A stretch of DNA of 37,160 bases from a virus: positions 1-37,160 of IMG/VR virus record IMGVR_UViG_3300017724_000018; one strand, 5' to 3'. Positions 1 through 37,160 of this stretch are shown here, one piece after another. A model generated the notes under the pieces. That model was not told the DNA's origin, did not search any database, and was given only the letters and a program-made list of their open reading frames with translations. The position numbers and the translations under genes are program-made. Each line of letters starts with the position of its first letter. Position 1 is the first letter of the stretch.

Positions 1-2
1 AT

Positions 3-125
3 ATGCACTGGCGCACAATACTAGCGGCATCGTGGCGCGTGGCGGCGCGTGACAAAACAAAAAGCCAGCGTGACAGCCAAAAATCGACCCCCCACCCCCC
101 CAAACCACGCGACCTGTCCGTATAA
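3..125 (+). CDS. possible C-terminal end of an upstream gene
   Basis: An open frame runs from the left edge to a TAA at 123-125, encoding 40 residues from the first ATG or more if the gene began outside the window. The product is rich in Arg, Lys, Ser and Pro and ends in Pro-Lys-Pro-Arg-Asp-Leu-Ser-Val. A small terminase or HNH nuclease would be expected just upstream of TerL in this kind of phage, and this could be its tail, but no family motif is visible. The opposite strand is also open here, so the call is weak. The DNA is more GC-rich than the rest of the window and has a long C tract at 88-101. Confidence 0.2.
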   Translation: MHWRTILAASWRVAARDKTKSQRDSQKSTPHPPKPRDLSV

Positions 126-162
126 TATGCTTTCCTGCGTACAGCGTAGGGGATTATTAAGT

Positions 163-178
163 ATTAACTTATGTTAAC
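163..178. promoter_or_regulatory. GTTAAC-type operator doublet, site A
   Basis: ATTAAC (163-168) and GTTAAC (173-178) are spaced by exactly 10 bp, one helical turn. Related half-elements follow (GTTGAAC at 181-187, GTTAAT at 192-197). The same 10-bp pitched doublet is found at 31157-31172 and 32093-32108. It lies about 40 bp upstream of the late-operon -10 box, a position that would suit an activator or an upstream-bound repressor. The binding protein is not shown; the Cro-like protein encoded at 31251 is the natural candidate. Confidence 0.55.
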
Positions 179-192
179 TGGTTGAACAAAGG

Positions 193-221
193 TTAATTAT
201 GATGTAGTGTGTGGGTATAAT
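193..221 (+). promoter_or_regulatory. putative sigma70-type promoter of the late (head) operon
   Basis: A perfect TATAAT lies at 216-221, with a weak -35 (TTAATT, 193-198) at 17-bp spacing. It stands 18 bp before the first gene of the head operon and just downstream of operator doublet A. The poor -35 suggests dependence on an activator. A second TATAAT at 121-126 has no convincing -35. Confidence 0.5.
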
Positions 222-238
222 TTGCTTATGGAGTTTAA

Positions 239-529
239 ATGGGTAACAAAGCATGGAAACAACGAGAGCGTGATGTTGCAAAATTTTTCGGGGGGGAGCG
301 TACACCGCTGTCGGGTGGGAATGGCAAGGTTACACGGGCTGACGTTATACATGATGACCTGTTTATAGAGTGCAAATTACGAGTTAAGCATAGCGCGGTT
401 ACATTGTGGGATGACACAGCGAAGATTGCAAAGACCGAAGGCAAAATTCCTGTAATCGCGTTGTGCGAAAAAAACAGGGGTGGGTTTTGGGTTATGGTTC
501 ACTCTAGCGATTTAGAGAAAATAAAATGA
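239..529 (+). CDS. small PD-(D/E)XK nuclease (Holliday-junction-resolvase-like)
   Basis: This 96-residue protein has the layout of the small PD-(D/E)XK nucleases: a conserved Glu near the N-terminus (E10 in a KQRER context), a basic Thr-Pro-Leu-Ser-Gly-Gly turn (22-27), then D35 and the E44-C45-K46 triad in the strand FIECK. The arrangement resembles archaeal Hjc-type resolvases and VRR-NUC-like enzymes, so cleavage of branched or nicked DNA before packaging is plausible. GGAG at 230-233 gives a good ribosome site for the ATG at 239. The stop overlaps the TerL start (ATGA at 526-529), indicating coupling to the packaging motor. The function is inferred from motif and context; substrate unknown. 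Confidence 0.7.
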   Translation: MGNKAWKQRERDVAKFFGGERTPLSGGNGKVTRADVIHDDLFIECKLRVKHSAVTLWDDTAKIAKTEGKIPVIALCEKNRGGFWVMVHSSDLEKIK

Positions 530-1938
530 ACGCATTAGCTAGGGCAGTAGAGATAGCCAAAGAATTAGAACACCGCAAAGCTACAAATCGAATGGCTGAA
601 TACAAGCCGTATGATTATCAAAAAAAATTCCATAATACTATTGCACAACAAAGATTGCTTATGGCTGGTAACCGTATTGGCAAATCGTTTTCTGGCGCAA
701 TGGAAATGGCATATCACCTTACTGGCTTGTATCCTGAATGGTGGGAAGGCAAAAGATTTGTTCGCCCTATACGGGCTTGGGCTGGTGGAGCGTCAAACGA
801 AACTACCCGTGATATTTGCCAAAAAGAATTAGTCGGACAACCTGATGACCCGTCTGCTAGAGGTACAGGTTCTATACCATTAAAACTTATTGGCGAAACA
901 GTGCGTAAAGCTGGTGTGCCTAATGCAATGAACAGTCTTGTCATTAAGCATGTTACAGGCGGGTGGTCACGCCTAGCATTTAAAGCCTACGAAATGGGTA
1001 AAGAAAAATGGATGGGTGAAACAGTTGACGTTGTTTGGCTAGATGAAGAACCACCGTCTTCAATATATACACAATCGCTAACCCGTACTGCCGATAAAGG
1101 CGGTATTGTTTATATGACGTTTACGCCTGAAAGCGGAATGACAGAAACCGTAGCACAATTTGTAAACAACTTACGCAAAGGGCAAGCACTAATACAAGCG
1201 GGGTGGGATGATGCCCCCCATATGACAAAAGAAGTGCGTGAGCAAATTTTATCGGCGTTACCGCCGCATGAAAGAAAGATGCGTGAACGTGGGATACCAC
1301 AATTAGGTTCAGGCTTAGTGTTCCCCTTGGCAGAAGAAAACATTGTATGTGAGCCTTTTGAAATACCTACCTATTGGCCTAGAATAGTAGGTCTTGATTT
1401 TGGCTGGAATCACCCAACAGCGGCAACATGGGCGGCATGGGATAGAGATACAGACACGGCTTACATTTATGATACTTATGCAATGGCGCAAGAAAGCGTT
1501 CCAATACATGCGTCTACTATTAAAGCTAAAGGTTTATGGATACCTTGCATATGGCCTATGGATGGCAGGCAAGCAGATAAAGGGTCAGGTAAATCGCTTA
1601 CAGAGCAATACAGAATTGAAGGCGTGAACATGACACGCGAACATTTTAGCAACCCAGCCCCCCAAGGTCAAAAAGAAGGAACGGGCGGTATTAGCGTTGA
1701 GGCTGGCATACAGGACATGCTGACAAGGTTTCAAACGAATAGATTGAAAATTTTTGCAAATCAGAGTAAGCTGTTAGAAGAAATGAGAATGTATCATAGA
1801 AAGGACGGTAAAATTGTTCCTATCAACGATGATGTAATATCAGCCATGCGGTATGCTATTCTATCATTAAGAAAAGCTAGGGTCAAAAATTACCAACCTA
1901 CTCAATTACGTTCTGATAGTGAGTTTAATGTCTTTTAA
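526..1938 (+). CDS. terL: terminase large subunit (packaging ATPase and nuclease)
   Basis: This 470-residue protein is the DNA-packaging motor. The N-terminal ATPase shows a Walker A segment MAGNRIGKS (46-54), a Walker B with catalytic acid in VVWLDEE (169-175) and a coupling motif MTFTP (197-201). The C-terminal RNase H-like nuclease shows VGLDFGWNHP (D291), a middle Asp around D346 and the closing NDDVISAMRY (D435/D436). Length is typical of short TerL proteins. It heads the structural operon, overlapping the upstream small nuclease by ATGA. No separate small terminase is visible within the window. Confidence 0.95.
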   Translation: MNALARAVEIAKELEHRKATNRMAEYKPYDYQKKFHNTIAQQRLLMAGNRIGKSFSGAMEMAYHLTGLYPEWWEGKRFVRPIRAWAGGASNETTRDICQKELVGQPDDPSARGTGSIPLKLIGETVRKAGVPNAMNSLVIKHVTGGWSRLAFKAYEMGKEKWMGETVDVVWLDEEPPSSIYTQSLTRTADKGGIVYMTFTPESGMTETVAQFVNNLRKGQALIQAGWDDAPHMTKEVREQILSALPPHERKMRERGIPQLGSGLVFPLAEENIVCEPFEIPTYWPRIVGLDFGWNHPTAATWAAWDRDTDTAYIYDTYAMAQESVPIHASTIKAKGLWIPCIWPMDGRQADKGSGKSLTEQYRIEGVNMTREHFSNPAPQGQKEGTGGISVEAGIQDMLTRFQTNRLKIFANQSKLLEEMRMYHRKDGKIVPINDDVISAMRYAILSLRKARVKNYQPTQLRSDSEFNVF

Positions 1939-1952
1939 AGGAAGGAGCAATT

Positions 1953-2252
1953 ATGGGTGGTGTAAGTAAAGTATTCACTAAAGTTTTGAAAGCTACTGGC
2001 ATAGTCAAAGCACCAAAAGTGGCGGCGGCAATAGTGCCGCAACAAATCGCACAAACCGCAAAAAAACAAAAAAGTGCATCATTAGGTGGCACTAAATCTT
2101 CATACGGCGGTTCAACAATTATGGGTAGCGCAAGTGGAGATGAAAGCGAAGCAAATGTATCGTCAACAGTTTTAGGCGGCACTGCTACAAAAGGTAAAAA
2201 GAAAAAATCAACGGCAAGCACAGGTTATTCTAAACCTAATGCAAACGCATAG
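1953..2252 (+). CDS. small phage structural or assembly protein of unknown function
   Basis: This 99-residue basic, Ala/Gly/Ser/Lys-rich protein begins with an amphipathic segment (GGVSKVFTKVLKATGIVKAP) and is low-complexity after about residue 35. Near the C-terminus is STVLGG, similar to NTLLGS in the 73-residue protein two genes on. It has an excellent ribosome site (GGAAGGAGC before the ATG). Short disordered proteins of this sort often sit between TerL and portal genes and are found in virions, but I cannot assign a role. Confidence 0.75.
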   Translation: MGGVSKVFTKVLKATGIVKAPKVAAAIVPQQIAQTAKKQKSASLGGTKSSYGGSTIMGSASGDESEANVSSTVLGGTATKGKKKKSTASTGYSKPNANA

Positions 2253-2259
2253 GTGATGA

Positions 2260-2685
2260 ATGATTGTAACTGTTTCAGATGATGCATTTAAAGAAAAGGC
2301 TTACAATTGGTTAAAGCCAAAAGCGCATTTAGGTGAATATTCAGATGATTTTAGTTACGTTGCTTTTTGTGAAGATGGTAAAATTTTAGGAGTTTTATTA
2401 TTTTCTGATTACGATGGTCACAATATAATGGTTCATCTTGCTCTTGATGACCCAAGATGTTGCCAACGTAGGTATATAAAATTAATGTTTGATTATTGTT
2501 TTAATCAGGCAAAAGTTAATCGCATGACTGCGCTTTGCATTAATGGTTATGAAAGGAACGAGAAATTACTTTCTAAAACTGGTTTTGTTAAAGAGGGCGT
2601 TGTTAGAAAATTTTTTAGAAAAGGCAGTGAACTACATGATGCGGCACTGTACGGAATGTTAAAGGAGGAATGTCGATGGGTATGA
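2260..2685 (+). CDS. GNAT-family N-acetyltransferase
   Basis: This 141-residue protein has the GNAT fold outline: a central strand carrying KILGVLLFSD (41-50), a helix after the acetyl-CoA site region (CCQRRYIKLMFDYCF), then N100-EKLLSKTGFVKEG (100-113), which matches the conserved late motif of RimI/RimJ-like enzymes where an Asn precedes the final helix and the GF turn. The pyrophosphate-binding loop is not a textbook Q/RxxGxG/A. It would transfer an acetyl group from acetyl-CoA to a protein or small molecule; substrate unknown. It begins 7 bases after the previous stop and overlaps the next gene, so it is expressed with the head genes. Confidence 0.75.
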   Translation: MIVTVSDDAFKEKAYNWLKPKAHLGEYSDDFSYVAFCEDGKILGVLLFSDYDGHNIMVHLALDDPRCCQRRYIKLMFDYCFNQAKVNRMTALCINGYERNEKLLSKTGFVKEGVVRKFFRKGSELHDAALYGMLKEECRWV

Positions 2686-2897
2686 AATCATCACCAGCTA
2701 TGCCGCCGCCAGTAGATACGTCTATTACTGACCGAACAGCAGAAAAAGAAGCAAAGCTAGAAGCTGAAAAGCAAAAAATGCTTGGGGCGAAAAAGAAAGG
2801 CATGGCAGGCACAGTGTTAACTAGCGGTATGGGTGTTACAGAAGACGCTAACACAGGAAATACTTTGCTAGGTTCTAATAAAGGAACAATAACCTAA
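2676..2897 (+). CDS. small phage structural or assembly protein of unknown function
   Basis: This is a 73-residue protein if started at the ATG at 2676, which lies 7 bases after a strong AGGAGG (2663-2668). An in-frame ATG at 2670 is too close to that ribosome site. It has a Pro-rich N-terminus, a charged helical middle rich in Lys/Glu/Ala (about 22-46) and a conserved-looking C-terminus (GTVLTSGMGVTEDANTG, then NTLLGS). The terminal motif echoes the protein at 1953. Its stop shares TAATG with the portal start. Likely a minor head or neck protein; unproven. Confidence 0.7.
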   Translation: MGMKSSPAMPPPVDTSITDRTAEKEAKLEAEKQKMLGAKKKGMAGTVLTSGMGVTEDANTGNTLLGSNKGTIT

Positions 2898-4555
2898 TGG
2901 CAGAGTACGCATATGTAAAAAAACGCCTAGCGGCTATGGCAGGCGAAAGAGCCACATGGGAAGACCATTGGCAAGAAATTCTTGATTACGTCATGCCAAG
3001 AAAAGCTGATGTAACATTTATACGTTCTAAAGGCGAAAAGCGCACAGAAGTATTGTTTGATAGCACTGCTATTACAGCTAACACACTGCTTGCCGCAAGT
3101 TTGCAAGGAACATTAACATCCCCATCCTTACCATGGTTTCATATGAAATTGCGTGACCGCGATGCAAATGAAAATCGTGATGTTCAAATTTGGTTAGAAG
3201 ATTGCGCTCAACGTATGTATGACGCTTTCAATGACAGTAACTTCAATACTGAAGTTCACGAAATGTATTTAGATTTAACGTCTATTGGAACAGGTGCTAT
3301 CTTTGTAGAAGAAAGCAAAGAAGGTTATTTAAATGGCGGTTTGCATTTTAAAGCACTGCATATTTCAGAATATTACATTACTGAAAATAGCAAAGGTACG
3401 GTTAATACTCTTTATAGAAAATATAAATTAAGCGCATTGCAGGCAGTAGAAGAATTTGGTGAAGAAAATTTAGGCCCAAAAGTTTTACAAGCGGCAAGAG
3501 AAAAGCCAGATAAACTGTTTGTATTTATACATTCAATAGAGCCTAAAGAGGATTATGAACGTGCCACAGGACAAAAATCCAAATCAAAACTTCCCATTCA
3601 TTCATGTCATGTCTGCGAAGAAGACAAAATGGTTGTTCGCAAAGGTGGATACAACGAATTTCCGTACCTTGTCCCCAGATGGAGTAAAGCAACTGCGGAA
3701 ATTTTTGGCAGAAGTCCAAGTTATAACGCGCTCCCAGACATCAGAACACTTAACAAGGCAGTAGAAATTGGCCTAAAAGCATGGGCAAAAGCTATTGACC
3801 CGCCATTATTGGTAACAGATGACGGTGTTATTGGGCGAGTTAGAACAACGCCAGCGGGTATTACAGTAGTTCGCGGTGATAATGCTGTTAGACCTTTGCA
3901 AATTGGTTCTAACTGGCAAATTACAGATTTAAAAGAAACGCAATTGCGTACAGCAATACGTCAAGCATACTATTCAGACCAGCTACAACTTCAAGATGGC
4001 CCACAAATGACCGCTACAGAAGTGCAAGTTAGGTACGAAATGATGCAACGTCTTCTTGGCCCTACCCTTGGACGTTTCCAAAGTGAATTTCTTAATCCAT
4101 TAATTGAACGTGTGTTTGGTATTATGTATCGAGCCAATGCATTTGGGGAAGAACCTGAAGCATTGCAAGGTCAAAAAATGGACGTTGAGTATGTTGGCCC
4201 ACTAGCGCGGTCACAACGTATGGAAGAAGGAATTGCAATTGAGCGGTTATATCAAATGGCTTTTAATGTGGCGCAAGTTAATCCGCAAATTATGGATAAC
4301 ATTGACCATGATGCGGCTGTAAGATTACGGGCTAATTTATTGGGCGTTCCAAAATCAATTTTGCGTGACCCTGAAGAAATTGAAGCAGAACGTCAAGCGC
4401 AAGCACAAGCGCAGGCGGCACAACAACAAATGATGATGGCGCAACAGCAAGCTGAAGCAGGCAAAACTGAAGCAGAAGCCGCTGAAAAAATAGCACAACC
4501 AGAAGTTCAAGGTCTTTTGAACCAAGCCTTATCAGAACAGGGGGCAATTGAATGA
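2897..4555 (+). CDS. portal protein (head-to-tail connector, T7/podovirus type)
   Basis: This 552-residue protein has the sequence character of the podoviral head-tail connector family: an N-terminal helical segment with WEDHWQEILDYVMPRK (21-36), FDSTAITANTLLAASLQGTL (about 54-73), a following SPSLPWF, and the stem region with QAYYSDQLQLQDGPQMTATE. The last 50 residues are Gln/Ala-rich and helical, like the barrel or crown end of such connectors. The dodecameric ring would sit at one capsid vertex as the DNA channel and the docking point for terminase and then tail. Its start overlaps the previous stop (TAATG) and its stop overlaps the next start (ATGA). Confidence 0.93.
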   Translation: MAEYAYVKKRLAAMAGERATWEDHWQEILDYVMPRKADVTFIRSKGEKRTEVLFDSTAITANTLLAASLQGTLTSPSLPWFHMKLRDRDANENRDVQIWLEDCAQRMYDAFNDSNFNTEVHEMYLDLTSIGTGAIFVEESKEGYLNGGLHFKALHISEYYITENSKGTVNTLYRKYKLSALQAVEEFGEENLGPKVLQAAREKPDKLFVFIHSIEPKEDYERATGQKSKSKLPIHSCHVCEEDKMVVRKGGYNEFPYLVPRWSKATAEIFGRSPSYNALPDIRTLNKAVEIGLKAWAKAIDPPLLVTDDGVIGRVRTTPAGITVVRGDNAVRPLQIGSNWQITDLKETQLRTAIRQAYYSDQLQLQDGPQMTATEVQVRYEMMQRLLGPTLGRFQSEFLNPLIERVFGIMYRANAFGEEPEALQGQKMDVEYVGPLARSQRMEEGIAIERLYQMAFNVAQVNPQIMDNIDHDAAVRLRANLLGVPKSILRDPEEIEAERQAQAQAQAAQQQMMMAQQQAEAGKTEAEAAEKIAQPEVQGLLNQALSEQGAIE

Positions 4556-4758
4556 AGGATGAGTTTGACCAAATAGCAGAAGATTATCTTGGTACATTTA
4601 CCACAGATGAAGGAAAGCGCGTATATGAAGATTTAAAACGTGCTTATTATTACAGGTCTAGTTTTGATACTGACCCGTACAAAACCGCTTACCAAGAAGG
4701 TCAGCGTTCAGTAATCATTAGGCTGATAAATCTAATGAGTAAAAAGGAGCAATTATGA
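4552..4758 (+). CDS. Bbp19-like small phage protein
   Basis: This 68-residue acidic helical protein has the pattern F-x-x-x-EGKRVYEDLKRAYYY ... T-A-Y-x-EGQRSVIIRLINLM. This matches my memory of the Bbp19-like proteins found between portal and scaffold genes of Bordetella phage BPP-1 and related podoviruses. The function is unknown; position suggests a role in head assembly. It is coupled on both sides by ATGA overlaps. Confidence 0.7.
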   Translation: MKDEFDQIAEDYLGTFTTDEGKRVYEDLKRAYYYRSSFDTDPYKTAYQEGQRSVIIRLINLMSKKEQL

Positions 4759-5570
4759 GTGAAGAAGTAATGACCAATGCCGAACAGGAAACCTCAACTA
4801 CGCTGATGGGGTCTGATGACGGGATTGATAATCAAGATTGGAAATCAGCGTTACCAGAAGAACTACGAAATGATGCAACGCTAAGTAACTTTAAAGATGT
4901 TGCTAGTCTTGCTAAGACTGTAGTTCATCAACAACAGCAAATGGGCAACAGAATACCTTTGCCAAAAACTGATGAAGAACGTGCCGAACTATATACTAAG
5001 TTGGGTAGGCCAGAAACCGCTGATGGATATGAAATAGACATTGGCGAAGAACTAAAACCATATTTTAGGGATGAAAACATCCAAGCATTTAGGCAAGTAG
5101 CGCATGAAATTGGGTTAAACCCACAGCAAGTAAGCGCACTAATAGATATGCAAAAAAATTCTATCGCATCTGAACTGTCAAACAGCCCTGCACATTTAGA
5201 AGTGCAAGCACAGGAAACACAAGACGTTCTTAAACAAGAATGGGGTGTTCAGTATGATAGAGAAATACGAAGCGCAAAACGGGCTTTGCAAGTTTATGGT
5301 GATGATGAAATCATGGAACTTATGAACACTGAAGCTGGCAATAATCCCGCTGTAATTAAAATGTTTGCACGTTTGGGCAAAGAAATTACAGAAGACATGA
5401 CGCAAAATACGCAAAACAATAATCTTGCTGTATCTGCGCTTGATGCCCGTTCAGAAATTGATGCAGTTATGCAAGACCCAACGCATGCTTATTTCAATGA
5501 CCGTCATCCAGAACACAAAACGGCTGTTGAAAAAATGCGTCAATTGCATGAAAAAGTGTTTGGGGAGTAA
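4755..5570 (+). CDS. capsid assembly scaffolding protein
   Basis: This 271-residue, strongly acidic protein immediately precedes the capsid gene, where podoviral scaffolds are encoded. Visible features are an acidic disordered N-terminus, the segment RIPLPKTDEERAELYTKLGR followed by PETADGYE (common in this family), long predicted helices in the middle, and a C-terminal charged helix (HKTAVEKMRQLHEKVF) that would be the capsid-contact segment. It would guide procapsid assembly and then be released. Its start has a GGAGC ribosome site and overlaps the previous stop. Confidence 0.88.
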   Translation: MSEEVMTNAEQETSTTLMGSDDGIDNQDWKSALPEELRNDATLSNFKDVASLAKTVVHQQQQMGNRIPLPKTDEERAELYTKLGRPETADGYEIDIGEELKPYFRDENIQAFRQVAHEIGLNPQQVSALIDMQKNSIASELSNSPAHLEVQAQETQDVLKQEWGVQYDREIRSAKRALQVYGDDEIMELMNTEAGNNPAVIKMFARLGKEITEDMTQNTQNNNLAVSALDARSEIDAVMQDPTHAYFNDRHPEHKTAVEKMRQLHEKVFGE

Positions 5571-5574
5571 TTTA

Positions 5575-5602
5575 TTGCAATAAATCGCTTTTCAGCTATA
5601 CT
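5575..5602 (+). promoter_or_regulatory. putative sigma70-type promoter for the capsid gene
   Basis: TTGCAA (5575-5580), 16 bp, TATACT (5597-5602). It is the best promoter match inside the structural operon and sits in the 173-bp gap between the scaffold and the capsid start, where extra transcripts for the most abundant protein are useful. The -35 lies in a perfect 14-bp palindrome at 5571-5584. A leftward promoter at 29300-29327 has the same 16-bp spacing and the same -10. Confidence 0.6.
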
Positions 5603-5651
5603 AATTATAGTTTTGCCCTTTATTGGATAACAAAACAAAAGTGTGGTGCTT

Positions 5652-5695
5652 AAACCCGTTAGGTAATGACGTACATTACTAGGTTTCCCGTAAGG
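5652..5695 (+). ncRNA. structured 5' leader of the capsid mRNA
   Basis: An inner stem GTAATG (5663-5668) / CATTAC (5674-5679) with a 5-nt loop is enclosed by an outer stem AAACC (5652-5656) / GGTTT (5682-5686). A near-perfect direct repeat, CCCGTTAGG (5655-5663) and CCCGTAAGG (5687-5695), flanks it. It lies downstream of the capsid promoter and 48 bases before the start codon, outside any gene. It may stabilise the mRNA or regulate translation; it does not match a riboswitch class I know. Confidence 0.4.
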
Positions 5696-5743
5696 ACAAA
5701 AACCGATTTAATATGTAAACTTTAACTTTTGGAGGCATTTATT

Positions 5744-6604
5744 ATGTCAATAGAGATAACCACCGCTTTTGTAGAACAATACAAAAGCAACGTGTTTCAT
5801 CTCGCACAGCAAAAAGGTTCAAGATTGCGTGACACGGTTAAATTGGAAACAGTTAACGGCAAGTCACACTTTTTTGAAAGAATTGGTTCTGTTGCGGCTG
5901 AAAAACGTACAAGCAGACACGCCGATACGCCCAGAATGGATACACCCCATTCCAGACGTAAAGTAACTATGGATGATTATGATTGGGCAGACCTAATCGA
6001 CAACGAAGATAAAGTTCGTATGTTGATTTCTCCGCAATCAGAATATGCCATGGCTGGCGCATGGGCTATGGGAAGGGCAATGGATGACAGCATTATTGCG
6101 GCGGCAAGCGGAAGCGCTTACGGCGGCGTTAGTGGTGGCACAACTATCGCACTACCAGCGGCACAAAAAATCGTTCATGGAAGCGCAGGCTTAACATTGG
6201 CAAAACTGATTGAAGCAAAAGAAAAGATTGATGCTTCAGACGTTGACCCAGATGAAGAACGCTACATGATTGTAACAGCTAAACAAATGTCAAATATGCT
6301 TAACATTGAAAAAATTACATCAAGTGATTATGCCAGTGTGAAAGCGTTAGTACAGGGTCAACTTGATACCTACATGGGTTTCAAATTTATCCGAACAGAA
6401 CGACTAGCATTAGATGCTAATGGTGACCGTTCAGTATTGGCATTTTGTCGTAGCGCAATTGGCCTTGCAGTAGGCGCAGATATTTCAACTAAAATTTCTG
6501 AACGTGCTGACAAGAATTATGCAACCCAAGTGTTTTTATCAATGACTATCGGCGCAACTCGTGTCGAAGACGAAAAAGTCATTGAAATTGCATGTAACGA
6601 ATAG
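5744..6604 (+). CDS. major capsid protein
   Basis: The protein has 286 residues from the ATG at 5744, which stands 8 bases after GGAGG (5731-5735); the in-frame TTG at 5729 overlaps that ribosome site and is rejected. It looks like the HK97-fold capsid proteins of BPP-1-like podoviruses: N-terminal helix FVEQYKSNVFHLAQQKGS, a segment RRKVTMDDYDWADLID in the E-loop/P-domain region, a small-residue stretch (AAASGSAYGGVSGGT), and a C-terminal strand region with ISERADKNYATQVFL. Coat proteins of this length build T=7-size heads in related phages. Preceded by its own promoter and a structured leader and followed by the decoration gene. No frameshift product is evident. Confidence 0.9.
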   Translation: MSIEITTAFVEQYKSNVFHLAQQKGSRLRDTVKLETVNGKSHFFERIGSVAAEKRTSRHADTPRMDTPHSRRKVTMDDYDWADLIDNEDKVRMLISPQSEYAMAGAWAMGRAMDDSIIAAASGSAYGGVSGGTTIALPAAQKIVHGSAGLTLAKLIEAKEKIDASDVDPDEERYMIVTAKQMSNMLNIEKITSSDYASVKALVQGQLDTYMGFKFIRTERLALDANGDRSVLAFCRSAIGLAVGADISTKISERADKNYATQVFLSMTIGATRVEDEKVIEIACNE

Positions 6605-6616
6605 GAGGGATGAGAG

Positions 6617-7081
6617 ATGGCTACAGTTTATTCTGCACAGAAAACTCTGACGGACGTTAACAATCCTTCAGAAAAAGTTAAAACAAACGAATTGCATGGG
6701 CGAGTTCGTATGGCTTTTGGCTCTTATGAGGCTTCAGGTCTATCGGCTGGCGATGTAATTGAAATGTTTAACTTGCCAAATGGAGCGCGATTACTTTCTG
6801 GCTCTATCGCACATGATGCGCTAGGAAGTTCGACTACTCTATCAGTAGGTTATGCGGCACATAAAGACAGTGCTGGCACAACCGTTGCTCTTTCAGCGGC
6901 GGCATACAAGGCGGCGGCATCTTCTGCTTCTGCTGGTCTGTCCGACATTCTAGCTACTATTGCTTTAGGCAATGGTGGTGAAGTAAATGCTGATGGTAAC
7001 GGCCTACCGATTACAGTGACATTGGCTGGCGCGGCGGCAACAGGTACAATTCAATGTACTATGATGTACGTCACAGACTAA
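6617..7081 (+). CDS. probable capsid decoration (cement) protein, Bbp16-like
   Basis: This 154-residue, mostly beta protein is rich in Ala, Gly, Ser and Thr and has repeated strands such as VIEMFNLPNGARLLSGSIAH and TTLSVGYAAH. It follows the capsid gene by 12 bases with a strong ribosome site (GGAGGG). In BPP-1 the corresponding place is held by the cement protein Bbp16, a jelly-roll dimer on the capsid surface. The identity is inferred from position, size and strand pattern rather than a catalytic motif. The alternative is an unrelated minor head protein. Confidence 0.6.
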   Translation: MATVYSAQKTLTDVNNPSEKVKTNELHGRVRMAFGSYEASGLSAGDVIEMFNLPNGARLLSGSIAHDALGSSTTLSVGYAAHKDSAGTTVALSAAAYKAAASSASAGLSDILATIALGNGGEVNADGNGLPITVTLAGAAATGTIQCTMMYVTD

Positions 7082-7091
7082 GTAATATGAT

Positions 7092-7115
7092 GGGGGGCGA
7101 ACAATATTGCCCCCC
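7092..7115 (+). terminator. GC hairpin after the capsid-decoration pair (attenuating terminator)
   Basis: GGGGGGC (7092-7098) pairs with GCCCCCC (7109-7115) around a 10-nt loop. What follows is only weakly T-rich (GTCTAATTT), so it probably acts as a partial terminator or an mRNA 3' stabiliser, letting tail genes be expressed below the capsid level. Confidence 0.55.
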
Positions 7116-7136
7116 GTCTAATTTAAAGGATGGCAA

Positions 7137-7715
7137 ATGGCAACGGACGTATCAATATGTGCTAACGCTTTAAGGCGATTAGGTGATGACCCAATTACAT
7201 CATTGGGTGATGATACGGAACGTGCAAGATTGTGTAATGGATTTTACGCAGACGCAAGGGATAGTGTGCTAAGAGCGCACCCATGGAACTTTGCAATTAC
7301 CAGAACAAAACTGGCTCAATTAACTGCTAAACCGTCATATGGTTTTAACTATATGTACGCTTTGCCAACAAACCCCTATTGCTTGCGGGTCTTGGAAATG
7401 GAATTTCCCGACTATATTTTTAAAATTGAAACAGAGCCTACACATGGAAGGGTTTTGTTAACTGATGAAGGCGAAGCAAAAATTCTATATGTAAGCCGTG
7501 TAACTGATGCATCACTATTTGATAGCATTTTTGTTGATGCATTAACTGCCAAAATGTCAGTTGATTTAGCATACCCTGTTACGGGTAGCACAACATTGCA
7601 GGGGCAAATGCAAAAACTTTACGAAAATAAATTATCTGAAGCGCGGAGTGTCGATGGTATGGAAGGTTATATTGATGACTTTGGTTCAGACACATTTACG
7701 AATTTTAGAAAATAA
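7137..7715 (+). CDS. tail tubular protein A (gp11-like adaptor)
   Basis: This 192-residue helical protein opens with ICANALRRLGDDPITSLGDD, then an Arg-Asp-Ser-Val-Leu-Arg-x-His-Pro-Trp-Asn-Phe segment typical of T7 gp11-type tail tubular proteins. It would form the 12-subunit ring between portal and nozzle. AAAGGA lies 6 bases before the start. Its stop overlaps the start of tail tubular protein B (TAATG), the usual order in podoviruses. Confidence 0.9.
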   Translation: MATDVSICANALRRLGDDPITSLGDDTERARLCNGFYADARDSVLRAHPWNFAITRTKLAQLTAKPSYGFNYMYALPTNPYCLRVLEMEFPDYIFKIETEPTHGRVLLTDEGEAKILYVSRVTDASLFDSIFVDALTAKMSVDLAYPVTGSTTLQGQMQKLYENKLSEARSVDGMEGYIDDFGSDTFTNFRK

Positions 7716-10192
7716 TGGCAAGAGTACATCCATTCCAGACTAATTTTACGGCTGGTGAGTTAACACCGCTATTAGCTGGTCAAACAGATTTTAAAAAGTA
7801 CGTCAACGGCGTAGAAGAACTTGTTAATATGACAGTCTTCCCGCAGGGCGGCGCGACAAGACGTTATGGCACTAGGTATGTTGCAGAAGTAAAAAACAGC
7901 GACAGCAATATTAGATTAATACCTTTTGAATTTAACGTAACGCAAAGTTATGTTTTAGAATTAGGTGACCAATACATAAGGTTTTATAAAGATAATGGTC
8001 AAATAACACTAGCTGACCAAAACATTACTGCAATTACACAAGCAAACCCAGCCGTTGTTACGGTAACTGGTCATAACTATGTAACAGGCGATGATGTTTA
8101 CATTGCTTCAGTAGGTGGCATGTTTGCTTTAAATGGCAAAAGATACAGAATTACTGTCATTGATGCAGACACATTTTCATTAGATGGTATTAATAGCACT
8201 AGTTTGCCTGCTTACACTAGCGGGGGAATTGTAGAAAAAGTATACGAAATAGTCAGCCCTTTTTTAGAAACGCAATTGTATGATTTACAATTTACGCAAT
8301 CCGCTGATGTTATGTATATATGTAGCGGTACATTGCCACCTAAAAAATTATCACGAACAGGGCATACAACTTGGACGCTAGAAAACGCAGAATTTAAGAA
8401 TGGCCCGTTTTTAGACAAGAATACTGGTAACAGAACGCTTAGTTCAAGTTCTACTGCTATAGGCACTAATAGAAATTTAACAGCAAACAACGTAGATTTT
8501 AAAACAGAAAACGGCATACAGGGTTGGCAAGCTGGAGATATTGGGCGGCAAGTTAGAATTGGTGATGGGTATGGCGTTATTACAGCTATTACAAGCACAA
8601 CCGTAGCTAAATTTGAAGTTAAGAAAGTTATTACGTCTAACGGCAGTACAAATTGGTATTTAGGCGCATGGTCAACTATTACAGGTTTTCCAAACACCGT
8701 TAGTTTTTTTGAGCAACGATTAGTATTTGGCGGCAGTTTGTATTATCCGCAAACTATATGGGCTTCACAATCTGCAATCTATGATGATTTTGACACTGGC
8801 GATAGCAATGCGGCAGATGCGTTTATTTATACTATTGCCGCTAACAGAGTTAATTCTATTAGATGGCTTGCGCCAGCGCGTGATTTAGTCGTAGGAACGG
8901 CAGGCGGTGAATTTAAGGTAGGAAGGCCAACAGGAGAGCCTTTGAAGCCTGACAACGTGTCTATTACCCAGCAAACCACATATGGCGGTTGGACAACGCA
9001 ACCAATCCAAGTTGGTAGCACAATCTTGTTTGTGCAAAAACAGCGTAAAAAAATAAGAGAATTTACCTATAAATTTGAAGATGACGCATACGCCGCGCCT
9101 GATATGACTTTGTTGGCAGAGCATATAACTGGAACAGGCATAGTAGATGTTGATTACGCGCAAGAGCCTAATAGTGTTTATTGGGCAGTAAGAGATGATG
9201 GCATCCTTTTAGGAATGACATATCAGCGTGAAGAAGATGTTATTGCGTGGCACAGACATATTATAGGCGGGTACAATTCTTTTACTTTTGATAACACAGA
9301 TGTAACTGTAAGCGGCAGTGACCCAGACAAAGATGGATTTATTACTATAACGTCACATGGGCTTGAGACAGGCGATGAAATAGAATTTGTTCAAGGAACA
9401 TCTACAGGCGCAAAAATAAACGGATTAGTAGATAGTGAAAAATTTTTTATTGTTGTCAAAGACGCAAATTCAGTTAAATTTTCACGCACATATCAACAAG
9501 CAAAAGATGGCACAACTATACAAATTGTGTCAGCGGTTGGTACTGGACACAAAATACGACAACATGCCAAAGTAAAATCTGTAACTAGCATTTCAGAAAA
9601 CACAGAAAACCAAGTTTGGTGTTGCGTAGAAAGACGCATTAATGGCGTTAAACGAAAATTTGTAGAATATTTAGACCCATTGTTAAATATGGATAGTGGG
9701 CTTAGTGGCACAATAAACGGGTCAGCAACGATAATAACTGGTCTTGATTACCTAGAAGGTGAAGACGTACAAATTCTTATTGGTGACGCAGTTTTCCCTA
9801 ATCAAATAGTAACAAATGGTCAAATAAGCATTTCAGGATTAGCCTCGACTTCAAGCACAAAAAGTATAGAAATTGGTTTAGGATTTATTTCTAAAATAAA
9901 AACTATGCGTATTGAAGCTGGTGCGGCGGCTGGAACAGCGCAAGCAAGACCTAAGAGATTTAACGAAGTAGTTGTGCGGTTACACGAAACTGTAGGCGTA
10001 AAAATAAATGGTGACCAAGTGCCTTTTAGAACATCATCTACGCCAACAAGCCAAAGCATACCTGTTTTTACAGGTGACAAACGGGTTACAAATTTAGGTT
10101 GGGATAAAGATGGTCAGATTGTTATTGAGCAAACTCAACCTTTGCCAATGACAGTGCTAGGCATTTCTGGTACGTTGGTAACAAGTGATTAG
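7715..10192 (+). CDS. tail tubular protein B (gp12-like nozzle) with two inserted E1-FCCH-like domains
   Basis: This 825-residue protein starts with VHPFQTNFTAGELTPLLAGQ and GGATRRYGTRYVAEV, the hallmark N-terminus of podoviral nozzle proteins; six copies would close the DNA channel. Two small beta units are inserted, at about 108-180 (VTGHNYVTGDDVYIA) and about 539-614 (ITSHGLETGDEIEFV). Each carries the HG-x-x-x-GD-x-V pattern followed by FxL or FS strands, as in the unit called the second catalytic-cysteine half-domain of ubiquitin-activating E1 in domain databases. The same unit recurs many times in the 2041-residue protein at 20738, suggesting shared evolution or physical contact. Confidence 0.9.
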   Translation: MARVHPFQTNFTAGELTPLLAGQTDFKKYVNGVEELVNMTVFPQGGATRRYGTRYVAEVKNSDSNIRLIPFEFNVTQSYVLELGDQYIRFYKDNGQITLADQNITAITQANPAVVTVTGHNYVTGDDVYIASVGGMFALNGKRYRITVIDADTFSLDGINSTSLPAYTSGGIVEKVYEIVSPFLETQLYDLQFTQSADVMYICSGTLPPKKLSRTGHTTWTLENAEFKNGPFLDKNTGNRTLSSSSTAIGTNRNLTANNVDFKTENGIQGWQAGDIGRQVRIGDGYGVITAITSTTVAKFEVKKVITSNGSTNWYLGAWSTITGFPNTVSFFEQRLVFGGSLYYPQTIWASQSAIYDDFDTGDSNAADAFIYTIAANRVNSIRWLAPARDLVVGTAGGEFKVGRPTGEPLKPDNVSITQQTTYGGWTTQPIQVGSTILFVQKQRKKIREFTYKFEDDAYAAPDMTLLAEHITGTGIVDVDYAQEPNSVYWAVRDDGILLGMTYQREEDVIAWHRHIIGGYNSFTFDNTDVTVSGSDPDKDGFITITSHGLETGDEIEFVQGTSTGAKINGLVDSEKFFIVVKDANSVKFSRTYQQAKDGTTIQIVSAVGTGHKIRQHAKVKSVTSISENTENQVWCCVERRINGVKRKFVEYLDPLLNMDSGLSGTINGSATIITGLDYLEGEDVQILIGDAVFPNQIVTNGQISISGLASTSSTKSIEIGLGFISKIKTMRIEAGAAAGTAQARPKRFNEVVVRLHETVGVKINGDQVPFRTSSTPTSQSIPVFTGDKRVTNLGWDKDGQIVIEQTQPLPMTVLGISGTLVTSD

Positions 10193-10207
10193 AAAGGGAG
10201 GCATATA

Positions 10208-10660
10208 ATGGGATGGTTTGTACCAGCAATGATGGCGGCATCTACTGCTGTTACCCTTATGGGCCGAAATCAACAAAAAAAGAATATGAGGGCTGATGCC
10301 GCTTGGAAAAAATACGAAAACGAAATTAACTATCATATTCAAAGACAAAAAGAATTATCTGACCAAACAAAATTATTGTCAGAGCAACGCGCAAGTGGCG
10401 CGGCTGGTGGTTCACAATTTAGTGGTTCGCTATTGCTGGTTTCTGCTACTGACCAAGAAGAATTTGAATACGATATGATGCTATTAGCTAAAGGGTTTGC
10501 TTTAAATAACGGAGCGACAGACAGTTTGTTGCAAGGACAAATTGCGTCTACTAACTTAGCTATGCTTGGGGATGTAGCAGGCGGCGCGGCTAGTATTGGT
10601 GGTTATAACAAACAGCAAGAATTCCTTGATGCTAAATATGGCACAAAGGATGGTAAATAA
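10208..10660 (+). CDS. small internal virion (ejection) protein, gp14-like
   Basis: This 150-residue protein has a hydrophobic N-terminal helix (WFVPAMMAASTAVTLMG, 3-19), a long charged helix (about 25-65) and a small-residue C-terminal half (GGAASIGGYN). Position between the nozzle and the 665-residue core protein matches T7 gp14-type ejection proteins, which enter the outer membrane of the host during DNA delivery. GGGAGG precedes the start; the stop overlaps the next start (TAATG). Confidence 0.75.
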   Translation: MGWFVPAMMAASTAVTLMGRNQQKKNMRADAAWKKYENEINYHIQRQKELSDQTKLLSEQRASGAAGGSQFSGSLLLVSATDQEEFEYDMMLLAKGFALNNGATDSLLQGQIASTNLAMLGDVAGGAASIGGYNKQQEFLDAKYGTKDGK

Positions 10661-12657
10661 TGGCTATTACTTTACCTAGATATTCCCAAAAAAATGACAA
10701 AGTTCCTGTCATTCAGGCGGCGCGTAATACTACTCAAGCAAGCGGTGGGTTATCGGATTTAGGCAAAAGCCTAATGGTTGCTGTTGAAAGTTATGGCAAC
10801 CTGACTACCCAAGTAGATGCGGAACTAAGGCAAAGAGATTTTGAAAACACAGTTCAGCTTAACAGTATCCAAGCTGAAGGCGCGATGGCTTTAAAAATTC
10901 AGGAATATGAACAAAACGACAAATGGTCTACCGCTGGAACAGATGGCACTAATGGTTGGGAAAAAGATTTTAATAAGTTTGTAGAAAAGCAACGTGAAAC
11001 ATTTAAAAAGGCCATGAACGAACAAGAATTTGCGGCGTTTGAGCCAGCGTTACTTGCCCAAGAAATGAATGGCAGAGTTCTTGTTAGAAAACATAGGCGT
11101 GAAGCTACAATTAAACATTCGCAATATGTTATTGGCGAAGGGTTAAAAACATTTAGACAATCTGTAGAAAAAGCTGAAACTGTTGGGGGAGTTATAAATG
11201 CATGGCTTTCAGTAACAGGCGGTCAATCTGTATCCGCTCTTACAGGTAGTCAAACACAAACATACGCAAATGGCAATACTCTTACGACAAGAGCAATGCA
11301 TAGTGGTCAAACTACATCAACAGGTGTTCTTAATGCTAATTCTGTAAAAGTTGTAGGCGTAGAAACTTATAATACTATGCAAACCGAAGCAAAAGAACTG
11401 GTAAACAATAAAATCATGTTCTTGCAAGCTGGCGGGGCAAAAAAAATTCAGTCACCTGATGGTGGCATGGAAACAGATTACGCTACTATATTTAAAAATC
11501 TAAAAGACCCTGAAATAGTAATTGTAGATTTAAACGGCAAAGAAGTTACGGTTGATGACCCTATCCGAAAAACAATGATTGCTGAAATGAAAGGTTTAAT
11601 GGAAGGGCAAGTTACTAACCACAATGTTCAACAGCAAAAGAAAGGCAACAAACGATTTGAAACTTATAGTGAGCAAATTAATGGCTTGGAATTAGGCCAG
11701 ACAAAAGATGATGCTGGTAACAATTTGCCAAGTATTCTTCAAATGAAGAAAGCTATTAACGAAGACCAAGATTTAAGTGATGAGCAAAAAGATAATTTAA
11801 CTAGCGCAATTACTGCGTTGGAAAGCAATATAGCGGCGCAATTAAAAAATGGCTTAAAATCATATGAAACGCCAGAAGCAAAACAATATGAAACATTAGT
11901 CACAATATTGGCTCATGCTGGATACCTTAATACAGAAGCCGAAAACAAGGTTCTTATGCAAGGATATTCAAAAGGATTAATTAGTTCGGATAAATTAAAA
12001 GAATTAGTGAGCATAACAAAAACAAATATTGAAAAACAAACTACAATTAAAAAAGACCTCACAGATAGAGCCATTAAGATGATTACTAGAGAATTAGGTC
12101 TTAAAGGCGATATTATGGAAACTTTGCTTAAAACAAATAGAGGCGAAGTAAAAATGGATACACTTGCTGAACTATTGCGCGACCCTAGCAATCAACGTGG
12201 TTATTCCGCAATAAGCCAACTTCATTTACTTATAGCAGAAGGTGAAAAACGAGGTTTATCAGTTGAACAAATGTTAAATTCAGATGGCACAGACCCTAAT
12301 AATCTGCCTGCTAAACTTATAAAAGTTTATAAAGCAGACATGGCAGATTTAAAAGCTAACAAATTAAGATTTCAAGTAGATACCCTTGTTACAAAAAACG
12401 CCGCTGGTAAAGATGTTATAGAAGGGGGTGATGCAAGATTTAGATTTGACCAAACAGAATACTTTAATCAAATTACTAACACTGGGCGTATAGACAAACA
12501 AGTTCCTATAATGAATGACGGTGAAACTGTATCCCAATATTTAACTAGGGTAGGAAGCGTTTCATTAGGCAACAGTGCGATGCCTAAATTTATGCAAAAA
12601 GATAATATAAATGACCCAGCATTTTATAGTGTAATTATACCACAGGCTGATGAATGA
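10660..12657 (+). CDS. internal virion (ejection) core protein, gp15-like
   Basis: This 665-residue, mostly helical protein lies between the gp14-like and the giant gp16-like genes. The N-terminus has LGKSLMVAVESYGNLTTQVD, and the remainder is long charged helices without enzyme motifs, as expected for the scaffold of the trans-envelope conduit (T7 gp15). Codons overlap with the next gene by ATGA (12654-12657), so it should be made in step with its partner. Confidence 0.8.
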   Translation: MAITLPRYSQKNDKVPVIQAARNTTQASGGLSDLGKSLMVAVESYGNLTTQVDAELRQRDFENTVQLNSIQAEGAMALKIQEYEQNDKWSTAGTDGTNGWEKDFNKFVEKQRETFKKAMNEQEFAAFEPALLAQEMNGRVLVRKHRREATIKHSQYVIGEGLKTFRQSVEKAETVGGVINAWLSVTGGQSVSALTGSQTQTYANGNTLTTRAMHSGQTTSTGVLNANSVKVVGVETYNTMQTEAKELVNNKIMFLQAGGAKKIQSPDGGMETDYATIFKNLKDPEIVIVDLNGKEVTVDDPIRKTMIAEMKGLMEGQVTNHNVQQQKKGNKRFETYSEQINGLELGQTKDDAGNNLPSILQMKKAINEDQDLSDEQKDNLTSAITALESNIAAQLKNGLKSYETPEAKQYETLVTILAHAGYLNTEAENKVLMQGYSKGLISSDKLKELVSITKTNIEKQTTIKKDLTDRAIKMITRELGLKGDIMETLLKTNRGEVKMDTLAELLRDPSNQRGYSAISQLHLLIAEGEKRGLSVEQMLNSDGTDPNNLPAKLIKVYKADMADLKANKLRFQVDTLVTKNAAGKDVIEGGDARFRFDQTEYFNQITNTGRIDKQVPIMNDGETVSQYLTRVGSVSLGNSAMPKFMQKDNINDPAFYSVIIPQADE

Positions 12658-15600
12658 TAACCGCATTACAACTTAAACAAGCTGGCTTTGATGATGACAG
12701 TATTGTTGGATTTATTGAAGAACAACGCCCGTTATTGTTAAAAGCTGGTTTTTCAAATCACAAAATTAACAAAGCGTATGGTTTACAAGTTAACCATGCG
12801 GCATCTACTGATACAGGTATTCTAAATGGAAATGACGGTGACCCTCTGCATAATGGCATTCCTGTAGGGAAGCAAAGTGCTTTAACAACTCAACAAGAAG
12901 CTGTTAGTGGCAGTGCTACTACTGACACTGATGGCAGTCTTTTGCCTACTGACGAAGTTACAAAAGAAGAAGCAGAAGCTAATCTAATAACAATTGACAA
13001 AATTAATGATGATGACCGCGCAACTATTTTGCGAACTATGCAAACTTTGCAAGGCATGATTAAAGAAGAAGGCGATGTTGTTGGGCTACAAACAGATTGG
13101 TTAGCAAAACATTATCCAAATATAACCCATCAAGAAGCTAAAAAAATGAGTTCTAATGAACTTGATTTAATAGAAGCGGCTAAAACTGCGGCTAAATCAC
13201 CTTTGTATCGACCATGGAAAACTGGTGTCTATGTCCTAAACGGCAAACGATACAATAAAGAAGAATTTCAAAAGAGATTTCCTAGTGTTTTTGCACAAGA
13301 CCATGAAAAAATTGATACATCTAAAGTAGAAAAACTAGAAGTAATAAATACGATTACGACTACTGGTGAACACAGTAGAAACGTATTAACAAACATGGCA
13401 AGCCAATATAATCTGAAGCCTACTGGTATTGCAAACATTAACGAAGCGTTAAGTTTTATTACTGAATTAGAAAGTGGTGGGCGGTCTATTTACAATGACG
13501 AAGGAAACAAAACTGGTTTATTTCAATTAAGCACCGACCAAACTATTGAAGCGGCAAACGCTTTTGCAGAAATGAATTATTTTGACAATCCTGATTGGGA
13601 AGTTCCAAGTTGGGTGACGCAACTTTATGTTCACCGCGACATGACTAGGCTAATGCCAGACCAGCAACGTGCTTTAGCGTTAGCAAGAATTTTAAAAAAC
13701 GCAGGGTCAGGCAACGATATATTAAAACGTCTTGCTGACGGTGACGTTAGTGCAATTAAAGACCTTTACATAGATTTGCACAGAAATGACCAATACACAG
13801 AACGCGAAACTGGTGATGGTGGAACAATGCGTGAGCGTGTTGAAAACCCTGAACTAGATGCTCGCATTGAAGAAATAACTAAATATTTTGACACGCCAAA
13901 TTACGATTATAAAAATCCTGAAATTGCTGTTTATGCGGCAGATGGATGGATGGCAAGCACATTAGAAAGCGTTCCCGTAGTAGGTGACAAATTAGTTAGA
14001 TGGTCAGGTGGTAAAGGACACCAAAATGTTTTTACTAATGGCTACAGAATGTCAATGACAGGTAGCATTAGCGCATTTAATTCAGCCCTATTAGACGGGG
14101 AAGACCCTGCTACTGTTTATAGACGTATCTTTATGACGCAAGAACAGTCATTTGGTAAGCAAATACTACAAGATTTTACAATGCTTATGAATGATGTGCC
14201 ATGGTATGCGGCTGTTGGTGGAGCATGTTTTGCGGCTGGTGCGGCAACGGTTGGTACGGCAGGCGTAGCAGGCGCGGCTTTGCCAGTAGTTTGTGGTGGT
14301 GCGGCTATGTCATTGCCTGACGGTATTCGTGACGCATATTCAAGAGCATTGCAAAACAATGAAGTTGATAACTTAGATGATTTCTTTGAACAGTATTTTG
14401 ATATTAAAACTGCTAAAGTTATGGGTAAATCAGCGGCAGTTGGTTCTGTTACGGTTGGAACAGGATTAGCTGTTAGGAAAGTTACAGAAAGCACAATTGC
14501 TAGATTAGGCGCAGAAACAGTAGCAATGACTACAATGGCTTCTGTATTAGAAGGCCAAGTGCCAACATTAAAAGATTTTGCACATAGCGCAATTTTGATT
14601 GGTGGTGTTCATACCACATTTAAATTGGCTGGAAAATCAAAGGGCGTATATGACATTTTGCATGTCTTGTATAACAAATACGCTATTCACCCAGCAGATG
14701 TAAATAAACTGGCTGAAATGAACCCAACTTTTAGGGAGCAAATTATAAATGGTGAAGTGCCAACATTAATTACAGATACCGCCAAAAATATACAAGAACA
14801 GATGCATAAAAAAGCTGGCATTGAACCTATTTTAGAGCCTGAATTTAAAATAAATCAGCCTGTAGAAACATCTGTAGCTGGCATGGAATTTGGCACAGTT
14901 ATTGGTCACAAAGTAATTGGCGATAAAACTATTTTAGAAGTTAGGGATGCGTCAGGAAATGTTAAGAACGTACAAGAAAGCCAAGTTCGCCCTATTGCTA
15001 AAGACCCTATAGTAGTAAAGGTAGCAGAAAACGGTAAGATTGAAGTAACCCGTCCTATTGAACACCCCATTGCAGAAGCGCAACGAACTAAAAAAGCCTC
15101 AATAGATTGGGAAGTTTACGAAACCCGTAAAAGACCAGAAGCAAAACCTGATGAAGCTGTTACAAAAACAGAAAAAATAGCTGATGTTGTGCCATTAAGA
15201 ATAAAATCTGGTGGTAAAGACAATGCAGTTTCTAATGGCGTTGTGTCAGTAGTTGGAAAATATTACCCAGCTATAGCCAAGAAATTAAACAGCATGACAA
15301 AAAATGCTTCTAATAAATTAATTGCGGCGGCATCAAAAACAGACGTTCTTATTAAAGCAAATGGCGGCAAGCCATTTAAAGGAACTAGCGTTTCTATTAA
15401 AATAATAGGAGCAATCAAAGCTGGTGGAGAATTTGGTGCTAAGACAGACCAAGTAGTTATAAAAATTGGCAAAGATATAATTAACGTAAGTAAAGATGCA
15501 TACGAAGCTATGCGTAATTACGAAAATGAAGGTGGCAGGCAAGCTAGTCCTAAGATTGTAGGACAAGGCGATACGGTTTTATTTATCAATCCAAAAACAA

Positions 15601-18600
15601 ATAAAATCATGGCTACTTTAAAAGGCGAAAAAACAACAGGAAAAGCTAGAGAGCAAGCTGAAGGTTTTGATAGGTCTTCAGGTGCGTACTATGATAGGCA
15701 AAATGCGTCTAGGGGGGATGCCCCGTGGCAAATGCCTAAAGAACGCTATCATGGCGAAAAACGCGCAGTTCTGCCTGAAGGTGACAATCCTTTTTTCCAA
15801 TTATTTAATGCCGCAAAAGGCGTTGATATGATGGATTTAGTTGCATTAGTTAGAGGCCATTTAAAAAACGCGCCTGCAATGGAAGGTATGCCAGCAAGAA
15901 ACAGAGGATATTTTCGCAGTGGTGGCGGCAGAAACCCTAAGATTGGTATTAACAGAGCGTTAGCAAAAGACCCTGAAGGTTTCATAATGACTATGGCACA
16001 TGAAATAGGCCATATGCTCGACTACATTGCTAAAGATGGCAATACCATGAAACGTGGAAACATCTTAGGTTCATTAGCCAGTATGAAAGGCTACATGAAT
16101 AAATGGATTGATGGCAAAAATGACGGTGCAAAGTCTTTTAGTCAAAAAGAAATAAATGCTTTTAGGAAAGAAGCAGAGATTGAAGCGGCTAAGAATGAGC
16201 CTAAAATAGACGAAAGCATTAATAAGATTGCTGATGAAACTGGCGCAAAGATTACGCCACAAACAATCTTAGACATATTTCAAAAGACTGACGCAAGAAA
16301 TTTTATACCAGAAGAATTTTACAATGCATTTGCTAAATTAAGTAACGCATTAAAAAAACAAGTGGTTAGGGATGCCGCTAAAGGAATGTTAAGCGGTGAC
16401 CTAAAAAGGTTAGCTGACAAAATTAATGCAAAACCCGCAGAAGGAACAAAAGCAGAGCCTTTAAGTTCAGATGCTACAAAACGTGCAGAACAAATTTTTG
16501 CAGAGAAATTCCAAAAGGCTTTAAAGGAAAGAGGTCTTGTAGATAAGGAATGGGTAATTGCAGAATTAAAAGCTATGTCACAACTATGGAAGCCTTTTGA
16601 ACGAGTAGAAGGTAGCAAATATACACAGTATCGTGACAGCCCTAGAGAATTGATGGCTGACTTTATAATGGCATGGTTACTGCGTCCAGATTGGGTTAAG
16701 CAACATGCGCCTGTAACATGGGAAACTTGGGCATATCATATAGCTAAAAAGCCTAAATTAATAGAACAATGGGCAGAAATACAAAATCAGCTTATTGCTG
16801 GTAATGATGCACGATTTTCGGCAGGCGTTAAATCTATTTTAGATATGTTTGACAGGGGAGAGGCCCAAAAGACAAAAGCCCTTGAAGGCGAAAAAGCTAC
16901 GTTAAGAGGTAGGAAAAACCTACAAGTTGAGCAAACTGGATACGAAATTATAGACCAATTTAATTGGATATATAGAAGATTACAGGGCAAAGATACTGGA
17001 ACAATTCGACCAAGGTGGCATAGCGAACAAGCTAAAGAATTAAACATTACATTAGAAAACTTTCGATACCGTCATGCTAACCTGAAGCATTACAATGACC
17101 AAATTACAAGGAAGGTAGTTCGTAAACTAGAAGGTATGGATTTAAATTATAAACATTTAGCTTTGTTTATGTATTTGAGAAACATATCTGAAAGTAGCCA
17201 GCGTGACGGTGTAGCAAACCCGTTAGGTGTTATGAAGCTGACACCTGAACTTAAAGCAATATTGCAAGAAAACGGCCAGCGTTCCGCGCAAGATATGCTG
17301 ACATTTTTTGAAACCAAACACCCACAATTGCGTGAAATAGCAAATGAATTTAGCGCAATCAGACAAAGGTTGGTTATACCTGTTCTTAAAGCAAGCAAGA
17401 TGTTTGATGCTGAAACAATGAGGAAAATTGAAGAAAACCCAGAGTATGTAACATTTAGCGTTGTAGACAATATGGTTCAGCGTATTGAAAAATTTGGCGA
17501 AACTGGCGTGGCAACTACAAAAGTTGCTAAGACAAAAGGTACGCTAGGCGAAATTGATAATGTTTTTATGGCAACTATAGAAAAAGACATGCGTTTGCTT
17601 GGGGAGGCAAAGAAAAATAAAACTATTATTGAAATGGTTGCATGGATAAAAACCAACAAATCTTGGATGGAAACATTTAATGGTTTGCGTGACAAAGCAG
17701 GCAATACAATTAAAGAAGATGTAATTGTTTTCCCTAAATATAGAGGCAATAATTACGGATATGACAGCCCGAAAGCTGGCATGAAAGCACTTAACTACAT
17801 GGAGAATGGAAAACAGAAAGTTGTTCATTTGCCAGAAAATTTAGTTGATGCATTTTTCCATAATCCTTTAGGAAATTACATGATGATAAGGATATTGGAA
17901 GCCAGCGCATTACCATTTAAGAAAATGTTTACAGAATATAACCCTGCTTTTTGGGGTGTAAATATGTTTAGAGACACAATTAGGTCTGTAAGAAATTTAG
18001 AAGGCGCAAGGATGATTGACCCATTAGGGAAAAATATCAAAACAGATTTACTGAAGTTTGATAGGTCATTTCTTAAATATATGTTTAAAGCGTTTTCGCC
18101 AGCGGCTAAATCAATCTTTGGTGACGGAACACAACTTACAAGGTTTATGGAAGAAAATGGTTTTCTGATTTCTATGGAAGACGGTTACCGTGGACAATCT
18201 GGTGCTATGGCTAGATTGCGTAATATGAACCAAGATGATTATGCAATTGAGCGTTTGTTAAGAAAACATAACCAGCAAGGCAATTTTGTTGAGCAAGTTT
18301 ACAATAAAAGTTTTGGCATGTTATTCAATGCTCTTGGTAATACCGCCCGTGTAGCAGAGCGTGTACCTAAAATTGCGGGTGCTATGTATTTGCGCGACCA
18401 AGTTGCGGCAGGCAATTTAAAGATGTCTGTTGGCGAACAAATGTTGCGTGTTCAAACAGAAGTTGGGTCACCAAGTTTCTTGCGTACAGGTAGAGTTCAT
18501 GCGCTAACAAACAACATATTAATGTATAGTAATGCCGCTAACCAAGGCTGGCGTGGGGATTTAGTGCGTCTTAAAGAAGCACCTAAAAGCGTTATAGGTA

Positions 18601-19571
18601 AATATATTGCATATACTGTTGCACCTAAAATGATACAGAAAGCAATGGAATTAGGCGCAGGGGGCGCAGGCATAGCGGCTTTATATGCTGGCATAAGCGA
18701 ATGGGATAAAACAAATTATATTGCAATTCCACTTGGCATAATGATGCCAGATGGTTCTTTTGAAAATGTTGCAAGCATGGATGAAGATGACATTAAACAA
18801 GGGCAAGTTGTTTACTTTAGAATACCGCAAGATGAAACTGCGCGAGTAATTAATGGAATGTTTCATAAAGGGTTTGATGCAATACTAAAAGAAGACCCTT
18901 CAAAGACAGGATTTCAAAAATATTTTGATTTTGCCAGCGGTCAAGGCTACAGCCTGAACCCTATATTTAAGTTTATTCCTGATATTCTTACATCAATTGG
19001 CGGTGACGCTCCATTTGATAGTTTTAAAAATCGCAGTTCAATTGATAGAACTACGCAATTAGCAAATGATGACAGGCGTGTTATGGAAATTCAAAAATGG
19101 TTTTGGAACAGCTATGGCGGTCAATCTATACATAAGTTCAAAGGACGAAATGAAGTTGAGATTGCACACGAACTGCAAGAACTTTTAGAAGTTCCTATAG
19201 TCGGTAGAATGATAGCTAGATTTATTAAAATTGGTGATAACGTAGCTGTTCCCGCAATGCGTGAAGCTGTCAAAACTATGGATGTTGAGGATGCTAGAAC
19301 ACATTTAGATTTCGTAGATGGCATGAACATAATAATTAACAACAGCGTGGCAGGCGAAACAGAAAAAAGAGAATTGTCTGAAGCGCACATAATAGCTATT
19401 GCTAAAAAACAAGACGTTATTAAGGACAGCCCAATTTTACAAACGCATTTGTTACAGGCTGGCGGGGCAAGCCAGCAATTGCAATATTTCTTAGAAATTG
19501 ATAGTGAGAAAAAGAGAATAGTAGCATTGAAGGCTTGGTTAGATACGTTGAATAAATTTGAGAAAAACTAA
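12654..19571 (+). CDS. giant ejection protein (gp16-like) with transglycosylase-like and zincin-like motifs
   Basis: This 2305-residue protein holds several modules. Residues 4-45 contain a doubled AGF motif (LKQAGFDDDSIVGFIEEQRP). Residues about 265-330 look like a lysozyme-type transglycosylase: ITELESGG with E273 as likely catalytic Glu, then GLFQLS (288-293). Residues 517-553 form a long small-residue hydrophobic stretch that could cross the inner membrane. Residues 1114-1123 carry MAHEIGHMLD, a zincin HExxH site (H1116, E1117, H1120), with ELMADF (1332-1337) as a possible third-ligand motif. From about 1757 a helical region (EYNPAFWGVNMFRDT) resembles the LPD38-type region of large polyvalent phage proteins. 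Likely injected with DNA to cut peptidoglycan, and perhaps to cleave a protein. Boundaries are approximate. Confidence 0.85.
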   Translation: MITALQLKQAGFDDDSIVGFIEEQRPLLLKAGFSNHKINKAYGLQVNHAASTDTGILNGNDGDPLHNGIPVGKQSALTTQQEAVSGSATTDTDGSLLPTDEVTKEEAEANLITIDKINDDDRATILRTMQTLQGMIKEEGDVVGLQTDWLAKHYPNITHQEAKKMSSNELDLIEAAKTAAKSPLYRPWKTGVYVLNGKRYNKEEFQKRFPSVFAQDHEKIDTSKVEKLEVINTITTTGEHSRNVLTNMASQYNLKPTGIANINEALSFITELESGGRSIYNDEGNKTGLFQLSTDQTIEAANAFAEMNYFDNPDWEVPSWVTQLYVHRDMTRLMPDQQRALALARILKNAGSGNDILKRLADGDVSAIKDLYIDLHRNDQYTERETGDGGTMRERVENPELDARIEEITKYFDTPNYDYKNPEIAVYAADGWMASTLESVPVVGDKLVRWSGGKGHQNVFTNGYRMSMTGSISAFNSALLDGEDPATVYRRIFMTQEQSFGKQILQDFTMLMNDVPWYAAVGGACFAAGAATVGTAGVAGAALPVVCGGAAMSLPDGIRDAYSRALQNNEVDNLDDFFEQYFDIKTAKVMGKSAAVGSVTVGTGLAVRKVTESTIARLGAETVAMTTMASVLEGQVPTLKDFAHSAILIGGVHTTFKLAGKSKGVYDILHVLYNKYAIHPADVNKLAEMNPTFREQIINGEVPTLITDTAKNIQEQMHKKAGIEPILEPEFKINQPVETSVAGMEFGTVIGHKVIGDKTILEVRDASGNVKNVQESQVRPIAKDPIVVKVAENGKIEVTRPIEHPIAEAQRTKKASIDWEVYETRKRPEAKPDEAVTKTEKIADVVPLRIKSGGKDNAVSNGVVSVVGKYYPAIAKKLNSMTKNASNKLIAAASKTDVLIKANGGKPFKGTSVSIKIIGAIKAGGEFGAKTDQVVIKIGKDIINVSKDAYEAMRNYENEGGRQASPKIVGQGDTVLFINPKTNKIMATLKGEKTTGKAREQAEGFDRSSGAYYDRQNASRGDAPWQMPKERYHGEKRAVLPEGDNPFFQLFNAAKGVDMMDLVALVRGHLKNAPAMEGMPARNRGYFRSGGGRNPKIGINRALAKDPEGFIMTMAHEIGHMLDYIAKDGNTMKRGNILGSLASMKGYMNKWIDGKNDGAKSFSQKEINAFRKEAEIEAAKNEPKIDESINKIADETGAKITPQTILDIFQKTDARNFIPEEFYNAFAKLSNALKKQVVRDAAKGMLSGDLKRLADKINAKPAEGTKAEPLSSDATKRAEQIFAEKFQKALKERGLVDKEWVIAELKAMSQLWKPFERVEGSKYTQYRDSPRELMADFIMAWLLRPDWVKQHAPVTWETWAYHIAKKPKLIEQWAEIQNQLIAGNDARFSAGVKSILDMFDRGEAQKTKALEGEKATLRGRKNLQVEQTGYEIIDQFNWIYRRLQGKDTGTIRPRWHSEQAKELNITLENFRYRHANLKHYNDQITRKVVRKLEGMDLNYKHLALFMYLRNISESSQRDGVANPLGVMKLTPELKAILQENGQRSAQDMLTFFETKHPQLREIANEFSAIRQRLVIPVLKASKMFDAETMRKIEENPEYVTFSVVDNMVQRIEKFGETGVATTKVAKTKGTLGEIDNVFMATIEKDMRLLGEAKKNKTIIEMVAWIKTNKSWMETFNGLRDKAGNTIKEDVIVFPKYRGNNYGYDSPKAGMKALNYMENGKQKVVHLPENLVDAFFHNPLGNYMMIRILEASALPFKKMFTEYNPAFWGVNMFRDTIRSVRNLEGARMIDPLGKNIKTDLLKFDRSFLKYMFKAFSPAAKSIFGDGTQLTRFMEENGFLISMEDGYRGQSGAMARLRNMNQDDYAIERLLRKHNQQGNFVEQVYNKSFGMLFNALGNTARVAERVPKIAGAMYLRDQVAAGNLKMSVGEQMLRVQTEVGSPSFLRTGRVHALTNNILMYSNAANQGWRGDLVRLKEAPKSVIGKYIAYTVAPKMIQKAMELGAGGAGIAALYAGISEWDKTNYIAIPLGIMMPDGSFENVASMDEDDIKQGQVVYFRIPQDETARVINGMFHKGFDAILKEDPSKTGFQKYFDFASGQGYSLNPIFKFIPDILTSIGGDAPFDSFKNRSSIDRTTQLANDDRRVMEIQKWFWNSYGGQSIHKFKGRNEVEIAHELQELLEVPIVGRMIARFIKIGDNVAVPAMREAVKTMDVEDARTHLDFVDGMNIIINNSVAGETEKRELSEAHIIAIAKKQDVIKDSPILQTHLLQAGGASQQLQYFLEIDSEKKRIVALKAWLDTLNKFEKN

Positions 19572-19575
19572 ACAA

Positions 19576-19604
19576 TGGATTTATTTTCCAAATAATGCTA
19601 TAAT
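19576..19604 (+). promoter_or_regulatory. putative extended -10 promoter for the tail-fibre genes
   Basis: TGC-TATAAT (19596-19604) is a perfect extended -10 element in the 51-bp gap before the fibre gene. The -35 at 17-bp spacing (TGGATT, 19576-19581) is poor, as is common with extended -10 promoters. It would allow fibre expression independent of the long head and tail transcript. Confidence 0.6.
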
Positions 19605-19622
19605 TTTGGCAAGGAGCATATT

Positions 19623-20732
19623 ATGACAATATCAACGCTGATAATTAAGAATAGTTACAATGGTGACAATTCCGAAACAGTGTTCCCATATAACTTTTCT
19701 GTTACATCTGATGCAGACATTGAAGTTATTGTGCGTTCTGCGCTTGGTGTTGAAACTGTCAAATCATTATCGGCTTCAGACTACACAGTTAGCGGTGTGG
19801 GCGTGTCTTCTGGCGGTAACGTCACTATGGCAGTTGCGCCTGTTACTGGCGAAACAATATTTGTTAGACGTAAGACGGTTAAAACACAGCCAGTAGATTT
19901 AGTTGAAAATGACCCGTTTAGCGCAGAAACAGTTGAGGGCGCATTAGACAGGGCAATGTCTGTTGTGCAAGAACTTCAAGAAGAAGTTGACCGTTCAATA
20001 AAATTATCACGAACTAATACTATTGGTTCAGCAGAATTTTCTACAGATGCCACCGCAAGAGCAGGCAAGGTCTTGGCATTTGACAGTTCAGGTGAATTGC
20101 AATCAACGCAAGAACTTGGGCAATCTAAAGGGAATTGGGCAACAGGAACAGCATTTTCAGTACGAGACATTGTTAAAGATGCATCTAACAGCAATGTTTA
20201 TATTGCCAAGGTAGCGCATACTTCAACAGGAAGCACACCTATTTCAAGCAACGCTGATGTTGCAAAATGGGAATTGTTAGTTGACGCAGAAACAGCGGCG
20301 GCTAGTGCGGCAACAGCTACAGCCAAAGCAATTGATACAGCGGCAGATGCAGTGACTACGGCAGGCCATGTAACAACAACAACGTCAAATAAAGATGATG
20401 CAGTAGCGGCAAAAGTATTAGCAGAAGCGGCAAGAGATGTAGCTAATTCTAGCAGAGATACAGCTAACGCAAGCAGAGATACAGCAATTACTAAAGCTGG
20501 CGAAGCTGACGCAAGCGCAATAGATGCGGCGGCAAGCGCGACTAGCGCGGCGGCTAGTGCAGGCGGTGGCGTTGTAAGGGTTACAGCAAGCGATACAAAC
20601 GCAAACGTGTTAAACGAAAAATTTCTAGCAGGCACAGATATTACTTTTGAAGTACAAAACGCTGGCGCAGATGAAAAAATATTAATAGCCGCACCCTTTA
20701 GTGTGGTGTATGCTATTGCATTAGGAGGCTAA
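19623..20732 (+). CDS. tail fibre protein with T7-type N-terminal attachment domain
   Basis: This 369-residue protein begins with TLIIKNSYNGDNSETVFPYN and continues through DPFSAETVEGALDRAM and LQEEVDRSIKLS (to about 128), the pattern of the T7 gp17 N-terminal domain that anchors the fibre to the tail tube. Residues about 163-200 (GNWATGTAFSVRDIV ... YIAKVAHTS) look like a small carbohydrate-binding-module-like unit. Residues about 215-310 are Ala/Thr/Asp-rich with heptad character, a likely trimeric coiled coil. A short beta tail ends it. It has no large receptor-binding tip, so the next protein may supply adhesion. GGAGC lies before the ATG. Confidence 0.88.
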   Translation: MTISTLIIKNSYNGDNSETVFPYNFSVTSDADIEVIVRSALGVETVKSLSASDYTVSGVGVSSGGNVTMAVAPVTGETIFVRRKTVKTQPVDLVENDPFSAETVEGALDRAMSVVQELQEEVDRSIKLSRTNTIGSAEFSTDATARAGKVLAFDSSGELQSTQELGQSKGNWATGTAFSVRDIVKDASNSNVYIAKVAHTSTGSTPISSNADVAKWELLVDAETAAASAATATAKAIDTAADAVTTAGHVTTTTSNKDDAVAAKVLAEAARDVANSSRDTANASRDTAITKAGEADASAIDAAASATSAAASAGGGVVRVTASDTNANVLNEKFLAGTDITFEVQNAGADEKILIAAPFSVVYAIALGG

Positions 20733-20737
20733 TATAA

Positions 20738-23700
20738 ATGAGTAAAAAGCTATTACACCATTATACGTTTGACGCTTCAGCGAAAACGATTGTGCTAGAC
20801 GGTATCTACGGGCAAGAACGCTTGTTGATGATTAGCAACATTGAAGACAACGTAATTATCTATCTCTTTAATCAAGCGGCATTTGGTTTAACTAGCTATT
20901 CTATTAACACTGACACTGAAAAAACTACTCTTGTATTGGCGCATGACACTACAGCTATGGCTGATACTGACAAGCTACAAATTTTTGTAGAGGAAGACAG
21001 TACAGCATTTTCCCCTGCCGAAACATACGTTGACCCTGTTTCTAAAATTCGTATGTCAACGCCAGAAAACCTTATTGACACTGATTTTGAATATGGGTTG
21101 CAGTCTACTAAATGGGAAACGCTAGAATTAGTTAACAACATTCCTACATTTTATAGCCGTAACGGTGACACATCTATGTCGCTTACGTCCATTAACAAGA
21201 CAAACAGTAGTGAAATTATTAGCGTAACAACTACAACAGAACACGGGTTGTCAGTTGGTAACCCTATTATTGTGCAAGGCACAGATAGCCCATCTGCTAA
21301 CGGTGCGTTTATTGTTACAGCAATACCAAGCACAACAACATTTCAATACAAATCTAAGAATGTGCAAAGTTCTACTGGTTCTATCCTAGACACTTATACA
21401 CAAATATTTATTGGTAGCGTTTACCAAGGAACAGAATTTCAATTAGCGGCACTTAACTCTGTTGTAACAGATGCGGCAAGCCCTTCAGTCTTGACGGTAA
21501 CAACTAAAAGCCCAACTAATTTTAGTGTCGGCACTAGTTTCTTTTTAAGCAACAGCGTTGGCAGTAAGAACGTATCTTTTAATGCGGCTAACATTCAGCC
21601 TTCAAACACAAGAACTAAACGTGAAACTGTAACAAATCTTGCGGCAACTAATTCAGGTGATGGAAGCAAATGGGCAATTGGTAATGCTCAACCGTTTAAC
21701 TGGACACCAATCAAAGGAATGTTTTTTGTTAGTGGTGGCGCGGCAGACGCGACAGCTACTTTCAATACAGTAACAGAAGAAATTGAATTTGCAGAAGACC
21801 ATGTATTTGGTGATGGTGAAGCTGTTATGTATATTCTTGGTAATGGTAACACATTGCCAACAGGTGTTTCGCAACGTAGGTATCATGTAAGAACTACAGC
21901 AAATCCTAAACACATTTACCTTACAACAGGTGGGCCAACTTCTATTGCCCGTGTTAATTTAGGAAGCCAAGGTGCTAATGGCGGCATGATGCGTGATTGT
22001 TTAGCGGCTGGTGTGGTAGCTAGTTCTGTTAATAATAGTACAGAACTGTTTACGTTTGACCAGAACTACATAACATACCCTGCTAATACACCTTATATGC
22101 CTATGTATACTACGTTAGCTGGTTTAAACACCATGAACACTGGTAGTACATTAATTAATTATTTTGAAGGTGATAGCACACCAAGAGTTTATTATTTAAA
22201 TGCTGTTTCTGGCAGTAGTAACACAGCACATTTTTCTACAACAGTAGGTGGCAGTAACGTAAATACTACTAGCACTAATGTTAGTGGTATCTTTGTGCCA
22301 ATGATGCGTCAAGTTGATGGTGACCGAAACAGTTTATATCTACCTAAAGGTGGATGGGTTGCTGGTGATAAAGTGCAAATTGACAGTACATCTATTATGG
22401 GTGGCATGACTGACAATGGCATGTACCAGCTTGTAGCGTCTGGTTCTGCGTTTCCTAATAGATTTAGATTTGAAGCACTTGGCGGGGGATTAAACCCTAA
22501 CAATACTAACGAAAGCAATTTCAGTAACTATGGCGGCGTTGGCACAACCATTCATAACGTCATGGAATTTAATCACAGCAAGAATGTTACGGCTACTGGC
22601 GAAACTACTGGCTGGCCTATTGGCGCAATCAACCCTAAGAACTGGTTGCCTGATGAAGCGTTCTTCTTTGTGCAGGGCGGCAGTGGAAACATTAACGTAA
22701 ACACTGGCACAGAAACAATTACGTTTGGTTCACCCCACGGGTTTGTAGATAACAAACCATATGTCTATTTTACTGGACAAGGTAACACTGTTATTAGCGG
22801 TCTTACTGATGCCCGTTGGTATTATGTACGGGTAGTATCAGCAACAGAAATTTATTTAACAACTACTGAAGGTAGCACAACTAAAGTAAATCTAAGTAAC
22901 AACGGTGCAAATGCAGGCGTAGTGCGGTCTTGTTTCGTAAGAGCATATCGCGGCGTATCATCAGATGGTGCGGCTGAAACTATTACAATGGCAGAAGCAA
23001 TCCCAAATCTTACCGCTGGCGGCACACAGCAATTGATGGCTTGTTACACTACCTTTAATAACTTTACAGTCTTTAATGGTTCTAATGACTTAATGTCTTA
23101 TAACAGTGGTGGTGGTCAGGTAGTGTATGCCAAGACTGTTTCATCTGATGGTCTTACATTGTCATTTACTAACACACCTGACGGTTCGACAAGGGCATTA
23201 AATACAGGCGCAGTTAATGCGGCAGTTCTTATCAAAGTATCAAATGACCCAAGGGCTAACAGTATATGGTATGCTAATCACGGTTTAGAAACTGGTGATG
23301 TAGTGCGTCACTATAACTCAACTACTGCTATTAGCGGCATGACTTCTGGCGATTACTACAAAATAACAAAAGTAAACGATAACCGTATTTCATTCCAAGT
23401 TCATAGTAACGGAACTACGCCAGTTAACTTTGCTAACTATGGCAGTTCAGCGGCAACGGCTTATACATATTTCATAGGCAAAACAGTTGTTGCTTCAGGT
23501 GATTATATTCACGCAGTAGGTCATGGGTTAAATAATAAAGACAGTGTGTTCTACAATCAAAATAGTGGGGGCAAAATATTCCCATTAGTAGATGGCACAA
23601 CATATTATGTTCAGAACGCTAACGCAGATAAGTTTCAAATAAGCACAACATTTGATGGAACAGATGGTGACGCAATAACCGTTGACCAGAACACTTCTAA

Positions 23701-26700
23701 GTTTACAAGTTTTTACAACATTACTTACAATGGTCATGGATTTGTAACTGGCGATAGAGTTCAGTACATTTCATCTACACCAGTAGCACCATTGCAAAGC
23801 GGTGCTTATTATTACATCAACAGAGGCAATGCTAATTACTTTAGTTTGCATATGAATTATGATGGCGCAGACCTTAATGATGTAAGAACAAGAATAGAGT
23901 TTGCTTACCCTTATACTGGAACAGGTACGTTCCAAAAAACTACGGCTGTTGATTTAGAAAACAAAGGAACAGGCACACAAATATTTAATGCTACCGCAGT
24001 AGGTGCTTCAGATGGTGTGTATAAAATTGCCACAGTTCCAACAACAACAACATTTACACTAAATGCTGACACACAATTACCTGACAGAGATGTATCTTTT
24101 ACACCTGAAAGTTCAGTTTGGATTGAAGAAAACGCAATTAGAATACCAGACCATTATTTTGTAACTGGTCAGGCTGTTGTATATACAACGGCGGGAACAG
24201 TAGTTACTGGATTAACCAGCGGCACAACTTATTATATAGTAAGAGTAAGCCGTGATTGGATTAGGTTAGCCGCAACATATGATGATGCTGTAATTAATAA
24301 TGTAACGATTGCATTAACTGGCATTGGTGTAGGCACACAAAAATTATCTACTGACAGTATTACAGGTGAAGTGATAGGTGGTGGAACAGTTAGCGTAGAC
24401 GCTTCGTCTACTAAAGTTACTGGCGTTGATACGAACTTTACATCATTCTTTAATACTGGCGATACAATATCAATATACGCAAATCCAACTACAGCGGAAG
24501 CTAGTGTATCTAGTATTAACACTGGCACATCAGTATTTACAACTAGCCCTGCACATGGATTATCTACTGGTGACATGGTTGTAATGACTGGTTCTGTAGT
24601 ACCTACAGGAACAACAGTTAACAATATTTATTATGTTCGTGTAGCTAGTACGACAACCCTGTCATTGCACCCATCAAATGCTGATGCTGTAGCAGATACA
24701 AATGATGTTTCAATTACTGACCAAGGTGACGGTGTTAAACTTATAAGCTATGCAGACATTGGCGTAACTTATTCAAACACTGTAAAGGCTGTAACAGGAC
24801 AAGGTTCACTTGAATTAGAAACAGCTTCGCCAGCTACAGTTACAGGCGCAAACTTTACAATAGGAACTTCCCTGCTTATGAGGGCAGACGGGTTTGCATT
24901 GCACCGTCCTTATGATGGCGGCGTAGAACTAATACCTTCTAAAAATCCTGACAGTAAAATGATTAGGCAGACTAGACGTTACTTTAGGTATCAATCTGGT
25001 AAGGGCATCCAAGTTTCGTTTGCAGTTAACTTTAGCCCGTCTACACAAATAGACACTTATACCGCTTCAGGAACTACAGCTACAATCAAGACACGTTATG
25101 CACATAGATTGGCAACGGGTCTTAGTATCACTCTCAATGGTGCTACTACAAGTGACGCTACTAATTATTGGAACGGTACATTTACTGTAGCTAGTATTGT
25201 AGATGAATACACATTTACTGTAACGCTTGCAGGCACACCATCAGCAGGCTCAACAGGCCCATCAGGAATACCAGAATTTTATGTAGTTAGTTGGTCAAAC
25301 AGCGCGTTGAAATGTGGTTTGTTTGATGACCAGAATGGATTGTATTTTGAATATAACGGTTCTGCATTAAGTGTGTGCCGTAGAAATTCAACAACGCAAA
25401 TTAGTGGTGACGGTAGCGTTACATTTAAGAGTTCTGATATTACAGGAACTAACACAAAATTTGCAAAACAGTTAAGCGTTGGTGACAGCATTGTTATCAA
25501 GGGGCAAACATATAAAGTAACAAACATTGGTAGCGATACATCAATGTCTGTCTTGCCTAGCTATAGAGGAACGTCTAACAGCCGTGTAGTTATTACCAAA
25601 GTAATAGACACTAAAGTTAGCCAAGCTAATTGGAACTTAGACCCTTGTGATGGCACTGGCAAAAGCGGTTTCTATTTAAAAACAAATCGTATCCAAATGG
25701 CATACATGGATTACTCATGGTACGGGGCTGGTAAAGTAAGGTTTGGGTTTAAAGACCAGCGGGGCAAAGTAATTTATGTGCATGAATTTGTTCACAACAA
25801 CCATTTCAATGAAGCATACATGCGGTCAGGAAACGTGCCTGCTAGATATGAAATTGAAAACACTGGCACACCTACATATGTACCAGCCCTAGCCCATTGG
25901 GGTACGTCTGTTATTATGGATGGTGGCTTTGACAGTGATAGTGCGTACCAGTTTACTGCATCTTCACAAGACCTTCAGGTTACAGGTAACGCAACAGTTA
26001 CAGTTGCGGCTAACGCAGAAGAAAACGACAGCTACTATTACTTTTATAATAACCGTTGGCATAACATTGGCAGAGCATTGCAAATTGCAACGCCTAGTTA
26101 TCTATACAATTCTGTGCCAGCTAACAAAAATATTACAGGTAGCAATCTTAACAGTTATACCTACACACGAAACCCTAGTAGTTACTTCCAATTGCCTAAT
26201 CAGCCATACCAAGTTAACTTGCTGACCCGTAGACAGTATTCAAATAATAGTTCTACAGAAGAATTTAGAAACTTGATGCTGATTAACCAAGCACCTACTG
26301 GTGAAACAAATACAACTTCTAACTTTACGGTTACAGTTGCTACTACAGGTGTACCAGTTGTGTATGACATTCCGCTTATTAGCGTAAGGCTTGCACCATC
26401 TGTAGACACAAACACTATTGGTTATTTAGGTGAGCGTGAAATCATCAACCGTATGCAATTGATTTTGAAAACTGTAGGTATCTTGTCTACACACAATGCT
26501 AAAATTACATTGCGACTAAACGGTTTGATTACAAATACAGATTGGAACGCTGTTACTAACCCATCACTAAGCCAACTTATATATCACACTAACCAAGATA
26601 GTATTTCAGGTGGTATTGATATATTTAACTTTAGAGCGCAGGGCGGTAGCGGAACAAGTGGACGTTCAGCGGTTGTTACAACGCAAGAGTTAGGTGAGAT

Positions 26701-26863
26701 TACTACATTAGGTAACTCTATCTTAGGCGGTAACAACGTCTACCCAGATGGCCCTGATGTTCTAACCATTGTAGGCCAACTTGTAGAAGACCCATCTACT
26801 GTAAGCACTACTAACCCGTTCAACATTACTGGACGAATATCATGGACTGAAAGCCAAGCGTAA
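20738..26863 (+). CDS. giant repeat-containing tail or adhesin protein (about ten E1-FCCH-like units)
   Basis: This 2041-residue beta-rich protein is rich in Thr, Asn, Ser and Gly. I count about nine or ten imperfect units of roughly 70-110 residues between residues 155 and 1500, with the signature HG-x-x-x-GD-x-V, then GLTSGTTYY-type turns and FxL strands (examples NHGLETGDVVRHY, GHGFVTGDRVQYI, AHGLSTGDMVVMT). The C-terminal 250 residues contain IRLAPSVDTNTIGYLGERE-like text (read here as VRLAPSVDTNTIGYLGERE), which I recall from large structural proteins of marine myoviruses. AGGAGG lies 9 bases before the start. It is probably a baseplate-like or receptor-binding component docked to the fibre. 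Confidence 0.82.
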   Translation: MSKKLLHHYTFDASAKTIVLDGIYGQERLLMISNIEDNVIIYLFNQAAFGLTSYSINTDTEKTTLVLAHDTTAMADTDKLQIFVEEDSTAFSPAETYVDPVSKIRMSTPENLIDTDFEYGLQSTKWETLELVNNIPTFYSRNGDTSMSLTSINKTNSSEIISVTTTTEHGLSVGNPIIVQGTDSPSANGAFIVTAIPSTTTFQYKSKNVQSSTGSILDTYTQIFIGSVYQGTEFQLAALNSVVTDAASPSVLTVTTKSPTNFSVGTSFFLSNSVGSKNVSFNAANIQPSNTRTKRETVTNLAATNSGDGSKWAIGNAQPFNWTPIKGMFFVSGGAADATATFNTVTEEIEFAEDHVFGDGEAVMYILGNGNTLPTGVSQRRYHVRTTANPKHIYLTTGGPTSIARVNLGSQGANGGMMRDCLAAGVVASSVNNSTELFTFDQNYITYPANTPYMPMYTTLAGLNTMNTGSTLINYFEGDSTPRVYYLNAVSGSSNTAHFSTTVGGSNVNTTSTNVSGIFVPMMRQVDGDRNSLYLPKGGWVAGDKVQIDSTSIMGGMTDNGMYQLVASGSAFPNRFRFEALGGGLNPNNTNESNFSNYGGVGTTIHNVMEFNHSKNVTATGETTGWPIGAINPKNWLPDEAFFFVQGGSGNINVNTGTETITFGSPHGFVDNKPYVYFTGQGNTVISGLTDARWYYVRVVSATEIYLTTTEGSTTKVNLSNNGANAGVVRSCFVRAYRGVSSDGAAETITMAEAIPNLTAGGTQQLMACYTTFNNFTVFNGSNDLMSYNSGGGQVVYAKTVSSDGLTLSFTNTPDGSTRALNTGAVNAAVLIKVSNDPRANSIWYANHGLETGDVVRHYNSTTAISGMTSGDYYKITKVNDNRISFQVHSNGTTPVNFANYGSSAATAYTYFIGKTVVASGDYIHAVGHGLNNKDSVFYNQNSGGKIFPLVDGTTYYVQNANADKFQISTTFDGTDGDAITVDQNTSKFTSFYNITYNGHGFVTGDRVQYISSTPVAPLQSGAYYYINRGNANYFSLHMNYDGADLNDVRTRIEFAYPYTGTGTFQKTTAVDLENKGTGTQIFNATAVGASDGVYKIATVPTTTTFTLNADTQLPDRDVSFTPESSVWIEENAIRIPDHYFVTGQAVVYTTAGTVVTGLTSGTTYYIVRVSRDWIRLAATYDDAVINNVTIALTGIGVGTQKLSTDSITGEVIGGGTVSVDASSTKVTGVDTNFTSFFNTGDTISIYANPTTAEASVSSINTGTSVFTTSPAHGLSTGDMVVMTGSVVPTGTTVNNIYYVRVASTTTLSLHPSNADAVADTNDVSITDQGDGVKLISYADIGVTYSNTVKAVTGQGSLELETASPATVTGANFTIGTSLLMRADGFALHRPYDGGVELIPSKNPDSKMIRQTRRYFRYQSGKGIQVSFAVNFSPSTQIDTYTASGTTATIKTRYAHRLATGLSITLNGATTSDATNYWNGTFTVASIVDEYTFTVTLAGTPSAGSTGPSGIPEFYVVSWSNSALKCGLFDDQNGLYFEYNGSALSVCRRNSTTQISGDGSVTFKSSDITGTNTKFAKQLSVGDSIVIKGQTYKVTNIGSDTSMSVLPSYRGTSNSRVVITKVIDTKVSQANWNLDPCDGTGKSGFYLKTNRIQMAYMDYSWYGAGKVRFGFKDQRGKVIYVHEFVHNNHFNEAYMRSGNVPARYEIENTGTPTYVPALAHWGTSVIMDGGFDSDSAYQFTASSQDLQVTGNATVTVAANAEENDSYYYFYNNRWHNIGRALQIATPSYLYNSVPANKNITGSNLNSYTYTRNPSSYFQLPNQPYQVNLLTRRQYSNNSSTEEFRNLMLINQAPTGETNTTSNFTVTVATTGVPVVYDIPLISVRLAPSVDTNTIGYLGEREIINRMQLILKTVGILSTHNAKITLRLNGLITNTDWNAVTNPSLSQLIYHTNQDSISGGIDIFNFRAQGGSGTSGRSAVVTTQELGEITTLGNSILGGNNVYPDGPDVLTIVGQLVEDPSTVSTTNPFNITGRISWTESQA

Positions 26864-26983
26864 ATGAGAAACAAATTATTTATGTTATGGATTGATATTA
26901 GGGTTACCGTCAAAAAATGTTGGGTAAAGGTAAAGGCCAAATGGAACGCTGGTATTAAGTGGGGCAAAAAAAGGATTAAATAA
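26864..26983 (+). CDS. 39-residue cationic Trp-rich peptide (disruptin-like candidate)
   Basis: The ATG directly follows the stop of the giant tail gene, and the TAA shares TAATG with the endolysin start, so it is clearly part of the operon. The peptide has 13 Lys/Arg and one Asp (net about +12) and four Trp (W9, W20, W27, W33), with short segments such as VKVKAKWNAGIKWGKKRIK. That composition is that of a membrane-active cationic peptide. Disruptins, known from phage phiKT, are small cationic proteins that break the outer membrane at lysis; no obvious spanin pair is seen here, which makes that role attractive. The alternative is a nucleic-acid-binding or assembly peptide. Confidence 0.7.
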   Translation: MRNKLFMLWIDIRVTVKKCWVKVKAKWNAGIKWGKKRIK

Positions 26984-27432
26984 TGTTTGAACTATCTTCA
27001 CGTTCTCTAAAAAATTTAGAGGGGGTTGATGAAAAACTTAACCTAGTTGTGCTTCGCGCAATTCAGTTAACTAAAATAGATTTTGGCGTAATATGTGGGT
27101 TGCGTACAATTGAAGAACAAGAAGCCCTTGTTGCAAAGGGTGCTTCACAAACCATGAAATCAAAACATCTTGACGGTCTTGCTGTAGACCTAATGGCTTA
27201 TGTCGATGGGCGTGGCTGTTGGGAAGTATCAGTATATGATGAAGTAGCTGACGCAGTGAAGCAGGCGGCTATTGAATTAGATGTTCCTATCAGGTGGGGT
27301 GCGGCATGGAATGTGCCTGACATTCGTGCATGGGATGATAACATGGAAGAAGCAATGAATTATTATATAGATGAAAGGCGCGGTCAAAACCGTAGGCCAT
27401 TCATTGATTGTCCACACTTTGAGAAAGGGTAA
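26983..27432 (+). CDS. endolysin: M15-family L-Ala-D-Glu/D-Ala-D-Ala-type peptidase
   Basis: This 149-residue protein shows the zinc site of the M15 family: SKHLDGLAVDL (60-70) with H62 and D69, and DCPHFE with H145 as third ligand. GLRTIEEQEALVAKG (39-53) is the usual substrate-side segment. It would hydrolyse peptide cross-links in peptidoglycan. It lacks a signal peptide and so needs a holin, which is encoded convergently. Length is typical of single-domain phage endopeptidases of Gram-negative hosts. The start overlaps the previous stop (TAATG). Confidence 0.92.
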   Translation: MFELSSRSLKNLEGVDEKLNLVVLRAIQLTKIDFGVICGLRTIEEQEALVAKGASQTMKSKHLDGLAVDLMAYVDGRGCWEVSVYDEVADAVKQAAIELDVPIRWGAAWNVPDIRAWDDNMEEAMNYYIDERRGQNRRPFIDCPHFEKG

Positions 27433-27434
27433 CT

Positions 27435-27563
27435 ATGTCGTTAGTAAAAAATATAAACAAACGTAAAGAGGCTGGAACATCCCGCCCAAAATCTAAATCA
27501 ACCGTGTCAGCTAAATCGTATGCGGCTATGAAAAAAGGATGGCCTAAAAAGAAGAAAGGCTAA
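27435..27563 (+). CDS. 42-residue conserved basic phage protein
   Basis: This small ORF starts two bases after the endolysin stop, with its own GGGT-type ribosome site. Its text (NINKRKEAGTSRPKSKSTVS ... GWPKKKKG) matches my recollection of a short basic protein widespread in marine phages near lysis genes. It has 14 Lys/Arg, no hydrophobic segment and a Lys-rich end, so nucleic-acid binding or an accessory virion role is possible. Function unknown. Its stop overlaps the stop of the convergent gene on the other strand. Confidence 0.7.
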   Translation: MSLVKNINKRKEAGTSRPKSKSTVSAKSYAAMKKGWPKKKKG

Positions 27564-27847
27564 TTCTGTAGAATACTTAAACGAATTTCTAATTCTTTAA
27601 TTCGTAATTCTAATTCTCTAACACGTTGTATGTTAAGCTCTACTGCTTTGGGTGGTTTCCACTCATCAATCCATGCATCGTTTTCTTGAATTTCTTCCCA
27701 ATGCATTTCCTGTTCATGTTCTAAAAAAGCCAGCCTTTCAACAATACCAAAATACCCCCAGACAGATACGCCTGTAAACGCAATCAATGCAATTAAATTT
27801 TTTAGTGGGATAGTAAATTCACTGCCTTCGTTTAATTTATTAGCCAT
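27560..27847 (-). CDS. single-pass membrane protein with C-terminal coiled coil
   Basis: This 95-residue protein has a short N-terminal tail, one membrane helix (about 17-35, IALIAFTGVSVWGYFGI) and a charged coiled-coil C-terminus (RVRELELRIKELEIRL). I recall close relatives in marine phages, usually without a named function. It is the last gene of the leftward membrane cluster, with its start overlapping the previous stop (TAATG). It could act as a holin partner, spanin-like bridge or superinfection factor; none is proven. Confidence 0.75.
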   Translation of the reverse strand: MANKLNEGSEFTIPLKNLIALIAFTGVSVWGYFGIVERLAFLEHEQEMHWEEIQENDAWIDEWKPPKAVELNIQRVRELELRIKELEIRLSILQN

Positions 27848-28158
27848 TACTTTTTCCCCGCCCAGCTAGTCACACCCATATACCCAACAACAATGCCACC
27901 GCCTGTCAGGTAAAATAAATTACTTATGTCTGCCAAGGCTTCAACTCTTTCTATTTCAATAAAGAACATAGCAAGAGTAAACAGCCCCATAGAAATTAAT
28001 GTATAACGTGCCATTCTTAATTGCGCTAAATGTTTTCTTAGTTCATCTTCGTTTTGCTCAATCTCTTTTGCAATTTTTAGTTCAGCGTCAGACACAGTGT
28101 TATCACCGTCTATGTCATACTTAGCGTATACACTTTCTTTTTCTAAACGCTTAACCAT
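27847..28158 (-). CDS. two-helix membrane protein with an EF-hand loop
   Basis: In this 103-residue protein, residues 15-26 form a canonical 12-residue calcium-binding EF-hand loop (DIDGDNTVSDAE; ligands D15, D17, D19, T21, E26). A charged helix (28-50) follows, then two membrane helices (about 52-69 and 79-97). A Ca-responsive soluble head on a two-pass membrane protein is unusual in a phage. Its place beside holin-type genes suggests a role in lysis timing or envelope interaction. Single EF-hand loops can also be structural. Its start lies 16 bases inside the previous gene. Confidence 0.8.
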   Translation of the reverse strand: MVKRLEKESVYAKYDIDGDNTVSDAELKIAKEIEQNEDELRKHLAQLRMARYTLISMGLFTLAMFFIEIERVEALADISNLFYLTGGGIVVGYMGVTSWAGKK

Positions 28159-28616
28159 ATTAAAAACACCACAGTTATAGTTATTATTATACCCATTACA
28201 ATACTAATAAGACCTAGAGTTTCCATGTTTTCTTTATGTATTCTGGCTTTTTCTATGCGTTCTGCTTTAGCTAGTTCTTTAGCTTCTTGTATGCGCCTTG
28301 CCCGTTCTGCAATAATCCCAGCCCATGTGCCGTGACCAAAACGCATGTCTACCATGTTGGCTATTTCGCGCATTTGTTCTTGCACTAATTTTGCGTCAAT
28401 GATTTCTTCAGCTACGGACGAAACGCCGAACTGTTCTGTTATGCTTTGGGATGCGGATTTTTTATAACGGTCTTTATTTACTTGGGATTGCGCGGTAAAC
28501 ATACCGTCTATGTATTTAGCAATGCTACTTACATCATTTGCAGTACCGATTGCTGATTTAATTCCTTCGACACTAGCTTTAAATAAAGCTATGCCTGCCA
28601 TTGTTTCAGCAATCAT
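28143..28616 (-). CDS. C-tail-anchored membrane protein of unknown function
   Basis: This 157-residue protein has a helical N-terminal domain (about 1-75), a recognisable segment MRFGHGTWAGIIAERARRIQ (91-110), a highly charged linker helix and one C-terminal membrane helix (about 134-155). I recall similar FGxGTWxxII proteins in marine phage genomes, all of unknown role. It overlaps the EF-hand gene and follows the holin by 7 bases, so it is cotranscribed with it. Confidence 0.7.
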   Translation of the reverse strand: MIAETMAGIALFKASVEGIKSAIGTANDVSSIAKYIDGMFTAQSQVNKDRYKKSASQSITEQFGVSSVAEEIIDAKLVQEQMREIANMVDMRFGHGTWAGIIAERARRIQEAKELAKAERIEKARIHKENMETLGLISIVMGIIITITVVFLIWLSV

Positions 28617-28623
28617 TTTGTAC

Positions 28624-29019
28624 CTACTTTGTTAAACCCTTTTGCTTTTCATATGTCCTAAGTCCTCCGATGCCAAGCATGCCGCCAAGAACAGTCATCA
28701 AAGATGTCATGTCAAATTCTGGTAATTCTGGTATTTCTGTTCCAGTAGCCGCAACAAAAAATATAATACACGGCTGTAAAACAAAGTGATATGAAAACGC
28801 AACGCCGCAGACCCACCCAATAAATGGCCGCCAACCGCCTTTAAACAATGAGCCTGAAGCCGCTTCTGCTTTGTTAACTTCTATTTGCGCGAGTGCTAAT
28901 TCTTGCCCATGTTTTTCGCCCATGGTTGCCAGTTCGTGTGCAATCCTAGCTTTCTCATCTGCATCAGGAATAAATTTATCAAGTAATGTGGTTACTGGTG
29001 CTATTAAACTTTGTATCAT
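28624..29019 (-). CDS. holin, 3TM family
   Basis: The protein has 131 residues from the ATG at 29019, which follows a GGGGG ribosome site; the longer frame opens with TTG inside the previous gene and is rejected. It has an amphipathic N-terminal helix, a charged linker, then GGWRPFIGWVCGVAF (61-75), the mark of the 3TM holin family also found in gene-transfer agents, followed by two more hydrophobic segments (about 80-93 and 105-121). It would open the inner membrane to let the endolysin at 26983 reach the wall. It begins 2 bases after the XhlA-like stop. Confidence 0.85.
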   Translation of the reverse strand: MIQSLIAPVTTLLDKFIPDADEKARIAHELATMGEKHGQELALAQIEVNKAEAASGSLFKGGWRPFIGWVCGVAFSYHFVLQPCIIFFVAATGTEIPELPEFDMTSLMTVLGGMLGIGGLRTYEKQKGLTK

Positions 29020-29020
29020 G

Positions 29021-29263
29021 TTACCCCCAGAATTTAAGATATTTTGCAATACCTAATAATAGACCTACAAATGCCCCTAAAATAAATATAGCTTTTATGC
29101 CACCTTGACCCATGGCTACTTGCTTTTTTAGGTCTTCAATATCTTTCTGGTTTTTTTCCAAGATAGAATGTATCTGGTCTAACTTATAATTAATAATATC
29201 ATTTTGGGTATCAACTTTAGGCGCACTGGCTCTTTTGCCAGTTTTTGCTACTGGCCTGCTCAT
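29021..29263 (-). CDS. XhlA-like single-pass membrane protein (holin accessory)
   Basis: This 80-residue protein has a basic N-terminus, a coiled-coil helix (about 22-50, YKLDQIHSILEKNQKDIEDL) and a C-terminal membrane helix (about 55-74). This is the shape of the XhlA family, which assists a separate holin in Bacillus phages. It is the first gene after the leftward promoter at 29300-29327 and has AAGGA 7 bases before its ATG. The holin gene follows at once, supporting a paired role. Confidence 0.75.
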   Translation of the reverse strand: MSRPVAKTGKRASAPKVDTQNDIINYKLDQIHSILEKNQKDIEDLKKQVAMGQGGIKAIFILGAFVGLLLGIAKYLKFWG

Positions 29264-29299
29264 TGTGCAATCCTTAAAAAATTTAGTTTCATACTAGTG

Positions 29300-29327
29300 A
29301 GTATATCAGAAACTATTATTTGGGCAA
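29300..29327 (-). promoter_or_regulatory. putative leftward promoter of the membrane/lysis cluster
   Basis: On the minus strand TTGCCC (29322-29327), 16 bp, TATACT (29300-29305). It overlaps the end of the MazG-like gene and lies about 40 bp before the XhlA-like start, so the holin cluster can be fired separately from the upstream leftward genes. An imperfect inverted repeat covers the -10 region (ATACT/AGTAT at 29291-29303), a possible operator. Confidence 0.55.
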
Positions 29328-29519
29328 GATTGTTCTAATTTTCTCTAAGTATACGATTAAATCCCATGCTTCCTCTTGGGCATCAGTAATCCAATCATGG
29401 TCTGGTTTAGTAGCTTCAGACATAGTTACGCCGTATGTTTTCAGCCCTTCATTAGAGCGTCCAGCCATACGGCGCATTATATCCATCACCATTTTATCTT
29501 CAGTGATGATAGGTTTCAT
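29316..29519 (-). CDS. MazG-like nucleotide pyrophosphohydrolase-type protein
   Basis: The protein has 67 residues from the ATG at 29519 that shares TAATG with the upstream stop; a longer TTG-started frame is less likely. The helices carry RSNEGLKTYGVTMSEA (21-36) and DAQEEAWDLIVYLEKI (46-61), in which the EExxD metal-ligand motif resembles short phage MazG-like or all-alpha NTP pyrophosphatases. These hydrolyse NTPs or dNTPs and can alter nucleotide pools or ppGpp. At this length it holds only about one four-helix half, so it must oligomerise. Assignment is from motif spacing only. Confidence 0.6.
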   Translation of the reverse strand: MKPIITEDKMVMDIMRRMAGRSNEGLKTYGVTMSEATKPDHDWITDAQEEAWDLIVYLEKIRTILPK

Positions 29520-30400
29520 TAAAATGCTACATCCATGTAGTGCGAACAAAATTCATTAACACTACAATAGTTCTGGCATCTAACGTCTTCACCTTTACGC
29601 AAAACAATCTGGCATTTCTTACCTTCAACCATGTTGTTTGCGCCCAGCCATGCCACTGCTTCTTCGCGGCTAGGCAATACACGGGCGGCAGTCTTGCGTC
29701 CATCTTTCATAATTGCAAAACTATCTGGCTTGTTCCACCGTTCTTTAGGCGTACATACAGGCGCACCATTCTTTTCAGCGTCTTGGTGAACTGCAATACG
29801 TTCCTTAACAAAAGCAGATTGTTCTTCAGGTGACCACCTACGAATAGGTATCATAACAACTTGCTTTCTAGGGTATGTATCAGATTGCATGACCCGTAGC
29901 TTAGACCAATCACGCAAGATAGCTAATATCTCAAGCGATTTAACCTCATGTTTTATTTCAGGGTTAGCCCTAACCAGATAATCCAAACAGTTTAATTGCT
30001 GTTCCCATTCTGATTTGCCTTTTTCTAAAGCGTCTAACGCTGACCATGCAGACGTTGTTTTAAAATCAATTAAGTTTCCATCCTTAGATAGATAGTCAAA
30101 CTGACCTGATAACGTCCAGCCTTGCGTGTCATTGTTCTTAACGAACAACCGTTTTTCTGCAAGGTCATCTTTGCCTGTTGCACGTTCAATAACATGGTGT
30201 ACTGATTGACCTAGCAAACTAAAGATGCGGTCTGACACATCTTCAGTAAGCAAATCCCAATTAGCTTTTTCCAATACCCTGATGCGTGGCGGGGCAATCA
30301 GTCTTGTAACTGATATGTCACTACCGCTTGCATCATACGGGTCATTAGTAACCGCATTAACAATAGCGTCAGGCAATTTTTGTTTGTTAGTTAATTTCAT
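29519..30400 (-). CDS. Cas4/RecB-like PD-(D/E)XK exonuclease
   Basis: This 293-residue protein shows the RecB-nuclease core: GQSVHHVIE (64-72, H69), SGQFDYL (98-104, D102), LIDFKTT (110-116, D112 and K114) and EQQLNCLDYL (133-142, the QxxxY motif region). The C-terminus has C275, C279 and C285, and C216 lies upstream, so an Fe-S cluster of Cas4 type is possible though spacing differs from textbook Cas4. It probably resects DNA ends during phage recombination, working with the SSB-like protein encoded just upstream. Its start has a GGGGG ribosome site; its stop overlaps the next gene. Confidence 0.8.
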   Translation of the reverse strand: MKLTNKQKLPDAIVNAVTNDPYDASGSDISVTRLIAPPRIRVLEKANWDLLTEDVSDRIFSLLGQSVHHVIERATGKDDLAEKRLFVKNNDTQGWTLSGQFDYLSKDGNLIDFKTTSAWSALDALEKGKSEWEQQLNCLDYLVRANPEIKHEVKSLEILAILRDWSKLRVMQSDTYPRKQVVMIPIRRWSPEEQSAFVKERIAVHQDAEKNGAPVCTPKERWNKPDSFAIMKDGRKTAARVLPSREEAVAWLGANNMVEGKKCQIVLRKGEDVRCQNYCSVNEFCSHYMDVAF

Positions 30401-30408
30401 AATGCCCC

Positions 30409-31014
30409 CTAAAACGGTACATCACCAAGAGCAATGTCATCATCACCTTGGTTTTGTGTTTCATCAGATACATCATTCTCTAACTCTTTAGCCCGTAAGA
30501 TTATGTTTCGTATACCTTCAGGCAATTGGTTAAACGCTTCACGTTTATTTTCTTGCCAATCAGTAATCGCAAACACAACAGAATTATGATACTGCTCCGC
30601 TACGGGGCTGTCTTTAGGCGCAGGCAATACTGCCGCTACACGGGGCTTGCCGTTCTTACCTTCCATTACGTTAAGCATGCAAGGCACACCACACAAAGCG
30701 GCAATGTCAAAGCCCTGACGTTCTTGGTCAGTGAAAGGTCTGCCGCGCCATGAAGCTAGGTCATTACCCAAGTTAGATTTTTCGTGAAGTGACAACGTGT
30801 AGAACTTACTAATTGTAAGCGGTTCATTGTTGCCGTTTGTTTCAGCAGGCACTTCCCAAATGATAAGCACTTGCCGCTTCCAAGATATGTCACCTTGGTA
30901 TTCGTTTTCTTGTGTGCCAAGGTCAATCACCTTAACACAACGTCCTTTATGAACGCCTACGGGTACTGTAGGGAAACGTCCTTCACCACCCATTCCTGTT
31001 GCCATTATACTCAT
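30409..31014 (-). CDS. single-stranded DNA-binding-like protein
   Basis: This 201-residue protein has an N-terminal beta-rich region (about 8-130; VKVIDLGTQENEYQGDISWK, then ISKFYTLSLHEKSNL) and WRGRPFTDQER, a pattern I know from phage replication proteins with an OB-like fold. It ends in an acidic tip, DDDIALGDVPF, closely like the C-terminal protein-interaction tail of bacterial SSB. It is the first gene of the leftward replication-recombination transcript, directly before the exonuclease. GGAG lies 8 bases before the ATG. I see no canonical promoter before it. Confidence 0.72.
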   Translation of the reverse strand: MSIMATGMGGEGRFPTVPVGVHKGRCVKVIDLGTQENEYQGDISWKRQVLIIWEVPAETNGNNEPLTISKFYTLSLHEKSNLGNDLASWRGRPFTDQERQGFDIAALCGVPCMLNVMEGKNGKPRVAAVLPAPKDSPVAEQYHNSVVFAITDWQENKREAFNQLPEGIRNIILRAKELENDVSDETQNQGDDDIALGDVPF

Positions 31015-31113
31015 ATGATTTTCTCCATCTTTCTGTTTTAATTACAACTGTTAGTTTACACGGGGAAAAAAATCTACTGGAAGTGTCCACTAATGTAAGC
31101 ACTGCGGCAAACA

Positions 31114-31128
31114 ACAGTCCTGAACTGT
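31114..31128. promoter_or_regulatory. inverted repeat in the control gap
   Basis: ACAGT (31114-31118) and ACTGT (31124-31128) form a symmetric site with a 5-bp spacer, lying between the leftward SSB-like operon and the rightward repressor. It has the size of a dimeric repressor operator and could govern the leftward transcript. Only one copy was noticed, so it is a weak call. Confidence 0.3.
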
Positions 31129-31156
31129 CTTCAATTTCTTTCCCCGATTTTTAAAT

Positions 31157-31172
31157 GTTAACATTTGTTAAC
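31157..31172. promoter_or_regulatory. GTTAAC operator doublet, site B
   Basis: Two perfect GTTAAC hexamers (31157-31162 and 31167-31172) at 10-bp pitch. Further elements follow: GTTAAT (31198-31203) in the promoter spacer and GTTAAC (31232-31237) in the leader. Relative to the -10 box the doublet is placed almost exactly as in site A (45 versus 43 bp from second hexamer to -10). This cluster is the richest of the three and lies before the Cro-like gene, which suggests autoregulation. Confidence 0.6.
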
Positions 31173-31188
31173 TGCAATGTCAAGCAAG

Positions 31189-31217
31189 TTGACAATAGTT
31201 AATATAGTGTGTAAAGT
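31189..31217 (+). promoter_or_regulatory. promoter of the Cro-like repressor
   Basis: Consensus -35 TTGACA (31189-31194), 17-bp spacer, -10 TAAAGT (31212-31217). A GTTAAT operator element lies inside the spacer. Transcription would start near 31224, which leaves no leader for the ATG at 31230 and favours the ATG at 31251. Confidence 0.65.
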
Positions 31218-31250
31218 TTACATTAATTAATGTTAACTACAGGTTTTAAA

Positions 31251-31472
31251 ATGTTGCATGACGAATATGATTTAGCGGTTGAGCGCAGAAAAGAGGTTGT
31301 TACTAAATATGGCGGCAAAAATTTAGCCCGTATGTTAGGCATCTCGCACCCTGCCGTTAGTAAATGGAAAACTATACCGCCATATAGAGCATTTCAGATT
31401 GCCAAGCTAGGCGATTATGAGGTAGAATATCTTAGACCTGATTTGAGGATTGCGCCCCGACACACGGCGTAG
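31251..31472 (+). CDS. Cro-like helix-turn-helix repressor
   Basis: This is a 73-residue protein from the ATG at 31251, preceded by AGG at suitable spacing; the upstream ATG at 31230 lies within an operator hexamer and too near the transcription start. The helix-turn-helix spans residues 22-41 (KNLARMLGISHPAVSKWK, recognition helix HPAVSKWK), followed by IPPYRAFQIAKL, the arrangement of Cro/YdaS-type regulators. Size and single-domain form suggest a Cro rather than a CI repressor. It sits among repeated GTTAAC elements and is followed by a strong terminator, so it is a single-gene, probably self-regulated unit. No partner CI repressor is visible. Confidence 0.85.
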   Translation: MLHDEYDLAVERRKEVVTKYGGKNLARMLGISHPAVSKWKTIPPYRAFQIAKLGDYEVEYLRPDLRIAPRHTA

Positions 31473-31530
31473 GCCACCATCGAAAGAGGACTAGGTTAAA
31501 AGTTGTGTGTCTTTTCTCCCTATGTTGAAC

Positions 31531-31565
31531 TAGGGGTGGTTTCGATTTGCCACCCCTATTTTTTT
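31531..31565 (+). terminator. Rho-independent terminator after the repressor gene
   Basis: Nine perfect pairs, TAGGGGTGG (31531-31539) with CCACCCCTA (31550-31558), a 10-nt loop, then seven T residues (31559-31565). An ATCGAAA at 31480-31486 could instead pair with TTTCGAT in the loop (31540-31546), hinting at an alternative structure. The T run ends exactly where the tRNA-like gene begins. Confidence 0.88.
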
Positions 31566-31652
31566 GCTAATGTATTTTAATGGTAGAATATTTGTAGGTT
31601 TTTTTCCGAACACCTACAAAAGATGTGGGTTCAAATCCCGCCATTAGCACCA
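31566..31652 (+). tRNA. tRNA-Gly-like gene with an expanded anticodon arm
   Basis: The acceptor stem is perfect: GCTAATG (31566-31572) with CATTAGC (31642-31648), then A and encoded CCA (31650-31652). The T arm is GTGGG-TTCAAAT-CCCGC (31625-31641). The D arm (TTTTAATGGTAGAAT, 31575-31589) is the typical tRNA-Gly D arm apart from a mismatch at the first pair. The anticodon arm is abnormal: a 9-bp stem (31591-31599 with 31612-31620) and a 12-nt loop instead of 5 bp and 7 nt, about 13 nt extra. TCC (31605-31607) in the loop would read glycine GGA. It may be a functional odd tRNA, a decoy or a decayed gene. It abuts the stop of the convergent gene at 31653. Confidence 0.7.
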
Positions 31653-32069
31653 TCACTTTTTCCAATAGCCGTACACCATTTTGTCAGTGCTATCCCAAGT
31701 GTCAAAAACATTGCCATCAACAACCGCGACAAAGTGCCTAGCTTGCCTAGCTATAATGACACCATCACGCTTAAAATCACGGGGTCTTGCTTTGCGGCCT
31801 TCATACTTTGGCGCACTATGCCATTGGTAACCTAATTTGACTAACAGTTTATGAAATTCATGTTTCATAATGCCATCACGCGCAGACTTCTTACCGCCTG
31901 CATCTTTGTTAGCTTGTGCTACTAATTTATATGCTTCCACATAGGCTTCGCCCATCTGTACTAAATATGGCATGCTTTCAGCTATTGCCAAAGCCCTTGC
32001 CGCACAATCCCCTGTCTTACCTAAAAAGCCAGCTTCTTTTCTGCCACCGTCAGTATAATGCCAATCCAT
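31653..32069 (-). CDS. papain-like cysteine-protease-fold phage protein
   Basis: In this 138-residue protein, TGDCAARALAIA (19-30) places Cys22 at the start of a helix, and ARQARHFVAVVDGNVFDTWD (107-126) puts His112 on a strand with following acids, the Cys-His order of the NlpC/papain-like fold. I recall this family (GDCxxRA plus RHxVAVxDG) from many phages and plasmids, always as a hypothetical protein. It could be a protease, transglutaminase-like enzyme or amidase. AAAGGAG lies 6 bases before the ATG. Its likely promoter overlaps operator C. It is transcribed alone between the tRNA-like gene and the origin region. Confidence 0.7.
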   Translation of the reverse strand: MDWHYTDGGRKEAGFLGKTGDCAARALAIAESMPYLVQMGEAYVEAYKLVAQANKDAGGKKSARDGIMKHEFHKLLVKLGYQWHSAPKYEGRKARPRDFKRDGVIIARQARHFVAVVDGNVFDTWDSTDKMVYGYWKK

Positions 32070-32092
32070 AATTTTCTCCTTTATGTTTGATT

Positions 32093-32108
32093 GTTAACTA
32101 AGGTTAAC
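32093..32108. promoter_or_regulatory. GTTAAC operator doublet, site C, on a leftward promoter
   Basis: GTTAAC at 32093-32098 and again at 32103-32108, 10-bp pitch. On the minus strand a TTGACT (32125-32130 region) lies about 17 bp upstream of the doublet, so the operator covers the probable -10 region of the papain-like gene. Here binding should repress, unlike sites A and B where the doublet lies upstream of the promoter. Confidence 0.55.
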
Positions 32109-32132
32109 ATACAATAGCAAAATAGTCAACCA

Positions 32133-32240
32133 TTAAAAAATGGCATTGTTATGCGATTGCTATGCGGTTACTAAAAAATGCTATCGTTTTGTTAATGGCA
32201 AAAGTATCCCCTTCATCTTCACCTTCAACTTCACCTTCAT
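32133..32240. repeat. repeat array, candidate replication origin
   Basis: Three kinds of repeat occur in 108 bp: TAAAAAATG at 32134-32142 and 32172-32180; an 11-bp tandem pair TATGCGATTGC (32150-32160) and TATGCGGTTAC (32161-32171); and five consecutive hexamers CTTCAN (32211-32240). An AT-rich stretch follows at 32281-32315. The array lies just upstream of the DUF1376, primase and helicase genes, the usual place for an origin with iterons bound by an initiator. No gene is convincing here. Confidence 0.45.
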
Positions 32241-32274
32241 CCCCAACAAGATAATAGCAACAGCACAACCCAAC

Positions 32275-32303
32275 TTGACAACTTAACCAAAGTATATTAT
32301 CTT
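32275..32303 (+). promoter_or_regulatory. putative promoter of the replication module
   Basis: Consensus -35 TTGACA at 32275-32280. The -10 is ambiguous: the region 32293-32303 is AT-rich (TATATTATCTT) but no hexamer combines good sequence with 16-18 bp spacing. It stands about 60 bp before the first replication gene. Confidence 0.45.
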
Positions 32304-32341
32304 CTATATTGAGAAAAGTTAATACGAAACATAGGTACATT

Positions 32342-32725
32342 ATGAGAAACAATTCACAGAACGAACAAAGCCCTGCTTTCCAGTTCTATGCTGGTGATTG
32401 GATAAGCGACCCATCCCGCATGCGTATGACGTTGGAAGAACAAGGTGCATATATATTGTTGTATTGCCATTGTTGGCGTGGGTTTCAGATACCGTTTGAT
32501 TTTGAAATCATGTCAAAGATGTGCAATTGCACAGAAGAAAAAATAAAAAAACTATTCCCCAAATTTGAACACCTGTTCAAACAGTTCAAAGATAAGCATG
32601 GCATTACATATTTAGTTAGTGTGCAGGCTGAAGCTGAAAGAAAAGAACAGGCTACAAATCGTGCAAAGCGTTCTGCCGCTGGCAAAAAAGGCGCAGAAGC
32701 TAGGTGGAAAAGTGATGACGTATAA
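32342..32725 (+). CDS. DUF1376 family replication-associated protein
   Basis: The protein has 127 residues from the ATG at 32342, preceded by TAGG; a longer TTG-started frame is less likely. The N-terminal half has AFQFYAGDWISDPSRMRMTL (12-31) and EEQGAYILLYCHCW (32-45), the core of the DUF1376/YdaU family, which in prophages sits with replication initiator and helicase-loader genes. The C-terminal third is a basic helix (KRSAAGKKGAEARWK), likely DNA-binding. It is the first gene of the replication module and overlaps the primase start. Confidence 0.82.
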   Translation: MRNNSQNEQSPAFQFYAGDWISDPSRMRMTLEEQGAYILLYCHCWRGFQIPFDFEIMSKMCNCTEEKIKKLFPKFEHLFKQFKDKHGITYLVSVQAEAERKEQATNRAKRSAAGKKGAEARWKSDDV

Positions 32726-33533
32726 TATCAATAGCCATTATCACGAATTTATTTCTGCTTTTGGTGCGCGTCATAGCTTTCAAACTTTTTGTGATAAGGG
32801 CAGGGATAGGCGTTTGTGCAGGCAACTGCATGGCACATTGCAACAGCATTTTGATGAACTGACTGCCTTAAATGCTAAAGGTGCAGGCGTTTTCTTTACT
32901 GTAAATCAAACTAATGGTGAAGGCAGAACAACTAAGCATATAACTAATGTGCGTTCAGTGTTTATTGATTTAGATGGAACACCATTGCCCAAATCATTTA
33001 ATTTAGAACCGCATTTGATAGTAAACACAAGCAACGGCAAGTATCACTGTTATTGGTTAGTTAAAAATATGCCAATGCCATCTTTTAATTTGTATCAAGA
33101 AGCGTTGGCAACAAAGTTTAATTCTGACCCTGTTGTTAAAGATTTGCCCCGTGTCATGCGGTGCGCTGGCTTTTACCACCATAAAAATGACCCATATCCT
33201 ATAAAAATTACGTCAATGCATGATGATGAGCCATACACAATGGACGAAATTCGTGAGGGTTTAGAGTTAGTACGTCCGCAACGGATAGAAATTGATTACA
33301 AAAGCTACACACCGTCTACCTATCAGGGCAAATATACAGGAACTTTGCGCTATGGCATGACAAAAGGTGATAGGCATGCGGCACTTGTACGCATGTTGAT
33401 TGCAATTCGTAAGCGTGGCGAAAGTATTGATTACGCAATGGCTGAAGCTATGGAATTTGCGGCATCATGCAACCCACCAGAAAGCACCGCTGAAGTTCAG
33501 TTTCAAGTTAGGGATATTTATGCAAGATATTAA
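32715..33533 (+). CDS. RepB-type primase (archaeo-eukaryotic primase superfamily)
   Basis: The protein has 272 residues from the ATG at 32715, which has AGGTGG just upstream and overlaps the DUF1376 stop. Motif I is SVFIDLDG (81-88) with metal-binding D85 and D87; SNGKYHCYW (106-114) supplies the motif II His; DLPRVMRCAGFYHHK (143-157) matches the motif III region of RepB-like primases of plasmids and phages. It would make primers on the origin single strand. No helicase domain is fused; the DEAH helicase is the next gene, overlapping by 14 bases. Confidence 0.85.
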   Translation: MTYNINSHYHEFISAFGARHSFQTFCDKGRDRRLCRQLHGTLQQHFDELTALNAKGAGVFFTVNQTNGEGRTTKHITNVRSVFIDLDGTPLPKSFNLEPHLIVNTSNGKYHCYWLVKNMPMPSFNLYQEALATKFNSDPVVKDLPRVMRCAGFYHHKNDPYPIKITSMHDDEPYTMDEIREGLELVRPQRIEIDYKSYTPSTYQGKYTGTLRYGMTKGDRHAALVRMLIAIRKRGESIDYAMAEAMEFAASCNPPESTAEVQFQVRDIYARY

Positions 33534-35025
33534 ATTACGAGATTATCAAGAGCAAGCAATAGACGCTGTTCGTCACCAATTCCAGCGCGGTATTAAAAAA
33601 GTATTGCTGGTTGCCCCTACGGGTGCAGGCAAAACGGTCATAGCGTCTGCCATGATTAAAGCAAGCCAAGATAAATCTAATGCGTCTTTGTTTGTAGCAC
33701 ATAGGCGCGAACTTGTGAAACAATGTTCACAAAAACTCACAGATTTTGATGTAAACCATGGCGTTTTGATGGCAACAGTGTCACCAAACAATTTTGCTAC
33801 AGTTCAAGTTGCGTCTTTGCAAACTTACACGGCAAGAAAAGATAACGAACATTTTTGGAAACCTAACGCAAAGATTATATTTTTAGATGAAGCGCACCGT
33901 TCAGCGTCTAAAACATTTCAGGATTTATTATTAGAATACCCTGATGCATACGTTATTGGCTTAACAGCAACGCCATGTCGTGCAGATGGTAAGGGTCTTG
34001 GTAACTATTACGATGCGCTAGTAAATTGTGGAACTATATCCGAACTAACAGAACAAGGGTATCTTACACCAGCTAAAATACTTGCCCCGTCTATGCCAGA
34101 CTTAAAAGGTCTTAAATTACAGGCAGGCGATTACGAAAAGCGTGGCCTTAACAACCGCATGAACCAACCAAAGTTAGTTGGTGACCTTGTAAGCCATTGG
34201 TTAGAGCATGGTGAAGGCAGGCCAACAGTAGTTTTTGCGTCAAGCATTGCCCATAGCAAATACATATCCAGCATATTTAACGACAACGGTATTCCTAGCG
34301 GTCATATTGATGGCGAAATGGATGAAGTTAAACGTGTAGAAGTATTGCGGCAATTGCATGAAGGCGAAATAAAAGTTCTATCAAATTGTATGGTGCTTAC
34401 AGAAGGATGGGATGAACCCAAAGTGTCATGCGTTGTAATAGCAAGGCCAACCAAATCTTATGGCATGTATTTGCAAATGGTAGGCAGGGCGTTGCGTCCA
34501 TATGAAGGCAAAACCGACACTCTTATCATTGACCATTCTGGATGCGTCTATGAACACGGGTTTCCTGACGAAGCACCTGAATGGAAACTTACTACGTCAG
34601 AAGAAAGTGCCATACAAAAGAAAGAGCCTGAACCAATAGAGAAACAACCTGTCACCTGTTCTGTATGCCATACGGTATATAAGCCAGCCAGAGGGTTTCC
34701 AGAATGTCCTAGTTGCGGTGCTATTCCTACAAAAGCACAACAGCAAGTTCACATACAGCAAGGCAGGCTGATTGAATTAGTTAAAAAAGAAAAGATAACC
34801 ACGCAAGACAAAGTTGATTTCTACGCACAATTGCTGACCTACGCAAAAACTAAAAGTTATTCACGGGGATGGGCTGACCATACTTACAAACAAAAATTTG
34901 GTCATTTTCCTCATAACAAACAAGTAATAGCCAAACCTGTCAGTGATGATGTGAAGAAATTTATCCAACATCTAAACATAAAGAAGGCCAAATCCAAATT
35001 TCACAAGGGGAAAATATATGACTGA
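33520..35025 (+). CDS. DEAH-box superfamily 2 helicase with C-terminal zinc finger
   Basis: The protein has 501 residues from the ATG at 33520, preceded by AGGGA; an open frame extending further upstream overlaps the primase and is noise. Helicase motifs in order: LRDYQ (6-10), Walker A APTGAGKT (32-39), LDEAH (122-126), GLTATP (147-152), and motif VI QMVGRALRP (319-327), the pattern of RecG/UvrB/YeeB-like SF2 DNA translocases in phages. C380, C383, C396 and C399 form a zinc finger near the C-terminus. It likely unwinds DNA at the origin or branch points together with the primase. There is no DnaB-type replicative helicase in the window. Confidence 0.92.
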   Translation: MQDIKLRDYQEQAIDAVRHQFQRGIKKVLLVAPTGAGKTVIASAMIKASQDKSNASLFVAHRRELVKQCSQKLTDFDVNHGVLMATVSPNNFATVQVASLQTYTARKDNEHFWKPNAKIIFLDEAHRSASKTFQDLLLEYPDAYVIGLTATPCRADGKGLGNYYDALVNCGTISELTEQGYLTPAKILAPSMPDLKGLKLQAGDYEKRGLNNRMNQPKLVGDLVSHWLEHGEGRPTVVFASSIAHSKYISSIFNDNGIPSGHIDGEMDEVKRVEVLRQLHEGEIKVLSNCMVLTEGWDEPKVSCVVIARPTKSYGMYLQMVGRALRPYEGKTDTLIIDHSGCVYEHGFPDEAPEWKLTTSEESAIQKKEPEPIEKQPVTCSVCHTVYKPARGFPECPSCGAIPTKAQQQVHIQQGRLIELVKKEKITTQDKVDFYAQLLTYAKTKSYSRGWADHTYKQKFGHFPHNKQVIAKPVSDDVKKFIQHLNIKKAKSKFHKGKIYD

Positions 35026-35365
35026 TAATGATGTACTAGAAAAGAAAATGCATGAACTGCGCGAGATAGGCGAAAAGCATGCAAAAGCCAGAGGCAACGT
35101 ATCACTGTTAGAGCATGGCAGAAAGATACTATTGTCCACCATAATGAAAGAAGTAATGGTTAAGGGCAAAGAATTTTCTACCATAGCCGCCCAAGAGCGT
35201 GAGGCTAGGGCAGATGATAGATACCAAACGCATATAAGTGCGCTTGCCATTGCGATAGAAGAAGAAACAAAATGGGCATGGGAAAAAAAGATAGTTGATA
35301 TGAACTTTGAAAGTTGGAAAACTAAAATGATTAATCAAACTGTTGAGAGAAAAAAATATGCCTAA
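35018..35365 (+). CDS. coiled-coil phage protein of unknown function
   Basis: This 115-residue, fully helical, highly charged protein (Lys/Glu/Arg-rich) has AAQEREARADDRYQTHISAL in the middle and MNFESWKTKM near the end, a pattern I recall from small proteins encoded beside phage recombination genes. No catalytic motif. It overlaps both the helicase (8 bases) and the Ref-like nuclease, so it is expressed within the replication module and probably assists it. Confidence 0.7.
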   Translation: MTDNDVLEKKMHELREIGEKHAKARGNVSLLEHGRKILLSTIMKEVMVKGKEFSTIAAQEREARADDRYQTHISALAIAIEEETKWAWEKKIVDMNFESWKTKMINQTVERKKYA

Positions 35366-35663
35366 AGCAAAGACCGCCGCAGAGAAAAAGCATATGTCTA
35401 AAGTTGCTGAACTTGGATGCATAATATGCTATCGTATGGGCTATGAAGGTTCACCAGCGGAGTTACATCATATTAAAGAGCATACGGGCATGGGCAAAAG
35501 GTCTAGTCACTTTGAAGTTATCCCGTTGTGTCCTATGCATCACCGTTCTAGCGATGCCGCTTACCATGTGTCACCCGCATCATTTACCGCAAAATGGGGA
35601 ACGCAACGCGACTTACTCAACTTTACATTGGCACTTTTAAGCGAAAAAAATGGGGGCAATTAA
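35358..35663 (+). CDS. Ref-like HNH-type nuclease
   Basis: The protein has 101 residues from the ATG at 35358, 5 codons inside a TTG-started frame; GAGAG lies upstream. A zinc site CIIC (21-24) is followed by ELHHIKEHTGMGKRSSHFEV (35-54) and PLCPMHHRSS (56-65), the beta-beta-alpha-metal layout of the P1 Ref family, a RecA-dependent nuclease that cuts at displacement loops. The order CxxC, HHI, GMGKR, HF, PLC, HH fits that family well. It closes the rightward replication module. A generic HNH endonuclease is the alternative. Confidence 0.78.
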   Translation: MPKAKTAAEKKHMSKVAELGCIICYRMGYEGSPAELHHIKEHTGMGKRSSHFEVIPLCPMHHRSSDAAYHVSPASFTAKWGTQRDLLNFTLALLSEKNGGN

Positions 35664-35670
35664 GCCCCCA
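35644..35670 (-). terminator. Rho-independent terminator for the leftward small-gene cassette
   Basis: TGGGGGC (35651-35657) pairs with GCCCCCA (35664-35670) around a 6-nt loop. On the minus strand the hairpin is followed by seven T residues (A run at 35644-35650), so it terminates leftward transcription. It overlaps the last codons of the convergent Ref-like gene, for which it is a weaker terminator. Confidence 0.8.
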
Positions 35671-35693
35671 CTATTACAAATTGTTACATATTA

Positions 35694-35993
35694 TTACAAC
35701 AGGATAACTTTTACTTCTGTTTCTAAATACACCTCAAACATGCTTTTAATTTGTGATGTGATTAGACGTTCCTCACCTACTATTGCAAGCGATTGTGTTT
35801 TGTCTTTGTAAGTAATGCCCGTCAGCTTGTGTAAATCAAAGCTAATGTTCTGCATTGTTATTCTGTTCTCGCCTTCCTCAAACGTGTTATCGTTTATTGT
35901 TGGCTGATACACAGTAACGTGCCTGTAACGCTCACTATTGGAAACACGTTTAATAACTGCAAACAATGTTTCTCCCTTTATTATTTTAATCAT
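35694..35993 (-). CDS. small phage protein of unknown function
   Basis: The protein has 99 residues from the ATG at 35993, which follows GAGG at 7 bases; an ATG 5 codons earlier lacks a ribosome site. Mixed alpha/beta look with a C-terminal strand (VYLETEVKVILL). No recognised motif. It is the last gene of the leftward small-gene cassette and overlaps the previous tiny gene by 8 bases. Confidence 0.65.
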   Translation of the reverse strand: MIKIIKGETLFAVIKRVSNSERYRHVTVYQPTINDNTFEEGENRITMQNISFDLHKLTGITYKDKTQSLAIVGEERLITSQIKSMFEVYLETEVKVILL

Positions 35994-36108
35994 TTTGTAC
36001 CTCGTCATTTACTACTAATACCCATTGCGAAACAACATCATTGTCGTGCCACTCCCATTTTGCAGGTAGATATTCACCGTCTATGTAGACTGTTGGTGTG
36101 TCAGTCAT
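35986..36108 (-). CDS. 40-residue acidic phage protein
   Basis: This short frame begins with ATG at 36108, one base after the upstream stop and 7 bases after AGGGGA, and ends inside the next gene. The product is acidic with several Trp (YLPAKWEWHDNDVVSQWVLV). The fully contiguous packing and good ribosome site make it a likely real gene. Function unknown. Confidence 0.55.
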   Translation of the reverse strand: MTDTPTVYIDGEYLPAKWEWHDNDVVSQWVLVVNDEVQND

Positions 36109-36109
36109 A

Positions 36110-36358
36110 TCATTCCCCTTCAATTAGTCTTGCTGATGGAAAATAAACTTGAACCGTGGTTTTGATTACATCCCAATTTATGCCAAGCGATGTATCGTGG
36201 CATTTTTTAAGTTGGGCTAGTATAAATCGCGCCTGAAACCCCTGAAGGTCAGGCGCAACGCTTAACACATCGTCAACGCTCCAAATTATTTGAATGGACG
36301 TAGGCTGGTTAAACATCAAAGCCAAATCGCTTTCCCCATATTTAGAAAAATCTGTCAT
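36110..36358 (-). CDS. small phage protein of unknown function
   Basis: This 82-residue helical protein has an N-terminus TDFSKYGESDLALMFNQP and a predicted helix FQARFILAQLKKCHDT. No family motif. Start coupled to the upstream stop by ATGA (36355-36358), with GGGG upstream. Confidence 0.65.
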   Translation of the reverse strand: MTDFSKYGESDLALMFNQPTSIQIIWSVDDVLSVAPDLQGFQARFILAQLKKCHDTSLGINWDVIKTTVQVYFPSARLIEGE

Positions 36359-36615
36359 AGCAAATCCCCTTGGTTTGGGTTGTCAGTGATGGGCTTGAAA
36401 GTTATGTCAGCAAGTTGATAATCTTCACCACCAAACTTTGATTTGTGCCATGCGCCAGATGGTTTGATTGTTTCTAATTGCTCGACAGACAGGCGCATAC
36501 TGCGCCCATCGTGTACGATTTCCAAACCGCCTTGCCGCCTTGCGTTGTCTAATTCGTAATCACGAATAGAAACAAATTTGCCAAGCCATAATTTATTGAC
36601 TGTCTTTTTTAGCAT
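36355..36615 (-). CDS. small phage protein of unknown function
   Basis: This 86-residue basic protein has a beta-rich middle: WLGKFVSIRDYELDNARRQG, then LEIVHDGRSMRLSVEQLETI, which reads as a small barrel with a DG turn. No catalytic motif. It overlaps the 113-residue gene by 23 bases and the next gene by ATGA. Confidence 0.65.
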   Translation of the reverse strand: MLKKTVNKLWLGKFVSIRDYELDNARRQGGLEIVHDGRSMRLSVEQLETIKPSGAWHKSKFGGEDYQLADITFKPITDNPNQGDLL

Positions 36616-36934
36616 TTAACGCCCCTTCTATGTAATGAACGGCATCAGCGGAAAAACCGCCAATGTTCCATTCGGTTATGTCTTCAGTAGCAAGACCATG
36701 AACACCACAATAACAAACGCCATTCTTCCAGTTATAAAGCGTTGCAACCGTGTCATCGTTAAAAACGAACATCCATTCAAAATCTATTTTGTCACCCAAT
36801 TCACCGACTGCATGAGGTTCACCAAATACAGCGCAAATTTCTTGGAAACTACTTGTCACCGAACCCTGTCTATGGGTCATGTTGATTTCGGAATTTTCAG
36901 CCTGCCGAAAATCTATTTCTTTAATAATGTTCAT
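36593..36934 (-). CDS. conserved small phage protein of unknown function
   Basis: This 113-residue protein has VTSSFQEICAVFGEPHAVGE and FVFNDDTVATLYNWKNGVCY, a pattern I recall from marine phage proteins of unknown role (a FG-x-P segment, acidic strand, then xxATxYNWKxG). Beta-rich, acidic. It is coupled to the upstream membrane protein by ATGA. Confidence 0.68.
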   Translation of the reverse strand: MNIIKEIDFRQAENSEINMTHRQGSVTSSFQEICAVFGEPHAVGELGDKIDFEWMFVFNDDTVATLYNWKNGVCYCGVHGLATEDITEWNIGGFSADAVHYIEGALNAKKDSQ

Positions 36935-37089
36935 TCGTCACCCCCAGAAAATGCCTTCATCATCCAAGCCCAAAACGCACCGACCAAGCCTAGAGCCATT
37001 ACAGCCCCAATCCACATCGTATCGGTGTAGATTATTGCGCTGAACACAAGTCCAGCGCATAACCCCAAGAACAAGCCAAAGCCAATCAT
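36931..37089 (-). CDS. 52-residue two-helix membrane protein
   Basis: The ATG at 37089 is coupled to the upstream stop (ATGA) and the TGA overlaps the next start (ATGA), so it lies tightly in the cassette. Two hydrophobic helices (about 1-20, IGFGLFLGLCAGLVFSAII; and about 25-45) are joined by YTDT, and the C-terminus is short and acidic. It could be a holin-like pore, a superinfection-exclusion protein or an inhibitor acting at the host membrane; none is shown. A longer frame on the same strand in another phase (36938-37141) lacks this packing. Confidence 0.7.
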   Translation of the reverse strand: MIGFGLFLGLCAGLVFSAIIYTDTMWIGAVMALGLVGAFWAWMMKAFSGGDE

Positions 37090-37160
37090 TGTGATTGCTC
37101 CGCAACGGTTGCCAAGAATGTTGAACAGTCAAGGTCAACATCTAGCAAATCAAAGAACGC
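37086..37160 (-). CDS. C-terminal end of a gene running off the window
   Basis: The last 24 residues (AFFDLLDVDLDCSTFLATVA then EQSQ) of a leftward gene whose start lies beyond the right edge. The stop overlaps the next start (ATGA), matching the style of the cassette. Too short to assign. If the molecule is circular the frame remains open across the join into bases 1-153 on the minus strand. Confidence 0.5.
   Translation of the reverse strand, partial: AFFDLLDVDLDCSTFLATVAEQSQ

What the first reader, a model, noticed from the sequence alone, without database searches (positions are those of the whole stretch)
31566..31652. tRNA-Gly-like gene with a 9-bp anticodon stem and 12-nt loop
Acceptor stem, T arm, D loop and encoded CCA are intact, and the D arm is that of tRNA-Gly. 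Only the anticodon arm deviates, with about 13 extra nt in a long, well-paired stem. Random decay would not be expected to leave nine perfect pairs. Possible roles (inference): a decoy for host anticodon nucleases, a tRNA reading unusually, or a non-translational RNA mimicking a tRNA. The TCC in the loop may no longer be positioned for decoding.
Basis: partly seen in the sequence, partly recalled or inferred. Interest (0 to 1): 0.7.

Follow-up and report, generated by a model that had tools for sequence, protein, structure and literature searches.

The report
Phage tRNA-like RNA, lengthened anticodon hairpin
A marine phage carries one tRNA-shaped RNA gene, intact at both ends, whose codon-reading arm is nearly twice the normal stem length; a second related phage lineage has a diverged version of the same oddity at the same spot, so it is probably a kept, non-decoding tRNA mimic rather than a broken tRNA.

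Summary
Window 31566-31652 matches the Rfam tRNA family (53.7 bits), with a complete acceptor stem, T arm and encoded CCA, and an anticodon arm of 9 pairs and a 12-nt loop. An independent contig has the identical element, so an assembly error is unlikely. The main new result: two contigs of a related lineage (L005, L006) carry a diverged tRNA-like RNA at the same place, directly after the U-run of the terminator of a Cro-like gene, and its anticodon arm is also extended (8 pairs plus an inner hairpin). Between the lineages nine stem pairs changed on both sides and still pair, five of them in the anticodon stem and two beyond the canonical five. No relative checked has a normal-armed tRNA; most, including the closest (L004), have none. 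Such an arm should not place an anticodon correctly, so I favour a non-decoding RNA built on a tRNA scaffold, probably a decoy for a host tRNA-binding factor. The scaffold reading is well supported; the decoy function is inference. Assignment to tRNA-Gly is not supported. New variant of a known kind.

The parts
31566..31652 (+). tRNA-like RNA gene, 87 nt, with encoded CCA
   Evidence: RF00005 53.7 bits; fold z -4.0
31566..31572 (+). acceptor stem 5' strand GCUAAUG (pairs with 31642-31648 CAUUAGC, 7/7)
   Evidence: sequence
31575..31589 (+). D arm UUUU-AAUGGUA-GAAU (U8, A9, A14, G18 and G19 kept; U10-U25 mismatch)
   Evidence: sequence
31591..31620 (+). extended anticodon arm: 9-bp stem UUUGUAGGU/ACCUACAAA and 12-nt loop UUUUUUCCGAAC (31600-31611)
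31625..31641 (+). T arm GUGGG-UUCAAAU-CCCGC
   Evidence: sequence
31649..31652 (+). discriminator A73 and encoded CCA
   Evidence: sequence
31531..31565 (+). intrinsic-terminator-like hairpin with a 7-U run that ends directly at G1 of the tRNA-like gene; same arrangement in L005/L006
31230..31472 (+). Cro/YdaS-like DNA-binding protein gene upstream (context)
   Evidence: Pfam P22_Cro 3.9e-11
31653..32069 (-). convergent gene of unknown function that ends directly after the CCA; not present between the tRNA-like gene and the DUF1376 gene in L005 (context)
   Evidence: phrog_3754

Best explanation
The element is a tRNA-like RNA that is made and matured like a tRNA but does not decode. Shown: an intact acceptor stem, T arm, D-loop and T-loop signature bases and CCA, with an anticodon arm replaced by an 8-9-bp (or longer) hairpin, kept in two phage lineages with compensatory changes. 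Inferred from established tRNA biology: transcription that passes the upstream terminator is cut by RNase P at G1 and trimmed at the 3' side, giving a stable RNA of about 87 nt with a CCA end; an anticodon four pairs too far from the body cannot sit in the ribosomal decoding site. Inferred, least certain: the displayed hairpin occupies a host factor that recognises tRNA by the elbow or acceptor plus a hairpin (an anticodon nuclease or another tRNA-targeting defence, a modifying enzyme, a synthetase), so the RNA works as a decoy that spares functional tRNAs during infection. It would work like the artificial 'tRNA scaffold' used to express foreign hairpins in E. coli (PMC3753655).
For: Rfam match and fold. 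Identical copy in an independent contig whose flank carries a substitution. Diverged copy with an extended arm at the same locus in L005 and L006. Nine stem pairs changed on both sides and still paired: acceptor 3 of 7, anticodon stem 5 of 8 (pairs 7 and 8 lie beyond the canonical five), T stem 1 of 5; the only non-pair in any stem is U10-U25 of the D stem in the window. No tRNA elsewhere in these records and no normal-armed tRNA in 22 related records, which speaks against a set of decoding tRNAs. Gly GGA is 15% of Gly codons, Arg CGG 6% and CGA 8% of Arg codons: no sign that the phage leans on those codons. No complementarity of the loop to the phage's own transcripts beyond shuffled controls, apart from its own antisense.
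Against: Only two lineages, so the covariation is a two-way comparison. The four inner pairs alone are not improbable by chance once five outer pairs exist. The closest relative, L004, lacks the gene, so it is dispensable. Expression is undemonstrated and a terminator-like hairpin stands directly upstream. No target of the proposed decoy was identified.
Confidence: 0.42

Rival explanations
1. A phage tRNA that still decodes, with an anticodon loop at the tip of an unusually long stem (UUCCGAA, Arg CCG, in the window; UUUCGAA, Arg UCG, in L005), altered so that a host anticodon nuclease cannot cut it.
For: Both lineages keep a U-U-anticodon-A-A-like heptamer near the hairpin tip. Phage tRNAs with anticodon-loop changes predicted to resist host nucleases are known (PMC10264068); phage tRNAs counter retron Eco7 (PMC11555353).
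Against: A stem of 8-9 bp would put the anticodon far out of register. The natural functional tRNAs with long anticodon stems that the review describes have 6 bp (tRNA-Pyl, mt-tRNA-Ser; PMC7609411). The codons concerned are minor in the phage.
Confidence: 0.15
2. A decaying or pseudo-tRNA: a tRNA acquired by the phage whose anticodon arm was disrupted by an insertion, now drifting.
For: Absent from the closest relative and from most of the clade; standard ARAGORN does not call it; the inner four pairs could be chance.
Against: Compensatory changes in the acceptor, anticodon and T stems between lineages with almost no broken pairs; two lineages both with extended arms; CCA kept in both.
Confidence: 0.2
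3. A cis-acting processing or stabilising element: the tRNA-like fold is a recognition site for RNase P and 3' processing that trims the upstream Cro transcript or the end of the convergent transcript.
For: It sits directly after the terminator U-run in both lineages and abuts a convergent gene in the window.
Against: Does not explain an extended arm or an encoded CCA; a terminator already defines the upstream 3' end; the convergent gene is absent from that position in L005.
Confidence: 0.12
4. A tRNA with a small intron in the anticodon arm that is spliced out.
Against: The two calls give different, mutually inconsistent anticodons. The insert is far too small for a group I intron, and the bulge-helix-bulge splicing of archaea is not known in bacteria (established knowledge); no bulge-helix-bulge motif in the window arm.
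Confidence: 0.03

Closest known systems
Phage-encoded tRNAs that counter tRNA-targeting defences (PMC10264068; PMC11555353)
   Same: Phage gene with a cloverleaf and full acceptor and T arms
   Different: Those are decoding tRNAs with a canonical arm length and point changes in the loop; here the stem itself is nearly doubled
Artificial tRNA scaffold for recombinant RNA (PMC3753655)
   Same: Acceptor stem, T arm and D arm kept, anticodon stem-loop replaced by a hairpin insert
   Different: Engineered; here natural and in a phage
[quoted passage not shown]
   Same: Lengthened anticodon stem
   Different: 6 bp in tRNA-Pyl and mt-tRNA-Ser; their other features (small D loop, 3-nt variable loop, or long variable and acceptor arms) are absent here
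Pelagibacter phage EXVC032P Baldr (OQ414636)
   Same: Closest isolate; has the Cro-like gene and the neighbouring replication genes
   Different: No tRNA-like gene at all

Membership tests
tRNA (Rfam RF00005) | cloverleaf with acceptor, D and T arms scoring above the curated cut-off | tested here: met
   53.7 bits against 29; L005 50.7, L006 49.4
tRNA (Rfam RF00005) | anticodon arm of 5 bp and 7 nt that presents a triplet | tested here: not met
   9 bp and 12 nt; 8 bp plus inner hairpin in L005
tRNA (Rfam RF00005) | aminoacylation and decoding | not testable with these tools
   needs acid gels and ribosome profiling
tRNA-Gly | anticodon NCC in a canonical loop | tested here: inconclusive
   UCC is present, but CCG with A37 and A38 fits equally; the relative has UCG
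tRNA-Gly | bacterial discriminator U73 | tested here: not met
   A73 in the window and in L005 (sequence); the U73 rule is established knowledge
defence-evading phage tRNA | resistance to, or sequestration of, a host tRNA nuclease | not testable with these tools
   host and nuclease unknown
intron-containing tRNA | group I intron or bulge-helix-bulge motif at the anticodon | tested here: not met
   the Rfam scan of the whole window reports only the tRNA; 9 uninterrupted pairs; intron calls inconsistent between lineages
tRNA-Pyl-type long anticodon stem | 6-bp stem, small D loop, 3-nt variable loop | tested here: not met
   9-bp stem, 7-nt D loop with GG, 4-nt variable region
tmRNA | tRNA-like domain with an mRNA-like tag | tested here: not met
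   ARAGORN finds no tmRNA; only the tRNA family reported by Rfam

The most novel reading that the evidence does not exclude
Phages use the tRNA body as a natural scaffold that displays non-anticodon hairpins: a recurrent class of non-decoding tRNA mimics. The pelagiphage pair would be members with CCA, and unrelated long-armed tRNA-like RNAs would be others, such as L114 (9 bp and a 12-nt loop with UCCG in the same register as the window), L101 (10 bp) and L203.
Probability: 0.25. Interest if true: 0.75.

Novelty: new variant of a known kind. Interest (0 to 1): 0.52.

Why it matters
Phage tRNAs are increasingly seen as part of the contest with tRNA-cutting defences, but the known ones are decoding tRNAs. 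A kept tRNA mimic that cannot decode would separate 'replacing' from 'decoying' host tRNAs and could be tested directly, because the RNA is short and can be expressed in laboratory strains. It would also be a natural counterpart of the engineered tRNA scaffold.

Tried and rejected
Assembly error: rejected, identical in an independent contig. Normal-armed relatives: none in 22 related records, nor in the related loci scanned by ARAGORN, a custom scan and in part by Rfam. Antisense pairing of the loop to the phage's own transcripts: not above shuffled controls. Intron readings: inconsistent. Broad pattern scans for long-armed tRNAs in viral contigs and genomes gave many ordinary tRNAs with long variable arms and chance hits, and a few real long-armed tRNA-like RNAs; their relation to this one is unproven, because the patterns themselves demanded extra length and, in two of the scans, a TTCC. 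Phage records by DNA similarity: only the isolate Baldr matches the region, and it lacks the tRNA. Literature searches found no report of phage tRNAs with 8-9-bp anticodon stems, within an open-access library only. No integrase, RNA ligase or reverse transcriptase was seen among the window ORFs scanned; the two largest ORFs (12654-19571 and 20738-26863) were not scanned.

Full report
What was checked. The window is a 37,160-base virus record with a podovirus-like gene order; its nearest isolate is the Pelagibacter phage Baldr (portal protein 77% identical over 90%). Rfam finds a single RNA in it, a tRNA at 31566-31649 with 53.7 bits. Reading the sequence gives acceptor GCUAAUG/CAUUAGC, D arm UUUU-AAUGGUA-GAAU, anticodon arm UUUGUAGGU-UUUUUUCCGAAC-ACCUACAAA, T arm GUGGG-UUCAAAU-CCCGC and ACCA. 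The cloverleaf is the minimum-energy fold (z -4.0). ARAGORN calls nothing unless introns are allowed.

Is it an error or chance? A second contig from another data set (L001) carries the identical element with a substitution in the flank. Nine contiguous closing pairs are reached in 58 of 100,000 shuffles of the arm, but the four pairs beyond the canonical five alone are reached in about 15%, so the stem length in one sequence is not enough by itself.

Relatives. Searching with the upstream Cro-like protein found 52 loci, with the convergent gene 17 and with the downstream DUF1376-like protein 80. Only two further contigs carry a tRNA at this place, L005 and L006: GGUGUUG-UA-GUUC-AACGGUUA-GAAC-A-CUGUUACA-GCCUUUCGAAUGAGGUUUGG-UGUAACAG-GUAU-GCGAG-UUCAAAU-CUUGC-CAACACC-ACCA, again with a long anticodon arm, 8 pairs capped by an inner hairpin. 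In both lineages the gene starts directly after the U-run of the terminator of the Cro-like gene. Compared stem by stem, three acceptor pairs, five anticodon-stem pairs and one T-stem pair have changed on both sides and still pair; two of these (pairs 7 and 8) lie in the added part. Either the gene was inherited and both stems were maintained, or long-armed tRNA-like genes arrived twice at the same site; both readings make simple decay unlikely. The closest relative, L004, has the terminator and then the next gene, with no tRNA; Baldr has none. Across 22 related records the only tRNAs are these long-armed ones.

What it probably does. An anticodon hairpin four pairs too long cannot be expected to reach the codon (established knowledge of the ribosomal A site; inference here). 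The phage has no other tRNA and the codons that the loop might read are minor ones. The anatomy, a tRNA body with a foreign hairpin in place of the anticodon arm, is that of the engineered tRNA scaffold, which gives stable processed RNAs in E. coli (PMC3753655). I therefore favour a stable non-decoding RNA, most likely a decoy for a host tRNA-binding factor such as an anticodon nuclease. The first part rests on tool results; the decoy step is inference without a named target.

Known or new. Phage tRNAs that evade or counter tRNA-targeting defences are known (PMC10264068, PMC11555353), and functional tRNAs with 6-bp anticodon stems are known (PMC7609411). I found no report of 8-9-bp anticodon stems in phage tRNAs, within an open-access library only.

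Wider pattern. Pattern scans turned up other tRNA-like RNAs with long arms in unrelated phages and genomes, among them L114, with 9 pairs and a 12-nt loop whose UCCG lies in the same register. Several lack CCA and lie 7-60 nt before a reading frame, unlike the pelagiphage pair. They were selected by patterns that required extra length, so they show that such RNAs exist, not how common they are or that they are related.

Noticed in passing
L114:641-728, L203:2494-2580, L193:12119-12212, L289:1673-1762, L286:6526-6609, L101:4380-4466 and 5300-5385, L130:2029-2110, L158:12247-12328: tRNA-like RNAs without encoded CCA and with altered or long anticodon arms lie 7-52 nt upstream of reading frames in unrelated phages and MAG contigs; possibly leader elements, or simply compact genomes.
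   Followed up: partly
L193:12119-12212 and L289:1673-1762: Two long-armed tRNA-like RNAs, one in a viral contig and one in a Prolixibacteraceae MAG, share the arm motif GGAGUGUUUUCCC and the 3' end CCCGGCUCAA.
   Followed up: no
L073, L079, L086, L105, L112, L133, L161 and others: A recurrent phage tRNA type with a UAU-like anticodon loop (CUUAUAC) and a long variable arm containing GCCAGAUUAGC or CUAGAUUGG; long variable arms are normally confined to Leu, Ser, Tyr and Sec.
   Followed up: no
window 31473-31530: The stretch between the Cro-like stop codon and the terminator shows matching blocks in L004 and L005 (GGCUAAAAAUUGURUGU ... UUUCUCCC); perhaps a further RNA or regulatory element.
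   Followed up: no
window 35343-35663: Ref-like RecA-dependent nuclease gene near the replication genes.
   Followed up: no
L057:87-210: Strong match to the Rfam sRNA family Betaproteobacteria-1 (RF02932, 88.8 bits) in a viral contig.
   Followed up: no
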